Assembly: GCF_018224925.1 (NCBI RefSeq)
Contig: NZ_JAGTUF010000005.1
Coordinates: 153,578 to 217,577 of the forward strand
From: Magnetospirillum sulfuroxidans
Lineage (GTDB): Bacteria > Pseudomonadota > Alphaproteobacteria > Rhodospirillales > Magnetospirillaceae
Direction: 5' to 3'
DNA: 64,000 bases
A model generated the notes under the pieces. It was not told where the DNA came from. It saw only the letters and a list, made by a program, of their open reading frames with translations, and made no database searches. The translations under genes were made by a program, and so were the position numbers. Shown one piece after another: positions 1 to 64,000 of the stretch (position 1 is its first letter; every line of letters begins with the position of its first letter).

Positions 1-1763
1 CCGTGCGCATGGATGAAGGTATCGAGGCCATGGCGCGGGCCTTTGACGACCGTGCCCGGATCTTGGCCCGCGATATCGACGCCAACCAAGCGATCATGGC
101 CTCGGCCATCGACCGCATGATCTCACGCGGGCACGACCGCGAAGCCTCGCTGCAAAGCCAATCCTCCACCCTGCCCCGACGCACCGCCCTGGCCGGCATC
201 GGCCTGGGGGTGATCTTGCTGACCATGGGCGTCATCGCCAGTTGGCTGATCGGTCAATCCATCCGCCAGCCGCTGCTGCGTCTGCGCGCGGTGATGGAAG
301 CGGGCGCCCGTGGCGATTGGTCCCAAGATATCGACGCCCCGAACCTTCCCGACGAATTGGCGGCGATGGCCCGAACCATCGCCGTGTTTCGCCGCAATGC
401 CCTTGATAAAGCCCGGCTCGAGGAAGAGCGCGCCAAAATCAGCGCCCACCACGAAGAAGCCAAACGCCGCACCTTGCATGAATTGCTCGAGCAGATGGAA
501 GCGCATGAACAAGGCGCGCCCTTCTCGAAACTGCTGGTCCCCGAAGCCGAAGGTGCCGAGGCGGCGGAAATCGCCCAGGTGTTCAACCGCGTGCTAGATA
601 AATTCCAACTGACCGCGACCGAACGAACCATCGCCATGGATCAGTTGACCCAGGCCAAGGAACAGGCGGAAACCGCCAATCAGGCGAAATCGTCGTTTCT
701 GGCGGCGATGACCCATGAAATCCGCACCCCCATGAACGGCATCATGGACATGCTGCGCGACCTGCATCAATCGCCCTTGGCCCCGGACCAGGAACACGTG
801 ATCGCCACCATCCGCGAAACCGGCCTGTCATTGCTGAAAATCGTCGATGACGTGCTGGATTTTTCCCGCATCGAAGCCGGACGGCTGCGGCTGGAAAGCG
901 TTTCGCTGGACCTGCCCCACCTGCTGGAAGGGGTGATCATGGCGGAAACGCCGCAGGCCCGCGACAAGGGGGTGCGGCTATACGGCTTCCACGATCCATC
1001 CATTCCCATCGGCCTGCGCGGCGACCCGACCCGGCTGCGCCAGATTCTTTACAACCTGATTGGCAATGCGGTGAAATTCACCCAATCGGGCCACGTTTCC
1101 GTGTTCTTGCAATATGTCGAAGCATCCTTGGGGTGTCAGCGGGTTCGCCTGATCGTCACCGATACCGGCATCGGCATCGCCGACGAGGCGCGGCAACAGC
1201 TGTTCCAGCCCTTCACCCAAGCGGACATTTCCACCCCACGGCGTTTTGGCGGCACCGGATTGGGGTTGTCCATCACCTATCGGCTGGTGCGCATGATGGA
1301 TGGCGACATGAGCGTGCATAGCCAAGTCGGCATCGGCAGCACCTTCACCGTCGATCTGCCGTTGCGCCAAAGCGCCGACGTCGCGCCACGGCAAATGCCG
1401 GCCATCGATCTGATGGGATTGCGCTTGCTGGTGCTGTCGCCCGATACCGGCGAACGTTCGCAGATCGCCCGCCTGACCGAGCAAGAAGGCGCCGCCGTCG
1501 TCCGCGTCGCCAATGCGGATTCCGCCCGCGCCGCCTCGGACCGCGCGGTCACGACCCAGGCCCCCTTTGATCTGGCGGTGGTTTCCGCCGATGGCTTCAC
1601 CTGTGCCGACGCCGCCCACCTGTCCCACACGCCCTTTTTGCTGATCGGCTATCCCGATCCGGCCCTTGGGATCGAGCGTCTGGAACGATGCCGGGGCCTG
1701 CTGGGGCGACCGCTGACGCCGGCGGCGCTGTATCACTCCATCGCCGCGGCCACGCGACGTTAA
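1..1763 (+). CDS. Hybrid sensor histidine kinase, 5' end outside window
   Basis: The readable part (586 residues from a GTG at 3) starts in a helical region followed by a membrane segment (about 61-85), a HAMP domain (about 85-140), a coiled coil, a HisKA domain with the H-box [10 protein letters not shown] (His238) and a HATPase_c domain with N, G1 (DTGIGI) and G2 (GTGLGL) boxes. The C-terminal 120 residues look like a receiver fold, but the phosphoacceptor position in the FDLAVVSAD strand is Ser rather than Asp, so it is probably a pseudo-receiver. A first membrane segment and a periplasmic sensor are expected upstream, so the gene is very probably truncated by the window edge. It is an inner-membrane kinase with unknown signal; the next gene is another kinase in the same direction. 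Confidence 0.85.
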
Positions 1764-1788
1764 ATCCATCGCCGCGGCCACGCGACGT
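1737..1788. repeat. 28-bp tandem duplication at the kinase 3' end
   Basis: A 24-bp string starting TCCATCGCCGCGGCC and ending GCGACGT occurs at 1737-1760 and again, identical, at 1765-1788. The copies are separated by TAAA, which contains the stop codon. The second copy is followed by an A-run. This is a fresh-looking duplication of the last codons of the gene. Confidence 0.9.
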
Positions 1789-1839
1789 AAAAAAAGTCTC
1801 GTGATTGTGTGATGCGGATTTTGGGGAGATACTCCCGTC

Positions 1840-4281
1840 ATGACCGCGCCCCCGACCCCTTACGAACAATCCACCCTCCTCGGCCGCTATCGACTGATCA
1901 TCGCCGTCGTCGCCCCCATTTTGGCGCTGGTGACATTTTCCGCCTGGGTGGTGGAAGAAAAGATGGATGCCTATCGCGACAGCGCCGATTTGCTGGTGGC
2001 GGCGCAGATCGCCCGCGCCGCGCAATCGCTGACGCGGGAATTGGAAAGCGAACGGGTGTTGTCGGCGCGAAGCGTCAATCGCGATGACTTGCAGACCCGC
2101 TATGAACTGGAAGCACAGCGCCTTAATACCGACGAGCGGCTAAAGACGTTGTCGGCCGCCTTGCTGATGCCGGAAATCGCCGCCCGCGTTCCCGATCGGT
2201 CCAACATCCTTAATCCGGCGCAATTGGGCACCTTGCGTGCGGCGGTCGATCTTGACGCCACCGCCAGCGCCGCCAGCGCCGGCTACAGCCGGGCCATCAC
2301 CGGCTTGACCGCCTTGGCCACCACCATGGCCCCCGCCGACCTGTCGCGGATCATCTCGGCCTATATGGATCTGGGCAATCTGAAGGACCGCATCGGTCGG
2401 GCCCGCGTGCTGTTGTCCACCCCCAATCAAAACGGCGAATTCAACCGCCAATCCCTGGCCGAAAACAACGCCGAGGCGCGGGCTTTCCTGGAATCCTTCC
2501 GCACCCATGCTTCGGCCCCACAGATAAAATCGTTCGACGACATCGTCCAAGGCCCCATCGTCGGCATGGTCGAACGACTGCACAATCAGGCTTTGTCGGG
2601 CATGCTGGGCGACAAGGACCGCCAGGCCTGGGACGATGCCCATGTCGCCTTGCTCAAGCTTTACACCCGGGCCGAAGACCACATGTCCAGCGACATGGAA
2701 AAGGCGATCCAGGAAAACCTGAAAAGCACGCGCTTCACCTTTTTCCTGGTGGTGCTGGGGGTGATCATCCTGGTTGGCCTGAGCTTGGAATCACTGCGCC
2801 GGTCGGAACGGCGCGCCGTCTTGTGGGAAGAAGAAGCCCGCAAACTGTTCCGCGCCGTCGAACAAAGCCCGGTTTCGGTGCTGATCAGCGACGCTCAAGG
2901 CCTGATCGAATACGTCAACCCGGCCTTCACCACCATGACCGGCTATCATCGCGACGAAGTTCTGGGACATTCGCCGCGCATGCTGCGCTCGGACCAGACC
3001 CCGGCCGAAGTGTTCGCCGAATTGTGGGCCGCCATCAAGGCCGGCCAGGATTGGCGCGGCGAAATCGTCAACCAGCGCAAGGATGGCTCGGTCTATTGGG
3101 AATCCATGACCGTCGCCCCGGTCAAGGATGGCGACGGACATGTGGACAGCTACATCGCCTTCAAGGAAGACGTCACCGAAATCCGCACCTTGCGTCTGAC
3201 CTTGGAACTGGAACACGCCAACCTGCGCCGGGTCTTCGCCTCGACCAAGGATCTGATCGCGCTGATCGACGCCGAAGGTCATTTCGAATACGCCAATCCG
3301 GCCCTGGAACAGACCTTTGGCCCGGTCATCGGCCTGCGTGCCCGCGATTATTTCCAACCCGCCATCGGCAATCTGGAAGATGACAACGCCCCGACCCGAG
3401 GCGAATGGGTGGCTGATCTCAACGGCAAGACCTATGAAATCACCATAACCCCGGTCGACAACGCCCAGGGCGCGCCCTCCGCCTTGTTGGCGCTGCACGA
3501 CATCACCACCCGCAAGCTGGCCGAAATGGCCATGGCCGAGGCGCGAGAAGCGGCGGAACTGTCCAACCGGGCCAAGACCGAGTTCCTGGCCACCATGAGC
3601 CACGAACTGCGCACGCCGCTCAACGCCATCATCGGCTTTTCCGAAATCATCGAAAACGAATTGCTGGGACCGCTGGAAACCAGGCTATACCGGGATTACG
3701 CCCACGACATCAACGAATCCGGCCGTCATTTGCTGACGCTGATCAACGACATCTTGGACGTCGCCCGCCTGGAAGTCGGCCGCTTCGCCCTGATGGAAAT
3801 GGATATGGACGTGGCCCAGACCGTGCGCATCAGCGTCCAATTGGTCAGCGAGCGGGCCAAGGCCGCCGGCCTGCGCATCGTCGAGCACATCCCCGACGAT
3901 CTGCCCGGCCTGCATGGCGATGAACGCCGCATCAAGCAGACCATCGCCAATATCTTGGCCAATGCCGTCAAGTTCACTGCCGCCGGCGGCAAGGTCACCA
4001 TATCGGTCCAGACGGCTGACAACGGCCTGGATATCATCGTCAGCGACAGCGGTATCGGCATTCATGCCGACGACATGACCAAGATCATGGCCCCCTTCGG
4101 CCAAGCCGAGTCAAGTTTGTCCCGCCGCTTCGATGGCGCTGGTCTGGGATTGCCGCTGGCGCGCCGCTTCATGGACATGCATGGCGGCCACTTGGCCATC
4201 TCCAGCACGCCGGGGCAAGGCACCGTCGTTACCTTGCATTTCCCCGCCAGCCGCCTGCTGCCGGCGCAACCGGCCGAGTAA
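1840..4281 (+). CDS. Membrane sensor histidine kinase with NIT-like periplasmic domain and two PAS domains
   Basis: 813 residues. A membrane segment at about 19-37 and a second at about 305-322 bracket a helical periplasmic region. Its start (about 55-75, with [12 protein letters not shown]) recalls nitrate/nitrite-sensing NIT domains; that resemblance is inference. Two PAS domains follow (about 335-450, with an [10 protein letters not shown] motif, and 460-570), then HisKA (SHELRTPLN, His588) and HATPase_c ([15 protein letters not shown]). There is no receiver, so it needs a separate response regulator, and none lies next to it. It starts 76 bp behind the preceding kinase, in the same direction. 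Confidence 0.88.
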
Positions 4282-4361
4282 CCCCACAGGACGGATTGTT
4301 GAAATTGCCCTGCCTTGAGAGGTAGGGTCTCACTCGTTTAGTTTTATTGGAAAGAACCCTG

Positions 4362-5711
4362 ATGCGACGCGACCTTTCGGCCAAGTACGACCTGCGTGTT
4401 CCCCGTTACACCTCGTACCCGACGGCGCCGCATTTCCATCCCGGCATCGGCCCCGACCAATACGGCCAATGGCTGGGGCAATTGGACCCGGCCACCGAAT
4501 TGTCGCTGTATCTGCATATCGCCTATTGCGCCGAAATGTGCTGGTTCTGCGGCTGCCACACCAAGATCACCCGCAAATACGCCCCGGTCGCCACCTATCT
4601 TGAAGCGCTGCTGACCGAAGTCGATCTGGTGGCCAAGCATCTGCCGGCCAAGATGACCGCGCGCCACGTCCATTTCGGCGGCGGCAGCCCGACCATTCTG
4701 ACCCCCGAGGATTTCGTCCGCACCGTCGAGACCTTGCGCCAGCATTTCATCTTGAAGCCCGACGCCGAAATCGCCGTCGAGCTGGACCCGCGCACCGCCG
4801 ACGAAACCTATGTCCAAGCCATGGCCAGCGTCGGCGTCACCCGCGCCTCCATCGGCGTGCAGGATTTCGACCCCAAGGTGCAAGAAGCCATCAACCGCAT
4901 CCAGCCCTATGACGTCACCGCCAACGTCATCGCCTGGCTGCGCAAGCACGGGGTGCCGGAAATCAACATGGATCTGGTCTATGGCCTGCCCTATCAGACC
5001 GTTGACGGCCTGCTGGACACCATCGACAAGGCCCATGGCTTCCGCCCGCGCCGCATCGCCCTGTTCGGCTATGCCCATGTGCCGTGGATGAAGAAGCACC
5101 AGCGCCTGATTCCCGAAGCCGCCCTGCCCGACATCGATACCCGCTGGGACCAATACGAGTTGGGAACCAAGCGATTGGAGGATTTGGGCTACGTCAAGAT
5201 CGGCCTTGACCATTTCGCCGCCCCTGACGACCCGCTGGCCATCGCCTTGGCGGAAAAGCGCCTGCACCGCAATTTCCAGGGCTATACCACCGACAGCGCC
5301 GACGTCCTGGTCGGCCTGGGCTCATCGGGGATCGGCTCGTTGCCCCAGGGCTATGTCGCCAATGTCGGCGAAACCCATCATTATCTGGACGCCATGCGCG
5401 CCGGTCGATTGGCCACCTCGCGCGGCGTCGCCATGGATGCCGATGATCATCTGCGCCGTGACCTGATCATGAGCCTGATGTGCGACCTGGAACTGGATGT
5501 CGACGCGGTCTGCGCCCGTCATGGCGCCAATCCAGCCCAATTCGACGACGATCTGATCAAGCTGGCGCCGATGATGGAAGACGGCCTGGCCCGATTGAAC
5601 GGCCGCCACATCGTCATGACCGACGAAGGCCGCACCTTGGTGCGCGCCGCCGCCGCCATTTTCGACAAATATTTGAAGAAAGGCGAACAACGCCACTCCA
5701 AGGCGGTGTAG
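4362..5711 (+). CDS. hemN: Oxygen-independent coproporphyrinogen III oxidase (radical SAM)
   Basis: 449 residues. It decarboxylates coproporphyrinogen III to protoporphyrinogen IX without oxygen, in the cytoplasm. The N-terminus YDLRVPRYTSYPTAPHF is typical of HemN, and the radical-SAM cluster motif CX3CX2C is present as YCAEMCWFCGC, followed by HFGGGSPT. The ATG at 4362 is preferred over the upstream TTG at 4347 because GGAAAG lies seven bases before it. Length is normal for the family. I see no convincing FNR-type site in the short upstream gap. It is followed by a hairpin and then cbbM, fitting a micro-oxic or anaerobic lifestyle. Confidence 0.95.
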   Translation: MRRDLSAKYDLRVPRYTSYPTAPHFHPGIGPDQYGQWLGQLDPATELSLYLHIAYCAEMCWFCGCHTKITRKYAPVATYLEALLTEVDLVAKHLPAKMTARHVHFGGGSPTILTPEDFVRTVETLRQHFILKPDAEIAVELDPRTADETYVQAMASVGVTRASIGVQDFDPKVQEAINRIQPYDVTANVIAWLRKHGVPEINMDLVYGLPYQTVDGLLDTIDKAHGFRPRRIALFGYAHVPWMKKHQRLIPEAALPDIDTRWDQYELGTKRLEDLGYVKIGLDHFAAPDDPLAIALAEKRLHRNFQGYTTDSADVLVGLGSSGIGSLPQGYVANVGETHHYLDAMRAGRLATSRGVAMDADDHLRRDLIMSLMCDLELDVDAVCARHGANPAQFDDDLIKLAPMMEDGLARLNGRHIVMTDEGRTLVRAAAAIFDKYLKKGEQRHSKAV

Positions 5712-5725
5712 CCCCCCACCCGGCG

Positions 5726-5742
5726 CCGCCCCACTGGGGCGG
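5726..5742 (+). terminator. Short hairpin after hemN
   Basis: CCGCCCC (5726-5732) pairs with GGGGCGG (5736-5742) across a 3-base loop. It lies 15 bp behind the hemN stop. There is no clear T-run, so it may be a weak or Rho-assisted terminator. Confidence 0.45.
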
Positions 5743-5859
5743 TAAAAGCCCCACCCATGTAATTTGTCCATCCACCCCGCCCGGGTGTTCCGGTTGCTCT
5801 TGTCCCCAGGCATGCTGCGGTTAATAAAGCCAGCAACAAAGACGCGAGGGATCGACAAG

Positions 5860-7245
5860 ATGGACCAGTCGAAACGCTATTGTAACCTGCGCCTGAAAGA
5901 AGCCGAGTTGATGGCCCAAGGCCGTCATGTGCTGTGCGCTTATATCATGAAGCCCAAGCCGGGCCATGACCCGGTGGCCACCGCCGCCCATTTCGCCGCC
6001 GAATCCTCCACCGGCACCAATGTGGAAGTGTGCACCACCGACGACTTCACCCGTGGCGTCGATGCCCTGGTCTATGAAGTCACCGAACAGGCGGACGGCG
6101 ACTTCCTGATGAAGATCGCCTATCCCAATGATTTGTTCGACCGCAACATCAGCGACGGTCGCGCCATGATCGTGTCGTTCCTGACGCTGTCCATCGGCAA
6201 CAATCAGGGCATGAGCGACGTCGAATACGCCAAGATGCATGATTTCTGGGTGCCGCCGGCCATGTTGCAATTGTTCGATGGCCCGGCCATGAACATCGGC
6301 GACATGTGGCGGGTGCTGGGACGCCCACAGGTGAACGGCGGCATGGTGGTCGGCACCATCATCAAGCCCAAGCTGGGCCTGCGGCCCAAGCCGTTCGCCG
6401 ATGCCTGCCACCAATTCTGGCTGGGCGGCGATTTCATCAAGAATGACGAGCCCCAGGGCAATCAGGTGTTCGCCCCCATGCGCGAGGTGATCCCGCTGGT
6501 CGCCGACGCCATGCGCCGCGCCCAAGATACAACCGGTGCGGCCAAGCTGTTTTCCGCCAACATCACCGCCGACGATCCGTTCGAGATGATCAAGCGCGGC
6601 GAAATGATCTTGGAAACCTTCGGCGAAAACGCCAACCACGTGGCCTTTCTCGTCGACGGCTATGTCGGCGGCCCGACCGCCATCACCTTGGCCCGGCGCT
6701 ATTTCCCCGGCCAATTCCTGCATTATCATCGCGCCGGCCATGGCGCCGTCACCTCCAAGCAATCCAAGCGCGGCTATTCGGTGCTGACCCATATGAAGAT
6801 GGCCCGCCTGCAAGGGGCGTCGGGCATCCATACCGGCACCATGGGCTATGGCAAGATGGAGGGCGACAAGGACGAAAAGATGGTCGCCTACATGCTGGAA
6901 CGCGACCTCGCCGATGGCCTGTATTACCGCCAGGACTGGCAAGGCATGAAGGCGACGACGCCGATCATCTCGGGCGGGATGAACGCCTTGCGGCTGCCTG
7001 GATTTTTTGAAAACCTGGGCCATTCCAACGTCATTCAGACCTCGGGCGGTGGCGCTTTCGGCCACAAGGACGGCGGCACGGTGGGGGCCAAGTCGCTGCA
7101 TCTGGCGCACGAAGCCTGGGTCCGAGGCGTCAATCTGGTCGATTTCGCCCTGGAACACCCGGAACTGAAGGGAGCCTTTGAAAGCTTCCCCGACGACGCC
7201 GACAAGATTTATCCCGGCTGGCGCGACAAGTTGAAGGTGCGCTGA
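5860..7245 (+). CDS. cbbM: Ribulose-bisphosphate carboxylase, form II
   Basis: 461 residues, the normal length of form II enzymes, which work as large-subunit dimers without a small subunit. It fixes CO2 on ribulose 1,5-bisphosphate. The N-terminus [17 protein letters not shown] matches Rhodospirillum-type CbbM. Visible motifs are [28 protein letters not shown] with the carbamylated Lys, and the loop-6 segment [10 protein letters not shown]. The ATG at 5860 follows GCGAGGG; in-frame sequence back to 5764 is not typical of the family. Phosphoribulokinase follows in the same direction, separated by a strong hairpin. No cbbR lies beside it. Confidence 0.97.
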
Positions 7246-7250
7246 CCCTG

Positions 7251-7288
7251 TTTAGCCCCTCCTTCGCCCAAACGAAGGAGGGGCTAAA
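7251..7288. terminator. Perfect 16-bp hairpin between cbbM and the phosphoribulokinase gene
   Basis: TTTAGCCCCTCCTTCG (7251-7266) is exactly complementary to 7273-7288 with a 6-base loop. It starts 5 bp after the cbbM stop. The flanking A/T bases could serve termination in either direction; it may also stabilise the cbbM 3' end while reducing read-through into the kinase gene. Confidence 0.75.
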
Positions 7289-7392
7289 TACAGACTGCTT
7301 TGTGGAGTGGTCAAAAAAATTGGAGTAAGGGAAGTGCGGGCGGCCAATAAGCCCGCCCCCTGCTCCGGTTCGGAGAGAGAGGAAGGCCCAGC

Positions 7393-8286
7393 ATGTCGAG
7401 GAAGCATCCCATCATCGCCGTCACCGGTTCGTCCGGCGCCGGCACTTCCACGGTCAAGGAATCGTTCGAACACATGTTCCGGCGCGAAGGCATCAAGCCG
7501 GCGATCATCGAAGGTGACAGCTTCCATCGCTTCAACCGCGTGGACATGAAAAAGGCCATGGCCGAAGCCGAGAAAACCGGCAATCGCACCTTTTCCCATT
7601 TCGGCGCCGAGGCCAATCTGTTCGGTGAATTAGAGGAATTATTCCAGCGCTATGGCGAAACCGGGCGCGGCCGCCGCCGTTTCTATGTCCATAACGACGA
7701 GGAAGCCCACCGCTTCGCCCAGCACAACGTCAAATCGGGCGAGTTCACCCCGTGGGAGGACATGGCCGACAACACCGATTTGCTGTTCTATGAAGGACTG
7801 CACGGCTGCATCGTCACCAAGGAAAACAACGTCGCCCAGCATGCCGATCTGAAGATCGGCGTGGTGCCGGTGCTCAATCTGGAATGGATTCAAAAAATCC
7901 ACCGCGACACCCATATGCGCGGCTATTCGGAAGAAGCGGTGATGGAAACCATCCTGCGCCGCATGCACGATTATGTTCACTTCATCGTGCCGCAATTCAA
8001 ACTGACCGATATCAACTTTCAGCGCGTGCCCATCGTCGACACCTCGGACCCGATCATCGCCCGCGATATCCCGTCGGCGGATGAAAGCTTGGTGGTCATT
8101 CGCTTCCGCAAGCCCGACCGCTTCCGCGTCGACTTCCCGTTCCTGCTGCAAATGATCAAGGATTCGTGGATGAGCCGGCGCAACACCATCGTCGTCCCCG
8201 GCGGCAAGATGGGCTTGGCCATGGAATTGATCCTTACCCCGATCCTTCGCCGGATCATGGAAGACCGCAAGTCCTTGATGGGCTGA
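7393..8286 (+). CDS. cbbP: Phosphoribulokinase (class I, proteobacterial)
   Basis: 297 residues, the usual length of proteobacterial octameric phosphoribulokinases. It phosphorylates ribulose 5-phosphate with ATP to make the RuBisCO substrate. The P-loop GSSGAGTST is at residues 12-20, followed by EGDSFHRFNR, and FYEGLHG is the expected central motif. GAGGAAGG lies upstream of the ATG. Together with cbbM it supplies the two reactions unique to the Calvin cycle; no other cbb genes are present in the window. Confidence 0.96.
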   Translation: MSRKHPIIAVTGSSGAGTSTVKESFEHMFRREGIKPAIIEGDSFHRFNRVDMKKAMAEAEKTGNRTFSHFGAEANLFGELEELFQRYGETGRGRRRFYVHNDEEAHRFAQHNVKSGEFTPWEDMADNTDLLFYEGLHGCIVTKENNVAQHADLKIGVVPVLNLEWIQKIHRDTHMRGYSEEAVMETILRRMHDYVHFIVPQFKLTDINFQRVPIVDTSDPIIARDIPSADESLVVIRFRKPDRFRVDFPFLLQMIKDSWMSRRNTIVVPGGKMGLAMELILTPILRRIMEDRKSLMG

Positions 8287-8553
8287 CGGTCCCCATGAGC
8301 CGACGGGGGACCAAAACTACCGGCGTCCTGGGCAACCGGGGCGCCGGATTTTTGTCGGAATGCGGGATTACTTGAAATTCACGGCCCAAGGGTATAGTTT
8401 CGCCCCCGGTCGGCAGTTCACCAAGGCGTCGCTGTCCCGAAAGGGAAGCTAAACCTGCCAAATTCAATTCGACAGACACTTATCCTGTGCCGAGTCGTAA
8501 GGCAGCGACCAGCGACAATCCGTTCACGATCGGCACATTGTCGAGGATGAGTG

Positions 8554-9123
8554 ATGCCTAGAACAACCTTCCCTTTTGCCGCCCATGATGTATCCATCCT
8601 GGCGCGCAGCCTGAGCCGCGAACTTGAAGCGCTCAGTCAAAAACCAAGCCATGTGCAAATGCTGAACATGCTGGCCCGATCCGCCGGCTATCAGAACTAC
8701 CAGCATTTCCGCGCCCAAGCCCAAGCCCAGGACCGCCTGGATCACCCACCGGCCCTGCCCGCCCCGGCCGTGGTTGATTTCCGCCGGGTCGAACGCACCG
8801 CCCGCCACTTCACCCCATCGGGACAACTGATCCGCTGGCCGCCAAAGGCGCACCAACGATTGCTCTGTCTGTGGGTGTTGTGGTCGGTGGTGCCACCGGC
8901 TCAAGTTCTCACCGAGGCTCAAATCAACGAAAGACTGACCGCCGAACACCTGTTCGGCGATCATGCGCTGTTGCGCCGCGCGCTTTTCGATCAGGGACTT
9001 GTCACTCGCACCCCAGATTGCCGGCAATACCGGCGCCTGGAACAGCCGCCACCGGCCGAAGCCGCCGCCCTGATCCGGCACATCCGGTTGCGGCGCGACG
9101 CCCCTGACAGCAAATCCCGGTGA
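8554..9123 (+). CDS. DUF2087-type conserved hypothetical protein
   Basis: 189 residues. The N-terminal part is helical, with a segment PSHVQMLNMLARSAGYQNYQ that resembles a small motif shared by toxin/regulator-associated proteins. The C-terminal part (LTEAQINERL, then LLRRALFDQGLVTR and QYRRLE) has the winged-helix-like pattern of DUF2087, a domain often attached to transcription regulators. ATG 8554 is chosen over GTG 8551 because GAGG lies seven bases before it. Function is unknown; a nucleic-acid-binding role is inference. It is convergent with the kinase at 9425, with a hairpin array between them. Confidence 0.75.
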   Translation: MPRTTFPFAAHDVSILARSLSRELEALSQKPSHVQMLNMLARSAGYQNYQHFRAQAQAQDRLDHPPALPAPAVVDFRRVERTARHFTPSGQLIRWPPKAHQRLLCLWVLWSVVPPAQVLTEAQINERLTAEHLFGDHALLRRALFDQGLVTRTPDCRQYRRLEQPPPAEAAALIRHIRLRRDAPDSKSR

Positions 9124-9150
9124 GTTCCGACCACCGGGATGAATAAGGTG

Positions 9151-9412
9151 AAGGGGGGAGTGTTGGGGACACTCCCCCCTTCTTTGCCTACCGCCGGTCA
9201 CTGGGGTTCGGGGACGTTTCCGGCGGCGACAAGACTGGAGGAAGAACGTTTGGGGGCCGTTCTCCCTCCTGGGATTTTCCGCTGCACTGGGGTTCGGGGA
9301 CGTGAGGCGGAAAACCCCATTACGGTTAGGTGTGAGAGAGGTTCCGTTGGGGCGGAACCTCTCTCGAACGCTTGCTTTCGCCTTTAGGGTTCGGGGACGA
9401 CGAAAGCAAACG
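9151..9412. repeat. Array of six consecutive hairpins with conserved loops and unrelated stems
   Basis: The six stems are: A 9151-9162/9170-9181 (12 bp perfect); B 9191-9197/9220-9226 (7 bp); C 9237-9248/9258-9269 (11 of 12); D 9271-9282/9307-9318 (11 of 12); E 9334-9346/9353-9365 (13 bp perfect); F 9369-9380/9401-9412 (11 of 12). A, C and E have short loops with TTGGGG or TTTGGGGG. B, D and F have 20-24 base loops holding GGGTTCGGGGACG. The order short-long is kept three times while stem sequences differ. The array fills the 301-bp gap between two convergent genes; no gene is seen in it. At minimum it would terminate transcription from both sides. Confidence 0.88.
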
Positions 9413-9424
9413 AGGGGAATAACG

Positions 9425-11155
9425 TCAGGCGGCTTGCACCTCGCGACCAACCAAAGTGAGGTGGACCGGCTTGCGGCGCGGCAGCGAGAAACTAAAGGTA
9501 CTGCCTTCGCCCAATTGCGACTCGACACAGACCCGGCCGCCCATGTGCTCGACCATGCGGCGGACGATGGCCAAGCCGATCCCGGTGCCGGAATGGCCGT
9601 CAATGCCTTCCAGCCGGTGAAAAATCTCGAACAGGCGGACCCGATCATAGGGATCGATGCCGGCGCCGTTATCGATCACCGAAAACACCAGTTGATCGCC
9701 TTCGCAGGCAACGCTTACCCGGATCACCGGCTTGCGCGAATGGGCGTGATAGCGAATGGCGTTGTCGAGCAATTGGGTGAATATTTCCGTCAACGCCCGC
9801 TCGTCGATCGCCGCCGAAGGCATGGGATCAACCAAGATACTGGCCCCGGCGGCCCGAATTTGTTCGCCCAGACGATCCATGGCGGTGCCGATCGCCGCGC
9901 CGACAGCCACTTCGCCATCGGATTCGGGCATTTGATCGACGGCGACAAACGCCTCAAGATCCTTGACCAGCTTGCGCATGCGCTGCGCCCCATCGACCAC
10001 ATGGGCGACATAGCCCCTGCCTTCGTCATCCAGGGCCGAAGCCACATGGCTGGACAAGAGCTGGGCATAAGCGACGACCCGGCGCAGCGGTTCTTGCAAA
10101 TCATGCGCGGCCACTTCGGCGATGCGTTCAAGATCAGCCACATAACGGCGCAGACGGACCCGGCTGGCCAACAATTCCGATTTTTTCACCGCCAGATCGG
10201 CAGCGATGGATTCTTGCATCTTGACCATTCGGTACAACACCAGCAGCGCCGCCCCCAAGGCGAAGCTGACAATGCCGCCAATCAGCAGATGCCACGTCCG
10301 CGACCGATCATACACGGCCAAAGCCTCGGATTTGGCCCGCCCGACCAGCACCGAGAGCGGTAGGCTGGGCAACGGACGCAGGCTGACGATACGTTCGGTC
10401 CGATCCAACGGCCCCAAAGCCTGCACCGTCACCGCCTGACGCGCCTGAACCGCGTCAAGGACAGCGCCGCCGTCCAAATTGCGCCCCAGAAACGCGCCAC
10501 CGCCATTAGAGGCAACCCGAGCCACGCCATCGGTGCCGATCACCGCGATAACGCCGTTGTCACCGACATTAATCGAGCCGTAAATCTCGCCCAGATAATT
10601 GGGATCGAGGGAGATCACCAAAACCCCGGCGAAATTACCGTTGGTGTCATCCAGACGACGGGTCAGCTGAATGGACCATTTGCCCGAAGTCCGGCCCAGA
10701 ACCGGCTTACTGACAAATAATTGATCGCTATTGTCCTGGCGGTGAACGCGAAAATGTTCACGGTCGGACAGGTCCACCGGCTTAAAGCCAGGGACATTGC
10801 TGTCAGCCAGCCACCCCTTGGCATCAATGCGGGCGATCTGGACTGAAACCCGCTTCAAGATGACGTTGTTGGCCACCGAGCGGTTAAGGTCGAAGTGAAC
10901 GGGGTCTTGCTGGAACTCGGCGCGCAAATAAAGCAACGTCTGGTCAAGCCCGGCGATGGTCCGCTGGATATGTTCGTCGAAAGCGCGGGCCAGATTGGCG
11001 GTATCGGCGCGCGTATCGGCCAAGACCCGCTGATGCTCGGAATTCAGGCTGGCGATGATGCCGATCCAGACCAGCAGCAACAGCACGATACCGAACACGG
11101 CAACCGCACGGGCGCCATGGAACTTGACCGCACCGACGGGGGCGGCGCCGATCAT
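9425..11155 (-). CDS. Cache-domain sensor histidine kinase
   Basis: 576 residues. Membrane segments at about 16-37 and 289-309 enclose a double-Cache (PDC) periplasmic sensor domain, with DREHFRVHR and the DPNYLGEIY-type strand typical of dCache_1. The cytoplasmic part has a HisKA domain with H-box AAHDLQEPLRR (His351) and a HATPase_c domain with DNGAGI and GTGIGLAIV. It is divergent from the OmpR-type regulator at 11427, with a 271-bp shared upstream region, so the two are plausible partners. The signal is unknown; Cache domains usually bind small metabolites. Confidence 0.88.
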   Translation of the reverse strand: MIGAAPVGAVKFHGARAVAVFGIVLLLLVWIGIIASLNSEHQRVLADTRADTANLARAFDEHIQRTIAGLDQTLLYLRAEFQQDPVHFDLNRSVANNVILKRVSVQIARIDAKGWLADSNVPGFKPVDLSDREHFRVHRQDNSDQLFVSKPVLGRTSGKWSIQLTRRLDDTNGNFAGVLVISLDPNYLGEIYGSINVGDNGVIAVIGTDGVARVASNGGGAFLGRNLDGGAVLDAVQARQAVTVQALGPLDRTERIVSLRPLPSLPLSVLVGRAKSEALAVYDRSRTWHLLIGGIVSFALGAALLVLYRMVKMQESIAADLAVKKSELLASRVRLRRYVADLERIAEVAAHDLQEPLRRVVAYAQLLSSHVASALDDEGRGYVAHVVDGAQRMRKLVKDLEAFVAVDQMPESDGEVAVGAAIGTAMDRLGEQIRAAGASILVDPMPSAAIDERALTEIFTQLLDNAIRYHAHSRKPVIRVSVACEGDQLVFSVIDNGAGIDPYDRVRLFEIFHRLEGIDGHSGTGIGLAIVRRMVEHMGGRVCVESQLGEGSTFSFSLPRRKPVHLTLVGREVQAA

Positions 11156-11369
11156 CGCCGTCCTTCCCGCAAATGTGTGGCCGCCGCCTTGGTCTTGGGA
11201 CTAAAGTCCAAGTCCAACGCCCATCCCTGTGCGGCGGCGGCCATCCCGAGGTTCCGGGAAACGGCTCTGTGGTCGTGTTGCGTGGATATTGTCACGCTGG
11301 ACCTCCTCAATTCGTGGGGCTAGTTATAACTCGCCCCTTTCAATGGAATATCGGGTGTGCTTGAATTCG

Positions 11370-11398
11370 TGTGAAACACGGTGTGAACAAGGTGTAAA
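11370..11398. promoter_or_regulatory. Three direct TGTGAA-type repeats upstream of the response regulator
   Basis: TGTGAA at 11370 and 11382 and TGTAAA at 11393 recur at 12- and 11-bp spacing, about one helical turn, 29-57 bp before the GTG of the OmpR-type gene. Such phased direct repeats are the usual binding arrangement of OmpR/PhoB-family dimers, so autoregulation is a reasonable inference. Confidence 0.5.
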
Positions 11399-11426
11399 CA
11401 CCTGCCGGTAGAGAGGGAGAAAAACG

Positions 11427-12137
11427 GTGAACGGACCAGCCAAAGCGCATGTCCTGATCGTCGAGGATGAACCGGTCACCCGTGCGAAGCTGGCCGCTCA
11501 CCTCATTTCCGAGGGCTTCCAGGTCAGCGAGGCGGCCGACGCCCGCGACATGCGCGCCATCGTTTCGCGCACGGTTCCCGACGTCGTTTTGCTCGATATT
11601 AATTTGCCGGATGAAAGCGGCCTGATCCTGGCCCGCGATCTGCGGGCCAAATCATCGGTCGGAATCATCTTGGTGACCGCCCGCCAGGACGAAACCGACC
11701 GCATCGTCGGCCTGGAATTGGGGGCCGATGATTACATCACCAAACCGTTCAACGCGCGGGAACTGGCGGTACGGGTCCGTAACCTGATCCGCCGCGTTGC
11801 CCCGTCCATGGCGGCCGAGCGTCAGGCCAGCGGCGTCTATACATTTTCCGGCTGGAAACTTGATTGCGACGCCCGCCAGCTGATTTCCGCCCAGGGCGAG
11901 GCGGTACGCCTGACCCGCGGCGAATTCGACGTGCTGGCCGCGCTGGCCCGCAATGCCGGGCGGGCCTTGACCCGCGACCAGTTGTTGGACCTGACCCAGC
12001 ATGACGGCGAAGCGGTGATCGACCGCACCATCGACGTGCTGGTCGGTCGCTTGCGCCGCAAGATCGAAGCCGACCCCAAGCACCCGGCGATCATCGTCAC
12101 CGTTCACGGTATCGGCTATCGCTTGGCTGGAGCTTAG
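11427..12137 (+). CDS. OmpR-family response regulator, TorR/ArcA-like
   Basis: 236 residues. The receiver domain (about 8-122) has acidic residues in VEDE, phosphoacceptor Asp57 in VLLDINLPD, and Lys in ITKPF. A C-terminal winged helix (about 140-232) ends with the recognition-helix and wing pattern RTIDVLVGRLRRKIE and GIGYRL. The first strand HVLIVEDEPVTRAKL is close to TorR/ArcA proteins. The GTG start follows GAGAGGGA. It is divergent from the Cache kinase at 9425. The target genes are unknown. Confidence 0.9.
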   Translation: MNGPAKAHVLIVEDEPVTRAKLAAHLISEGFQVSEAADARDMRAIVSRTVPDVVLLDINLPDESGLILARDLRAKSSVGIILVTARQDETDRIVGLELGADDYITKPFNARELAVRVRNLIRRVAPSMAAERQASGVYTFSGWKLDCDARQLISAQGEAVRLTRGEFDVLAALARNAGRALTRDQLLDLTQHDGEAVIDRTIDVLVGRLRRKIEADPKHPAIIVTVHGIGYRLAGA

Positions 12138-12140
12138 CTC

Positions 12141-14027
12141 CTAAACCACCACTTCGTTAAGCGCCTTGAGCGAACGGTCCCACAATTCGCTCAAATCCTT
12201 GGCCAGATCCAAGGCGCTGCCGTCGCGGGCGCGGGCCGCGTTCTCGATGGCCCGGCAGCGGGCGGCCAAGGCCAACAGATGCAGGCTCGAGGCAGCCGAG
12301 GCCAACCGATGCACCGGCGACGCCAACCCCTCCAGATCGTCGGCGGCGGCCCGGATCAACGCCGCCTCCAGATCCTGAACCGAGGAACGCCCGAACAGAT
12401 CGACCAGCCCGCGCATGCGTTCATGGCCAAGGTCGCGCAGATCGGCCAGCAAATCGGGCAGATTGACCAGGGCCGGCCCACTGCTTGATTGCCGTTGGCC
12501 TGCCGCGGTCCCGCCAGCCATGATGCCGGCGACCTCTTCGACCCGGAACGGTTTGGCCAGACAGCCGTCGATGCCGGCTTCGCGCCAGGCGCGCACGTCC
12601 TGTTCCACCGGATTGGCGGTCAAGAGCCAGATATGCTGCGCCGGATCGGCGCCGGGAAGGGCGCGCAGCCGCCGCGCTACTTCCAACCCATCCATGTCGG
12701 GCATGTGCTTATCCAGCAAAATCAGGTCGAAACGGCGATGGCGGGCCAGTTCCAGGGCGGTGGGGCCATCGGCGGCGGTAACCGCCTGATGACCGTGACG
12801 TTCCAGCAAACCCGAGGCGACCTGCAAATTGACGGCATTGTCATCGACCAGCAGCACCAGTTGCGGCAGCATGGTCTGAATTTCCACTGGCGGCTTTGCG
12901 ATCGACTGCCCCTGAGGATCGGCGAAGGGAATCTGGAACCAAAATTGCGTGCCGCTGCCGGGGTGGCTGTCAAAGCCGATTTCACCGCCCATCAGGGTGA
13001 CCAGACGCTTGCAGATGGCCAGTCCCAGACCGGCCCCGCCATAGCGCCGCGCCACCGACGAATCGGCCTGGCTGAATTCCTGAAACAAGATGTCGCGGGC
13101 TTCCTCGGGGATACCGATGCCGGTATCGGACACGGTGATGCGCACGGTCCCCTGCGGCTCGACCGGCGCCACCGCGATCATCACCAGACCATGATCGGTG
13201 AATTTGATGGCGTTGCCGACAAGATTGAGCAAAACCTGACGCAGCCGCAGCGGGTCGCCCAACACCTCACGCGGGACTTCGGGCGGGAAACGACAGCCCA
13301 GCGTCAACCCTTTGTCGGCGGCGCGCGGGGCCATCAGCAGGCGGATATCCTCGACCATGTTCAGCAGATCGAAAGCGGCGGTCTCCAGGGTCAGGCCATC
13401 GGCTTCCAGGCGGGAAAAGTCCAAGATGTCGTTGACCAGCCCCAGCAGCAATTCACCCGACGACACCACGGTTTCGGCGAACACCTTTTGCCGTTGGTCC
13501 AAGGCGGTGTCCAGCAACAGCCGGGCCATGCCCAAGATGCCGTTCAACGGCGTCCGAATTTCGTGACCGACCGTAGCCAGGAACAGGGATTTGGCTTGTG
13601 CCGCCGCTTCCGCCTTGTCACGGGCCTCGCGCAGGGCCTGCTCGGCGTTCTTGCGCTCCACCGCATAACGCACCACCCGCGACAGAATGAAACCGTCGTC
13701 GCGCCCCTTGACCAGATAATCCTGGGCGCCGTGCTTCAACGCCTCGATCGCCTGGGAATCGTCATCGTTGCCGGTCAGCACCACCACCGCCATGTCGGGG
13801 GCGGCGTCGGTCAGCGCCCGCAAGGTATCCAGGCCAGAGGAATCGGGCAGCGACAGATCGGCCAGCACGACGTTGAACCCGCCCTGGGCGATACGTTCCA
13901 CCGCCTGGGACAGCTTCGAGCAGATTTCCACCGAAAACACCGTCCGCGGCGCCTTGCGCAACATCAGATCGACCAGCCGGGCATCGGCGGGATCGTCTTC
14001 CAACAGCAAGACGCGGATGGCGTCCAT
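12141..14027 (-). CDS. Hybrid histidine kinase: REC-HisKA-HATPase-REC-Hpt
   Basis: 628 residues, no membrane segment, so cytoplasmic. The order is receiver 1 (4-118, Asp57 in LADLSLPD), HisKA ([10 protein letters not shown], His155), HATPase_c (about 260-370, [15 protein letters not shown]), receiver 2 (about 388-505, Asp439 in [11 protein letters not shown]) and a C-terminal Hpt domain (His573 in [11 protein letters not shown]). It carries a complete phosphorelay in one chain and can accept phosphate from an upstream kinase through receiver 1. The ATG at 14027 is two bases behind the stop of the preceding receiver gene, which suggests translational coupling; a longer reading from 14060 overlaps that gene and is less likely. 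Confidence 0.9.
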
Positions 14028-14029
14028 GG

Positions 14030-14479
14030 TCAGGCGGGAAGCCGGACGATGTCGAACCAATAGGTTTCCATCGTGTGGATATGATGGGCGAATTCGTCGG
14101 CATCCATGGGTTTGCTGATAAAGCTGTTGGCGCCAAGATTGTAACTGCGAACGATATCGCGCTCGGCTTCCGAGGTGGACAGCACGATCACCGGAATACC
14201 GCGCAGGGCCGGATCGTTCTTGAGTTCCTGCAAAATCTCGTGCCCGGAACGGCCGGGCAAATTAAGGTCGAGCAAGATCAGATGCGGTCGCGGCGATTCG
14301 GTGAAATTGGCGCCGATCCGACGTAAAAAGCCAAAAGCCTCGGCGGAATCCCGAGCATGGTGCAAGGTGACCGCATGACGGCCTTTGCGCAAGGCGATGC
14401 GCACCAATCCGGCATCGGCCAGATCGTCCTCCACCAGCAAAATGTGATACCCGCCCTCGACGTTTCGCATGCCCACCAT
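14030..14479 (-). CDS. Stand-alone receiver protein, Rcp1-like
   Basis: 149 residues, a single receiver domain with no output. Acidic VEDD, phosphoacceptor Asp71 in [13 protein letters not shown], Thr/Ser switch in VLSTSE and Lys in SKPMD are all present. The [14 protein letters not shown] pattern is that of phytochrome-type Rcp1 receivers, which usually pair with kinases like the one at 14537. It sits between that kinase and the hybrid kinase at 12141, all in one direction, and probably shuttles phosphate between them. The start may be the second ATG at 14470. Confidence 0.88.
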
Positions 14480-14536
14480 CCCAATAGCCTACAGGGTCCG
14501 GCAATTCCCGCCGCCCCGCAAGCGTAATTTTACGAT

Positions 14537-16582
14537 TCACAACCCCAAGGTGGTGACCTGCCTGCGCATTTTCGGCCAAGTGAAACGGAAGGTGGCGCCA
14601 CCGTCTGGCGTGTTTTCCACCCAGATTTCGCCGCCTTGACGTTCGACGATCTTGCGGCAAATGGCCAGACCAATCCCCGTTCCTTCATATTCATGGCGGC
14701 CGTGCAGGCGCTGAAAAATACCAAAGGCGCGCTCGCGGTGTTCCGGTGGAATGCCGATGCCGTTGTCGATGACGCTGAATTGCCAAAAGGCCCCCAGGTC
14801 CCGACACTTGATGGCGATGTGCGGCACCTGTTCGGCATTGCGATATTTCAGCGCATTGCCGATCAGGTTCTGGAACAAGCGGGTCAATTCACCGGAATCG
14901 CCCTCGACCACCGGCAAGCCGTCGGGAACGTCGACGATTGCCTGGGTCTCGTCAACTTCGGCTTGCAGGTCCAAAAGCGACAGATCAATCATTCGCCCGG
15001 TATCCACCGGGCCGTCGGCGACGCGGCGACCGACACGGGAATAGGTCAGCAGATCGGTAATCAGCGCATCCATGCGCTTAACCCCATCGCGGATGAAATC
15101 CATGAATTCACGGGTTTCGTCGTCCAGCTTATCCTCAATGGAATCCTCGATCAGGGTCAGATAGGACCTGACCGTACGCAAGGGCTGTCGCAGATCGTGT
15201 GATGCCACATAGGCGAATTGTTCAAGTTCTTCGTTCGAGCGTTTCAGATCGCGGACCACCCCATCCAGTTGGTCTTCCATGCGCTGGCGTTCGGTGATGT
15301 CTTGGATGGTCGCATCGACGCGGATGGGGTGACCTTCGTCATCGCGGGCGACCTCGGCTCGGAACTGCGCCACCCGCTCGACGCCATCGCCGCGAATGAT
15401 GCGAAACTCTTCGACCACGCGGCGGCCGCCGGCCTGGAGCGCGGCATCGATCGCCGTCGCCAGCCGGGTTCGATCATCGGGATGAATACGGTCGAAAAAC
15501 ACTTCGCGGCTGGCGCTGACATCGGCTGGATTAAGCCCCAAGATGGCATGGAACTGCTCGGACCACACTTGGCGGCTTTGGCCCGGCTCCCAGATGGCGC
15601 TGCCCACCTGGGCGACGCGCTCGGCATTGGACAGCAAGGCCTGGCTGCGCTGATCAAGGTCGCGATAAGCTTGGTCCAAGCGCTCGACCATGCCGGCAAA
15701 GGCTTTCCCCAAACGGGCGATTTCGTCATCGCCGGCGACATGGAAATCAACACTGCCGCCGGCGTCGAAGGCAAAGGCGGTGGCGGCGTCGGCCAACCCC
15801 GACAAGGTCCGGGTCAAGCGCCGGCTGGTGATGGTGGCCAAGGCCACCGCCAGCGCGGTGGCGGCGGCGCCGATAATCGACAGCCACAAAGCATATTGCC
15901 CCAACGGCAGGTCCAGATCGGCGGCGTCGGCGCCGATGCGCACGACCATCTGACCACGACCGAAACCGTTGGGAAGCATCACCTCGGCCTCGGCGACAAC
16001 CGAGCTGACGGTCAGCTTTTCCCCCCAAGCGGCGGAAGCTTCGCGGCCCCCGACCCGCACCACCAATTGGCCGCCATCATTGCCGCGGCTTCCTGCCAGC
16101 CGCCGGGTCAGATGATCCAGCCGCACGCTCCACACCAACGCCTTGCTGGGGCTGGCCACCCCCGTATTGATGGCCTGCATCATCTCGATCGTGCCGCCAT
16201 TTTCCGCCGACAACCGACCCGCGCCGACCCCCAAAATCATCGCCGCCTTGTTCCAGTCGCCCAGATCGGCCATGCCGAGATAGCGGACGTTGACCGGGAT
16301 CGCGCCGATTCGGACATTTTCGCTGGTGCCAACGCTGCGGTCGCCGCGTTCGCTCATGCCGGTGGCGATGGTATCCAAGATCCCCGAGACATGGACGGCC
16401 CGCGCCTGGGCCAGTTCGCCCATCTGCCGCTCGACCTGAGCCCGCATCATCCCCGAGGCCACCAACCAGGCCCCGACCCCCATGCAGACGACAAAAAACA
16501 AAGCCAATGCCGAGGTGGCCGCCGCCACTCGGGTGGAAAGTCGCTGACTGAGACCGCCGATCACGATAGACGCCATTCCCAA
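14537..16582 (-). CDS. Membrane sensor histidine kinase with HAMP and PAS
   Basis: 681 residues. Membrane segments at about 18-43 and 230-250 enclose a periplasmic region without recognised fold. HAMP (about 250-305), a PAS/PAC pair (about 325-435, with IHPDDRTRL), HisKA of the phytochrome-associated type (ASHDLRQPLR, His462) and HATPase_c (DNGIGI, GTGIGLAIC) follow. First gene of a probable operon with the receiver at 14030 and the hybrid kinase at 12141. It is divergent from the Nudix gene at 16617 with only 34 bp between. Confidence 0.9.
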   Translation of the reverse strand: MGMASIVIGGLSQRLSTRVAAATSALALFFVVCMGVGAWLVASGMMRAQVERQMGELAQARAVHVSGILDTIATGMSERGDRSVGTSENVRIGAIPVNVRYLGMADLGDWNKAAMILGVGAGRLSAENGGTIEMMQAINTGVASPSKALVWSVRLDHLTRRLAGSRGNDGGQLVVRVGGREASAAWGEKLTVSSVVAEAEVMLPNGFGRGQMVVRIGADAADLDLPLGQYALWLSIIGAAATALAVALATITSRRLTRTLSGLADAATAFAFDAGGSVDFHVAGDDEIARLGKAFAGMVERLDQAYRDLDQRSQALLSNAERVAQVGSAIWEPGQSRQVWSEQFHAILGLNPADVSASREVFFDRIHPDDRTRLATAIDAALQAGGRRVVEEFRIIRGDGVERVAQFRAEVARDDEGHPIRVDATIQDITERQRMEDQLDGVVRDLKRSNEELEQFAYVASHDLRQPLRTVRSYLTLIEDSIEDKLDDETREFMDFIRDGVKRMDALITDLLTYSRVGRRVADGPVDTGRMIDLSLLDLQAEVDETQAIVDVPDGLPVVEGDSGELTRLFQNLIGNALKYRNAEQVPHIAIKCRDLGAFWQFSVIDNGIGIPPEHRERAFGIFQRLHGRHEYEGTGIGLAICRKIVERQGGEIWVENTPDGGATFRFTWPKMRRQVTTLGL

Positions 16583-16616
16583 TTACATAAGCTTTATCGC
16601 GACCATAGGACTAGCC

Positions 16617-17081
16617 ATGCCTGCCAGCAAGCTTGCTATACTGGCGAACATGAACCGCGACTACCCCACCACCCCGTTGCCGGCGGTCCTTGCCGCCGTC
16701 ACCCGCGACACCCGCCTTGCCTTGGTGCAGCGGAGCAAGGAAGAGCCCCCACGCCGCTGGGGCTTGCCCGGCGGCCTGATCGAACTCGGCGAAAGCCCGA
16801 CACAGGCCGCTTTGCGTGAACTGCATGAGGAAACCGGCATCATCGCCACCGCCGGCGCCGTCATCGACGTTTTCGACATGATCCGCCGCGACGCCGACGG
16901 CCGGGTTCGTCAGCATTTCCTGATTTTGGTGGTGCAATGCCAATGGCGACACGGCGAAGGCGCCGCCGCCAGCGATGCCGCCGCCTTTGGTTGGTTCGAC
17001 CGCGCCGCCATCGCCCGGCTGGAACATGTCCATGACGCCTTGCCCGGCCTTGCCGATTGCCTGCTGGGGCATGCGCCATGA
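16617..17081 (+). CDS. Nudix hydrolase
   Basis: 154 residues. The Nudix box is complete: GGLIELGESP at its start and RELHEETGI at its end, matching GX5EX7REUXEEXGU. These enzymes hydrolyse nucleoside-diphosphate derivatives. The WGLPGG segment resembles ADP-ribose pyrophosphatase and MutT-like sanitation enzymes, but the substrate cannot be fixed from sequence. The ATG at 16617 follows AGGA at a good distance; an internal ATG at 16650 is an alternative. It overlaps the next gene by four bases (ATGA), so the two are translationally coupled. Confidence 0.9.
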   Translation: MPASKLAILANMNRDYPTTPLPAVLAAVTRDTRLALVQRSKEEPPRRWGLPGGLIELGESPTQAALRELHEETGIIATAGAVIDVFDMIRRDADGRVRQHFLILVVQCQWRHGEGAAASDAAAFGWFDRAAIARLEHVHDALPGLADCLLGHAP

Positions 17082-18562
17082 GCCAAGACGAGGTGCTGCG
17101 CTTTCTCGCCGATCCCGCCACCCATGACGGCACCCCGCCCGAGCGCCTGGAAACCCACATCTCGGTGATTTTCCTGGCCGGAGAAAAAGCCTGGAAGCTG
17201 AAAAAGGCGGTCAAGCTGTCGTTTCTGGATTTCAGCACCCTGGCTTTGCGTCACGCCGCCTGCCTGTCGGAACTGGCCGTCAATCGTGACGCCGCACCAG
17301 AAATTTACCTGGGCGTGACCCCCGTCACCCGCGCCGCCGACGGCGCCCTGCGTCTGGGAGGGGACGGCGAGGTGGTGGAATGGCTGGTGGCCATGCGCCG
17401 CTTTGGCCAAACTGACCTATTGTCGGAATTGCTGCGGCGAAATCAGGTGGACCGCGCCTTGATCCAACAGGTGGCCGCCGCCACCTGGCAGGCCCACCAA
17501 GCGGCAGCGCATCGTCCCGACAAGGGCGGCGCCGCCGGCCTGAACTGGGTGATCGACACCAACGCCACCGCCCTGACCGCCCACGCCCACATCCTGCCCA
17601 CGGCAAGGACCCGATCCTTGACCGAGGCGTCGCGCGCGGCCGTCGTCCGGCTGACGCCCTTGCTGGAAAGCCGCCGCGCCAATGGCAAGGTGCGGTGGTG
17701 TCACGGCGATCTGCATTGCGGCAACATCTGCCTGTACCAGGGCCACCCGACCTTGTTCGATGCCATCGAGTTTTCCGAAGACATCGCCTGCATCGACGTC
17801 TTTTACGATCTGGCCTTCTTGTTGATGGACCTGGATCATCGCGGCGCCCGCATTCTGGCCAGCCATGCCCTCAACCATTACCTGGATTTGTCGGGCGATT
17901 ACCTGGGGGTGACGCTGCTGCCGCTGCTGCTGAGCCTGCGCGCGGCCATCCGCGCCCATGTGGCCGCCGCCATGGGACAGGCCGACGACGCCACCGTCTA
18001 TCTGGACGAGGCCTTGGCCTATCTGTCTCCGCCCCGGCCGCGCCTGCTGGCGGTGGGCGGATTGTCGGGCAGCGGCAAATCGCGCATGGGCCGCGAATTG
18101 GCGCCGTTCCTGGCGGTCCCCGGCGCGGCGGTGGTGCGCTCGGACGCCTTGCGCAAACAGATCGTCGGCGCCGGCTTGCTGGAGCGGCTGCCGCCCCAGG
18201 CCTATGATGCCAAGACCGGTCGGCGCACGTATGCCGCCCTCTACGACATCTGCGAAACCCTGCTGCGCGCCGGCCATTCGGTGGTTGCCGACGCGGTCTT
18301 CGCCAAACCCGAACAACGTGCCGCCATTGCCGCGGTGGCGGCGCGGGCCGGCGTCCCCTTTGACGGGTTATGGCTATGGACCGAGCCGGAACTGGCCGAA
18401 CAACGCATCCAGGAACGCAAGGCCAATGTGTCCGACGCCACCGTGGACATTTTGCGCCGCCAGCTTACCATTGATTTGGGACCGATGGATTGGTCCCGCA
18501 TCCATACCGGCGGCTCCAAGGATGAAGCCGTGACGGCGGGACGGGCCGCGTTGTGCTTATAG
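17078..18562 (+). CDS. Bifunctional aminoglycoside-phosphotransferase-like / AAA ATP-binding protein
   Basis: 494 residues. The N-terminal two thirds (to about 330) have a protein-kinase-like phosphotransferase fold with WKLKKAVKL (nucleotide-binding Lys) and the catalytic loop WCHGDLHCGNICL. The C-terminal third is a P-loop kinase-like domain with GLSGSGKSRMGREL. This fusion (COG2187 plus COG0645) is widespread in proteobacteria but its substrate is not established; resistance to aminoglycosides should not be assumed. The start overlaps the Nudix stop by four bases. Confidence 0.85.
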   Translation: MSQDEVLRFLADPATHDGTPPERLETHISVIFLAGEKAWKLKKAVKLSFLDFSTLALRHAACLSELAVNRDAAPEIYLGVTPVTRAADGALRLGGDGEVVEWLVAMRRFGQTDLLSELLRRNQVDRALIQQVAAATWQAHQAAAHRPDKGGAAGLNWVIDTNATALTAHAHILPTARTRSLTEASRAAVVRLTPLLESRRANGKVRWCHGDLHCGNICLYQGHPTLFDAIEFSEDIACIDVFYDLAFLLMDLDHRGARILASHALNHYLDLSGDYLGVTLLPLLLSLRAAIRAHVAAAMGQADDATVYLDEALAYLSPPRPRLLAVGGLSGSGKSRMGRELAPFLAVPGAAVVRSDALRKQIVGAGLLERLPPQAYDAKTGRRTYAALYDICETLLRAGHSVVADAVFAKPEQRAAIAAVAARAGVPFDGLWLWTEPELAEQRIQERKANVSDATVDILRRQLTIDLGPMDWSRIHTGGSKDEAVTAGRAALCL

Positions 18563-18608
18563 GCGCTTAGGCGCATAATCGGATCATCAGCCTAAGGGGA
18601 GATTTGCC

Positions 18609-19469
18609 ATGTCCACCATCAAAACCATTCTGGCGCCCATCGCCGAAGCCGGCGCCGCGCCCGCACCCTTGGAGGCGGCATTTCGCTTGGCTGAATTGTT
18701 CAGCGCCCATGTCACCGTCTTGCATGTGCTGGCCGATCCCACCACCGCCGTACCGCTGATCGGTGAAGGCATGTCGGGGGCCATGGTCGAGGAAATGCTG
18801 AACGCCGCCGAGGCCCAATCGCGCGCCAGCGCCGATGCCGCCCGCGCCGTCTACGAGGATTTGCGGGCCCGTCACGGCATCGCCGTGCAGGCGGCGCCGC
18901 CGGCCGCGACCGTCACCACCGACTGGGTCGAAGTGGTCGGCCGCGAAGAAGAAGTCGTCGCCCATCGTGGCCGGGTCCACGATCTGGTGGTCATGGGCCA
19001 TGCCGGCGCCGGCAGCGACGATGCCTCGGGCCTCAGCCTCAACGCCGCCTTGCTCGATAGCGGCCGGCCGCTGTTGCTGGCTCCGGCCTCGATGCCGGCA
19101 TCCCTGGGCAAGCGGGTGGTCATCGCCTGGAACGGCAGCGCCGAATCAGGCCGTGCCGTCGCCGCCGCCCTGCCAATTCTGGAACAGGCCGAAGCCGTCA
19201 GCGTGCTGACCGTCAATGAACACGACACCATGGCCGGCGCCGACGACCTGATCGCCTTTTTGGGCTGGCATGGCATCAGCGCCAGCCACCAGGACATTCC
19301 CGCCGGCGGCAATGCCGGCATGGCGGTGCTGGATGCCTGCAAGAACGCCATGGCCGACCTGCTGGTGATGGGGGCCTATACCCATTCGCGTCTGCGTCAG
19401 CTGATCATGGGCGGCGTCACCCGCCACGTGTTGTCCCATGCCGACATTCCGGTCTTGCTAAGCCACTGA
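18609..19469 (+). CDS. Tandem universal stress protein
   Basis: 286 residues made of two UspA folds. The first (about 3-150) is divergent and lacks a clear ATP-binding motif. The second (about 160-286) ends with the alphaproteobacterial signature GAYTHSRLRQLIMGGVTRHV, matching the GX2GX9G(S/T) nucleotide-binding loop only loosely. Cytoplasmic; probably induced by stress or energy limitation. It is convergent with the methyltransferase gene and the two coding ends overlap by 12 bp. Confidence 0.9.
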   Translation: MSTIKTILAPIAEAGAAPAPLEAAFRLAELFSAHVTVLHVLADPTTAVPLIGEGMSGAMVEEMLNAAEAQSRASADAARAVYEDLRARHGIAVQAAPPAATVTTDWVEVVGREEEVVAHRGRVHDLVVMGHAGAGSDDASGLSLNAALLDSGRPLLLAPASMPASLGKRVVIAWNGSAESGRAVAAALPILEQAEAVSVLTVNEHDTMAGADDLIAFLGWHGISASHQDIPAGGNAGMAVLDACKNAMADLLVMGAYTHSRLRQLIMGGVTRHVLSHADIPVLLSH

Positions 19470-20216
19470 TAGCGGTTGCCCGTCGCGCAAGACGGCCTCG
19501 GCCGCCGCCGTATAGGCGTTGTCGTCGTCATGGACCAGCAAGCCGGGCAAAATCTCCATCAGAGCTTTCGAATCCTTGCGCGCCGCCACCAGCACCCGGA
19601 TGGCGGCGCGGTTTCGTTTGGGCCACAGCGGCAGGATGCGGATTTCCCCCACCGGCAGCTTTTCCAGACCGGCAAGGATACGCCCCAGATGGTCCGCGCG
19701 ATGGATCAGCCATAGCCGCCCCTTGGGCTTGAGGTACTTCACCGCCGCCTTCAACCAGACGGCCAGATCGGCCGTGCCTTCAAGATGGCCGATGGCCTTG
19801 CTGTCGGCTTGCGGCGGGCGGATGGTGCCCGGCTCGTACCAGGGCGGGTTGGTGATGACGTGATCAAAACCCGCCCCGCGCAACGCCGCCGGCCGGCTGG
19901 TCAAGCAGCCTTCGATCACCCGATAACGCTGTTCCAAGCCATTGGCGACGGCGTTTTCGCCGGCCAAGGCGGCCAGGTGCGGCTGTAATTCCAGGCCGGT
20001 AACGGTGACATCGGACAATCGCGCCAACAGGCACAGCCCGGCGGTCCCGACACCGCTGCCGAGATCAAGCACGCTGTCGCCAGCCTGGGCCGCCACCGCC
20101 GCCGCCAGGAACACCGGGTCGGAACCGGCGCGATACCCGGTGTGAGGTTGACGCAGGGTCAACTTTCCACCCAAAAATTGGTCCGTTGTGGTGGGAATCG
20201 GCTCACCCTTCGGCAT
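19458..20216 (-). CDS. TrmN6-like tRNA1(Val) adenine-N6 methyltransferase
   Basis: 252 residues. A class I SAM-dependent methyltransferase: SAM loop VLDLGSGVGTAG (49-60), LELQ acidic turn, and the amino-methyltransferase motif NPPW (123-126) that marks N6-adenine or N5-glutamine targets. The N-terminus TTDQFLGGKLTLRQPHTGYRAGSD matches COG4123/TrmN6 proteins, which modify A37 of tRNA1(Val). The exact target is inferred from family. It is divergent from the polyprenyl synthase gene. Confidence 0.85.
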   Translation of the reverse strand: MPKGEPIPTTTDQFLGGKLTLRQPHTGYRAGSDPVFLAAAVAAQAGDSVLDLGSGVGTAGLCLLARLSDVTVTGLELQPHLAALAGENAVANGLEQRYRVIEGCLTSRPAALRGAGFDHVITNPPWYEPGTIRPPQADSKAIGHLEGTADLAVWLKAAVKYLKPKGRLWLIHRADHLGRILAGLEKLPVGEIRILPLWPKRNRAAIRVLVAARKDSKALMEILPGLLVHDDDNAYTAAAEAVLRDGQPLSVA

Positions 20217-20327
20217 GGGACACGACCTTTTGCTTAAGATGTTTGCTGATGTACGCTTGACCGGGTTTCCGCCGCAAGCCTATGTTCACCCTGCGGCAGG
20301 GGAACCGAAAGTTTGAGGAGTGGTCGA

Positions 20328-21347
20328 GTGGCAGTCGTGGTGAGCTTGGAAGAAGAACGGGGCAAGAAGTCCAAGAGCTTCGATACCTTGGTGTCCCTGG
20401 TCAAGGACGACCTGGAAAAGGTCAACCGTACCATCATCGACCGCATGCATAGTCCGGTCGAGCTGATCCCGCAACTGGCCGGTCACATCATCGCCGCCGG
20501 CGGCAAGCGCCTGCGTCCGGTGCTGACCCTGGCCTCGTCCAAGTTGGCCGGGCATGACGGCGACCGCCATATCAAGCTGGCCGCCTGCGTTGAATTCATC
20601 CATACCGCCACCTTGCTGCACGACGACGTCGTGGACGAATCGGACTTGCGCCGGGGCCAGGCTTCGGCCAACGCCCTGTTCGGCAACAAGGCCAGCGTCC
20701 TGGTCGGCGACTTTTTGTTTTCCCGCTCGTTCGAATTGATGGTGGAAGACGGCTCGCTGGCGGTTCTGGCCATCTTGTCCCGCGCGTCTTCGGTCATCGC
20801 CGAGGGCGAGGTGTTGCAGCTGATCACCGCCAACGACACCGACACCAGCGAAGATTCCTATCTGGAAGTCATCCGCTCGAAGACCGCCGCCCTGTTCGCC
20901 GCCGCCTGCCGCATCGGCGCCATCGTCGCCGACCGCCCCAAGGTCGAGGAAGAGGCGCTGGAAGGCTATGGCCTTAACCTCGGCATCGCTTTTCAATTGA
21001 TCGACGACGTGCTGGATTATTCGGCCAAGCAGGCCGTGCTGGGCAAGACCGTCGGCGACGATTTCCGCGAAGGCAAGATCACCTTGCCGATCATCTTGGC
21101 CTTCCGCCGTGGCGACGACGAACAGCGCGAATTCTGGCGCCGCACGGTCGAGCGGCTGGAACAAGAAGATGGCGACCTGGAAAAGGCCATTGCCCTGATG
21201 GAAAAGCACGGCGCCCTGGCCGACACCGTCGCCCGCGCCCGCCATTACGGCGAAGTCGCCCGCGATGCCCTGGGCCTGTTCCCCGACACCCCGGTCAAGC
21301 AGGCGATGATCGACGTCATCGATTTCTGCATCGACCGGGCCTATTGA
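20328..21347 (+). CDS. ispB: Long-chain polyprenyl diphosphate synthase (quinone side chain)
   Basis: 339 residues. Adds isopentenyl units to make the ubiquinone side chain. The first Asp-rich motif is LLHDDVVDES (Asp99, 100, 103) and the second LIDDVLDYS (Asp226, 227, 230); GGKRLRP is also present. Small residues before the first motif suit a long chain, octa- or decaprenyl. The GTG at 20328 is chosen because GAGGAG lies seven bases upstream; the TTG at 20313 overlaps that site. COQ9 at 35968 belongs to the same pathway but is distant. Confidence 0.92.
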   Translation: MAVVVSLEEERGKKSKSFDTLVSLVKDDLEKVNRTIIDRMHSPVELIPQLAGHIIAAGGKRLRPVLTLASSKLAGHDGDRHIKLAACVEFIHTATLLHDDVVDESDLRRGQASANALFGNKASVLVGDFLFSRSFELMVEDGSLAVLAILSRASSVIAEGEVLQLITANDTDTSEDSYLEVIRSKTAALFAAACRIGAIVADRPKVEEEALEGYGLNLGIAFQLIDDVLDYSAKQAVLGKTVGDDFREGKITLPIILAFRRGDDEQREFWRRTVERLEQEDGDLEKAIALMEKHGALADTVARARHYGEVARDALGLFPDTPVKQAMIDVIDFCIDRAY

Positions 21348-21350
21348 CGG

Positions 21351-22817
21351 CTATAACCGCCGCCCCGCCGGCAATTTAAGACGCGCTCCGCCGGCCCAGA
21401 CCCACCCGGTCCCCGCCGGTGGAAGCGGGTTCATTGGCTTGAACTGCATAACGGGCGACAGCAAATGCAAGGCCAGGGCGCCGGCGAACATCCCGGCGGT
21501 TTTGACCGGCGACGCCGTGCCGATCCGCGATTTTACCGCCGGAGCCAACGGCGCCGCCACATGAGCGGTAAAGACGGTGTCGTGCCCGGTATTGATGTGC
21601 TGCACCCAACGGGCCAGCGACTCGGCCCAAGGCGCCCATTGAGCCAACGGAATCTGAGTGACGAAATCGCGGAATTCAATGATGATCAGATCATCCTTGG
21701 TCTTGTTCGGCGCCGATTTATTCATCCCCATGGACCCCATGGATGACCCGCCGACGGCCATGCGCTGACGTCCGTAAGTCCAGGCGAAGACATCGCGCCC
21801 CTGCATCAATCCATCGACCACATCGCCGATGGTTGGTCCTGCTCGGGTCTGTTCCCACAATCCGGTGAAGGACAATTGCAGTCCTTCCTTGATGTCGCTG
21901 GGATCACTGTGCAATGCGCGTTTTGCCCGTTTCGCCGAATTGATCACATCCTTCAGCATGCCGTTGCGAAATTTCTGCTGTCCGGTCGGGGAGGACGGCA
22001 GATTGTCCCATTCCTTGGTCTGGGTAAAAGCAGTTCCCAGATTGCTGCGGCTCATCAGCGAGGTTATCTGCTTGATGCTCTCGCTCAAGGCCTGACACAG
22101 GGAACTCAGAACCACATAGCTGACCACCAAGGCGATCAGCGATTTGTATTCCGCCGAGCGACCGGTAATCTGCGCCCCCGCCGCCAGCGAGCATTCCTTT
22201 AGCACCGTGGCCACGGCCAGCCGGTCCCCACGATATTGGATGTCCGTCGCCGTCGGGTCTCCTTGTCGGTTTCCCAGTTCGGTCATCACATGACGCAGCT
22301 TTGACATTTTGATACCCGCCGTCATCTGCGGATTGGCCAAGGGCGGCCCGGCCGAGGTGTCCAGCTTCTCCAGAACCCCAAGGGTGGTGGCATTCTGCAT
22401 CTGCCACAACGGCACACTGGTTCCCCTGGCGCTAAGAGTGGTGATGTCGCGGATAAAAGCCAGCATGTCGCGAAAAACCGCACGCAGCCGGGAAATATCC
22501 CCCTCTTCTATCGGATCAAGGACAAATTCGGCGTCGCCCCCATCATTGGTCAGCGCCCAGCCTTCCCCCTTGGCCAAAGCGGTCGCCTTGAACACCGGAA
22601 TTTCGGAAAAAGAATTTATTCCGACTTTGCGGCTGACATAATTGAGCGGGTCACGCACGGTCCAATTGGTTTGAAATTCAAATCCGAACTTCGGCTGCAC
22701 CGTCTTGGCCAAGACGGGCGCGGCGGCCGCAACCGGTTTGGCCGGCCCGGCGGTGGCAGCGGGCCGCGTTGCCACAGGGCCGAATTTTGTCGGAGGCGGA
22801 GGGTGGCGAAGAACCAT
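21351..22817 (-). CDS. Uncharacterised protein with PPPTKFG N-terminal motif, possible secreted effector or toxin
   Basis: 488 residues. It starts with a low-complexity Pro/Ala stretch, HPPPPTKFGPVATRP then VQPKFGFEF. Motifs of the PPPT(R/K)FG and VQPK type are known from bacterial proteins linked to contractile-injection or polymorphic-toxin systems. The region FEFQTNW ... EFVLDPIEE (about 45-110) has the look of the opening strands of amidoligase-like folds, but I see no full active site. A hydrophobic stretch is present near 220-245. Spacing from ispB is 3 bp, tail to tail. No delivery-system genes are nearby, so function is open. Confidence 0.7.
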   Translation of the reverse strand: MVLRHPPPPTKFGPVATRPAATAGPAKPVAAAAPVLAKTVQPKFGFEFQTNWTVRDPLNYVSRKVGINSFSEIPVFKATALAKGEGWALTNDGGDAEFVLDPIEEGDISRLRAVFRDMLAFIRDITTLSARGTSVPLWQMQNATTLGVLEKLDTSAGPPLANPQMTAGIKMSKLRHVMTELGNRQGDPTATDIQYRGDRLAVATVLKECSLAAGAQITGRSAEYKSLIALVVSYVVLSSLCQALSESIKQITSLMSRSNLGTAFTQTKEWDNLPSSPTGQQKFRNGMLKDVINSAKRAKRALHSDPSDIKEGLQLSFTGLWEQTRAGPTIGDVVDGLMQGRDVFAWTYGRQRMAVGGSSMGSMGMNKSAPNKTKDDLIIIEFRDFVTQIPLAQWAPWAESLARWVQHINTGHDTVFTAHVAAPLAPAVKSRIGTASPVKTAGMFAGALALHLLSPVMQFKPMNPLPPAGTGWVWAGGARLKLPAGRRL

Positions 22818-22901
22818 TCACAACCTCAAGATGATCGTGAATGTAAAAAATACCATCATGGACGGCAAAATCCAAGACTCTCCTGCATCAGCGCCCCTGG
22901 C

Positions 22902-23930
22902 CTACAGCCATTTTGGGCAAATGCCGAAATCAGCCGGGAAAAACTTCAGGTACTGCACCAGACGCGGCCGCGATCCCCGGTTAGGGGTCGGGCCGTGGGC
23001 CAAGGCGTGGTGCCACAACACCATGTCACCCGCCAGCCCGCCAATGGGGGTCATGGTCAAGGTGTCGACGGCGTGCTGGCGCGGCTCTCTCCCCGCCGGC
23101 ACCGTTTGCAGCCAGTCACCGATTGTCCGCTGCATGCCCGGAACCAGGGCGAACGCCCCTTGGTCGGGATCGGTGTCGGTCAGATAGATCACCCCCTGAA
23201 TGCCCAGGGGAATGGGCTGCACCAGACTGACATCCCAGTGGATCCCCGGCCCAGGAAAGGGAAGACCGCTGCTTTCCGGGGGATTAAAGCCGATACGGTC
23301 GATGCTCGGCCACAGATCGGCGGTCCCCCACAATTGGGCGAAGGCTTTGTGGATACGGGCCGAGTGGCGATTGGCATCCAAAACCGGGTGACGGAACATC
23401 TGGACGAAAACGCATTGCTGGTGCGGGCCAAAGCGGCCCCAGCCAGCGGGATCGTCGGGACTCATGCCCTGGGTCCGCCACACCACCTCGGCACTGGCCT
23501 GGGCCGCCTGGGGCGAGATGGCCCCGCGTAATCGCACCCACCCCTGGTGTTCCCAATGGGCCAAATCATCGGCATCCAGGACCGGTGGGGCCGCTTCGAT
23601 CGCGTGCAGACGCGCCGCCGTCGCCGGCGGGACCGCCGCGCCGCTCAGGGCGGCATTGAGCCGTGCGATCCGCTCTGGCGCGAACGGACCGCCATTATTG
23701 GCGATGATCCAATCCTCGAAGGCGGCAAAATCGGGACGCTGCCCCAACACATGGCGCATGGTCGGTTCCAGTCCCAACCCCAGACCACTAAACACGATTT
23801 GGGTGGTCCGCCATTCATCGGCGGCATGCTCGGCGGCGACAGCCTGATCGCCAAGCCAACGCGACCACAGACGTTTGAGGGCAAAAACCCCCAGTTTCCC
23901 ACCTTCCCGTTGCTCCGCCAGCGCCATCAT
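22902..23930 (-). CDS. Phytanoyl-CoA dioxygenase (PhyH) family protein
   Basis: About 342 residues. An Fe(II)/2-oxoglutarate-dependent oxygenase fold is supported by the HxD ligand pair in GIHWDVSL, the distal ligand in WHHALAHGPTPN and the 2-oxoglutarate-binding Arg in SRPRLVQYL. The N-terminal 100 residues have no recognised domain. The ATG at 23930 follows GAGGGGGGC and is preferred to the ATG at 24038, which overlaps the upstream gene. Substrate unknown. It follows the binding-protein gene in the same direction by about 80 bp and may be co-transcribed. Confidence 0.82.
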   Translation of the reverse strand: MMALAEQREGGKLGVFALKRLWSRWLGDQAVAAEHAADEWRTTQIVFSGLGLGLEPTMRHVLGQRPDFAAFEDWIIANNGGPFAPERIARLNAALSGAAVPPATAARLHAIEAAPPVLDADDLAHWEHQGWVRLRGAISPQAAQASAEVVWRTQGMSPDDPAGWGRFGPHQQCVFVQMFRHPVLDANRHSARIHKAFAQLWGTADLWPSIDRIGFNPPESSGLPFPGPGIHWDVSLVQPIPLGIQGVIYLTDTDPDQGAFALVPGMQRTIGDWLQTVPAGREPRQHAVDTLTMTPIGGLAGDMVLWHHALAHGPTPNRGSRPRLVQYLKFFPADFGICPKWL

Positions 23931-24009
23931 GCCCCCCTCGCCGTCCACCTGGCGCATCTTGCATAACGGCCCCTTGGCGCGGACACAACCATGAATAAAC
24001 AGTCTAAAC

Positions 24010-25152
24010 CTATTCCAGTAACGTCCAATCGCCCCCATGGATCTCGACCATGCGCATGGAATCCAAGGTCAAACCCATGTGATCGGTGGCCGACAGGGTG
24101 AAAATGCCTCCCTGGCCGACGAAATCGCGCGTGGCCTCGATCTCGTCGCGCACCTTGGCCTTGTCTGTACTGCCGGCCCGTTTTACCGCCTGCACGTACA
24201 GATAAAGCGCGTCCCAGGCATGGCCGGCCATCATGCTGACCTCGTCCCCGCTCCGCCTCTCGAAATCACGCTTGAAGGCGGTCAGAACCGGTTTTTGCCG
24301 ATCGGATTGGGGCAGCACATCGACAATGGCCAAGGCCGAGGACGGCAAGCGCATGCCGTCGGCGGCGGTGCCGACCAGACGCAGAAAGTCTTTCGATGCG
24401 ACGCCGTGGGATTGATAGACCGGCACATCCATGGCCAGTTGGCGAATATTACGGGTCACCACCGCCGGCCCCTGCCCGGTGCCGAAGACGAACAACGCCT
24501 GCACCCCCGGAGTGGCGCGAATACGGGTCAATTGCGGAGTGACGTCAGGATCGCGCGGCGCATAGGTTTCATCGGCAACGATCTCGATACCATAGGCCGC
24601 GGCCAAATCCAGGCATTGGTTGCGACCGGATTTGCCAAACCCGACATTTTCCGACAGCAACGCCACCCGAGACAGCCCACGCCGCCTGATGTCGCCATAG
24701 ACCTTTTCCGCCGCCAACCGATCCGTTTGTGGCACCTTGAAAGTCCATTTCCGCACCGGTTCGATAATGGCAACGCCGCCGCCCAGCGATAGAAACGGCA
24801 TTTCCGCCTTTTCCATCATCGACATCACCGCCAACGAGGTCGGCGTCCCCGAGCCGCCGATAATGACATCGACCCGATCGGATTCGATCAGCCGCTTGGC
24901 CATGGTCACCGCCTTTTCGGGAACCGAGCCATCGTCGTAAAGCACCAGTTCCAACCGCCGGCCGAGCAGGCCACCCTGGGCGTTGAGACGCTCGATCTCC
25001 ATCTCCAGGGTCTTTTTTTCCGGGTCGCCCATGGGCGACATCACCCCGGTGGTGGACAGGAAGGAACCAATGCGAATGGGGTCCTCGGCCAACGCCGGAA
25101 AAGCAGCAAATGAAAATAGCGCCGCGGCTAAGACTACGCGCATAAATTTCAT
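24010..25152 (-). CDS. Periplasmic ABC-type substrate-binding protein, branched-chain amino acid type
   Basis: 380 residues. The start MKFMRVVLAAALFSFAAF and the cleavage region PALA-ED form a signal peptide, so the protein is periplasmic. The mature part has the Peripla_BP_6 (LivJ-like) fold: IRIGSFLSTTG, ERLNAQGGLLGRRLELV, and late GHAWDALYL. No permease or ATPase gene is adjacent, so it may feed a distant transporter or act as a sensor partner. Ligand not predictable; family members bind amino acids, amides or aromatic acids. ATG 25152 is chosen for the signal peptide. Confidence 0.88.
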   Translation of the reverse strand: MKFMRVVLAAALFSFAAFPALAEDPIRIGSFLSTTGVMSPMGDPEKKTLEMEIERLNAQGGLLGRRLELVLYDDGSVPEKAVTMAKRLIESDRVDVIIGGSGTPTSLAVMSMMEKAEMPFLSLGGGVAIIEPVRKWTFKVPQTDRLAAEKVYGDIRRRGLSRVALLSENVGFGKSGRNQCLDLAAAYGIEIVADETYAPRDPDVTPQLTRIRATPGVQALFVFGTGQGPAVVTRNIRQLAMDVPVYQSHGVASKDFLRLVGTAADGMRLPSSALAIVDVLPQSDRQKPVLTAFKRDFERRSGDEVSMMAGHAWDALYLYVQAVKRAGSTDKAKVRDEIEATRDFVGQGGIFTLSATDHMGLTLDSMRMVEIHGGDWTLLE

Positions 25153-25291
25153 CTTCGTATCCCAAATCCACCAAAACACACCGAACCAGATAATAGCGTG
25201 ATTGCTGAATTATTGGCACCGCTTTTCCCTGCCGGTGAAACCATTGCAAAGGCTTGGCGATTTAATTTAAAAGAATTTCAAACACCATAGG

Positions 25292-25693
25292 ATGCTGTTG
25301 ATGTTGTGGAAAGAAGGCCTGAGTACAGACGTCAATTCCGTTGACCAGCAGCATCGGAATCTCATCCGCGAGGTCGAGGCGTTTTTTGCCCATGTTCATG
25401 CCGGTGCGGATCGCCTGTTCCTGGTCGAAGGGCTGGATCGCCTGATTGAGCAGGTCGCCGACCACTTCGCCCATGAAGAACGGGTGATGCGCAACATCCA
25501 CTTGCCGGGCCTCGCCGTGCATGAACAGCTGCACCGGGCCTTGCTGGACGAAATCCGGGAATTCCGCGAAGAGATGGCCATGGGCGCCAACAACCACCCC
25601 GCCGCTGATATCGAGCATTTTCTGAATGCTTGGCTATACCGCCATATCAGCGAGGAAGACCAAAAGATCTTTCAGCATCTGAACCGCCCCTAA
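25292..25693 (+). CDS. Bacteriohemerythrin
   Basis: 133 residues. A four-helix bundle binding a di-iron site and O2. The ligands are visible as VDQQHRNL, HFAHEERVM, HEQLH and HISEED, matching the H...HxxxE...HxxxH...HxxxxD pattern. The start may instead be the ATG at 25301, which has GGATG about seven bases upstream. Likely roles are oxygen supply, storage or sensing; hemerythrins are abundant in magnetospirilla and other micro-aerobes. The small Cys-rich ORF downstream points toward it. Confidence 0.92.
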   Translation: MLLMLWKEGLSTDVNSVDQQHRNLIREVEAFFAHVHAGADRLFLVEGLDRLIEQVADHFAHEERVMRNIHLPGLAVHEQLHRALLDEIREFREEMAMGANNHPAADIEHFLNAWLYRHISEEDQKIFQHLNRP

Positions 25694-25748
25694 GTGCCGC
25701 GCGGGCCGGCCGGTCGCCTGGCCCGATCATGGCAAAGGGCGACCGCCA

Positions 25749-25964
25749 TCAATTCTCTAACAGATCCTTGATCACACCCATCATGCGTTCGGCCGCGTGG
25801 CTGCATTCGCCCCGTTTCGGGCATCCGCCGGCTAAGGCGCATTGCATCAAACCACTGGTGATGGCGTGTCCGCATGCCCATTCCCCCCGCCCGACATGAG
25901 CGGCCGCCTGCTCAACCCGAATTGCGTAGCATTGGCTGTTTTGGCGTTCGACGTGCAAGGACAT
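25749..25964 (-). CDS. Small cysteine-rich hypothetical protein
   Basis: 71 residues with five Cys (12, 31, 42, 48, 54), several grouped in CALAGGCPKRGEC, a spacing that could bind a metal. A C-terminal helix GVIKDLLEN follows. No strong ribosome-binding site is seen, and the ORF could be spurious, but no better ORF covers the stretch. It is convergent with the hemerythrin gene. Function unknown. Confidence 0.5.
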   Translation of the reverse strand: MSLHVERQNSQCYAIRVEQAAAHVGRGEWACGHAITSGLMQCALAGGCPKRGECSHAAERMMGVIKDLLEN

Positions 25965-26213
25965 GACGGCAACCCATCAACGGACAGACCATGATTGATC
26001 CATTCCAATTCTACTCAATCGCCAGCGCGGCGAGTGTATTGGTGTGAATCGACATGTGACAGGGTGTGGCGAAAACATTGCCAAGACGTTAGCGCCGATC
26101 GGCAAAAGCGCGTGGACGCAAAATTGTATCTGGGTCACTATCGGCTTGGCCTTATCCCTTCGGCATGGACCAAGCAAGGGGGCGCGCCATTGTCAAAGCC
26201 GAGGTTTCTTCCG

Positions 26214-27080
26214 ATGAATCGCCGTTCCTTGCTTGCCTCCCTGGCCGCCAGCGCCGTCGCCGCCCCTGCTTATGCCCAGTTCAGCATCGGCAACCTGATC
26301 CAAAGCGCCGTTACCGTGGCGGGCGCCTATACCACCGGGGAAAGCGATGAAATCGAGATGGGCGAAAGCTATTACCAGGGCTATCTCAGCAAATCCGGTG
26401 GCGTCTATCCCGACAGCGACGCCCAAGAAGCATTGCAGACCTTCGCCCAGCCGCTGATCAACGCCGCCGACCGCAGCGCCCTGGCCTGGGACATCACCTT
26501 GGTGGAAAGCGATCAGGTCAACGCCTGGGCCTTACCCGGCGGCAAGATCGCCATCAACAGCGCCCTGGTGTCGCAATGCCGGACCCCGGATGAACTGGCT
26601 TCGGTCATCGCCCACGAGATCGGGCACGCCGATCGCGGCCATGGCTTGGCCCAGATCCGCAATCAGGCGCTCATCAGCTCTGCCGGCAGCCTGGGCAAGG
26701 AAGCCCTGGGGGCCTGGATCGGCGGTGGCGCCGGCGCCATCGGCGGCGAAGTGCTGTCGGCATTAGAGGGGCCGCTGTATGGCATGATTCTGTCCGGCTA
26801 TTCCCGCGACCATGAATTCGAAGCCGACGCCCACATTTTGAAGATTTTCGCCCGTACCGGCTATGATCCGAACAGGGCCGACGATTTCTTTCACACCCTG
26901 CTCCGCCTGCATCCCCAATCGGACACGACGACCACATCGCTGTTTTCCACCCATCCCGGCACCACCGAACGCATCGCCAGGATCGAACAAGCCGCCGCCA
27001 AGACCGAGCGCCGAAACAACGGCGCCCAGACGGCGGGGTGGGATGAGTTGAAGGAACTGTTCCCAACTCCGGCGGGCTGA
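26214..27080 (+). CDS. Periplasmic M48-family metalloprotease
   Basis: 288 residues. A signal peptide MNRRSLLASLAASAVAAPAYA ends at AYA-QF. The zinc motif HEIGHADRGH (HExxH) and a downstream Glu in HEFEADAHIL are those of YggG/LoiP and BepA-type M48 proteases, which act in envelope quality control. STHPGTTERI near the C-terminus is also typical. The ATG at 26214 follows GAGG by nine bases; in-frame sequence back to 25995 has no signal-peptide character and is rejected. No TPR domain is present, so it is nearer LoiP than BepA. Confidence 0.9.
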   Translation: MNRRSLLASLAASAVAAPAYAQFSIGNLIQSAVTVAGAYTTGESDEIEMGESYYQGYLSKSGGVYPDSDAQEALQTFAQPLINAADRSALAWDITLVESDQVNAWALPGGKIAINSALVSQCRTPDELASVIAHEIGHADRGHGLAQIRNQALISSAGSLGKEALGAWIGGGAGAIGGEVLSALEGPLYGMILSGYSRDHEFEADAHILKIFARTGYDPNRADDFFHTLLRLHPQSDTTTTSLFSTHPGTTERIARIEQAAAKTERRNNGAQTAGWDELKELFPTPAG

Positions 27081-27111
27081 GCGGCCGGCGGCAAAATCGG
27101 CATCAGCCCCG

Positions 27112-27315
27112 TCAGTTAAAGGCGCAGCCCGGCTGAAAGCCCATCTTCTTCAAGATCATGGCCAGCGGGCAAAAGCCGGTAAAAGCAGCCTGAAACATGT
27201 TGAGGCCGACAAAGGCTGTCATCAGCAGCCAATAGGCCGAATGCACCTGCGACAGCACCAGACTGGCCAGAATGACCAAACCGGCAAAGGCGAACACGAC
27301 ACGATCGATGGACAT
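27112..27315 (-). CDS. DUF2892 (YgaP-like) small membrane protein
   Basis: 67 residues with two membrane helices (about 7-23 and 28-46) and the motif [16 protein letters not shown] typical of DUF2892, the membrane part of the rhodanese YgaP. Stand-alone DUF2892 proteins are often controlled by ArsR-family repressors and linked to sulfide or metal stress. It is divergent from the RND efflux operon, with an AT-rich palindrome between them that could serve both. Confidence 0.88.
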
Positions 27316-27365
27316 GGGCGATATTCCTTGAAACCGAGAGAAAAGCCGTCTCTGACCCCTTGTTA

Positions 27366-27381
27366 ATTAGATTAGCCTAAT
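27366..27381. promoter_or_regulatory. AT-rich palindrome between DUF2892 and RND operon, ArsR-type operator candidate
   Basis: ATTAG (27371-27375) and CTAAT (27377-27381) form a perfect 11-bp palindrome; a further ATTAG at 27366 extends the repeat. It sits in an unusually AT-rich stretch (TTAATTAG ... ATATATAA) 38 bp before the adaptor ATG. The form recalls AT-rich operators of BigR/YgaV-type ArsR repressors, which is inference. No arsR gene lies in the window. Confidence 0.45.
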
Positions 27382-27418
27382 ATATAAGTCAAGGGTATCG
27401 TCACCAGGAGATGATTCC

Positions 27419-28384
27419 ATGTCGCATTTCGTCCTCCCCCTGACCCTGGCCGCCCTCATCGCCGCCTCGCCCGCGCTTGCCGGCGAAATGGTGGTCAAGA
27501 CCCACAAGGTGGACGACCTGAAGGCGGTATTCGCCACGGTGGAAAGCGTCGATGAAGTCCTGGCCCGCGCCCGGATCACCGGCACCGTGTCGGGCTTGCT
27601 GGTGGATGAAGGGACAAGCGTCGAAGCCGGCGTCCGCATCGCCACCATCGGCGACCCCAAATTGGCCCTGGCCACCGCCGGCATCGACGCCCGCCTGAAA
27701 GCGGCCGAGGCCGAACGCGATCTGGCCGAAATCGAATTCCGCCGCTCGGGCGATCTGCTGGCCAAGGGCGCCGCGACCCAGGCCCGCGTCGACAATGCCC
27801 GCACCCGCCTGGATGTGGCCACCCGCAATATCGCCGCCATTCGCTCGGAAAAGCAGGTCAGCGCCGAACGCAGCGGCGAGGGCGCGGTGCTGGCGCCCGG
27901 CGCCGGCCGGGTGCTGAAAGTGCACGTCACCCAAGGCAGCGTGGTCATGGCCGGCGACACCATCGCCACCATCGCCGCCGAGAATTACATCTTGCGCATG
28001 GCTCTGCCCGAACGCCATGCCCGCTTCATCAAACTCGGCGATCGGGTGCTGGTGGGGCCGCGCAGCCTCTCCACCATCGATACGCCGCCACGTTTCGGCA
28101 CCATCCGCCAAGTCTATCCGCGCATCGAGGACGGCCGGGTCATCGCCGATGTCGCCGTCGAGGGCCTGGGCGATTTCTTCGTCGGCGAACGGGTGCCGGT
28201 GCATGTGACCACCGGACAACGCCCGGCCATCATTGTTCCGCGGGCGGCGATCAGTCCCCGCTTTGGTCTTGATTACGTCACCGTCAAGGATGTTGGCCCC
28301 GTGGTCGTGCAACTGGGCCAGGCGGCCGAGGATGATATCGAAGTGCTGTCCGGTCTGCGCGACGGCGATTTGGTGACGTGGTGA
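27419..28384 (+). CDS. RND efflux periplasmic adaptor (membrane fusion) protein
   Basis: 321 residues. A signal peptide (about 1-21, ASPALA-GE) is followed by a biotinyl-lipoyl-like half (ARITGTVSGLLVDEGTSVEAG), an alpha-hairpin (about 85-145) and a second lipoyl half (GRVLKVHVTQGSVVMAGDTIA), then beta-barrel and membrane-proximal regions. It links the inner-membrane pump encoded by the next gene to an outer-membrane channel, which is not encoded nearby. Its stop overlaps the start of the pump gene, so the two are coupled. Confidence 0.92.
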   Translation: MSHFVLPLTLAALIAASPALAGEMVVKTHKVDDLKAVFATVESVDEVLARARITGTVSGLLVDEGTSVEAGVRIATIGDPKLALATAGIDARLKAAEAERDLAEIEFRRSGDLLAKGAATQARVDNARTRLDVATRNIAAIRSEKQVSAERSGEGAVLAPGAGRVLKVHVTQGSVVMAGDTIATIAAENYILRMALPERHARFIKLGDRVLVGPRSLSTIDTPPRFGTIRQVYPRIEDGRVIADVAVEGLGDFFVGERVPVHVTTGQRPAIIVPRAAISPRFGLDYVTVKDVGPVVVQLGQAAEDDIEVLSGLRDGDLVTW

Positions 28385-31300
28385 GCGCCATGAAGCTGGG
28401 CATCTCGGGCGCCATCGCCAAGCACTTCATCCGTTCGCCGCTGACGCCGCTGTTGCTGCTGGCCTCGCTGGCGGTGGGGTTCATCGCCTTGTCGGCGCTG
28501 CCGCGAGAGGAAGAACCGCAGATCAGCGTGCCCATGGTCGATATCATGGTCGCCGCCAACGGCTTAAAGGCGGTGGACGCCGCCGAACTGGTGACCAAGC
28601 CGCTGGAAGACATCGTCAAGGGGATCGACGCGGTCGAGCACGTCTATTCCCAGACCAATGACGACCAAGTCATCGTCACCGCCCGCTTCACTGTCGGCAC
28701 CTCGGAAGATGCCGCCATCTTGCGCGTGCACGAACAGGTGCGCGCCAATTTGCGCGCCCTGCCCCACGGCATCCCCGAGCCGCTGATCATCGGTCGCGGC
28801 ATCAACGATGTCGCCATCTTGGCGCTGACCATCGCCCCCAAGCCCGAACACGCCGAGCGCTGGAACGACAACGCCCTTTATAATCTGGCCGAAGAGTTGC
28901 AGCACGAATTGGTCAAGGTCGATAATGTCGGCCAAAGCTACATCGTCGGCGGCCGCAAGGATCAAGTGCGGGTGGAACCGGACACGGAAGCCCTGGCCCT
29001 GTACGGCATCACCCTTAATCAATTGGTCGCCAAGATCGAGAACGCCAACCGTTCGTTCATGGTCGGCGCCGTGCGCGAGGCCGGACGTCATCTGCCGGTG
29101 GTCGGCGGTCAGACCCTGACCGGCATTCCCGATATCGGCAATTTACTGCTGCTGTCCCATGACGGCCGCCCGGTCTATGTCAAGGATGTCGCCCGCGTCG
29201 TCATCGACGGCGAAGCCGTTGATGCCCGCGCCTGGCAGATCAAAGCCGGCAAGGCGGTGCCCAGCGTCAGCCTGGCCATCGCCAAGCGGGCCGGCGCCAA
29301 CGCCGTGCTGGTGGCCGAGGAAACCCTGGCCCGGCTTGAACAAATCAAGGACCGCTTGATCCCGCCCACGGTGGATATCACCGTCACCCGCAATTACGGC
29401 GAGACGGCGGCGGACAAGGCCGATGAATTGTTGTTCCATCTGGCCTTGGCCACCTTGTCCATCGTCGTCCTGATCACCTGGGCATTGGGGTGGCGCGAAG
29501 GCGTCGTCGTCGCCCTGGTGGTGCCGACCACCATCTTGCTGACCTTGTTCGCCAGCTATCTGCTGGGCTACACCATCAACCGCGTCAGCCTGTTCGCCTT
29601 GATCTTTTCCATCGGCATCCTGGTCGATGACGCCATCGTCGTCGTCGAGAACATCGTCCGCCACTGGTTGGCCGACAAGACCCGCGACCGCGCCGAAGTG
29701 GCGGTGGAAGCGGTGGCGGAAGTGGGCAACCCGACCATCATTGCCACCTTGACCATCATTGCCGCGCTGTTGCCGATGATGTTCGTGTCGGGGCTGATGG
29801 GGCCTTATATGAGCCCGATTCCGGCCAACGCCTCCTCGGCCATGATGTTTTCGTTCTTCGTCGCAATCATCATCACCCCGTGGCTGTTGCTGAAAGTGGC
29901 CGGACGCTCCAAGACCGGCGGCCACGCCGGGCACCGCGACCGCCTGGGCGATTTGTATCGCCGGCTGGCCCGACCGCTGTTGCAGGGCCGCTCGCGCTCG
30001 AAAAAACTGCTGGCCGGCGTCACCATCGCCACCGTGCTGTCCTTGACCATGTTCGGCTTCAAGGCGGTAACGGTCAAATTGCTGCCCTTCGACAACAAGT
30101 CGGAAGTCCAGGTCGTGATCGATCTGCCCGAAGGCGCGCCGCTGGAAGACACCGAGCGGGTGCTGATGGATGCCGCCAAGCGGCTGGCCGACCTGCCCGA
30201 ACTGACCAGCATCCAGGCCTATGCCGGAGCCGCCGCACCGTTCAACTTCAACGGTCTGGTCCGCCACTCTTATTTGCGGTCCGCGCCGGAATTGGGCGAT
30301 CTGCAACTGAACTTGACCTCTCGGCACGACCGCGACCGTCCCAGCCATGCCATCGCCTTAGACGTGCGCCAGCGTCTGGCCGATCTGGCCAAGCCGGACG
30401 GCACCGCCATCCGCGTCGTCGAAGTGCCGCCCGGCCCGCCGGTGCTGTCGACCCTCTTGGCCGAAATCTATGGCCCCGATGCCGACAGCCGGCGGGCAAC
30501 GGCGGCGCAAGTGCGCGCGGCCTTCGCCAAGGTCGATTACGTCGTCGATATCGACGACACCCTGGCCCATCCGTGGCAGCGCCTGCGCGTTTCCATCGAC
30601 CAGGAACGACTTGAATTCCACGGCGTCGAACAACAAGCGGTCTATGACACCATCCAAGCGCTGATGGGCGGGGTCAAGGTCGGCTATTCCCATCGCGGCG
30701 CCGGCGCCAATCCCAAGGAAATCGTCATCGCCCTGGCCAAGGCCGACAAGCATCCGGGCGAATTGCTGGCCACCACCCCGGTGCCGTCCCGTCATGGCGT
30801 GGTTGAACTGGGCGACGTGGTCGAAATCAGTTACGAAGCCGCCAGCTCGCCCATCTTCCGCCGTGACGGCCGCTACGCCGAAATGGTTCAGGCCGAACTG
30901 GCTGGCCGCTACGAGGCCCCGATCTACGGCATGTTCGCGGTCGAGGATCACCTGCCCGCCGCCATCACCGTCAAGTATCATGGCCAGCCGCTCGACGAAT
31001 CCCATCCGACGCTTTTGTGGGACGGCGAATGGGAAATCACCTATGTCACCTTCCGCGACATGGGGGCCGCCTTCGGCGTCGCCATTCTCGGCATCTATCT
31101 GCTGGTGGTGGCCCAGTTCGGCAGCTTCCGTCTGCCCCTGGTCATCTTGGTGCCCGTGCCCTTGACCCTGATCGGCATCGTCATCGGCCACATGCTGTTC
31201 AACGCCCCGTTCACCGCCACCTCGATGATCGGCTTCATCGCCCTGGCCGGCATCATCGTTCGCAATTCCATCTTGCTGGTGGATTTCATCCGTCACCGTC

Positions 31301-31539
31301 TGGGCGAAGGCGCCAGCATTCGCCAAGCCGTGCTTGATTCGGGGGCGACCCGTTTCAAGCCCATCGTGCTGACCGCGGCGGCGGCGATGATCGGCGCCGC
31401 CTTCATCCTGGCCGACCCCATCTTCCAGGGTCTAGCCATCTCGCTGGTGTTCGGCCTGTTGTCATCCACCGCCCTGACCCTGGCGGTCATCCCGGCGCTG
31501 TATATCTGGCTGCGCGACGACGGCCGCGAACTGGAATGA
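28381..31539 (+). CDS. RND-family efflux transporter permease
   Basis: 1052 residues, the normal length. Twelve membrane segments in the AcrB-type layout with two large periplasmic loops. The proton-relay Asp pair is in GILVDDAIVVVENI, and FTATSMIGFIALAGIIVRNS marks the later repeat. It lacks the charge motifs of heavy-metal CusA pumps, so it is a hydrophobe/amphiphile-type exporter, substrate unknown. GTG at 28381 overlaps the adaptor stop (GTGA); GTG 28378 and ATG 28390 are alternatives. Confidence 0.93.
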   Translation: MSAMKLGISGAIAKHFIRSPLTPLLLLASLAVGFIALSALPREEEPQISVPMVDIMVAANGLKAVDAAELVTKPLEDIVKGIDAVEHVYSQTNDDQVIVTARFTVGTSEDAAILRVHEQVRANLRALPHGIPEPLIIGRGINDVAILALTIAPKPEHAERWNDNALYNLAEELQHELVKVDNVGQSYIVGGRKDQVRVEPDTEALALYGITLNQLVAKIENANRSFMVGAVREAGRHLPVVGGQTLTGIPDIGNLLLLSHDGRPVYVKDVARVVIDGEAVDARAWQIKAGKAVPSVSLAIAKRAGANAVLVAEETLARLEQIKDRLIPPTVDITVTRNYGETAADKADELLFHLALATLSIVVLITWALGWREGVVVALVVPTTILLTLFASYLLGYTINRVSLFALIFSIGILVDDAIVVVENIVRHWLADKTRDRAEVAVEAVAEVGNPTIIATLTIIAALLPMMFVSGLMGPYMSPIPANASSAMMFSFFVAIIITPWLLLKVAGRSKTGGHAGHRDRLGDLYRRLARPLLQGRSRSKKLLAGVTIATVLSLTMFGFKAVTVKLLPFDNKSEVQVVIDLPEGAPLEDTERVLMDAAKRLADLPELTSIQAYAGAAAPFNFNGLVRHSYLRSAPELGDLQLNLTSRHDRDRPSHAIALDVRQRLADLAKPDGTAIRVVEVPPGPPVLSTLLAEIYGPDADSRRATAAQVRAAFAKVDYVVDIDDTLAHPWQRLRVSIDQERLEFHGVEQQAVYDTIQALMGGVKVGYSHRGAGANPKEIVIALAKADKHPGELLATTPVPSRHGVVELGDVVEISYEAASSPIFRRDGRYAEMVQAELAGRYEAPIYGMFAVEDHLPAAITVKYHGQPLDESHPTLLWDGEWEITYVTFRDMGAAFGVAILGIYLLVVAQFGSFRLPLVILVPVPLTLIGIVIGHMLFNAPFTATSMIGFIALAGIIVRNSILLVDFIRHRLGEGASIRQAVLDSGATRFKPIVLTAAAAMIGAAFILADPIFQGLAISLVFGLLSSTALTLAVIPALYIWLRDDGRELE

Positions 31540-31623
31540 TTATATAAATTATAACCTGATATTTTTGAGAGTCATTAATAGAGAAATCTATTTTTACGAG
31601 ATCAGTAATTGCCAAAAAGTTGC

Positions 31624-31649
31624 TTGTTGCGGTAAAATGATCGCAACAA
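31624..31649. promoter_or_regulatory. Inverted repeat upstream of the AT-rich NTPase gene
   Basis: TTGTTGCG (31624-31631) and CGCAACAA (31642-31649) are exact complements 10 bases apart, ending 27 bp before the GTG start. It could be an operator for an unlinked repressor or a leader hairpin. The surrounding 137 bp (31540-31676) are AT-rich and hold no ORF. Confidence 0.45.
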
Positions 31650-31676
31650 ATGTATTTAGCTGAGGGCACCTAAATC

Positions 31677-33887
31677 GTGACAAAAAATACGAACAGCGAC
31701 ACAGAAGCACTCATAGATGAGCTAAAAAAATTGTATTCTAGCAGAAGAATACATCTATCGCGGAGCCAGCTGTCAGAAAATGCAAAAATTAACCGCCCCC
31801 GGCCTAGCGACTTAAACCCCCGCGCTCAGGATCGTTATGGCGAAAACGATATTACAGATGTGTTCGAATACACAAATGATTTCTTCAAGAACACTGAACG
31901 CTGCTTATTTAAATTACCGCCAGGCAGAGAAGTATTCAACAAAGAATATGGTTACTGTTATCCATCCGATAAGCATGTAGAGAATTTCACACATCAGGAA
32001 GGATACAGGGGACACATAAACAGATCAGAAAGATCTGTCGACGACTGGGTTTGTAATATTATCAATAAAATAAATTTAAATAACATATCAAAGACGGAAC
32101 AATACCTCCCACACATAGAGTTCATAACTGGTAAAGTTGGAAGCGGAAAATCAACGTTCGTTAATTTTTTCTCAGAAGGATACAGAGATAAGTTTATAGA
32201 AAACAATATACTTTTTACACTAATCCCTCACGACTTATTCTCATCAAAGATAAGTGCAGACAGAACGAAACAAGCACTCACAGACGACATTAGATACATT
32301 GAAATAACAAAGACAATACAAAGAAGCATTGCAGCATCGTTTAGTCAAAACGATATCTTAATAAACAAAATTGGCGGAAGAGAGAAGGCTCGAGATGATT
32401 TTAGCGAATTCTGCAAAAACAAAGGAGCCGCATTCGACAAGAAAGACCTCCATTCAGTAGTTTACCCCAACACACCTGTTGGTGAAAATACACTCAGATC
32501 ACTCTCGTACTTACCGCAATTTCTTGCAATAAAGGGAATAAAATTCCTCGTTAGCATAGACGGATTAGATGCACTCAGCTTTGGCTCAATTGTAAAAGGA
32601 GAATACACACAACTATTCAATGACTTGGCGACGGTGATATTTGGAGAAAAACAACGCCACCATACTATCCCGCACACAAATTACATTATAACCCTAAGGG
32701 ACTGCACCTACGAGACGTTTGTCTGCGCGCACTCCGAGCGACTCCGCAGGGTGGAGCAACGCAAACTTGTTCCATGTGAATTCAATACCCTATTGAGAAG
32801 AGGCGTCGCCTATTTCATTCAACATGATAAATCAGAAAAGTCTTTCTGGAGAGGGAGAGAGGATTCCGTTGAATGGTTTTGGAGAAAACTTTTAGAAACA
32901 ATGTCAAAGGCACTTGGCATTAAAAATGACGAAGAAATATCAAAGTTTTTTGATTACAACCATAGACAACTAATGGAGTCCGTGATTGAAGTTGCGACAT
33001 TTGTTCTGTCAGGTACAATTAAGGGAAAGGACTCAGAGTTTAAAGATATTTTTGATTTATTTGAGTACATAAAAAGAGACGGAAGCTACTTATCTTCATC
33101 AAGTCAATATGATATATTTGAGGCATTCCTAATCCGGGATAGAATTGGTTTCTTCAATAAAGTACAGCTTGGAAAAAAATACAGCCACGATATATTCGGG
33201 GCTACGGTTGACAATCTATTTAACTACCACCTTGACCACAAAGATCAAATTGACATACCAAATTTTCTTCTAATAAAAGTTCGTATTTTACAGTACCTTG
33301 ACAAAATAAATGACTATTGCGACATAGAGTCTATTGATGAACTGTTGAAATGCCTTGGATATCACTGCTCCCGGAACGAACTAACAGACATAATGGAGAT
33401 TTTGCAGGCAGGAGGTTTCGTTAAAATTGTTTACAAAAACGACAAATACACTTACAGTATAAGTAATTTTGGGTATATCGCTATAAACAGAATGCTGTTT
33501 AATATGAGATACATTGAAAATGTAATATTAGATACATTTGTGCCAAGGATTTTATCATCAAAGTTCAAGGGACAATATAAGCATAATAGTGTCGTCTCTA
33601 TATCCCGCTGGATTGAGCAATCACTTATAAATACATTCTTATTTTTACAGGTGATTATGGAGATAGAGAGAGCGGAATGTGAGATTTTTGAGAAAAACAA
33701 GGGAAATCTATTATTTGATAATTTCTATTTTCGTATATCACCGAAACTCACGGAAACAATATGTGACTTTATAGATAATATTGACGAATCAAGAACAGTT
33801 AATTTCAGAACACTATCTGACAACATAGTCAGAATAATACAAGAATATAAAGATAATAAAGAGCAGCCACCCCATCAATTAGACTAA
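31677..33887 (+). CDS. AT-rich orphan P-loop NTPase, possible STAND-like defence ATPase
   Basis: 736 residues. Base composition is far more AT-rich than every neighbour (ATA, AAA, TTA and AGA codons are common), a sign of transfer. Walker A is GKVGSGKST (152-160), the Walker B candidate is LVSIDGLD (Asp295, Asp298) and YIITLRDCTYE (Arg341, Asp342) fits a sensor-1 strand of AAA/STAND ATPases. The C-terminal 350 residues are helical with a probable winged-helix stretch (about 560-610) and no recognised effector. There is no membrane segment. The GTG start follows GAGGG by ten bases. The gene stands alone between the RND operon and a convergent gene whose 3' end it overlaps. The defence role is a guess from architecture and islet character. 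Confidence 0.8.
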   Translation: MTKNTNSDTEALIDELKKLYSSRRIHLSRSQLSENAKINRPRPSDLNPRAQDRYGENDITDVFEYTNDFFKNTERCLFKLPPGREVFNKEYGYCYPSDKHVENFTHQEGYRGHINRSERSVDDWVCNIINKINLNNISKTEQYLPHIEFITGKVGSGKSTFVNFFSEGYRDKFIENNILFTLIPHDLFSSKISADRTKQALTDDIRYIEITKTIQRSIAASFSQNDILINKIGGREKARDDFSEFCKNKGAAFDKKDLHSVVYPNTPVGENTLRSLSYLPQFLAIKGIKFLVSIDGLDALSFGSIVKGEYTQLFNDLATVIFGEKQRHHTIPHTNYIITLRDCTYETFVCAHSERLRRVEQRKLVPCEFNTLLRRGVAYFIQHDKSEKSFWRGREDSVEWFWRKLLETMSKALGIKNDEEISKFFDYNHRQLMESVIEVATFVLSGTIKGKDSEFKDIFDLFEYIKRDGSYLSSSSQYDIFEAFLIRDRIGFFNKVQLGKKYSHDIFGATVDNLFNYHLDHKDQIDIPNFLLIKVRILQYLDKINDYCDIESIDELLKCLGYHCSRNELTDIMEILQAGGFVKIVYKNDKYTYSISNFGYIAINRMLFNMRYIENVILDTFVPRILSSKFKGQYKHNSVVSISRWIEQSLINTFLFLQVIMEIERAECEIFEKNKGNLLFDNFYFRISPKLTETICDFIDNIDESRTVNFRTLSDNIVRIIQEYKDNKEQPPHQLD

Positions 33888-34667
33888 GCCAATTGACATT
33901 TTCACACCATGTCCGGCCAGACAATATTTGTCGCCGATGCCCTTGACGGTCAGGCTGGCGGCGAACATGCGCGGATCGCAGGAATTATCGGCGAACATGT
34001 CGTAATGACACGGGATGGCCAGCCGTGGATTGACGCGGCGGGCCAATTCCGCCGCTTCCCAATGCGACAGATTGGCATAGCCGCCATTAATGCACACCGC
34101 CATGGCGTCGGGCCGGTGCGGCAAACCTGATTCGGCCAGCAGGTCACACCAGGCGGTATCGCCGGTGATCCACAATTTCGGCCCCTCATCCACTTCGACG
34201 ACAAAGCCCATATGGGTCTGATCGCTGGTGTCGGTGGGCAAGGCAAAGGTGCCGTGCAGGCGGATATCGTCCATTTCCACCGCGTCGCCCGGCCAGGTCA
34301 ACAAACAATCCGACGGCGAAGCGCCGGCCTCGGCAAAGACCGCCTGTGTCTGCGCCGGCCCCAGGAAACCGGCAATGCGTCCCGCCTGACAGGCCGGACA
34401 CAAGCTCTGCGGATCGGCATGATCCTTATGCGAATGGGTACAGGCCAACAGGTCGGCGTGCAGATCCTCGGGGGCGATCAGCACCGGCACCTGACGGCGC
34501 ACATCCAGGCCGCGACGCGATGGATTGCAGGAATCGGATAAATAGGGGTCGATTACCAAAATCTTGCCGGCGGGGGATTTGATAACCCAGCCGTTCTGGC
34601 CCAAGAACCACACGGCCATGGTCTTGCGGTCAACGATAGTGGCGGCGATTTCGTCCATCAGCTTCAT
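33879..34667 (-). CDS. Metallo-beta-lactamase-fold hydrolase, UlaG-like
   Basis: 262 residues from the ATG at 34667. The metal motif CTHSHKDHAD (HxHxDH), GDTAWCDLL and the late PCHYDMFADN are those of UlaG/YtnP-like cytoplasmic lactonases and related phosphodiesterases. The N-terminus MAVWFLGQNGWVIK ... ILVIDPYLSDSC is typical of the family. ATG 34658 is an alternative start with a better ribosome site. In-frame sequence back to 34880 overlaps the divergent flavoprotein gene and is rejected. Its 3' end overlaps the AT-rich gene by nine bases, suggesting the islet inserted right at its stop. Confidence 0.88.
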   Translation of the reverse strand: MKLMDEIAATIVDRKTMAVWFLGQNGWVIKSPAGKILVIDPYLSDSCNPSRRGLDVRRQVPVLIAPEDLHADLLACTHSHKDHADPQSLCPACQAGRIAGFLGPAQTQAVFAEAGASPSDCLLTWPGDAVEMDDIRLHGTFALPTDTSDQTHMGFVVEVDEGPKLWITGDTAWCDLLAESGLPHRPDAMAVCINGGYANLSHWEAAELARRVNPRLAIPCHYDMFADNSCDPRMFAASLTVKGIGDKYCLAGHGVKMSIGLV

Positions 34668-34743
34668 CACCCCAAGGTGGCGCAAGCTAGGACAAAGGGC
34701 AAGAGCAGGTGACAGCCGGCCCCGATCAATCGTATGAAAGGGC

Positions 34744-35934
34744 ATGCAATACGACGTGGTGATCATCGGCGCCGGCCCAGCGGGATTAATGGCGGCGGAA
34801 GTCCTGGGCCAGAACGGGCTGCGGGTCGCGCTGTTCGAATCCATGCCGAGCCCCGCCCGCAAATTCCTGCGCGCCGGCATCGGTGGGTTGAACTTGACCC
34901 ATTCCGAGCCGTTGGACGCGTTCTTGCGGCGTTTCGGCCCCGGTGCCGACCTGTTGGCGCCAAGTCTACGGGCTTTCGGCCCCGATCACTTGCGCGACTG
35001 GGCGGCGGGATTGGGCATAAAAACCTTCATCGGCTCGTCGGGCCGGGTCTTTCCCACCGATTTCAAGGCGGCCCCGTTGCTGCGGGCCTGGTTGCAGCGT
35101 TTGGGCCGCGACGGCGTCACCTTGCACAGCCGTCATCGTTGGCTGGGCTGGGATGAAAGCAACGCCCTTCGCTTCGCCACGCCCTCGGGTGAAATCACCG
35201 TCAGCGCCAAAGCCGCCATCCTGGCCTTGGGCGGGGCGTCGTGGCCGCGCTTGGGGTCGGATGGCGGTTGGACCGCCATTCTGGCGGCGGAAAAACTGGT
35301 GCCGTTCCGCCCCGCCAATTGTGGCTTCGATACGAACTGGAGCGATCATTTCCGCCAACGCTTCGCCGGCGCCCCGGTCAAGGCGGTAGGGGTGGAATTC
35401 GCCGGCAGGCGGCTGAAAGGTGAATTCGTCATCACCGAAACCGGGGTGGAAGGCAGCGCCATTTACGCCCTGTCGGCGCCGCTGCGCGACGCCATCCAAG
35501 CCGATGGCCAAGCCGTGCCGTATCTGGACCTGAAACCCGACTGGAATGTCGAAAAACTGGCGCAAGCCCTGGCCCGCCCACGCGGCAGCCGATCACTGGC
35601 CAACCATCTGGAACGTCAAGCCGGCATCAAGGGCGTCGCCGCCGGCTTAGCGCGGGAATGTCTGCCGGTCGAACGATTGAGCGACGCCGCCGCGCTCAAG
35701 GCCGTGCCCCTGACCTTGACCGCGCCCCGCCCGCTGGCCGAGGCAATATCCACCGCCGGCGGATTGTGCTTCGACGCCGTGGACCAGCGCCTGATGCTGA
35801 AATCCCGCCCCGGCGTCTTTGTCGCCGGCGAGATGCTGGATTGGGAAGCGCCAACCGGCGGCTACCTGCTCACCGCCTGCCTGGCCACCGGCCGAACGGC
35901 GGGACTGGCGGCGCTGGACTGGCTTAAAGCATAA
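34744..35934 (+). CDS. HI0933/PP_4765-family FAD flavoprotein
   Basis: 396 residues. The FAD-binding N-terminus VVIIGAGPAGLMAAE and the following FESMPSPARKFLRAGIGGLNLTH are characteristic of the BaiN/HI0933 group, specifically the PP_4765-like subfamily (TIGR03862). The C-terminal GVFVAGEMLDWEAPTGGYLL is the second FAD contact. The physiological substrate is unknown; relatives reduce unsaturated or quinone-like compounds. Divergent from the lactonase-like gene. Confidence 0.9.
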   Translation: MQYDVVIIGAGPAGLMAAEVLGQNGLRVALFESMPSPARKFLRAGIGGLNLTHSEPLDAFLRRFGPGADLLAPSLRAFGPDHLRDWAAGLGIKTFIGSSGRVFPTDFKAAPLLRAWLQRLGRDGVTLHSRHRWLGWDESNALRFATPSGEITVSAKAAILALGGASWPRLGSDGGWTAILAAEKLVPFRPANCGFDTNWSDHFRQRFAGAPVKAVGVEFAGRRLKGEFVITETGVEGSAIYALSAPLRDAIQADGQAVPYLDLKPDWNVEKLAQALARPRGSRSLANHLERQAGIKGVAAGLARECLPVERLSDAAALKAVPLTLTAPRPLAEAISTAGGLCFDAVDQRLMLKSRPGVFVAGEMLDWEAPTGGYLLTACLATGRTAGLAALDWLKA

Positions 35935-35967
35935 GTCCCCATCGCCCCCGCCCTCAAGGAATGGCGA

Positions 35968-36588
35968 TCAGACCCGCTTGCTTGCCGCCGGTTTAGGCAA
36001 CACCGTCGCCAACCATTTCCCGACCCCCTTGCGCGCCTTGGTGATGCGGCCGACATCGGCCAGACGGCGGTCGAGAAAGGCCCAGCTATCGGCGCAATCG
36101 GGTGAACCATCATCCAGCCAGTACAACAAGGTGGCGGTATAAACGCCAGCCAGGGTGGCACGCTTGGTGTACCAAGAAAAATCGTGCGACACGTCCCCCG
36201 CCGCCCGCCACATGGCATCCACCGTGCGCCCGGTGATCTTGGCGGCAATCGGGGCATTGCTCGGCAAGGCCAGCAGCGCCAAGGCCCGGCGCAAGGCCTC
36301 GCGGTGGGGCGACCAGCGTTCCAATCGGGTGCGAATCAACATCTTGATGCGATCGGGCGTCTTCAACGTCGCCAGATCGCCGCAATCGGCCACCATCAGG
36401 CGATCGCCAAAATCGGCGAAATGCTCCACCGCTTCGACCGGGCCGCCCATGAACGCGCGTTCGGCCAGCGATAGCTCCATCTCCAAATCGGTCGCGGCCA
36501 GCACCAAGGTCTTGGCGGTCCAGCCGTCAAACACCGCATGGGGCAACGCCGCCACGATCAGCCGGTCACGAATATCTTGAAAGTCCAT
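35968..36588 (-). CDS. COQ9-family ubiquinone biosynthesis protein
   Basis: 206 residues. TetR-like all-helical fold with the COQ9 segments WYTKRATLAGVYTATLLYWLDD and FLDRRLADV. COQ9 binds lipids and presents ubiquinone intermediates to COQ7-type hydroxylases. Alphaproteobacterial members are known as the rpsU-divergently transcribed protein (TIGR02396), and here it is indeed divergent from rpsU, with a 183-bp shared upstream region. Confidence 0.93.
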   Translation of the reverse strand: MDFQDIRDRLIVAALPHAVFDGWTAKTLVLAATDLEMELSLAERAFMGGPVEAVEHFADFGDRLMVADCGDLATLKTPDRIKMLIRTRLERWSPHREALRRALALLALPSNAPIAAKITGRTVDAMWRAAGDVSHDFSWYTKRATLAGVYTATLLYWLDDGSPDCADSWAFLDRRLADVGRITKARKGVGKWLATVLPKPAASKRV

Positions 36589-36771
36589 GGCTTTGGCCTC
36601 AGGTTATGCCCGTCAATACGTAGCTCAGTTGGGCGGCGGCGTCGAGAATATCAAGATGATGTGTAATTCTCTTTGCAAAGCCAATACACTGTGCTATCAG
36701 ATCGCCCTCCCGGACGGCATGGTGTGCCGTGCGTAGGTTTTCTATTCAGCGTAGAGGAGCTGTGAAGAAAC

Positions 36772-36975
36772 GTGCAAGTTCTCGTCCGTGACAACAATGT
36801 CGATCAGGCCCTGAAGGCCCTCAAAAAGAAGATGCAGCGCGAAGGCGTCTTCCGTGAAATGAAGCTGCGTCGCAACTACGAGAAGCCCTCGGAAAAGCGC
36901 GCTCGCGAAAAGGCGGAGGCCGTGCGCCGCGCCCGTAAGCTGGAGCGCAAGCGCCTGGAGCGCGAAGGCTTCTAA
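36772..36975 (+). CDS. rpsU: 30S ribosomal protein S21
   Basis: 67 residues, very basic, with a GTG start (GTGCAAGTTCTC). The segment [20 protein letters not shown] and the Arg/Lys-rich C-terminal helix are diagnostic of bS21, which helps initiation on the small subunit near the anti-Shine-Dalgarno end of 16S rRNA. AGAGGAG lies upstream. Followed by a GC hairpin. Confidence 0.97.
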
Positions 36976-36981
36976 TTGATT

Positions 36982-37002
36982 GCCGCCGCGATTGACGGCG
37001 GC
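36982..37002 (+). terminator. Hairpin after rpsU
   Basis: GCCGCCG (36982-36988) pairs with CGGCGGC (36996-37002) across seven bases, six bases after the rpsU stop. No T-run follows. Confidence 0.5.
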
Positions 37003-37336
37003 CCTTGGCAAGCCTCCTCTACCCCTGCGCCGTAATTAAAATTCGGCATGGGATGCAAGAGCTGACCAAAGTCAATTGCACCAGAGCGCCGCGATGGCAA
37101 TGTCGCGGCGCTCTTGGCGTTTTATGCCCTGGATTTCCCCGGAAATCTCCCCCTGTCCCCCGTCTCCGGACCGATTCAGGGTAACGCCAAGAGCCCCCCA
37201 TGATCGAATCCTCACAAGGCACTGCCTAAAACTAAGGCATATTGACTAATTGCCATAGAGTGCAATTTTTTTGTTCACTTTTCCCTCGGGCATGCTAAGG
37301 ATGCTGCAACGCACACCTTGGCGCAAGGGGACGAAA
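37003..37336. other. Intergenic stretch with hairpins, no gene seen
   Basis: It holds a perfect 12-bp hairpin, AGAGCGCCGCGA (37083-37094) with 37103-37114, which may be the main transcription stop behind rpsU. A weaker element follows: AATTGC (37248-37253) with GCAATT (37262-37267) running into a T-tract to 37272. The last 65 bp before the ATG at 37337 should contain the promoter of the MCP-like gene. No convincing ORF or RNA gene. Confidence 0.6.
37083..37114. terminator. Perfect 12-bp hairpin downstream of rpsU
   Basis: AGAGCGCCGCGA and its exact complement are separated by eight bases; TTGGCGTTTTA follows. Probable intrinsic-type terminator. Confidence 0.6.
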
Positions 37337-38365
37337 ATGGCATCAGTCGAGCATCTCTTGGAAATTACCGGGACCGTCGCCGCCGTCACCGATCAGAAAA
37401 TTGACCGGATCCACGGCATCACCCGCAGGTCGAGAATGCTGGCGCTCAACGCCTCGATCGAAGCGCAACGCGTCGGCCAATTGGGCCGCGGATTCGCCGT
37501 CGTCGCCGACGAAGTCAAAGCCATTTCCACCGAAATCGCCGAACTCACCGATTCACTGCGCGGCGAGTTGCGCGGCAAACTGGACAGCCTGTCCGGCTTC
37601 GGCCGTGCCCTGGCCGAGGAAGTGCGCCAAGTCCGCGGCGAACGTCTGGCCGATCTCGCCCATAACGCCGTCGAAATCGCCGACCGCAATCTGTACGAAC
37701 GGTCATGCGATGTGCGCTGGTGGGCCACCGATTCCGCCGTGGTCGATTGCCTGACCGATCCCGATCAGGTGGCCCATGCCTGTAAGCGCCTGGGCGTGAT
37801 CCTGGATTCTTATACCGTCTATCTGGATTTGTGGGTGGCCGATTCCTCGGGCCGGATTATCGCCAATGGCCGGCCCGGTCGTTATCCCAGCGCCATCGGC
37901 ACCGACGTATCGCGGCAAGCATGGTTCCGCGATGCCATGGCCACCAGCAGCGGCAATGATTTCGCCGTCGCCGACATCAGCCGCGAAGGCGGTTTGGGCG
38001 GCGCCCTGGTCGCCACCTATGCCACCGCCATCCGTGAAGGCGGCGAAGCCGACGGCAAGCCCATCGGCGCCTTGGGGATCTTCTTCGACTGGGAAGCCCA
38101 GGCCCAAACCATCGTCGATGGCGTCCGCCTGTCACCGCAGGAAAAGCTGAAAAGCCGCTGCATGCTGATCGACCGCGATCACCGCATCATCGCCGATTCG
38201 GCCCGGCGCGGCCTGTTGGTGGAAAAATTTCCGTTGCGCACCAAACAGGGCGATCGCGGCTGTTATCAAGACATGGACAATACCATTGTCGCCTATGCCC
38301 TGACCCCAGGATACGAAACCTATCAAGGCCTGGGCTGGTACGGGGTCATCGTTCAGGAAGAATAA
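37337..38365 (+). CDS. Soluble MCP-like signalling protein with C-terminal sensor domain
   Basis: 342 residues. Residues about 10-75 match the tip of a chemoreceptor signalling hairpin (ITRRSRMLALNASIEAQRVG then GFAVVADEVKAIS), but the long flanking coiled coils of MCPs are missing. Residues about 120-340 look like a Cache/PDC sensor (VYLDLWVADSSGRIIANGRPG, later DREGG-type loop and MLIDRDHRIIADS). No membrane helix is seen, so the sensor is cytoplasmic and in reverse order to usual MCPs. GGGG lies six bases before the ATG at 37337; in-frame sequence back to 37271 is rejected. It may tap the CheA/CheW array or act independently. Confidence 0.8.
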   Translation: MASVEHLLEITGTVAAVTDQKIDRIHGITRRSRMLALNASIEAQRVGQLGRGFAVVADEVKAISTEIAELTDSLRGELRGKLDSLSGFGRALAEEVRQVRGERLADLAHNAVEIADRNLYERSCDVRWWATDSAVVDCLTDPDQVAHACKRLGVILDSYTVYLDLWVADSSGRIIANGRPGRYPSAIGTDVSRQAWFRDAMATSSGNDFAVADISREGGLGGALVATYATAIREGGEADGKPIGALGIFFDWEAQAQTIVDGVRLSPQEKLKSRCMLIDRDHRIIADSARRGLLVEKFPLRTKQGDRGCYQDMDNTIVAYALTPGYETYQGLGWYGVIVQEE

Positions 38366-38391
38366 TCCCAACGGCCCGGATTGGCGAAAGG

Positions 38392-38414
38392 CGGGGCCAT
38401 TTTGGCCCCGTTTT
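38392..38414 (+). terminator. Rho-independent terminator behind the MCP-like gene
   Basis: CGGGGCC (38392-38398) pairs with GGCCCCG (38404-38410) across five bases and is followed by TTTT. It lies in the 51-bp gap between convergent genes. Confidence 0.85.
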
Positions 38415-38416
38415 CA

Positions 38417-41398
38417 TTACAGCCGCGGCAAGGTGAACTTGACCGTGCTGCCGTCTTGTTCATTGCCTTCGATCCAGATCCGGCCGCCCAAATCCTCGAC
38501 GATGCGACGGCATTGCGCCAAGCCCATGCCGGTGCTGCCCAGTCCGGCCTCCGAGCCGAGGCGGCGGAACAATGTGAACAGATCGCCACGGTATTCCTCG
38601 GGAATGCCAATGCCATTATCGACCACCGACAGCAAGACCTGATCGCCGCAATCCTCTGCCGACACGGCGATACGCGGCGCCATTCCTGGCCGGCGGAACT
38701 TCAGGGCATTGGACACCAGATTAACGAACAAAAGGTGCAAGCGCGAACGTTCGCCCCTGGTCTCGCCCAGCGCCGACACGCATAACTGGGCGTGACTGCC
38801 GTCGATCTCGGCGGCAAGCGTGGCCAAGACGTCGGCAACCACCCGGTCAAGGTCAACGCATTCGGGCGGACGCACCGATTGCCCCGCCTGATGATAGACG
38901 TTGAGAGCCCGCACCATGTCGCGCATCCGCAATGCATCACTGATCAGGAAATCCAGATACTGGCGGCTTTCATCATCCAAAATGCCCGCCAACTTACGCT
39001 GCAACAACTGGGCGAACAGCACCTGACGGCGGGTTGGTTCTTGTAGATCATGGGCGGCAACCTGGCCAAATCGTTCCAATTCGGCGTTGCTCCGGGTCAA
39101 TTCGCCAATGGTTTGCTCCAAGCGACGCTCTTGTTCGCGCAGCCGAGTCAGATCATAAAGCGACAGCACGACGCCTTGGCCGGCACCGTCGACGTCGCGG
39201 ATCGAGGCCGTGCGGACTTCTAACGGCCGGTGGGAAGGGTTGGCCGGATCATCGGCTTCCAACACGATTTCCAGAGTGTCGGCGGCGAACCAAACATCCA
39301 CAGCCGCGACATTTCCCGCCAAGCCGCGCATGACGGTGCCGATACGGTCGATCGATGACGCGGTCAGGCTGAAAAAAGCGGCATTGCCACGCAGCAGGCG
39401 GCGATCCTTATCAAGGACGGCGATCCCGCCCTCGAAATTCTCCATGGCCACGCTCCACTGATGCGCGGTCTGGGCCAGGGCCGCGCTCAAACTTTGCCGC
39501 GCCTGTTCGGCCCGCACCCAATTGGCGATATCCCGAGCGATATCGGCCAGTTCCAGCAGGATAGCAACATCAGCATCATCATAATCCGACGCCTTGTCGC
39601 CAACGCCGATCACCGCGGCGAAGCCCGTCTCGTCCACCACCGGCAACACCATCAGCCGATGGAGCGAACCATCCTCGCCCATCGCTTGCTCGGCATTCCG
39701 GATCACCGGCCGGCCACACCGCAAGGCCTCTCCGCAGATATCGGGCAGGTCGTCATTGAAGTTCCCGGCATCGGTGAACTGAAAAAACCCGGTGGTACTG
39801 GCGGTCAGGCGTTGAGCCGCCAGGGTGACCTCGTGCAGCAGGCCATCCATATCACCGCGTCGCCCGACCTCGGCCAGATGCAGCCGCACCTTCAGCAAGG
39901 TATCGGCCCGACGCCGCCGGCGCAGATCGCGCAGATAGACGAAAAAGCGCCCGCCGCTCAGATCGGAATGCAGAACATTGACCTCGACCTCCCAAATCGA
40001 GCCATCCTTGCGGCGATGCTGGCTTTCAAAAAGCAGCGCCCCTTGCGCGGCGATCAAAGAGATCCGTTTTTCGGTGTCCAAACCATTTTCCGCCGCCTCT
40101 AAATCATGGATGCGCATGGTGCACAATTCGGCGACCGAATAGCCGGACAAGCGGGCATAGGCGGAATTGGCGTCAACAATCCTGCCGCCGCTATCAACCT
40201 GCCAGAAGCCGTCGATGGTGGCCTCGATCGAGGCACGGTACAAAGCCTCCCGCTCGCGCAATTGCTGTTCCGCCGCCTGCCGCGAGGAAATATCGTGAAG
40301 CCAGCCGACCACATATTCTTCATCCTCGTGATGCAGCCGGCTGGCGGAAATCTCGACGGGCACGAATTTGCCGTCCGCCGCCCGCAATTGTGTCTCGATC
40401 AAAACCGGATGATCTGAACTCTTTATCCGCATCCAAACCCGATCCAGCCAATCCCGCGTCATCGTCGGATCAAACCGGGTCAACGGCGAAGACAGGATTT
40501 CCCGGCGCGACAATCCCAGCAAGGCGCAGGTCGCCCGGTTGGCGTAGGTGATGGCGAAATCTTGTGACGGACTGAGACAATAAACCGCCTCCCGGCTGTG
40601 ATTGACCATCGCCCCCAGGAAATCCACTTCACCACGCAATTGCGCTTGCTCGGTGATGTCGCGGCTGACGCCGACCAGCCCCATCACTTGCCCGAATACA
40701 TCGCGCAGCGGCACCTTTTGGGTGTCGAATAACCGCTTATGCCCATCCGGATAGGTCAGCCATTCCTCGTTGCGCCGCGGCGCCATGCTTCGCAGCATGG
40801 CCGAGTCATTCTGGCGGAAAGAATGGGCTTCATCGGTTGGGAAGAAATCGAAATCATCGCCACCAACCAAGTCATGCTCGGCATGGCCGGTAAATGCTTC
40901 GAACGGTCGGTTACAGCCGATATAACGAAAATCCCGATCCTTGATGAACACCAGATCGGCGATGCTGTCCATCACCGCCCGCAAGCGGGCGCGCTCTTCC
41001 GCCAAATCATGCAAGACCTGATGCTCATCGGTAACATCGCGGGCAACGGCGAAAATCAGACCATCCCCATCGACGGTGCTCGCACGCCACGCCAAGGAAT
41101 GATATTGCCCGTCCGAGGCCCGGTAACGATTGATGAAATTGCTCACCCGCTCGCCGTCGGCATGGGCCTGTAGAACCGATAAAGTGTTCGCTTGGTCGTC
41201 GGGATGGACGAAATCCAAGAAGCTTGCCGCCATCAAATCCGCCAGGGGATAGCCCAGCACGCATTCCCACGACCGCGACAGACGGACAAACCGACCCTGG
41301 GTGTTGGCGATGCACAAAAGATCCAGGCTGAGGTCGAAAAAACTGTCGATTTGCGGCTTTGGTCGCGACGCGGCGGGGCGGGTATCCACTTTATTCAC
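38417..41398 (-). CDS. Multi-PAS/GAF sensor histidine kinase
   Basis: 993 residues with no membrane segment. Four PAS/PAC units occupy about 18-510 (for example VHPDDQANTL, IKDRDFRYIGCNRPFEAFTG, VDANSAYARLSGYS), then a GAF domain (about 515-655, with MVLPVVDETGFAAVIGVG), a fifth PAS-like region (about 680-760), a phytochrome-type HisKA (AAHDLQEPTRR, His783) and HATPase_c (DNGIGI, GSTGMGLAQC). It should integrate several cytoplasmic cues such as redox or small molecules; no cofactor ligand can be assigned. No response regulator adjoins it. Convergent with the MCP-like gene; the pnt operon lies behind it in the same direction but is separated by a terminator. Confidence 0.9.
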   Translation of the reverse strand: MNKVDTRPAASRPKPQIDSFFDLSLDLLCIANTQGRFVRLSRSWECVLGYPLADLMAASFLDFVHPDDQANTLSVLQAHADGERVSNFINRYRASDGQYHSLAWRASTVDGDGLIFAVARDVTDEHQVLHDLAEERARLRAVMDSIADLVFIKDRDFRYIGCNRPFEAFTGHAEHDLVGGDDFDFFPTDEAHSFRQNDSAMLRSMAPRRNEEWLTYPDGHKRLFDTQKVPLRDVFGQVMGLVGVSRDITEQAQLRGEVDFLGAMVNHSREAVYCLSPSQDFAITYANRATCALLGLSRREILSSPLTRFDPTMTRDWLDRVWMRIKSSDHPVLIETQLRAADGKFVPVEISASRLHHEDEEYVVGWLHDISSRQAAEQQLREREALYRASIEATIDGFWQVDSGGRIVDANSAYARLSGYSVAELCTMRIHDLEAAENGLDTEKRISLIAAQGALLFESQHRRKDGSIWEVEVNVLHSDLSGGRFFVYLRDLRRRRRADTLLKVRLHLAEVGRRGDMDGLLHEVTLAAQRLTASTTGFFQFTDAGNFNDDLPDICGEALRCGRPVIRNAEQAMGEDGSLHRLMVLPVVDETGFAAVIGVGDKASDYDDADVAILLELADIARDIANWVRAEQARQSLSAALAQTAHQWSVAMENFEGGIAVLDKDRRLLRGNAAFFSLTASSIDRIGTVMRGLAGNVAAVDVWFAADTLEIVLEADDPANPSHRPLEVRTASIRDVDGAGQGVVLSLYDLTRLREQERRLEQTIGELTRSNAELERFGQVAAHDLQEPTRRQVLFAQLLQRKLAGILDDESRQYLDFLISDALRMRDMVRALNVYHQAGQSVRPPECVDLDRVVADVLATLAAEIDGSHAQLCVSALGETRGERSRLHLLFVNLVSNALKFRRPGMAPRIAVSAEDCGDQVLLSVVDNGIGIPEEYRGDLFTLFRRLGSEAGLGSTGMGLAQCRRIVEDLGGRIWIEGNEQDGSTVKFTLPRL

Positions 41399-41493
41399 AG
41401 CAACCTCCCCGGGGTGGAATCTCGGTCTCCGCCCCTTCTGAATGATGCTAAATGTATACCCACAAAGACATGATTTGACAGATGGCCAAATGA

Positions 41494-41529
41494 AAGGGGC
41501 GCGCCCTCCTTTCGGAGGACGCGCCCCTT
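41494..41529 (-). terminator. Strong hairpin terminator of the pnt operon
   Basis: A 16-bp stem with one mismatch, AAGGGGCGCGCCCTCC (41494-41509) against 41514-41529, with loop TTTC. On the minus strand the second arm runs into TTTCATTTGG. It lies 24 bp behind the pntB stop. Confidence 0.8.
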
Positions 41530-41552
41530 AATCCCGATTACGACGCTTGCGA

Positions 41553-42953
41553 TCAGCCAAGCGCGCTACAGATTTCCTCGGTGACCTTCTTGGCGTCGCC
41601 GAACAGCATCATGGTGTTCGGGCGGAAGAACAGCTCGTTATCGACACCGGCATAGCCCGACGCCATCGAGCGCTTGATGAACAACACCGTCTTGGCCTTT
41701 TCCACGTCCAAAATGGGCATGCCATAAATGGGCGAGGCGGTGTCGGTCTTGGCCGCCGGATTGGTGACGTCGTTGGCGCCGATGACGAAAGCCACGTCGG
41801 CGGTGCCGAATTCGTGGTTGATCTCTTCCAACTCGAAGACTTCGTCATAGGGCACGTTGGCTTCAGCCAGCAGAACGTTCATGTGACCCGGCATGCGGCC
41901 AGCCACCGGATGGATGGCATAGCGCACATCGACGCCTTCGGCCTTGAGCAGATCGCCCATTTCACGCAACGCATGCTGGGCCTGAGCCACCGCCATGCCA
42001 TATCCCGGCACGATGATGACCTTGGACGAGTTCTTCATGATGAAGGCGGCGTCGTCGGCCGAACCGGCCTTGACCGCACGATCGCCCCCGGCGCCGGCAG
42101 CGCCGGCAGGCCCGGCCACTTCGCCGCCGAAACCGCCAAGGATGACGTTGAAGATCGACCGGTTCATGCCTTTACACATGATGTAGGACAGGATCGCGCC
42201 CGAGGAACCGACCAGTGCGCCGACGATGATCAGCAGCGGGTTGCCCAAGGTGAAACCGATGCCGGCCGCCGCCCAACCCGAATAGGAATTGAGCATGGAG
42301 ACGACGACGGGCATGTCGGCGCCGCCGATGGGCAGGATCAGCAAGAAGCCCAAGGCCAGGGCAACCAGGGTGATCAGCACGAATAACGGCACCGAACCGC
42401 CCGACATGGCGAACAGGACGATCAGCACCACCATGGTCAGCCCCAAGCCGGCATTCAGCTTGTGCTGCATGGGGAACACCAGCGGCTTGCCGCTGACCAG
42501 ACCCTGCAACTTGCCGAAGGCCACCAGCGAACCGGTGAAGGTGATGGCGCCGATGGCCACGCCCAGGCTCATCTCGATGAGCGAGCCCATCTTGATGCCC
42601 CCCTCGGCGGCGACGATGCCGAAAGCTTCCGGCGATGCCACCGCCGCTCCGGCGACGAACACCGCCGCCAGACCGACCAGGGAATGGAACGCCGCCACCA
42701 ATTGCGGCAAGGCGGTCATCTCGATCTTCTTGGCGACAATGGTGCCGATGGAACCGCCGATCAGCAGCCCCAGCGGGATCAGGATATAAGACGTGTCCGG
42801 CGTCAGGATGGTGGTGACGATGGCGATGGCCATGCCGACCATGCCCCAGGTGTTGCCCCCGCGTGAGGTCTCTGGGCTGGACAGGCCACGGAGCGCCATG
42901 ATCATGCAGATGGCGGCGACGAGATATGCGAATTGCGTCAGGCTTGCAGACAC
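41553..42953 (-). CDS. pntB: NAD(P) transhydrogenase beta subunit
   Basis: 466 residues, normal for PntB. It has about nine membrane helices (dII) followed by the NADP(H)-binding dIII domain with VPGYGMAVAQAQHALREM and GANDVTNPAA. The enzyme couples proton flow to hydride transfer from NADH to NADP+. The GTG at 42953 is selected because AGGGGG lies six bases upstream and the protein then starts SASLTQFAYLVAA as in relatives. Third gene of the operon; 10 bp behind pntAb. Confidence 0.96.
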   Translation of the reverse strand: MSASLTQFAYLVAAICMIMALRGLSSPETSRGGNTWGMVGMAIAIVTTILTPDTSYILIPLGLLIGGSIGTIVAKKIEMTALPQLVAAFHSLVGLAAVFVAGAAVASPEAFGIVAAEGGIKMGSLIEMSLGVAIGAITFTGSLVAFGKLQGLVSGKPLVFPMQHKLNAGLGLTMVVLIVLFAMSGGSVPLFVLITLVALALGFLLILPIGGADMPVVVSMLNSYSGWAAAGIGFTLGNPLLIIVGALVGSSGAILSYIMCKGMNRSIFNVILGGFGGEVAGPAGAAGAGGDRAVKAGSADDAAFIMKNSSKVIIVPGYGMAVAQAQHALREMGDLLKAEGVDVRYAIHPVAGRMPGHMNVLLAEANVPYDEVFELEEINHEFGTADVAFVIGANDVTNPAAKTDTASPIYGMPILDVEKAKTVLFIKRSMASGYAGVDNELFFRPNTMMLFGDAKKVTEEICSALG

Positions 42954-42963
42954 GGTCGCCCCC

Positions 42964-43371
42964 TTATTTCTGCTTCTTTTTGAACATGGACAGCATGCGC
43001 TGGGTGACGATGAAGCCACCGAAGATGTTCACCGAGGCCAAGATGACCGCGAAGAACCCCAACACCTTGGCCGCCGTTCCCTCGGTCGAGGTGGCGATCA
43101 GCGCCCCAACGATGATGACCGACGACACCGCGTTGGTCACCGCCATCAGCGGCGAGTGCAGGGCCGGCGTCACCCGCCAGACCACGTAATAGCCGACAAA
43201 GCAGGCCAGCACGAAAATGGTCAGCAGGCTGACAAAGGCCGTCCCATGATCGCCGCCGGTCGAAACCGCCAACTGGGTGGCCTGCTGGGCCAGCAGCGCC
43301 GCCTTGGCGGCCATCTCCTGGGCGTCGGTGGCGAGCTTGGCTGCGCCCTCGACAATGTCTTTGGGATCCAT
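42964..43371 (-). CDS. pntAb: NAD(P) transhydrogenase alpha subunit, membrane part
   Basis: 135 residues. Carries the three or four membrane helices that are the C-terminal part of PntA in enterobacteria ([40 protein letters not shown]). The split into PntAa and PntAb is the arrangement of Rhodospirillum rubrum. The ATG at 43371 follows AGGAGGA. It lies 14 bp downstream of pntAa. Confidence 0.95.
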
Positions 43372-43385
43372 GTCCGGGTTCCTCC

Positions 43386-44513
43386 TTAGCCGACCAACGC
43401 GGGATGCACGACTTGACCATCGCGGGCGACACAAGAGCCCTTGAGGATTTCGTCATCCCAGTTGAAGGCCAAATTCTTGTTTTCCTTGTCCACCAGCGGC
43501 GTGATGAAGTTCAGCAGGTTCTTGGAGAACAGGGCCGAGGCGTCAACCGCCAGACGCGCCGGCACATTGCCGTGGCCGACCAGGGTGACGCCGTGCTTTT
43601 CCACCACGCGGTCAAACTCGGATAGCGGACAATTGCCGCCCATTTCCACCGCCAGATCAACGATGACCGAGCCGGGGCGCATGCCCTTGACCATGTCCTC
43701 GGTGATCAGCACCGGGGCCGGCTTGCCGGGGATCAGCGCGGTGCAGATGGCGATATCGGTCTTAGCCAGCACCTCGGCGATCTTCGCCGCCTGCTTGGCC
43801 TTGTAATCCTCGCTCATTTCCTTGGCGTAGCCGCCGGCGGTCTCGGCGTCCTTGGTGGCGTCGGGATCGACTTCGACGAACTTGCCGCCCAGCGACTGCA
43901 CCTGTTCCTTCACCGCCGGACGGACGTCGAAGGCGTAAACCACGCCGCCCAGACGCTTGGCGGTGGCGATGGCCTGCAAACCGGCGACGCCGGCGCCCAG
44001 GATCAGAAAGCGGGCCGGCGCCACCGTGCCGGCGGCGGTCATCATCATCGGCACCGCGCGCTTGAATTCGTGCACGCCGTCCAGCACCGCCTTGTAGCCG
44101 GCCAGATTGGCTTGGGACGACAAGATATCCATGCTTTGGGCGCGGGTGATGCGCGGCACCAATTCCATGGCGAAGGCGGTGACCTTGCGAGCCGCCAGCT
44201 TTTCCACCATATCCTTATGGGTCAGCGCCGACAGCGCGGCGATCAACACCGAGCCTTCCTTCAGCAGGCCGATTTCCTCGTCGGTGGGACGGGCGATCTT
44301 CAAGACCACATCGGCGTCGAAAGCGGCGGCGGCATCGGCGGCGATAGTGGCGCCGGCCTCGACATAAACCGCGTCGGCAATAGAGGCCCCAGCCCCCGCG
44401 CCGGCTTCGATTTGCACATCAAAGCCCATCTGGACGTACTTCTTCACCGTATCGGGCGAGGCCGCCACACGGGCTTCACCCGCGCGTCGCTCCTTCGGTA
44501 TGGCGATCTTCAT
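43386..44513 (-). CDS. pntAa: NAD(P) transhydrogenase alpha subunit, NAD-binding part
   Basis: 375 residues. Soluble dI domain, homologous to alanine dehydrogenase: [20 protein letters not shown] at the start, the NAD-binding turn [18 protein letters not shown], and [19 protein letters not shown]. First gene of pntAa-pntAb-pntB. Supplies NADPH, for instance for carbon fixation by the cbb genes in this window or for heterotrophic biosynthesis. Confidence 0.96.
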
Positions 44514-44898
44514 TGCTTCTTTCCCCTGCTCAAGAGACGGGCCGCTCTATATTAGAAAAACAGGATGCACGGCTCGCGCCGCGTTGCCAAGGAGTTTCAA
44601 GAAACTTTACACACCAAGAGACCCCTCGTCCTGTCTTTTTATTGCGCTGCATCAGGAGTATCTGAACTAAGATTCCCCTGTACCGCTTTTGTGCGACGCA
44701 CCATGACTGACTGCCTACACGACATTTGCCCTTGAAGCGAGCCCCTGTTGCCCGATTATGACCTCTGAGTAGTTGAGTCGGGCAGAGTCGTCCCCGCCCA
44801 TGCGGGTGGGGTGTGGAGCCAGCCCTGCTGCGATACAGTGCGGCGATGGCAAAATCGTACTCCAAGCCGACAGCAAACGGCATGACATTCAGCGGGCA
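44514..44898. other. Divergent intergenic region between pntAa and the adenylate cyclase gene
   Basis: A 385-bp region with promoters for both directions. It contains the palindrome at 44593-44606 and a CRISPR-repeat-like hairpin at 44787-44816. In-frame sequence for the cyclase extends back to 44773 but shows no protein character before the ATG at 44899. Confidence 0.55.
44593..44606. promoter_or_regulatory. Palindrome AGTTTC-AA-GAAACT upstream of pnt operon
   Basis: A perfect 6+6 inverted repeat with a two-base centre, about 80 bp upstream of the pntAa ATG. Suitable size for a dimeric repressor or activator; the cognate protein is unknown. Confidence 0.35.
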
Positions 44899-47025
44899 AT
44901 GGCCATGACCGGCAAGAACAAAGCAAAAGCACGGGCCGCGGCAGCCGGATTGCTGGTGTTGATACTGGCCATCATCGGCTTGCTGGTGGTGCCGCAGGCG
45001 CGGGCCAAGCTGGACCACCTGGCCTTTGACAGCCTGCAAAACCTGTGGCCGCGCCCCTATATTCCGGTGCCCGTTCGCATCATCGACATCGACGAGGATT
45101 CCTTGGCCCGGCTGGGTCAGTGGCCATGGCCGCGCCACCAGCTGGCCGCGCTGATCGAACGGCTGCGCGCCGCCGGGGCCGCCGCCATCGCCTTGGACAT
45201 CATCCTGGCCGAGCCCGACCGCACCGCCCCAGCCCGCGTTTCGCAATCCTGGCCGCTGCCGGCGGCAGCCAAGGCCGCCATCGCCGCCCTGCCCGACCCC
45301 GACGCCCTTTTGGCCGAAACCCTGGCCGGCGGCTGGGTGATCACCGGCTTCGCCGCGAATCAACCCGCGCCGGGCCAACAAGAGCCGGACACTGATGGCG
45401 CCGCCAAGGCCCGCTTTGTCTTTTCCGGTCCCTCGCCCCTGGCCGGCCTGCCCGATATTGGCCACGCCGTCCGCTCGTTGCCGGCCCTGGAACAGGCCGC
45501 CGCCGGCAACGGCGCCGTCGCCTTCAGCGCCGATGGCGACGGCATCATCCGGCGGGTGCCGTTAGTGGTCCGGCTGGGCCAGCATCTGCACCCTTCCCTG
45601 GCCTTGGAGGCGTTGCGCGTCGCCACCGGCAAACGCAACATTTTGGTCAAGACCGCCGAAACCGGAGCATTGACCCAACTGGCCATCGGGCCGCTGCACA
45701 TTCCGGTCGATGCCCAGGGCGCGGTTCATCTGCACTATACCGACCCACGGCCGCAACGCTTCGTACCGGCCTGGAAAGTGCTGGACGGCAGCGCCAACCT
45801 CGCCGACATCGCCGGCCATGTGGTGTTCGTCGGCGCCTCGGCCAAAGGCCTGCTGGATCTGCGTCTGACCCCGGCGGGCGACATCGTCCCCGGCGTGCTG
45901 ATGCATGCCGAAGCGGCGGAAGCGGCGCAACTGGGGGCCTTGCTGCAACGGCCCGACTGGATGGAAGGGGCGGAAACCCTGTTGGCGGTGATCGCCGGGC
46001 TGACCCTGATCATTGCCGCCGCCTGGATGGCGCCGTTGGCCGGAACCATCGCCGCCCTAAGCGTCGTCGCCGCGTTGGCGGCGGTGACGGCGTTGCTGTT
46101 CCTGGGCCTGAACATGCTGGCCGATCCATTGCCCGCAATCGCGGCGGCCCTGGTCGCCCATGGCGCCACCGCCTTGATCCGCCATCGCCAGGATCAGGCG
46201 GAACGATCGTTCATCCGCGGCGCTTTCGCCCGCTACATCTCGCCCAATCTGGTGCGCCACCTGCTGGACAACCCGCACTCCCTGGCGGTGGGCGGCGAAC
46301 GGCGCGAATGTTCCTTTGTCATGACCGATCTGGCCGGCTTCACCACCTTGGTGGAAAGCGCTGACCCGGCCACCTTGCTGGATGTCCTCAACGGCTATAT
46401 CGACGGGATGGTCAAGATCGCCTTTGCCCATCAGGGCACGCTCGACCGCATCGTCGGCGATGCGGTGGCGGTGATGTTCTCGGCTCCGGTGGCGCAGCCT
46501 GATCATGCCGCCCGCGCCATCGCCTGCGCCTTGGACATGGATCGCTTCAGCCAGGATTACGTCGCCCGCATGCAGGCCGCCGGGCATCCCCTGGGGCTGA
46601 CCCGCATCGGCGTCAACACCGGTCTTGTCACCATCGGCAATGTCGGCGGCGGCAGCATTTCCGATTATCGTGCCCTGGGCGACGCCGTCAACGCGGCGGC
46701 GCGATTGGAAACCGTCAACCGCCATCTCGGCACCCGCATCTGCGTCGCCGCCGCCACCGTCAGCCAATGCCCGGATTTTCACGGCCGGCCGGTGGGCGAA
46801 TTGGTGCTCAAGGGCAAAAGCCAAGCCACCCTGGCCTTCGAGCCCCTGCCGGACGACAGCGATTGCGCCGCCTATCAAGCCGCCTATGAGCTGATGGCGG
46901 CGGGCGAGCCGGCGGCAACCGCCGCCTTCGCCGCCCTGGCCGGTTCGGACCCGCTGGCCGCCTTTCACCTGCACCGGCTGCAAGCGGGGCAAACCGGCAT
47001 CCGGGTGGTGCTGGCCGAGAAATAA
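44899..47025 (+). CDS. CHASE2-domain adenylate/guanylate cyclase
   Basis: 708 residues. One membrane segment near the N-terminus (about 12-32), a periplasmic CHASE2 domain (about 35-350, starting VRIIDIDEDSLARLGQWPW and including VFVGASAKGLLDLR), then three membrane helices (about 355-430) and a class III cyclase domain. Both metal-binding Asp residues are present, Asp477 in VMTDLAGFT and Asp521 in VGDAVAVMF, and ALGDAVNAAARLE contains the transition-state residues. The Lys of KGK near the end suggests ATP specificity. Makes cAMP in response to an unknown envelope signal. OmpA and FecR genes are convergent with it; a cNMP-binding protein is encoded beyond them. Confidence 0.92.
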   Translation: MAMTGKNKAKARAAAAGLLVLILAIIGLLVVPQARAKLDHLAFDSLQNLWPRPYIPVPVRIIDIDEDSLARLGQWPWPRHQLAALIERLRAAGAAAIALDIILAEPDRTAPARVSQSWPLPAAAKAAIAALPDPDALLAETLAGGWVITGFAANQPAPGQQEPDTDGAAKARFVFSGPSPLAGLPDIGHAVRSLPALEQAAAGNGAVAFSADGDGIIRRVPLVVRLGQHLHPSLALEALRVATGKRNILVKTAETGALTQLAIGPLHIPVDAQGAVHLHYTDPRPQRFVPAWKVLDGSANLADIAGHVVFVGASAKGLLDLRLTPAGDIVPGVLMHAEAAEAAQLGALLQRPDWMEGAETLLAVIAGLTLIIAAAWMAPLAGTIAALSVVAALAAVTALLFLGLNMLADPLPAIAAALVAHGATALIRHRQDQAERSFIRGAFARYISPNLVRHLLDNPHSLAVGGERRECSFVMTDLAGFTTLVESADPATLLDVLNGYIDGMVKIAFAHQGTLDRIVGDAVAVMFSAPVAQPDHAARAIACALDMDRFSQDYVARMQAAGHPLGLTRIGVNTGLVTIGNVGGGSISDYRALGDAVNAAARLETVNRHLGTRICVAAATVSQCPDFHGRPVGELVLKGKSQATLAFEPLPDDSDCAAYQAAYELMAAGEPAATAAFAALAGSDPLAAFHLHRLQAGQTGIRVVLAEK

Positions 47026-47628
47026 CTAACGGACGATCACTTCCACCCGACGGTTCTGAGCTTCGCCCTTGCCCTTGACTTCAGGCACCAGCGGATTGCG
47101 TTGTCCGTGCGAGGTCACCTCGATCATCTTGGGTTCGATGCCCAAAGCGGTGACCATGGATTGAACCTCGTTGGCGCGGCGCAGACCCAGCTCGTAATTG
47201 TACTTGGCGTCACCGACGCCGTCGGTATGGCCGATGATCGACAGATCAGGAGCCGGCCGCGCCTTGACCTCGTCCAGCACCGCCGGCAGCAGCACCTTGG
47301 ATTCGGGCGTCAGATCGGTGGATTGGAACTGAAAGTACAGCAGGAACGATTTGGGCGTGCGCGGCTGCGCCTTGATGGCTTGGCCGAAACGATCCTGAAT
47401 ATCCTTTTCCGCCACGGCGAAGACGTCCACCGGCTTGGCATCGACGCGATCCGCGCCGGTTCCGCTGCCCGGCGTGCTCACCACCTGGGTGCCGGCCTGG
47501 GTGGTCCAGGTCACGGCGCTGTTGGGCCGATCGGGCTGATCCAGCAACACCACGTAAGCCGCCGGGCGCGAGCAGCCGGCCAGCAAAGCCAGCACCGTCA
47601 TGGCAACGGCAAGGCGAAGCCGGCTCAT
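47026..47628 (-). CDS. OmpA-family peptidoglycan-associated lipoprotein
   Basis: 200 residues. Lipoprotein signal with lipobox LLAGC (Cys at 19). The C-terminal OmpA domain (about 90-200) has FQFQSTDLTPES, IIGHTDGVGDAKYNYELGLRRA and NRRVEVIVR, with the Asp and Arg that grip diaminopimelate. It should anchor the outer membrane to peptidoglycan. Coupled to the upstream FecR-domain gene by a four-base overlap. The cyclase stop abuts this gene's stop, end to end. Confidence 0.92.
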   Translation of the reverse strand: MSRLRLAVAMTVLALLAGCSRPAAYVVLLDQPDRPNSAVTWTTQAGTQVVSTPGSGTGADRVDAKPVDVFAVAEKDIQDRFGQAIKAQPRTPKSFLLYFQFQSTDLTPESKVLLPAVLDEVKARPAPDLSIIGHTDGVGDAKYNYELGLRRANEVQSMVTALGIEPKMIEVTSHGQRNPLVPEVKGKGEAQNRRVEVIVR

Positions 47629-48059
47629 TCTTCCACGCTGACGACAAAGCGGGTGCCGCGCACACCGATGGTGCCGGTCTTGGTCACCACCGACACCTTT
47701 TCCGGCGCCAGCTTGGCAATGGTGCCCGAGGTCATCATCATGGTGCCCCGCGCCACCGAAGCAACCAGTTTCATGCGGTCGGAGGCCGGTTCAAAGTCGA
47801 ATTCATCCAGCCCCAGGGTGGTCCGCGGCCCCACCGAAAGCGTGGTGTTGTCGCGCAAGGTCAGACCGACGCTGCCGTCGCTGCCGGTAACGATGGAATC
47901 GCTTTGTTCCAGCGCCAGACCGGGCGCCGCCGCCAGTTTCTGTTCCCCGCGCAGCACCGACGCCTCCCCGGCAGTGTTCTTGATGGTCCCCACCGGCGCG
48001 GCCCAAGCCGGCGCCGCCAACATCAGCGCGATCAGCGCCCCCCCTTTATAGCAAACCAT
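47625..48059 (-). CDS. Secreted FecR-domain protein
   Basis: 144 residues from the ATG at 48059. A signal peptide (MVCYKGGALIALMLAAPAWA) precedes a FecR domain: VGTIKNTAGEASVLRG, LEQSDSIVTGSDGSVGLTLRDNT, and TKTGTIGVRGTRFVV. Unlike true FecR it has no cytoplasmic anti-sigma part; such periplasmic FecR proteins often occur with CHASE2 cyclases and OmpA proteins. Its stop overlaps the OmpA start by four bases. Confidence 0.88.
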   Translation of the reverse strand: MVCYKGGALIALMLAAPAWAAPVGTIKNTAGEASVLRGEQKLAAAPGLALEQSDSIVTGSDGSVGLTLRDNTTLSVGPRTTLGLDEFDFEPASDRMKLVASVARGTMMMTSGTIAKLAPEKVSVVTKTGTIGVRGTRFVVSVEE

Positions 48060-48146
48060 GCGCCTAACCCTTTCCGGTTGCTGCAACCGCCTCGCCAATG
48101 AATTGGCTTCGCACTATCATGGTGCCGACAAATTAAGGAGGAGTCC

Positions 48147-49328
48147 ATGAGTGACGCGGCGGCCATGGTGCCGGGAACTTTGTTCGACCGTTACCGGGTG
48201 CTGTCCAGCGCCATGGAAGACGGCGTTCTGCGCGCCCGCTGCCAAGACACCAAGGCCGATTGCCAGGTCGTCATCCTGGGGCTGGACAAGACGCTGCTGG
48301 ACCATCCGGGCACCGGCTATGATCTGGCCCTTTTGCAGGCCGATGTGCAGCAAGCACGCGCCGTCACCCATCCCAGCGTGTTGCAGGCCGAGGACCTGCT
48401 GCAAGACGATAACCGCATCTACGTGGTGTCGGAAGTCCCGGACGGTCTGCCCCTCAGCCGCCTGCCCAAGGGGGTGAACAACATCTCGTCGGTTTTCGCC
48501 GCCTCGGCCATGGTGCGGTTGCTGTCGCTGTTCGAACTCAGCCAGCGCATCGGTCAGGTCGGGCTATGCCTGTCGCCAGCCCAGGCCTATTTGTCGCCAA
48601 AAGGCGTCATCAAGGTCGAGAATTTCGCCACCGCCCGCCTGCTGCACGTGGCCCGCTCCATTCATGCCCGCAACGGCTCTGGCGCACTTTTGGGATCGTT
48701 CGGCGCCTTCCGTGAACCGGCGCTGTGCCGCGCCGACGACGCCGAACGGGCGGCGGTGATGATCGAAACGCTGGCCGCACTGCCGGCCGACGCCGAAATC
48801 CGCCCCATGGCCCTGCGCATCGCCGGCACCTTGCGCAATACGTCCAGCATGGACAATTCCATCGCCGACGCCGTGGAACAATTGCGCGGTTTGCAGGCCG
48901 TCGTCAGCGGCAAGCGAGCGGTGACGGCGACCGCCTCCGGGCCATCGGCCAACAGCCGCCGTTTCCTGCGCCCCGGCGAATACCTGTTCCACCAAGGTGA
49001 TTCCTGCAACGGCGAGTGCTATGTGCTCGATGACGGCTTGGTGCAGATTTCCAAGACCACCCCCGATGGCCGCGAGCTGTATCTGGACGTGTCCAAGCCC
49101 GGCGACATCATCGGCGAGATGGCGGTGCTGGATGATCGCCCGCGCATGGCTTCGGCCCAGGTACTGGAACCGTCGGAAGTGGTGGTGATCAAAGGTGCCG
49201 ACTTCCTGGCCCGGCTGGAAAAAAGCGACATTATCGCCGTCAAGCTGCTGGAAGTGATGGCGACACGCATCCGCTATCAGTCGGGCGAAATCGCCCGGCT
49301 GAAAGCGATGCTGGGGGCCAAGGCCTAG
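48147..49328 (+). CDS. Pseudokinase-like protein with C-terminal cyclic-nucleotide-binding domain
   Basis: 393 residues. Residues about 10-260 follow the layout of a Ser/Thr protein kinase (FDRYRVLSSAMEDGVL, HPSVLQAEDLLQDDNRIYVV, SPAQAYLSPKGVIKVENFATAR), but the catalytic HRD and DFG motifs and the nucleotide-binding Lys are absent, so it is probably catalytically dead. Residues about 275-385 are a cNMP-binding domain with PGEYLFHQGD, GDIIGEMAVLDDRPRMASA, including the phosphate-cassette Glu and Arg. An excellent AAGGAGGAG precedes the ATG. Likely reader of the cAMP made by the cyclase at 44899. Confidence 0.85.
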   Translation: MSDAAAMVPGTLFDRYRVLSSAMEDGVLRARCQDTKADCQVVILGLDKTLLDHPGTGYDLALLQADVQQARAVTHPSVLQAEDLLQDDNRIYVVSEVPDGLPLSRLPKGVNNISSVFAASAMVRLLSLFELSQRIGQVGLCLSPAQAYLSPKGVIKVENFATARLLHVARSIHARNGSGALLGSFGAFREPALCRADDAERAAVMIETLAALPADAEIRPMALRIAGTLRNTSSMDNSIADAVEQLRGLQAVVSGKRAVTATASGPSANSRRFLRPGEYLFHQGDSCNGECYVLDDGLVQISKTTPDGRELYLDVSKPGDIIGEMAVLDDRPRMASAQVLEPSEVVVIKGADFLARLEKSDIIAVKLLEVMATRIRYQSGEIARLKAMLGAKA

Positions 49329-49331
49329 GTT

Positions 49332-49372
49332 GGGGAAAAGTCCCTCGGCTTCGCCTTGGTGAACTTTTCCCC
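49332..49372. terminator. Hairpin between convergent cNMP-binding and oligopeptidase genes
   Basis: GGGGAAAAGT (49332-49341) is complementary to ACTTTTCCCC (49363-49372). The loop contains a second small stem GGC-TTC-GCC. It fills most of the 55-bp gap and could terminate both transcripts. Confidence 0.7.
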
Positions 49373-49383
49373 GCCCCCCCTGA

Positions 49384-51168
49384 TCACATGGCTTCCAATT
49401 CGTCGATGAAGCCGACCACCACGTCCAGCCCCTGCCGCCAGAAAGCCGGATCGCCGGCATTAAGGCCGAACGGCGCCAGCAGATCCTGGTGCCGCTTGGT
49501 GCCGCCCGCCCGCAACATGTCCAGATACTTGTCGGCGAAGTGCGGGGCGCCGTTGCGATAGACCGAATACAGCGAATTGACCAAGCAATCGCCGAAGGCA
49601 TAGGCGTAGACATAAAACGGCGTGTGGACGAAGTGCGGGATATAGGTCCAAAACGCCTTGTAGCCGTCGTCGAAACGCAGCGCCGGCCCCAGGCTTTCAA
49701 CCTGCACCTGCATCCACAATTCGCCGATCCGGTCGGGCGACAGCTCGCCGCGCCGACGCTCGTCATGGACCAGGCATTCGAACTGATAGAACGCCACCTG
49801 ACGCACCACCGTGTTCAGCATGTCCTCGACCTTGCCGGCCAGCATGGCCTTGCGCCGCGCCGGTTCGGTTTCCTTGGCCAGCATGGACTGGAAGGTCAAC
49901 ATCTCGCCGAACACCGAAGCGGTTTCGGCCAAGGTCAGCGGCGTATCGGCCATCAGCCCGCCCTGGCCCGCCGCCAGCACCTGATGGACGCCGTGGCCCA
50001 ACTCGTGCGCCAGCGTCATGATATCGCGCACCTTGCCCTGGTAATTGACCAGCAGATACGGATGAGCGGTGGTGACGGTGGGATGGGCGAAGGCGCCGGG
50101 CGACTTGCCCGGACGCACCGGGGCATCGATCCATTTGCCATCGAAGAAACGCTTGCCGACAGCGGCCATGTCCGGGTTGAAGGCGCCATAGGCGTCCAAC
50201 ACGGTGTCGCGGGCCTGTTCCCAGCTATAGGTCTGGTCGGCGACGTCGGGCAACGGCGCGTTGCGGTCCCAGTAATCCAACTGATCGACGCCGAACCACT
50301 TGGCCTTCAGCTTGTAATAACGGTGCGACAACTGGCCATAGCAGCCCTTGACGGCGGCGGCCAAGGCGTCAACCACCTCGTCTTCCACTTGATTGGACAA
50401 GTTGCGGTAAGATTGCGGCCGGGCGTATTGGCGCCACTTGTCCTCGATTTCCTTGTCCTTGACCAAGGTGTTGGTGATCAGCGCGAACAGACCGGTGTTC
50501 TCGGTCAGCACTTTGCCCAACGACAAGGCGGCGGATTTGCGCTTGGCCGGGTCGCGGTTGCTCATCAGGTGCAGCGCCTCGGCCGAGGTCAGGATCTCGC
50601 CGTCGATGGGAAAGCGCAGCCGCGCCATGCTTTCGTCGAACAGGCGGTTCCAGGCCGAACGCCCGGCCACCGATTTGTCATGCAGCAGACGTTCGACCTC
50701 GTCCGACAATTGATGCGGGCGGAAGGCGCGGACGTCGCGCAGCCAGGGGCCGTAATGAGCGGCCTTGGCCGAATCCAGCTTGGCCGCCAGCACCGAATCA
50801 TCCAGCCGGTTGATTTCCAGGGTAAAGAACAGGGTATGGGACGAGATATCGGTGATCCGCTCGTGAATGCCCTGGTGAAAGCCGCCGCGTTCCGGGTCGG
50901 TCTGGTCGCCGGCATAGTAAAGCTGGGCATAGGACATGGCCCGGTACATGATCTCGCCGATGCGTTCATATTCGGCGATGGCCCGGCCGAATTCGTCGCC
51001 GGAAATCGCCGCCAGCTTGCCGTCATAGGTCTGGCTGAACGCCTTGGCCGCCGCTTCCGCCGCCTCCAGGTCGGCCGCCAATTCGGGCGAATCCGGGGCC
51101 GGATACAGATCGGAAAGGTCCCATTCGGGCAGATTGCCCAGATCGGCGGCGGTATTGGTGATGCTCAT
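49384..51168 (-). CDS. pepF: Oligoendopeptidase F (M3B family)
   Basis: 594 residues, the usual length. The zinc motif LAHELGHGVHQ gives His388, Glu389 and His392, with the third ligand in LAETASVFGEM. The N-terminus NLPEWDLSDLYP is typical of alphaproteobacterial PepF. Cytoplasmic enzyme that trims oligopeptides. AGGAG lies upstream of the ATG. Divergent from the acyl-CoA ligase gene. Confidence 0.94.
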   Translation of the reverse strand: MSITNTAADLGNLPEWDLSDLYPAPDSPELAADLEAAEAAAKAFSQTYDGKLAAISGDEFGRAIAEYERIGEIMYRAMSYAQLYYAGDQTDPERGGFHQGIHERITDISSHTLFFTLEINRLDDSVLAAKLDSAKAAHYGPWLRDVRAFRPHQLSDEVERLLHDKSVAGRSAWNRLFDESMARLRFPIDGEILTSAEALHLMSNRDPAKRKSAALSLGKVLTENTGLFALITNTLVKDKEIEDKWRQYARPQSYRNLSNQVEDEVVDALAAAVKGCYGQLSHRYYKLKAKWFGVDQLDYWDRNAPLPDVADQTYSWEQARDTVLDAYGAFNPDMAAVGKRFFDGKWIDAPVRPGKSPGAFAHPTVTTAHPYLLVNYQGKVRDIMTLAHELGHGVHQVLAAGQGGLMADTPLTLAETASVFGEMLTFQSMLAKETEPARRKAMLAGKVEDMLNTVVRQVAFYQFECLVHDERRRGELSPDRIGELWMQVQVESLGPALRFDDGYKAFWTYIPHFVHTPFYVYAYAFGDCLVNSLYSVYRNGAPHFADKYLDMLRAGGTKRHQDLLAPFGLNAGDPAFWRQGLDVVVGFIDELEAM

Positions 51169-51265
51169 CCAGTGACTCCTGTCCCGGTTGGGGATATCTC
51201 TTAAGACAACGTGCCCCTATAAGATGGCGCGAAACGGCCCGGATCAAGAGCCAATGGGAGGAATC

Positions 51266-52993
51266 ATGTCCGTGGATTTCGCAACCTGCCCCAGCATACC
51301 GGCCATGTTTTTGGCCCAAGCCGCTCGCTTGGGGGAAAAACCGTTGCTGGGGGCCAAGCATGACGGCCATTGGCGCTATCTGAGCTGGCGCCAAACCGCG
51401 GAAACCGCCCTGACCTTGGCCGGCGGATTAGTCCGATTGGGGGTGGAACCCGGCGACCGCGTCATGCTGGTGTCGGAAAACCGGCCGGAATGGGCTATCG
51501 CCGACTTGGCCATCATGATCGCCGGCGGCATCACCGTGCCGGCCTATGTCACCAACACCGCCAGCGACCATCTGCACATTCTGGAAAACGCCCAGGCCCG
51601 CATCGTCATCGCCTCGACCCTGGCGCTGGCGGAAAAGCTGATGCACGCCGCCGCCCGCGCCAGTCACCCCCCCACCCTGATCTGTCTCGAGCCCCCCAAT
51701 CTGGCCCAGGCGCCAAGCTTCGCCGTCCTCAGCTGGCGGCAGGCGCTGGCCATGGGCGACGGCACCCAGGCCGAAATGCGCACCCGCGCCGCCAGCCTCG
51801 GCCGCAACGACACCGCCTGCATCATCCACACCTCGGGAACCGGGGGGGCGCCACGCGGCGTCATGCTGTCCCATGGCGCCTTGCTCGCCGATTGCTTGGG
51901 CGCCGACGCCTTGTTGCAGGATCTGTATGCGGGCGATGAACTGTTTTTGTCGTTCCTGCCGCTGTCGCATTCCTATGAGCACACGGTCGGGCTGATCTTT
52001 CCACTCAGCGTCGGCGCCACCATCGCTTATGCCGAAAGCCTGGAGCAACTGGCCGCCAACATGGCCGAGGTGCGCCCGACCATCATGACCGCGGTGCCGC
52101 GTCTGTACGAAAGCATGCGGGCCAGGATCCTGGGCGCCCTGCACCGCCAAGGCGGCTTCAAGGAAAAACTGTTTCTCGCCGCCATCCGCTTGGGGAGCAA
52201 ACGACTGAACGGCGAGCCGCTCAGCTTCGCCGAGCGGCTCAGCGACCTTGCCCTGGACCGGCTGGTGCGGGCCAAGGTGCGGGCCCGTTTCGGCGGCCGC
52301 CTCAAGGCCTTGGTCTCGGGCGGGGCGCCGCTGGCCCTGGAAGTCGGCATGTTCTTCGCCGCCCTTGGTGTCCGCATCCTGCAAGGCTATGGCCAAACCG
52401 AGGCGGGACCGGCCATTTCCTGTTCGCCACCGGCCAAGGTCAAACTGGATACGGTGGGGCCGCCGCTAAAGGGGATCAGCGTCCGCATCGCCGAAGACGG
52501 CGAAATCCTGGTCAAGGGCGAGGTGGTGATGCAGGGCTATTGGCGCGATCCCGTCTCCACCGGCCAAAGCATCGACGCCGATGGCTGGCTGCATACCGGC
52601 GATATCGGCCAAATCGACGAAGACGGCTATATCCGCATCACCGACCGCAAGCGCGACATCATCGTCAATTCCGGCGGAGACAACATCTCGCCGCAACGAA
52701 TCGAGGGATTGCTGACCCTGCAACCGGAAATCGCCCAGGCCATGGTCCATGGCGACAAGCGCCCGCATCTGGTGGCCTTGCTCGTCCCGGCCGAGGAATA
52801 CACCGCCGCCGATGTCGGCCGCGCGGTGGAGCGAGTGAATTCCTCGGTATCAACCATCGAGAAAATCCGTCGCCACGCGGTGACCCTTGAGGCGTTTTCC
52901 ACCGACAATCTGATGTTGACGCCGACCATGAAAATCCGCCGCCACGTCATCCGCCAGCATTACGGCGAAGAGCTGGAAAGGCTGTATCGCTAA
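51266..52993 (+). CDS. Long-chain acyl-CoA synthetase (AMP-binding)
   Basis: 575 residues. Adenylate-forming enzyme: the AMP loop IIHTSGTGGAPRGVMLSH (with Arg where Lys is usual), YGQTEAGP, and DGWLHTGDIGQIDEDGYI followed by RKRDIIVNSGGDNISPQRIE. The pattern is that of FadD15/LACS-type long-chain ligases, which activate fatty acids to acyl-CoA. GGGAGG precedes the ATG at 51266; earlier in-frame starts lack a site. No other fatty-acid genes are nearby. Confidence 0.9.
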   Translation: MSVDFATCPSIPAMFLAQAARLGEKPLLGAKHDGHWRYLSWRQTAETALTLAGGLVRLGVEPGDRVMLVSENRPEWAIADLAIMIAGGITVPAYVTNTASDHLHILENAQARIVIASTLALAEKLMHAAARASHPPTLICLEPPNLAQAPSFAVLSWRQALAMGDGTQAEMRTRAASLGRNDTACIIHTSGTGGAPRGVMLSHGALLADCLGADALLQDLYAGDELFLSFLPLSHSYEHTVGLIFPLSVGATIAYAESLEQLAANMAEVRPTIMTAVPRLYESMRARILGALHRQGGFKEKLFLAAIRLGSKRLNGEPLSFAERLSDLALDRLVRAKVRARFGGRLKALVSGGAPLALEVGMFFAALGVRILQGYGQTEAGPAISCSPPAKVKLDTVGPPLKGISVRIAEDGEILVKGEVVMQGYWRDPVSTGQSIDADGWLHTGDIGQIDEDGYIRITDRKRDIIVNSGGDNISPQRIEGLLTLQPEIAQAMVHGDKRPHLVALLVPAEEYTAADVGRAVERVNSSVSTIEKIRRHAVTLEAFSTDNLMLTPTMKIRRHVIRQHYGEELERLYR

Positions 52994-52997
52994 TGCG

Positions 52998-53717
52998 CTA
53001 AGACAACAGCAGATGCACGCCGATGGCGAACAAAAAGACGAAAAAGCCGCGACGAAAGATCAGCGGCGGAATACGCCGCCGGATCTTGCCCCCCAGCATC
53101 ATGCCCAATACCGCCGGCAGCGTCGCCCACAGCGATAATCCCAGTTGCGGCAGCGCCAAGGCGCCATGCTCGGCCAACATCAGCCCCAAGGCCAAGGTGG
53201 AAACGGTGAAGCACAGCCCCAGCGCCTGAACCAAATGATCGCGCTCCAGCCGCAAGGCTTGCAGATAAGGCACCACCGGGATGACGAACACCCCGGTGAC
53301 CGCCGCCAACGCGCCGGCGGCAAGTCCGCTGAGGGGCGCCAGAACCGGCTCGGCCCAGGGCGCCATGCGGGGGGAAAAATCCAGCAGCCCCAACATGGCA
53401 TACAGCATCAGCACCTCGGCCAGAATCAGCCGGGCGAATGCCGCATCCACCGCCAAGGCGCCGCCCAAGGCGGTGCCGGCGACGATGCCGGCCAGCAAGG
53501 GCCACAACCGCCGCGCCAACAGCATCAACGACGCCCCCCCGCCCCAGGCCTGCCAGACATTGGTCAGCAAGGACGGCGCCACCAGCAAGGCGGCAGCCTC
53601 GGCCGGACTGAACATCAGCCCCAGCAAGGCAATGCCGATCGTGGGCAAACCCAGGCCGCTGATACCTTTGACGGCCCCGGCCAGAACGAAGATGGAAAGG
53701 ATGAGAGCGATGTCCAT
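52998..53717 (-). CDS. TauE/SafE-family membrane transporter
   Basis: 239 residues with about eight membrane helices. N-terminal repeat FVLAGAVKGISGLGLPTIGIALL and the later VTGVFVIPVVPYLQAL carry the conserved Gly-rich turns of TauE/SafE proteins, which export sulfite, sulfoacetate or similar anions. Divergent from the LysR-type regulator gene at 53799, which is likely its regulator. Confidence 0.88.
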   Translation of the reverse strand: MDIALILSIFVLAGAVKGISGLGLPTIGIALLGLMFSPAEAAALLVAPSLLTNVWQAWGGGASLMLLARRLWPLLAGIVAGTALGGALAVDAAFARLILAEVLMLYAMLGLLDFSPRMAPWAEPVLAPLSGLAAGALAAVTGVFVIPVVPYLQALRLERDHLVQALGLCFTVSTLALGLMLAEHGALALPQLGLSLWATLPAVLGMMLGGKIRRRIPPLIFRRGFFVFLFAIGVHLLLS

Positions 53718-53764
53718 GGCCCCAGCATGGGCCTGGCCATCACTTCGGAATATCTGCTATTTCA

Positions 53765-53786
53765 GGATTAAGATTTCGTCTTATCC
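53765..53786. promoter_or_regulatory. LysR-type operator candidate between tauE-like and lysR-like genes
   Basis: GGATTAAGA and TCTTATCC face each other across TTTCG, a near-perfect inverted repeat containing a T-N11-A core, the shape of LysR-family boxes. It lies in the 81-bp divergent gap, 13 bp before the regulator ATG. Confidence 0.5.
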
Positions 53787-53798
53787 GAAAGTACGATC

Positions 53799-54686
53799 AT
53801 GCGTTTCGATCCCGCCGATTTACGCCTGTTTCTCAATGTCGCCATGACCGGTTCCATCACCTTGGGGGCAGAGCGCACCCATCTGGCCATCGCCTCGGCC
53901 AGTGCCCGGCTGCGCGGCATGGAAGACCATCTGGGCACCGCCTTGCTGGAACGCAAACGTCGAGGCATCGAACTGACCGCCGCCGGCCGGGTGCTGGAAG
54001 GCCATGCCCGCCAGATCCTGGCCCAGATGGAGACCATGCGGGCCGATTTGTCGGAATACGCCCATGGCCGCCGTGGCCGCATCCACTTGCTGTGCAACAC
54101 CGTCACCTTGGTGGAATTCCTGCCCCAGGCGCTGGGGCCGTTCCTGGCCGCCCATCCGTTGATCGATGTCGATATCGAGGAACATCCCAGTCGCCGCATC
54201 GTCGCCGCCATCGCTGACGGCTTGGCCGATATCGGCATCGCCGCCTATGCCGCCGCCTCACCCCGGCTGGACACCACCTTGTTTCGACGTGACCGCTTAG
54301 TCGTCGCCGCCGCCCCCGATCACCCATTGGCTGGACGCGATGCGGTCCACTTCGCCGAAGTGCTGGATTGCGATTTCGTCGGGCTGGGCAGCGACAGCGC
54401 CATTCATGATTTGTTGGCCACCCAGGCGGCGCAGGCGGGAAGACGGATGAAGTTCCGCACCCGCCTGCGCACTTTTGCCGGAATCTGCGAATTGGCGGCC
54501 CTGGGGGTCGGCATCGCCGTCGTGCCGGAAGCGGCGGCGCGCCGCGCCGCCCTCAAACATGCGCTGATCGCGCTTCCGCTGGCCGATGGCTGGGCCAGCC
54601 GCGACCTGATGGTCTGCGTCAGACGGCAAAAGCTCCAGCCGCCGCTGGTGACGGCGCTGCTGGCGGCCCTGGCTCAGGCCCCGTGA
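53799..54686 (+). CDS. LysR-family transcriptional regulator
   Basis: 295 residues. The N-terminal winged helix (about 4-62) reads FDPADLRLFLNVAMTGSITLGA ... ALLERKRRGIELTAAGRVLEGHA, and the C-terminal two thirds form a LysR substrate-binding domain. It is not close to CbbR, so control of cbbM by this gene is unlikely. The divergent TauE-type gene is the probable target. The 3' end overlaps the convergent epimerase gene by 13 bp. Confidence 0.92.
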   Translation: MRFDPADLRLFLNVAMTGSITLGAERTHLAIASASARLRGMEDHLGTALLERKRRGIELTAAGRVLEGHARQILAQMETMRADLSEYAHGRRGRIHLLCNTVTLVEFLPQALGPFLAAHPLIDVDIEEHPSRRIVAAIADGLADIGIAAYAAASPRLDTTLFRRDRLVVAAAPDHPLAGRDAVHFAEVLDCDFVGLGSDSAIHDLLATQAAQAGRRMKFRTRLRTFAGICELAALGVGIAVVPEAAARRAALKHALIALPLADGWASRDLMVCVRRQKLQPPLVTALLAALAQAP

Positions 54687-55654
54687 TAGGTCTTGAACCA
54701 TTCGATGAACTTGGGCACGCCCACCGAGATCGGCGTGGTCGGGGCGAAACCGACATCACGCTGAATGGCGGAAATATCGGCATAGGTTTCCTTGACATCG
54801 CCCGGCTGCATGGGACGGAAATCGTATTCCGCCTTGCGGCCCAGGCATTGCTCGATCAAGCCGATGAAATCCATCAGCTTTTCCGAGTTGTTGTTGCCGA
54901 TATTGTACAGCCGGCAGGGCGGCGCCGCACCGTCATCGGCGGGCGGGTTGTCGAGCACGCCGACAACGCCGGAAACGATATCGTCGATATAGGTGAAGTC
55001 GCGACGCATGTCGCCATTGTTGAATACGGTGATCGGCTTGCCGGCCAAAATGGCGGTGGCGAACAGATAGGCCGCCATGTCCGGGCGTCCCCACGGGCCA
55101 TAAACGGTGAAAAAGCGCAGGCCGGTGGTGGGAATGCGGTACAGGTGCGAATAGGAATGGCTGATCAGCTCGCCGGCGCGCTTGGTGGCGGCATAGAGCG
55201 AAATCGGGTGATCGACGCGGTCTTCCACCGAGAACGGCAGCTTGGTGTTGGCGCCATAAACCGAGGACGAGCTGGCATAGACAAAATGCCGGCACTTCTT
55301 GTTGGCGCGGGCCAGTTCCAACATGACCAGATGGCCTTCGACGTTGGAGTGGGTGTAATCGTGCGGCGCATTCAGCGAGTGACGGACACCGGCCTGAGCC
55401 GCCAGATTGATGTAAGCCGTGATCTCGGGATGCGCCTGCGCCACCGCCGCCATGGCGGCACGGTCGGCGATATCGGCCTGAACAAAGGTGAATCCCGGAT
55501 GCTGCGACAGATGTTCCAGCCGCTTCGCCTTCAAAGCCGGATCATAATAGGCGTTCAAATTATCGACGCCGACGACGTGGTCGCCACGGGCCAACAATCG
55601 CAACGAGGTATTATATCCAATGAAGCCGGCGGCTCCGGTCACAAGCACGCTCAT
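54674..55654 (-). CDS. NAD-dependent sugar epimerase, UDP-glucuronate 4-epimerase-like
   Basis: 326 residues. Extended short-chain dehydrogenase: NAD turn VTGAAGFIGYNTSLRLL, SSSSVYGANTKLPFS, catalytic YAATK and RFFTVYGPWGRPDMA. The spacing and the GRPDMA segment match UDP-glucuronate/galacturonate 4-epimerases used for capsule, LPS or exopolysaccharide. The ATG at 55654 has AGGA at a normal distance, whereas the ATG at 55663 is too close to it. No other sugar genes adjoin except the glycosyltransferase-like protein at 59361. Confidence 0.92.
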   Translation of the reverse strand: MSVLVTGAAGFIGYNTSLRLLARGDHVVGVDNLNAYYDPALKAKRLEHLSQHPGFTFVQADIADRAAMAAVAQAHPEITAYINLAAQAGVRHSLNAPHDYTHSNVEGHLVMLELARANKKCRHFVYASSSSVYGANTKLPFSVEDRVDHPISLYAATKRAGELISHSYSHLYRIPTTGLRFFTVYGPWGRPDMAAYLFATAILAGKPITVFNNGDMRRDFTYIDDIVSGVVGVLDNPPADDGAAPPCRLYNIGNNNSEKLMDFIGLIEQCLGRKAEYDFRPMQPGDVKETYADISAIQRDVGFAPTTPISVGVPKFIEWFKTYHGA

Positions 55655-55845
55655 CGGGCACATTCCTAATTTTCAGGCTGCTTTCGTATAGCCTGCCTCG
55701 GCACGGAAATCACCCCCCGATTTCGGTGCGGCGCCGGCAATTTTGTTACGCCGTGTCGGCTTGGCGCTGAGTTTTATTGCGTTTTCCCCATCCCCCCTTT
55801 CCCTGCGCCACCGCCCTTCCCACCTGCCAAAGCAGGAGGTGCGTC

Positions 55846-58800
55846 ATGTCCATCGCCGCGAAGATCACCTTGGAAGACAAATATACCGCCCGAAACGGCC
55901 GTGTCTTCGTCTCGGGCGTCCAAGCCCTGGTGCGCCTGCCCATGCTGCAACGTGACCGTGACCGCGCCCTTGGCCTGAACACCGCCGGCTTCATCTCGGG
56001 CTATCGTGGTTCTCCGCTGTCCGGCCTGGACAAGGAATTGTGGCGGGCGGAAAAGCATCTGGCCGCCCACGACATCCGCTTTCAACCCGGTCTGAACGAG
56101 GATCTGGCCGCCACCGCCATCTGGGGCAGCCAGCAAATCGGCCTGTCCGACGACGCCACGGTCGATGGCGTCTTCGCCTATTGGTACGGCAAGGGACCAG
56201 GACTCGACCGTTCCGCCGATGCCTTCAAGCACGCCAATTCCGCCGGCACCGCCCGCCATGGCGGCGTCTTGGTGTTGGCCGGCGACGATCACGGGGCGCG
56301 CTCGTCAACCATGGCCCACCAATCCGAGCAATTGTTCATGGCCCTGGGGATGCCGGTGCTCAACCCCGCCAATGTTCAGGAATTGCTGGATTACGGTCTG
56401 ATCGGTTGGGCGCTGTCGCGCTATAGCGGCTTGTGGGTGGGGCTAAAGGCCATCACCGAGACGGTGGAAAGTTCGGCCACCATCGACATCGATCCCTGGC
56501 GGGTCAGCATCGTCGCCCCCAGCGATTTCCCCGTGCCCGCCGACGGCCTGTCCATCCGCTGGCCCGATCGCTTCCTGGCGCAAGAAGAACGTCTGCTGCG
56601 CCACAAACTGCCCGCCGCCTTGGCCTTCGCCCGCGCCAATTGCCTGGACCGGGTGGTGGTCGGCGGCCCCTATCGCCGCCTTGGCATCATCACCACCGGA
56701 AAGGCCAGCCAAGATGTGATGCAGGCCCTGGACGATCTGGGCATCGACGGCGCATATGCCGCCGCCATGGGCTTGGCCATCTACAAGGTGGGCATGACCT
56801 GGCCGCTGGAGCCCGATGGGATCCGGGCCTTTTGCCAAGGCCTGGAGGAAGTCGTGGTCATCGAGGAAAAACGCCCGGTGATCGAGGACCAGTTGCGCGC
56901 CCAATTGTACAATTGGCGCGATGACGTCCGCCCGCGCGTGGTCGGCAAGACCGACGAGACCGGCGCCCCGCTGCTGCCCAGCCATGGCGAGCTGAACCCG
57001 GCGTTGCTGGCCCGCATGATCGCCGGCCGGATCGGCCGCTTTTACACCAGCTTGCGGGTCCGGCAGCGGCTGGAATGGCTGGACGCCAAGCAAACCGCCC
57101 TGGCAAGCCTGCCCCAGGGCTTTGCCCGCGTGCCTTATTTCTGCGCCGGCTGCCCGCATAATTCCTCGACCGTCATCCCCGAAGGCAGCCACGCCATGGG
57201 CGGCATCGGCTGCCACATCATGGCCACCTGGATGCCCGAACGGCATACCGAAACCTATACCCAGATGGGCGGCGAAGGCGCCAACTGGATCGGTCAGGCT
57301 CCGTTCACCCAACGCCGTCACATTTTCCAGAATTTGGGCGACGGCACCTATTACCATTCCGGCCTGCTGGCCATCCGCGCCTGTATCGCCGCCCGCGTGC
57401 CCATCACCTATAAAATTCTGTTCAACGACGCCGTCGCCATGACCGGCGGCCAGCCGGTGGACGGACCGATCAGCGTTGCCGCCATCGCCGCCCAGGTCCG
57501 CGCCGAGGGGGTTGATCGCATCGCCATCGTCTCGGACCGCCCCATCGCTTATGCCGACATGCTGCCGCCCGGCGCCACCATCCACCACCGTGATTCCATC
57601 ATCGCCCTGCAACAGGAATTGCGCGCCTGGCCGGGCGTATCGGTGTTGATCCACGACCAGACATGCGCCGCCGAAAAGCGCCGCCGGCGCAAGCGCGGTC
57701 TGATGGAGGACCCGCCCGAGCGCCTGTTCATCAACGAAAAAGTCTGCGAGGGCTGCGGCGATTGCGGCGACAAATCCAATTGCGTCGCCGTGGTGCCGGT
57801 GGAAACCGAATGGGGCCGCAAACGCGCCATCGACCAATCGGCCTGCAACAAGGATTTCAGTTGCGCCAAGGGCTTTTGTCCGGCCTTCGTCTTTGTCTCC
57901 GGCGCTGAATTGAAGCGCGACAAGACCGTGGCCAGCGACAGTTTCGCCGCCCTGCCCGACCCCGTTTTGCCATCCGCGGCCGAACCTTATTCCATCGTCG
58001 TCACCGGGATCGGCGGCACCGGGGTGGTCACCGTCGCCCAGGTGCTGGGCATGGCCGCCCATCTGGACGGCAAAGCCGTCACCAGCCTTGACCAGACCGG
58101 CCTGGCGCAAAAGAACGGCGCCGTCGTCAGCCATCTGCGCCTGTGCGAGCAGCCGTCCAAGCTGTACGCCGCCCGCATCGCCGATGGCGGCGCCCAAGTC
58201 CTGCTGGCCTGCGACATGGTCACCGCCGCCGGTTTCGATACTTTGTCCAAGTTAAAGGCCGGGGACAGCACGGCGGTGGTCAACGACCATCAATCCATGC
58301 CGGCCACCTTTACCCACGCCCCCGATCTGGCCTTTCCTGCGCAATCCATGCGCCAGGCCATCAGCGCCGCCGCCGCCGCCGATTTCATCGACGCCACCCA
58401 ATTGGCCACGGCCTTGCTGGCCGACGCCATCGGCGCCAACCTGTTCATTGTCGGTTATGCATGGCAGCGCGGCCTGCTGCCGTTGTCGTGGGAAGCCATT
58501 CAGACCGCCATAGACCTCAACGGCGCCGCCCCCGATTTCAACAAGCAGGCTTTCCTGTGGGGCCGCCGCGCCGCCCATGACCGCCGCGCAATCGAAGCAT
58601 TGCTGACCCCGCCCGCCCCGATCACCCGTGATTTGGACAGCGCCATCGCCCATCGCGTCGCCGAGTTGCAGGCCTGGGGCAACCATCGTTGGGCCGAACG
58701 TTTCAGCGCTCGCATCGCTCAAATCCGCCACGCCGAGAGCGCGATCACCGCCAGCACTGCCCTGACCGAAGCGGCCGCCCATGCGCTGTTCAAACTGATG

Positions 58801-59247
58801 TCCTATAAGGACGAATACGAGGTGGCGCGGCTGTACAGCGACGGCAGCTTCGCCGCCGCCCTGGCCGATCATTTCCAAGGCTGGCAGCGGATCGAGCCGC
58901 ATCTGGCGCCGCCCTGGTTCGGATCGCGCAAGCATCGCTTCGGTCCGTGGATGCTCAAGCTGATGAAAGGCTTGGCCCAATTAAAGGCAGTGCGCGGCAG
59001 CTGGGCCGACCCCTTCGGCCACACCGCCGAGCGCCGGATGGAACGGGCCTTGATCGGCGAATACGAAGACATTCTTGACCGTCTGCTGGCACGACTGAAC
59101 AAAGACAACCATGCCCTGGCCGTAAGTATTGCCGCAATACCTCAACAAATACGGGGCTTTGGCCCGGTCAAGGCGACAGCAGTGACAAAAGCCCGCGCCG
59201 CCGTCACCGCCGCCCTCGGCGAATATGAAAAACCCCTTGCTGATTGA
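55846..59247 (+). CDS. Fused indolepyruvate ferredoxin oxidoreductase (IorA-IorB)
   Basis: 1133 residues. Oxidatively decarboxylates aryl-2-oxo acids such as indolepyruvate to aryl-acetyl-CoA with ferredoxin. The N-terminal part has the pyrimidine domain (LNTAGFISGYRGSPLSGLD), then the TPP part with GGEGANWIGQAPF and HIFQNLGDGTYYHSG. Iron-sulfur Cys residues are in VCEGCGDCGDKSNCV and ACNKDFSCAKGFC (from about 634). The C-terminal gamma-type domain begins at about 710 (VVTGIGGTGVVTVAQVLG). CAGGAGG precedes the ATG at 55846. Fusion of both subunits is common in alphaproteobacteria. Confidence 0.93.
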   Translation: MSIAAKITLEDKYTARNGRVFVSGVQALVRLPMLQRDRDRALGLNTAGFISGYRGSPLSGLDKELWRAEKHLAAHDIRFQPGLNEDLAATAIWGSQQIGLSDDATVDGVFAYWYGKGPGLDRSADAFKHANSAGTARHGGVLVLAGDDHGARSSTMAHQSEQLFMALGMPVLNPANVQELLDYGLIGWALSRYSGLWVGLKAITETVESSATIDIDPWRVSIVAPSDFPVPADGLSIRWPDRFLAQEERLLRHKLPAALAFARANCLDRVVVGGPYRRLGIITTGKASQDVMQALDDLGIDGAYAAAMGLAIYKVGMTWPLEPDGIRAFCQGLEEVVVIEEKRPVIEDQLRAQLYNWRDDVRPRVVGKTDETGAPLLPSHGELNPALLARMIAGRIGRFYTSLRVRQRLEWLDAKQTALASLPQGFARVPYFCAGCPHNSSTVIPEGSHAMGGIGCHIMATWMPERHTETYTQMGGEGANWIGQAPFTQRRHIFQNLGDGTYYHSGLLAIRACIAARVPITYKILFNDAVAMTGGQPVDGPISVAAIAAQVRAEGVDRIAIVSDRPIAYADMLPPGATIHHRDSIIALQQELRAWPGVSVLIHDQTCAAEKRRRRKRGLMEDPPERLFINEKVCEGCGDCGDKSNCVAVVPVETEWGRKRAIDQSACNKDFSCAKGFCPAFVFVSGAELKRDKTVASDSFAALPDPVLPSAAEPYSIVVTGIGGTGVVTVAQVLGMAAHLDGKAVTSLDQTGLAQKNGAVVSHLRLCEQPSKLYAARIADGGAQVLLACDMVTAAGFDTLSKLKAGDSTAVVNDHQSMPATFTHAPDLAFPAQSMRQAISAAAAADFIDATQLATALLADAIGANLFIVGYAWQRGLLPLSWEAIQTAIDLNGAAPDFNKQAFLWGRRAAHDRRAIEALLTPPAPITRDLDSAIAHRVAELQAWGNHRWAERFSARIAQIRHAESAITASTALTEAAAHALFKLMSYKDEYEVARLYSDGSFAAALADHFQGWQRIEPHLAPPWFGSRKHRFGPWMLKLMKGLAQLKAVRGSWADPFGHTAERRMERALIGEYEDILDRLLARLNKDNHALAVSIAAIPQQIRGFGPVKATAVTKARAAVTAALGEYEKPLAD

Positions 59248-59360
59248 TGACGTTTGCAACAAGCAGGCTTATCCTTCATCTCGTTTACACTTGACCATCA
59301 GGCACAGCCGCGCTTGACTGCCAGAGGGGCAAGCTACACACATGCGGGGGGATCAGCGTC

Positions 59361-62300
59361 ATGGACCAAGTGGGCGAGCCAGCCGGCACCAGCGCCGCCA
59401 TGGAAGCCGAATTGTACGCCGCCCGCGCCGCCCGCGACGCCGCCGACCACGTCAATGCCCTGGCCGCCTATGAGGCGGCGTTGCTGCTGGATTCCGCCCA
59501 CCCCGATGCCCTGGCCGGCAAAGGCGCCATGTTGCGGGCCTTGGGCCGCGACCGCGACGCGCTGCCGGTCTTGCTGCGCGTTCTCGATCTCGACAGCCAC
59601 CACCTGGAAGCACGGCTGGAACTGGCGCTGACCCTGCAAGGATTGGGACGGCCGGACGAAGCCCGCATCATCTTTGCCGCGCTGGTCCGCACCCCCGAGC
59701 CGCCGGCGCGGGCGTGGCACGGCTTGGCCCTGCTGTTATTGGCCGATGGCCATGAAGCCGCGGCGGAATCGGCACTGCGCCGGACCATGGCCCAGGCCCC
59801 CGACCTGATCGAAGCTCGCCTGCAATTGGCCGATCTGCTGGCCCGACGCATGGATCTGTCCGCCGCCACCGATCTGTATCACGATATTTTGGCCATGGAT
59901 TGCGACAATGCCGCCGCCCTGACCGGGTTGGGCCAGGCGCTGATCGGCCTGGGCCGTCTGGACGAAGCCCAAGACCAGTTGGAACGTTCCCTGGCGATCA
60001 TCCCCGACAATCCCCACGCCCATCTTGGCCGGGCCCGCCTCAATCTGCTGGGCGGCCATCTGCAAGGCGCCTGGGATGATCTGGAATGGCGCTGGCGGGC
60101 AGAGGGCCGCAAACGCCCGGAACCGCCGGGGCAAAGCTGGAATGGCGACGACGATCTGGCCGGCCGCACCATCTTGCTGTGGGCCGAACAAGGACTGGCC
60201 GAGATCATCCATCTGCTGCGCTATGTCCGCGAAATCGGCCAGCGGGCCGGCAAGGTCATCTTGGGCGTGCCGCAACCGCTGGTGCCGTTGGCCAAGGGAC
60301 TGGACCGGGTTTTCGCGGTAATCGCCTCGGGCCAGCCCTTGCCGCGCGGGATCAAGGTCGATTACAACGCCTCGTTCAACGATCTGCCGCGCCTGTTCGG
60401 CACCTCGCTGGCCGGCATCCCCCCCGCGCCCTATCTTGCGCCGCCGCCGGGCCATTGCGTTCCGGTCGTGGCGCCGCCATCCGCCTTGTTGAAAGTGGGG
60501 CTGGCCTGGGCCGGCCCCCGCGCCGGCTGGAGCATTCCCTTTCCGCAGGTGATGGCCCTGTTCGGACATCCCGGCGCCGCCTTTTTCGGCCTGCAACTGG
60601 GCAACCGGGCCCAAGACGTGGCGCAGCTCGCCCATCCCGGTCTGATTACCGACCTGTCGCCAACCATTTCCAATTACGGCGATCTGGCCGGCCGCATCGC
60701 CGAAATGGATCTGATCATTACCGTCGATGGCGCCGTCGCCCATCTGGCCGGCGCTTTGGGAAAACCGGTCTGGGTCTTGCTGCCCGTCGCCGCCGATTGG
60801 CGGTGGATGCGCGGCCGCGACGATTCGCCCTGGTACGGCACCGCCCGATTGTTCCGGCAAAGCCGGGCCGGCGATTGGACCGCAACCATCAGCCAAGTGA
60901 TGGCGGCGCTGGACGACAAACTGGCCGGCGAAAACGCCCGCCGCCAAAGCATGGCCCTGGCGCAAAGCGGCGAACGGGCGGCCCAGCGCGCCTTTTTGTC
61001 GACCCATTTGACCGCCGGCGACCTGTATGTCGATATCGGCTGCGGCGCCGACGGCACCCATGTGCTGGATACCGCCAGCCAGGAATTGGACGACATCCGG
61101 GTGTTGGCCGTCGACGCCCGCCCTGGCGAAGCCGACATCTTGGAAGATACCGTGGCCATTTCCGGCCTCTCCGACATCGTCACCGTCGAACGGGTCGCCA
61201 TCGGCGCCGTATCGGCGCCGGTGACTGTCGCCGGCCGCAAACGTTCGGGCCGCGCCGTCTTTGCCTTGCCGACCTGGGTCAAGGCCGGGCAGCAATGTCT
61301 GCCGCTGGCCGACATGCTGGACCGCCACCCGGACCTGCGTGGCCGCCGCTTGGTGCTGCGCCTGGGGGCCAAGGGGGAAGAAGCCGCCATCTTGGCCGGT
61401 CTGGGATCGTACCTGCCGGCAATCATCGTTTTTCGCCATGCTGACGGCGGCGGCGCCGCCGCTCTGTTGAGCGAACGTGGCTATAAGCTGTTCGAATTCC
61501 CTGGCGCCATCGCCGCCGGTCCGGTGCGCCCGTTCAGCGGCGGCGCCGCCACGGTGCTGGCCGTGGCGCCGGACGTCGCGGTATCGGCGCTTTACGGCGA
61601 TGCCGGCGACCCCACCTCACCAGCCAGCATGGCCAAGGCGTCAGCTCTGGCCGCCCGTCTGGCCGCCCAGGGCAATGCCGAACTGGCCAAGGGCCAGGCC
61701 AATCGCGCCGGCGCCACCTTTGCCCGCGCTTTGGCTCAAGATCCCGGCAATGTGGATGCCAACGCCAATTTGGGCGGATTGCTGCGCCGCATCGGTCGCG
61801 CCGATGCCGCCGCCGCCTGCTGGCGTCGCGCCCTGGCTGCCGGTGGCCCGCCCATGGTGCGGGCCAATCTGGCGAATGTCTTGCGGGAAAGCGGCCATCT
61901 GGAAGCGTCGGAAGCCACCTTCCTGCACGCCTTGACCACCATGCCCGACAACCCGGACCTGCTCTACGCCTTTGGCCTGCTGGAACGCGAACGCGGCCGG
62001 CCCAAGGAAGCCTTGGGCCTGTTCGAAAAGGCCGAAACCTTGCGCCCCGGCACCGTGCCCGGCGGCGAATTGGCCAGCGCCTTGCTGAAATCAGGCAATT
62101 TGGCCCGTGGCATGGCCGAAATGAGCCGTCGTCGTCCGGTTATGTTGCCGCCGGTGGACGCCAGCGAATGGGATGGCGGCCGCTTACAGGCGCGGACCAT
62201 TTTGGTGCGCGACGAAAACGACGCCATCGACACCATCATGCTGTCGCGCTACATCCCCATGGTCGCCCTCCAGGGCGGGCTGGTGACGGTGGAATGCGTG

Positions 62301-62975
62301 CCGGAAGTGGCCCCCCTCCTGGCCGGACTGGCCGGGGTCGAACGGGTGATCGCCCGTGGCGAGCCCATCCCCGCCATGGACGCCACCGTGCGCCTGCTCG
62401 ACGTGCCGCGCCTGCTGGGCACCACCTCGCGCACCACACCGCCGCGCAACGTGCCCTATCTGCATTTGCCCGAAGGCATGCTGCCGTTCCGCTTTCCCGG
62501 TGATCACCGTTTGCATGTGGGGCTGTCGTGGACCGGCAGCCGCCCCCGTGATCGCGGCGTCCCGCTCCCGGTGCTGATGCGTCTGGCGGCCGAGCCGGGG
62601 ATTGATCTGGTCAGTCTGCAACGCGGCGACCGCGTCGCCGATCTGGTCGCCAGCGGCAATCGCTTGTTTGTCGAGGAAATGGGCACTCAATGCCGCGACC
62701 TCGGGCAATTGGCTTCAATCATCGCCGGTCTGGACCTGATCGTCACCGCCGACACGGTGGAAGCCCATCTGGCCGGCGCCCTGGGTAAGCCGGTCTGGGT
62801 GTTGTTGCCCCTGGGCAATGATTGGCGCTGGGTCGACGAACGCGACGACAGCGTTTGGTACCCGACCATGCGGGTGTTCCGTCAATCCCCCGACGGCAGT
62901 TGGACCCGCGCCATCACCCGCGTCAGCGAAGCCATGGCCGCCATGGCCGCCGGCAAGCGCAGCCGCGCCCATTAA
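59361..62975 (+). CDS. Duplicated TPR / glycosyltransferase-like protein with central FkbM-like domain
   Basis: 1204 residues. Order: TPR repeats (about 20-235), a GT-B-like C-terminal half (about 240-535, with KVGLAWAGPRAG and DLIITVDGAVAHLAGALGKP), an FkbM methyltransferase-like domain (about 545-750, with YVDIGCGADGTHVLD at 555-570), a second set of TPRs (about 755-905) and a second GT-B-like half (about 930-1195, with HVGLSWTGSRPRDR and DLIVTADTVEAHLAGALGKP). The two GT-like halves share VWVLLP, DWRW and VFRQS-type strings, so they arose by internal duplication. Each resembles glycosyltransferase 9/41-type domains seen in flagellin or surface glycosylation proteins. Activity unproven; the methyltransferase-like part lacks clear later motifs. 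Confidence 0.82.
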   Translation: MDQVGEPAGTSAAMEAELYAARAARDAADHVNALAAYEAALLLDSAHPDALAGKGAMLRALGRDRDALPVLLRVLDLDSHHLEARLELALTLQGLGRPDEARIIFAALVRTPEPPARAWHGLALLLLADGHEAAAESALRRTMAQAPDLIEARLQLADLLARRMDLSAATDLYHDILAMDCDNAAALTGLGQALIGLGRLDEAQDQLERSLAIIPDNPHAHLGRARLNLLGGHLQGAWDDLEWRWRAEGRKRPEPPGQSWNGDDDLAGRTILLWAEQGLAEIIHLLRYVREIGQRAGKVILGVPQPLVPLAKGLDRVFAVIASGQPLPRGIKVDYNASFNDLPRLFGTSLAGIPPAPYLAPPPGHCVPVVAPPSALLKVGLAWAGPRAGWSIPFPQVMALFGHPGAAFFGLQLGNRAQDVAQLAHPGLITDLSPTISNYGDLAGRIAEMDLIITVDGAVAHLAGALGKPVWVLLPVAADWRWMRGRDDSPWYGTARLFRQSRAGDWTATISQVMAALDDKLAGENARRQSMALAQSGERAAQRAFLSTHLTAGDLYVDIGCGADGTHVLDTASQELDDIRVLAVDARPGEADILEDTVAISGLSDIVTVERVAIGAVSAPVTVAGRKRSGRAVFALPTWVKAGQQCLPLADMLDRHPDLRGRRLVLRLGAKGEEAAILAGLGSYLPAIIVFRHADGGGAAALLSERGYKLFEFPGAIAAGPVRPFSGGAATVLAVAPDVAVSALYGDAGDPTSPASMAKASALAARLAAQGNAELAKGQANRAGATFARALAQDPGNVDANANLGGLLRRIGRADAAAACWRRALAAGGPPMVRANLANVLRESGHLEASEATFLHALTTMPDNPDLLYAFGLLERERGRPKEALGLFEKAETLRPGTVPGGELASALLKSGNLARGMAEMSRRRPVMLPPVDASEWDGGRLQARTILVRDENDAIDTIMLSRYIPMVALQGGLVTVECVPEVAPLLAGLAGVERVIARGEPIPAMDATVRLLDVPRLLGTTSRTTPPRNVPYLHLPEGMLPFRFPGDHRLHVGLSWTGSRPRDRGVPLPVLMRLAAEPGIDLVSLQRGDRVADLVASGNRLFVEEMGTQCRDLGQLASIIAGLDLIVTADTVEAHLAGALGKPVWVLLPLGNDWRWVDERDDSVWYPTMRVFRQSPDGSWTRAITRVSEAMAAMAAGKRSRAH

Positions 62976-63272
62976 ACGACAAAAACCGCATTTTCGTCAG
63001 GCCGGAGATTTTAAAGACCAGTTGTATGGTGACGCGATAGTGTCATACCAAAATGATACCAACCCATTGTTTTTTCTTCACGCCGAGAAATCACGACACG
63101 GTTAATATTTCATACTGGAACTGCCGGGCCTGTTGGCTCGGCGGTTCGCCGTGATGCGATAGTATCATACCGACCAGCGAGAGGCTGGGCCGACACAGCC
63201 CAGAGTCTGAGAACCGCAACTCAACTGCTCTACATCAGCCATTGGTAATGCTAATCGGGGAATCACCTGACA
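62976..63272. other. Non-coding stretch with repeats between the TPR gene and the tnsA remnant
   Basis: 297 bp with no gene seen. It contains one copy of the 120-bp repeat block (63023-63140), a further TCATAC-type repeat (63151-63171) and a small hairpin CTGGGC/GCCCAG near 63187-63205. The sequence downstream of the tnsA stop does not continue the TnsA reading frame. Confidence 0.6.
63023..63140. repeat. Repeat block 1 with TCATAC boxes
   Basis: It begins TGTATGGTGA and ends CCTGTTGGCTCG, and matches 63805-63920 at roughly three quarters of positions. Inside are two boxes ending in TCATAC: 63029-63049 and 63097-63120 (GGTTAATATTTCATACTGGA). A further box at 63151-63171 repeats the first almost exactly. 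Confidence 0.8.
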
Positions 63273-63668
63273 TCAGGCTTCCTGGTACAACTTACCGCCA
63301 CGGAGCAGATCTACAAGGAAATCGGTGGACATCACCAATGGCGTCTTGCTGGACGTGTCGGTCGAGTGGCGGATTCCCAGCTCATCGGCGATACGGCGAG
63401 TCTCGCACCGTTCCAGGGGGAACTGCTCGCGGATGTCCGTAACGTCGTCACACCAGTCAAGATGCATGAACAAACGCCATCCGATGTCCGAGAGGAAATG
63501 ATGGATGCGACCGGTTTTATAACCGACCACTCGATGGGAGCGCCCCCTGGACGCGACATCATAAATCGCCAGCCAGGGCCGATAATCAGCCCCCCGTCCC
63601 TGGCCTCGTCCCTCCTTGTACAGGCGGGTGATCTTGTCTTCATCAACGGACCATCGCCGGTACGCCAT
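63273..63668 (-). pseudogene. tnsA: Truncated tnsA, Tn7-like transposon endonuclease
   Basis: 131 residues from the ATG at 63668, which follows GGAGG; an in-frame GTG at 63719 is less likely. The sequence closely follows Tn7 TnsA as I recall it: KEGRGQGRGADYRPWLA, GRSHRVVGYKTGRIHHFLSD, DIREQFPLE, and VMSTDFLVD. TnsA cuts the 5' transposon ends. The family length is about 270 residues, and this copy stops just after the Asp114-equivalent, so the Gln/Lys pair of the active site (130/132 in Tn7) is missing. The position of catalytic Glu63 appears to be Gly (SDIGWRLF). tnsB, tnsC and tnsD are absent, so it is a dead remnant. Confidence 0.85.
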
Positions 63669-63732
63669 GACGGAGGCCTCCGCGAACGGGACTTCCTCCA
63701 CGATACGCCGATCAATCACCGACGCAAGAGCT

Positions 63733-63801
63733 AGGATGACGCTCTTTTATCCAGGATGATAGTTTATTATCAAGGATGAGACTTTATTATCTGCAATCAC
63801 A
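63733..63801 (-). mobile_element. Tn7-like transposon end with three tandem TnsB-site candidates
   Basis: Three 20-bp direct repeats at 63733-63752, 63753-63772 and 63773-63792 each start AGGATGA on the plus strand. On the minus strand they read GATAATAAAGTCTCATCCT and variants, which resembles the TnsB site of Tn7 (GACAATAAAGTCTTAAACT, from memory). The minus strand opens with TGTGATTGCA at 63801, giving the TGT terminus expected of Tn7-like ends. The distance and orientation to tnsA are those of the Tn7 right end. The other transposon end was not found. A 5-bp target duplication, if kept, would be 63802-63806. Confidence 0.75.
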
Positions 63802-63804
63802 ACC

Positions 63805-63920
63805 TGTATGGTGAGGCAATTGTTTCATACTGAAATAGCACCAAGTCATTGATTTTTCGTCACGCTGAAAATTCACGACATGGTTAATGTTTCATACTGG
63901 AAACGCTGGACCTGTTGGCC
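63805..63920. repeat. Repeat block 2 with TCATAC boxes
   Basis: Diverged direct copy of 63023-63140, starting TGTATGGTGA just outside the Tn7-like terminus and ending CCTGTTGGCC at the IS630-type end. Boxes at 63811-63832 and 63879-63900 (GGTTAATGTTTCATACTGG) correspond to those of block 1. Confidence 0.8.
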
Positions 63921-63922
63921 TA

Positions 63923-64000
63923 GAGCATTTTCCGCTCAATCACGGTCATATCCGGCAGCGGCGAAGAAGTTCTCGCACTCGGCAGGGGTGAAGGCGTCTA
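63923..64000 (-). mobile_element. End of an IS630-family insertion sequence, cut by the window
   Basis: The terminal sequence GAGCATTTTCCGCTC begins at 63923, directly after a TA dinucleotide (63921-63922), the target that IS630 elements duplicate. The 3' end of a transposase gene lies just inside. Confidence 0.65.
63936..64000 (-). CDS. IS630-family transposase, C-terminal end only
   Basis: The minus strand from 63998 reads DAFTPAECENFFAAAGYDRD then stop. The pattern TPAEC-x-N-F/Y-F-x-x-x-GY is the usual C-terminus of alphaproteobacterial IS630 transposases. The rest of the gene is beyond the window. Confidence 0.7.
   Translation of the reverse strand, partial: DAFTPAECENFFAAAGYDRD

Follow-up and report, generated by a model that had tools for sequence, protein, structure and literature searches.

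A 64,000-nucleotide stretch of Magnetospirillum sulfuroxidans DNA, analysed here at its full length and called the window, carries directly behind a sensor-kinase gene an array of six hairpins that we propose to be a minus-strand small RNA linked to a two-component system, which would be made at the 3' end of the kinase message and would act in trans through its C-rich loops; we put the probability of this reading at roughly 0.55. A small regulatory RNA is likely because pairing on one strand has persisted through mutation and because two relatives keep the array without the kinase. The array would represent an RNA of Magnetospirillum and its relatives that lies below every Rfam 15 cut-off and is tied to one regulator.

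The array occupies positions 9150-9412, where six successive hairpins alternate strictly between a long form (B) and a short form (A), as the initial annotation had described; the repeat unit is a B+A hairpin pair, and the window array has three. Read on the minus strand, it begins at its 5' end with B1 (9369..9412, loop GUCCCCGAACCCUAAA), which is followed by A1 (9334..9365, loop CCCCAA), B2 (9270..9319, loop GUCCCCGAACCCCA), A2 (9237..9269, loop GCCCCCAAA), B3 (9184..9232, loop GUCCCCGAACCCCA) and finally A3 (9150..9182, loop CCCCA); the hairpins were read from the fold, and A1 and A2 are further supported by covariation. The minus strand folded into exactly six hairpins (-143.1 kcal/mol, z -11.9), with the B and A loops unpaired in the minimum-energy structure, and none of 200 shuffles equalled it, whereas the plus strand, although likewise equalled by none of 200 shuffles (z -4.0), did not adopt the six-hairpin form. 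Among 966 stretches of 264 nt, taken from both strands of the window in steps of 132, the lowest energy belonged to the minus strand of the array (-139.1) and the second lowest to its plus strand (-133.4). Having six hairpins does not by itself set the array apart, as at least six other stretches of the window show six hairpins of at least 10 pairs. The motif GGGTTCGGGGACG has three copies in the window, all inside the array (at most one mismatch; 0.25 expected), and is weak evidence when taken alone, as 1 of 100 shuffles also gave three matches; no exact copy was found outside the array in the 4.13-Mb genome. The last A hairpin is terminator-like in many relatives: in 20 of 29 arrays, the 12 nt that follow its counted arm include at least five T, a count made without a control. 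This character is weak in the window copy, where A3 is without a clear U tract and was not reported by a terminator scan. The earlier view that the structure is much more than a terminator needs is supported.

The strand on which the stems are maintained was read from their non-Watson-Crick positions. Stem arms were picked by Watson-Crick matches alone, so that both strands were treated alike, across 70 units from 29 arrays, summed over two groups; as the sequences are related, the counts are not independent events. In the minus-strand reading, the A stems contained 726 Watson-Crick, 38 G-U, 1 A-C and 5 other positions, and the B stems contained 524 Watson-Crick, 23 G-U, 1 A-C and 12 other positions. 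Because G-U outnumbered A-C by 61 to 2, pairing has been kept as minus-strand RNA, and the functional loops are therefore C-rich, not G-rich. The B loop is UCCCCGAACCCCA, exact in 60 of the 70 units, with 13 nt kept including a GAA, and the A loop has four to six consecutive C and then A, in the form CCCC(C)AA. The B core TCCCCGAACCCCA was likewise exact in 60/70 units, whereas the left arms came in 50 distinct forms for B and 45 for A. As units were anchored on B-loop variants and A hairpins were required to contain CCCC, this constancy arises partly by construction; the contrast between near-constant loops and so many distinct left arms is still plain, and a listing by fold alone, in regions also chosen by motif, shows the same B/A alternation. 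The conserved loops that the initial annotation had pointed out hold up as an element that recurs within a structured RNA, and they are better read as C-rich loops of a minus-strand RNA than as G-rich ones.

The stems are under selection for minus-strand pairing and show compensatory changes, which bears out the initial annotation's suggestion of selection for structure. In A1, 115/115 cells were paired (0/500 shuffles) and 6 of 13 pairs had changed on both sides (0/500), and in A2, 95.0% of cells were paired (0/500) and 7 of 12 pairs had changed on both sides (1/500), all against shuffles that do not preserve relatedness. Further pair types were unremarkable in A1 (reached by 378/500 shuffles) and somewhat high in A2 (13/500). 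When the partner columns were slid, pairing fell to 41.7-64.3% for A1 and to 52.1-73.9% for A2. The A1 alignment (numbered A3 among the alignments) comprised 11 of 13 orthologues, nine of them distinct, with G010 and G013 omitted for their shifted arms, and the A2 alignment comprised 13 sequences, ten distinct; alignment A4 kept row L139 though it is one position out of register. The alignment of the third A hairpin (A5; 12/13 sequences, without G011) was left uncounted, its arms being out of register. Among the 13 three-unit arrays, the nearest relative of a unit was the unit at the same position in another genome in 36 of 39 cases, lay within the same array in two and elsewhere in one. Since the units are in this way orthologous by position, each has diverged where it stands, and nothing that rewrites stems has to be invoked: the copying process that had been suggested is replaced by ordinary divergence with compensatory change.

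The distribution of the array was assessed with the pattern TCCCCGAACCCCA-N15-45-CCCCAA in 317 genomes of the order. Matches were found in 28 genomes, all in one family and with one locus per genome, and in none of the 262 genomes of other families; a reversed control pattern gave no forward match and one reverse match. Twelve of the 13 genomes of the own genus matched, the own genome included, as did 14 of 17 in a sister genus (g7) and one genome in each of two further genera (G013 and G021). The thirteenth genome of the own genus, G010, has an array with drifted loops that lies outside the pattern (TTCCCGAACCCC in two of three B loops), so that the pattern can miss divergent copies. Recurrence in the genus, which had been named beforehand as the test of the array, was thus seen by pattern in 11 of the 12 other genomes, and in the twelfth, G010, with drifted loops. 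The array has three units in the own genus, except for two in M. sp. UT-4, three units in G013, two in g7 and one in G021. The g7 B loop begins AUCCCC; it was overlooked by the first pattern and found by walking from the regulator gene. A scan of named genomes with a stricter pattern gave 13 loci, in Magnetospirillum (M. aberrantis, M. moscoviense, M. sp. UT-4, 64-120 and others), in Rhodospirillaceae and Rhodospirillales bins, in one "Stygiobacter sp." bin and in one Streptomyces, the last of which we took as chance. A model search of five array-bearing genomes returned one locus each. The model R1, which was used in one search only, holds just seven pairs because MAFFT does not register stems.

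Several weaker matches were set aside. The 13-mer CGTCCCCGAACCC is unspecific alone, matching in 41 of 149 relatives, and its reversed control often matches outside the own genus. Six single copies of it lie outside the array in five array-bearing genomes (G001, G005, G011 twice, G013 and G021); they were taken as chance, the surroundings of four of the six having been viewed. Nine stretches of viral contigs, with one exact 16-mer match each, were also taken as chance. A candidate second copy in the own genome (G000:C1:10413-10494, 25.8 bits and E 0.002 in a model search) lies inside a same-strand open frame and forms no array.

Upstream of the array on the same strand lies a histidine kinase gene (9425..11155, minus strand; Pfam: weak dCache, HisKA, HATPase_c), the stop codon of which precedes the array by 12 nt, and the two are predicted to be co-transcribed. 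In most genomes that carry it, the array sits close behind the kinase gene: the distance from the kinase stop to the first B loop is 26-36 nt in all 13 kinase-linked arrays of the own genus and G013, and in 13 of 14 g7 genomes a 368-378-aa open frame stops 30-111 nt short of this loop. Judged by its C-terminus, this frame looks like a shorter kinase in one of these genomes (G018), and it was taken likewise in the others, without a Pfam scan. We also observed that the frame before the array (its C-terminus is at 9425-9445 in the window) carries Ala-Ala at its end or one residue from it in 24 of 26 readable cases, in proteins of differing length; the three kinase-like frames of g7 genomes without an array have no such ending. 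A terminal Ala-Ala resembles a C-terminal degradation signal, and these codons may be part of the RNA or, alternatively, such a signal. In G010, the kinase orthologue (G010:C3 190457-192116) reads as two separate frames.

Divergent from the kinase lies a gene for an OmpR-type response regulator (11427..12137, plus strand), the closest NCBIfam models of which, TorR (258.8 bits against a cut-off of 275) and ArcA (239 against 334), both score below cut-off. A hybrid histidine kinase (12141..14060, minus strand), with TorS, BarA and ArcB as its closest models, again below cut-off, is its likely partner; by eye, UT-4 resembles the window in having a hybrid kinase on the far side of the regulator. 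The regulator is 83-97% identical among the array-bearing genomes compared and 85-89% identical in 17/17 g7 genomes. In G051, the regulator match is partial (residues 5-175 of 236; G051:C1 1452791-1453303) and the frame upstream could not be read clearly. Between regulator and kinase, a conserved block (11320..11399) contains TATAA on the kinase strand and three direct repeats, GTGTGAAAC, GTGTGAAC and GTGTAAAC, at 11369-11399, spaced by 11-12 bp as judged by eye. Such spacing is typical of an OmpR-family binding site, and we predict that the block is a promoter/operator. In an alignment of this intergenic region from 16 genomes, TATA stood on the kinase strand in 12, and a central block was common to the aligned genomes, UT-4 included, with G021 aligning weakly.

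On the other side, a DUF2087 gene (8551-9123, plus strand) is convergent with the array across a gap of 26 nt. An Rfam COG3860 RNA motif (RF02940, 73.9 bits) lies upstream of this gene at 8407-8460 on the plus strand, and the same motif occurs near the array in G011 (L043, 75.0 bits). Genes for a RuBisCO large chain and a phosphoribulokinase are also near the array (5764-8286, plus strand). Farther along the window, a 736-aa gene (31677-33887, plus strand) with a P-loop-like motif seen by eye lies in a stretch of 37% G+C, compared with 58-68% in other 2-kb stretches, and gave neither a Pfam match above cut-off nor a PADLOC match; it looks like a recent import.

Array and kinase also occur apart. 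In M. sp. UT-4 and G021, the divergent regulator is the array's immediate neighbour, with no intervening kinase, and the best kinase matches in these genomes have 38% and 37% identity, against 50-80% for orthologues elsewhere. The layout in G021, which is the same as in JACRFY010000241.1, consists of a single B+A unit followed by ATTTCTTTTG, and we infer that it is a minimal sRNA layout. In three g7 genomes (G046, G047 and G050), the regulator and a kinase-like frame are present, and neither a hairpin scan nor a model search found an array.

On the small-RNA reading that we favour, the array would be transcribed as the 3' end of the sensor-kinase message and would be released from it by processing, and the response regulator (11427..12137) would govern it by way of the divergent intergenic block. 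In genomes that lack the kinase, the RNA would be made directly from the divergent promoter, and in each case the last A hairpin may end transcription. By analogy with GsrN and sX13, the exposed C-rich loops are predicted to act on G-rich messages, and would pair with G-rich mRNA sites near start codons. The GAA kept between two C runs exceeds what simple pairing with G tracts calls for and would be equally apt for binding a protein. The protein-binding array that the initial annotation had suggested may also apply. Outside the array, the own genome contains no exact match to the 13-mer that pairs with the B loop, and target motifs were looked up within the window as exact short motifs.

The hairpins might instead act purely in cis, as a 3' UTR that merely stabilises or terminates the kinase message. 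The close and regular distance to the kinase stop codon is what such an element would produce, and the T-rich sequence that follows the last A hairpin in 20/29 arrays points the same way, but a single hairpin would suffice for this purpose, and a role that needs only stems leaves unexplained why the loops vary less than the stems. Moreover, array and kinase are separable, with two genomes keeping the array without the kinase and three keeping a kinase-like frame without the array, and a purely cis role is therefore disfavoured; we consider it unlikely. An antisense element directed against the convergent neighbour would draw on the 26-nt distance from the end of the DUF2087 gene and, by eye, on phosphoribulokinase-like frames convergent with the array in three relatives (L036, L041 and L042). 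However, the convergent gene changes among relatives, being by eye DUF2087-like, phosphoribulokinase-like or other, and it is the loops that are constant while the stem sequence is not conserved, which makes such a function very improbable. Least credible of all is a REP-like mobile repeat or a plus-strand DNA array that binds protein or forms G-quadruplexes, for which the inverted repeats with constant loops and the G runs of the plus strand would speak; a mobile repeat and a G-rich fold were among the readings of the initial annotation. The array is confined to one locus per genome and not dispersed, its units are orthologous by position, and both the G-U to A-C ratio and the fold identify the minus-strand RNA as the selected form.

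A rival of a different kind accepts a trans-acting RNA and makes it a titrating sponge, the repeated loops of which would bind and titrate away an RNA-binding protein or a single particular RNA in the manner of CsrB/RsmZ and CsrA, with unit number setting the dose. CsrB and RsmZ are built of numerous hairpins in which the loop is constant and the stem free to vary, and the array likewise combines tandem hairpins, constant loops and free stems with a unit number of three, two or one by lineage; the strictness of the B loop over 13 nt, GAA included, also favours a sponge. CsrA, however, needs GGA in hairpin loops, and the array loops, in the units read, are without it, so that a protein other than CsrA would have to be bound; the sole match to PrrB_RsmZ was on the plus strand and scored 11.8 bits against a cut-off of 44. 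Pairing of C-rich loops with G-rich mRNAs, by contrast, has documented precedents in GsrN and sX13, and a sponge is in our view possible, if rather doubtful. Slightly more tentative still is a broader proposal, in which the array would serve as the RNA output of the two-component system, a modular cassette of one to three units that would stand under a TorR/ArcA-like regulator, located either within a kinase 3' UTR or in a gene of its own, and the 13-nt C-rich loop of which would dock a dedicated RNA-binding protein or a partner RNA. The relatives offer a natural experiment, in which the kinase occurs without the array, the array without the kinase, and the array with one, two or three units; deletions, for example in M. 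gryphiswaldense, could separate dose, loop identity and kinase coupling.

No Rfam 15 family reached its gathering score over the array. The nearest was BjrC80 (RF02354), which matched 9144-9322 on the minus strand over the full length of the model (1-162) with 40.9 bits (E 1.7e-6); the gathering cut-off is 80 bits, and the best relative scored 44.0. Among further arrays, BjrC80 was found at three of six loci at E <=0.01 (41.5-44.0 bits) and at none of five in another set at E 0.1. Applied with stricter filters to 289 genomes of the class, the model gave nothing above cut-off and did not return the own array; its one weak match, in G176 (31.2 bits), was read only as sequence. Table 1 of a transcriptome study of M. 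gryphiswaldense lists a predicted BjrC80 sRNA of 181 nt by its coordinates, on the minus strand, with 43.4 bits and function unknown, and its entry gives no start site in either condition (PMC9549626), which would count against the small-RNA reading. Because the orthologous array in G007 gives 43.5 bits over 181 nt, this predicted RNA is very likely the same array, although the coordinates tabulated there and those of the G007 array differ by ~93 kb; this suggests that the Rfam-predicted BjrC80 of M. gryphiswaldense is part of a longer conserved array. Beyond these lines on BjrC80, we noticed no description of the array in the open-licence papers searched; where PMC4842269 and PMC7143759 mention BjrC RNAs, they name only other BjrC sRNAs or the group. 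The BjrC80 consensus alternates long and short hairpins with C-rich loops, as the array does, whereas its loop sequence is unlike that of the array. The likeness may reflect homology or a shared architecture, and we do not claim membership.

The predicted arrangement of a protein gene followed by small RNA in one message also recalls the CcsR (cuckoo) RNAs, the loop motif of which is CCUCCUCCC; the array loops are UCCCCGAACCCCA and CCCC(C)AA instead. In the ccaF1-CcsR transcripts described in Rhodobacterales, sRNAs are co-transcribed behind a protein gene, cut by RNase E and closed by an end terminator (PMC10253847). There, the upstream gene is of the DUF1127 type, whereas the array is preceded by a histidine kinase gene, as assigned by Pfam. 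The alphaproteobacterial sRNA GsrN is driven by sigma-EcfG, is not known to be tandemly repeated, and differs from the array in its locus; the sigma-EcfG promoter motif GGAAC-N15-17-CGTT has no match in the whole window. GsrN resembles the array in its C-rich loop, which in Caulobacter is described as pairing with a G tract in the katG leader (PMC5869019). The sX13 RNA of Xanthomonas is from another bacterial class and another locus, and its Rfam model (RF02232) scores at chance level on the array (17.1 bits, cut-off 50; E 0.67). It is reported to have three stable stems, the apical C-rich loops of which act on G-rich motifs near start sites (PMC3771888). In common with GsrN and sX13, the array has, in its predicted fold, unpaired C-rich loops that would be able to pair with G tracts.
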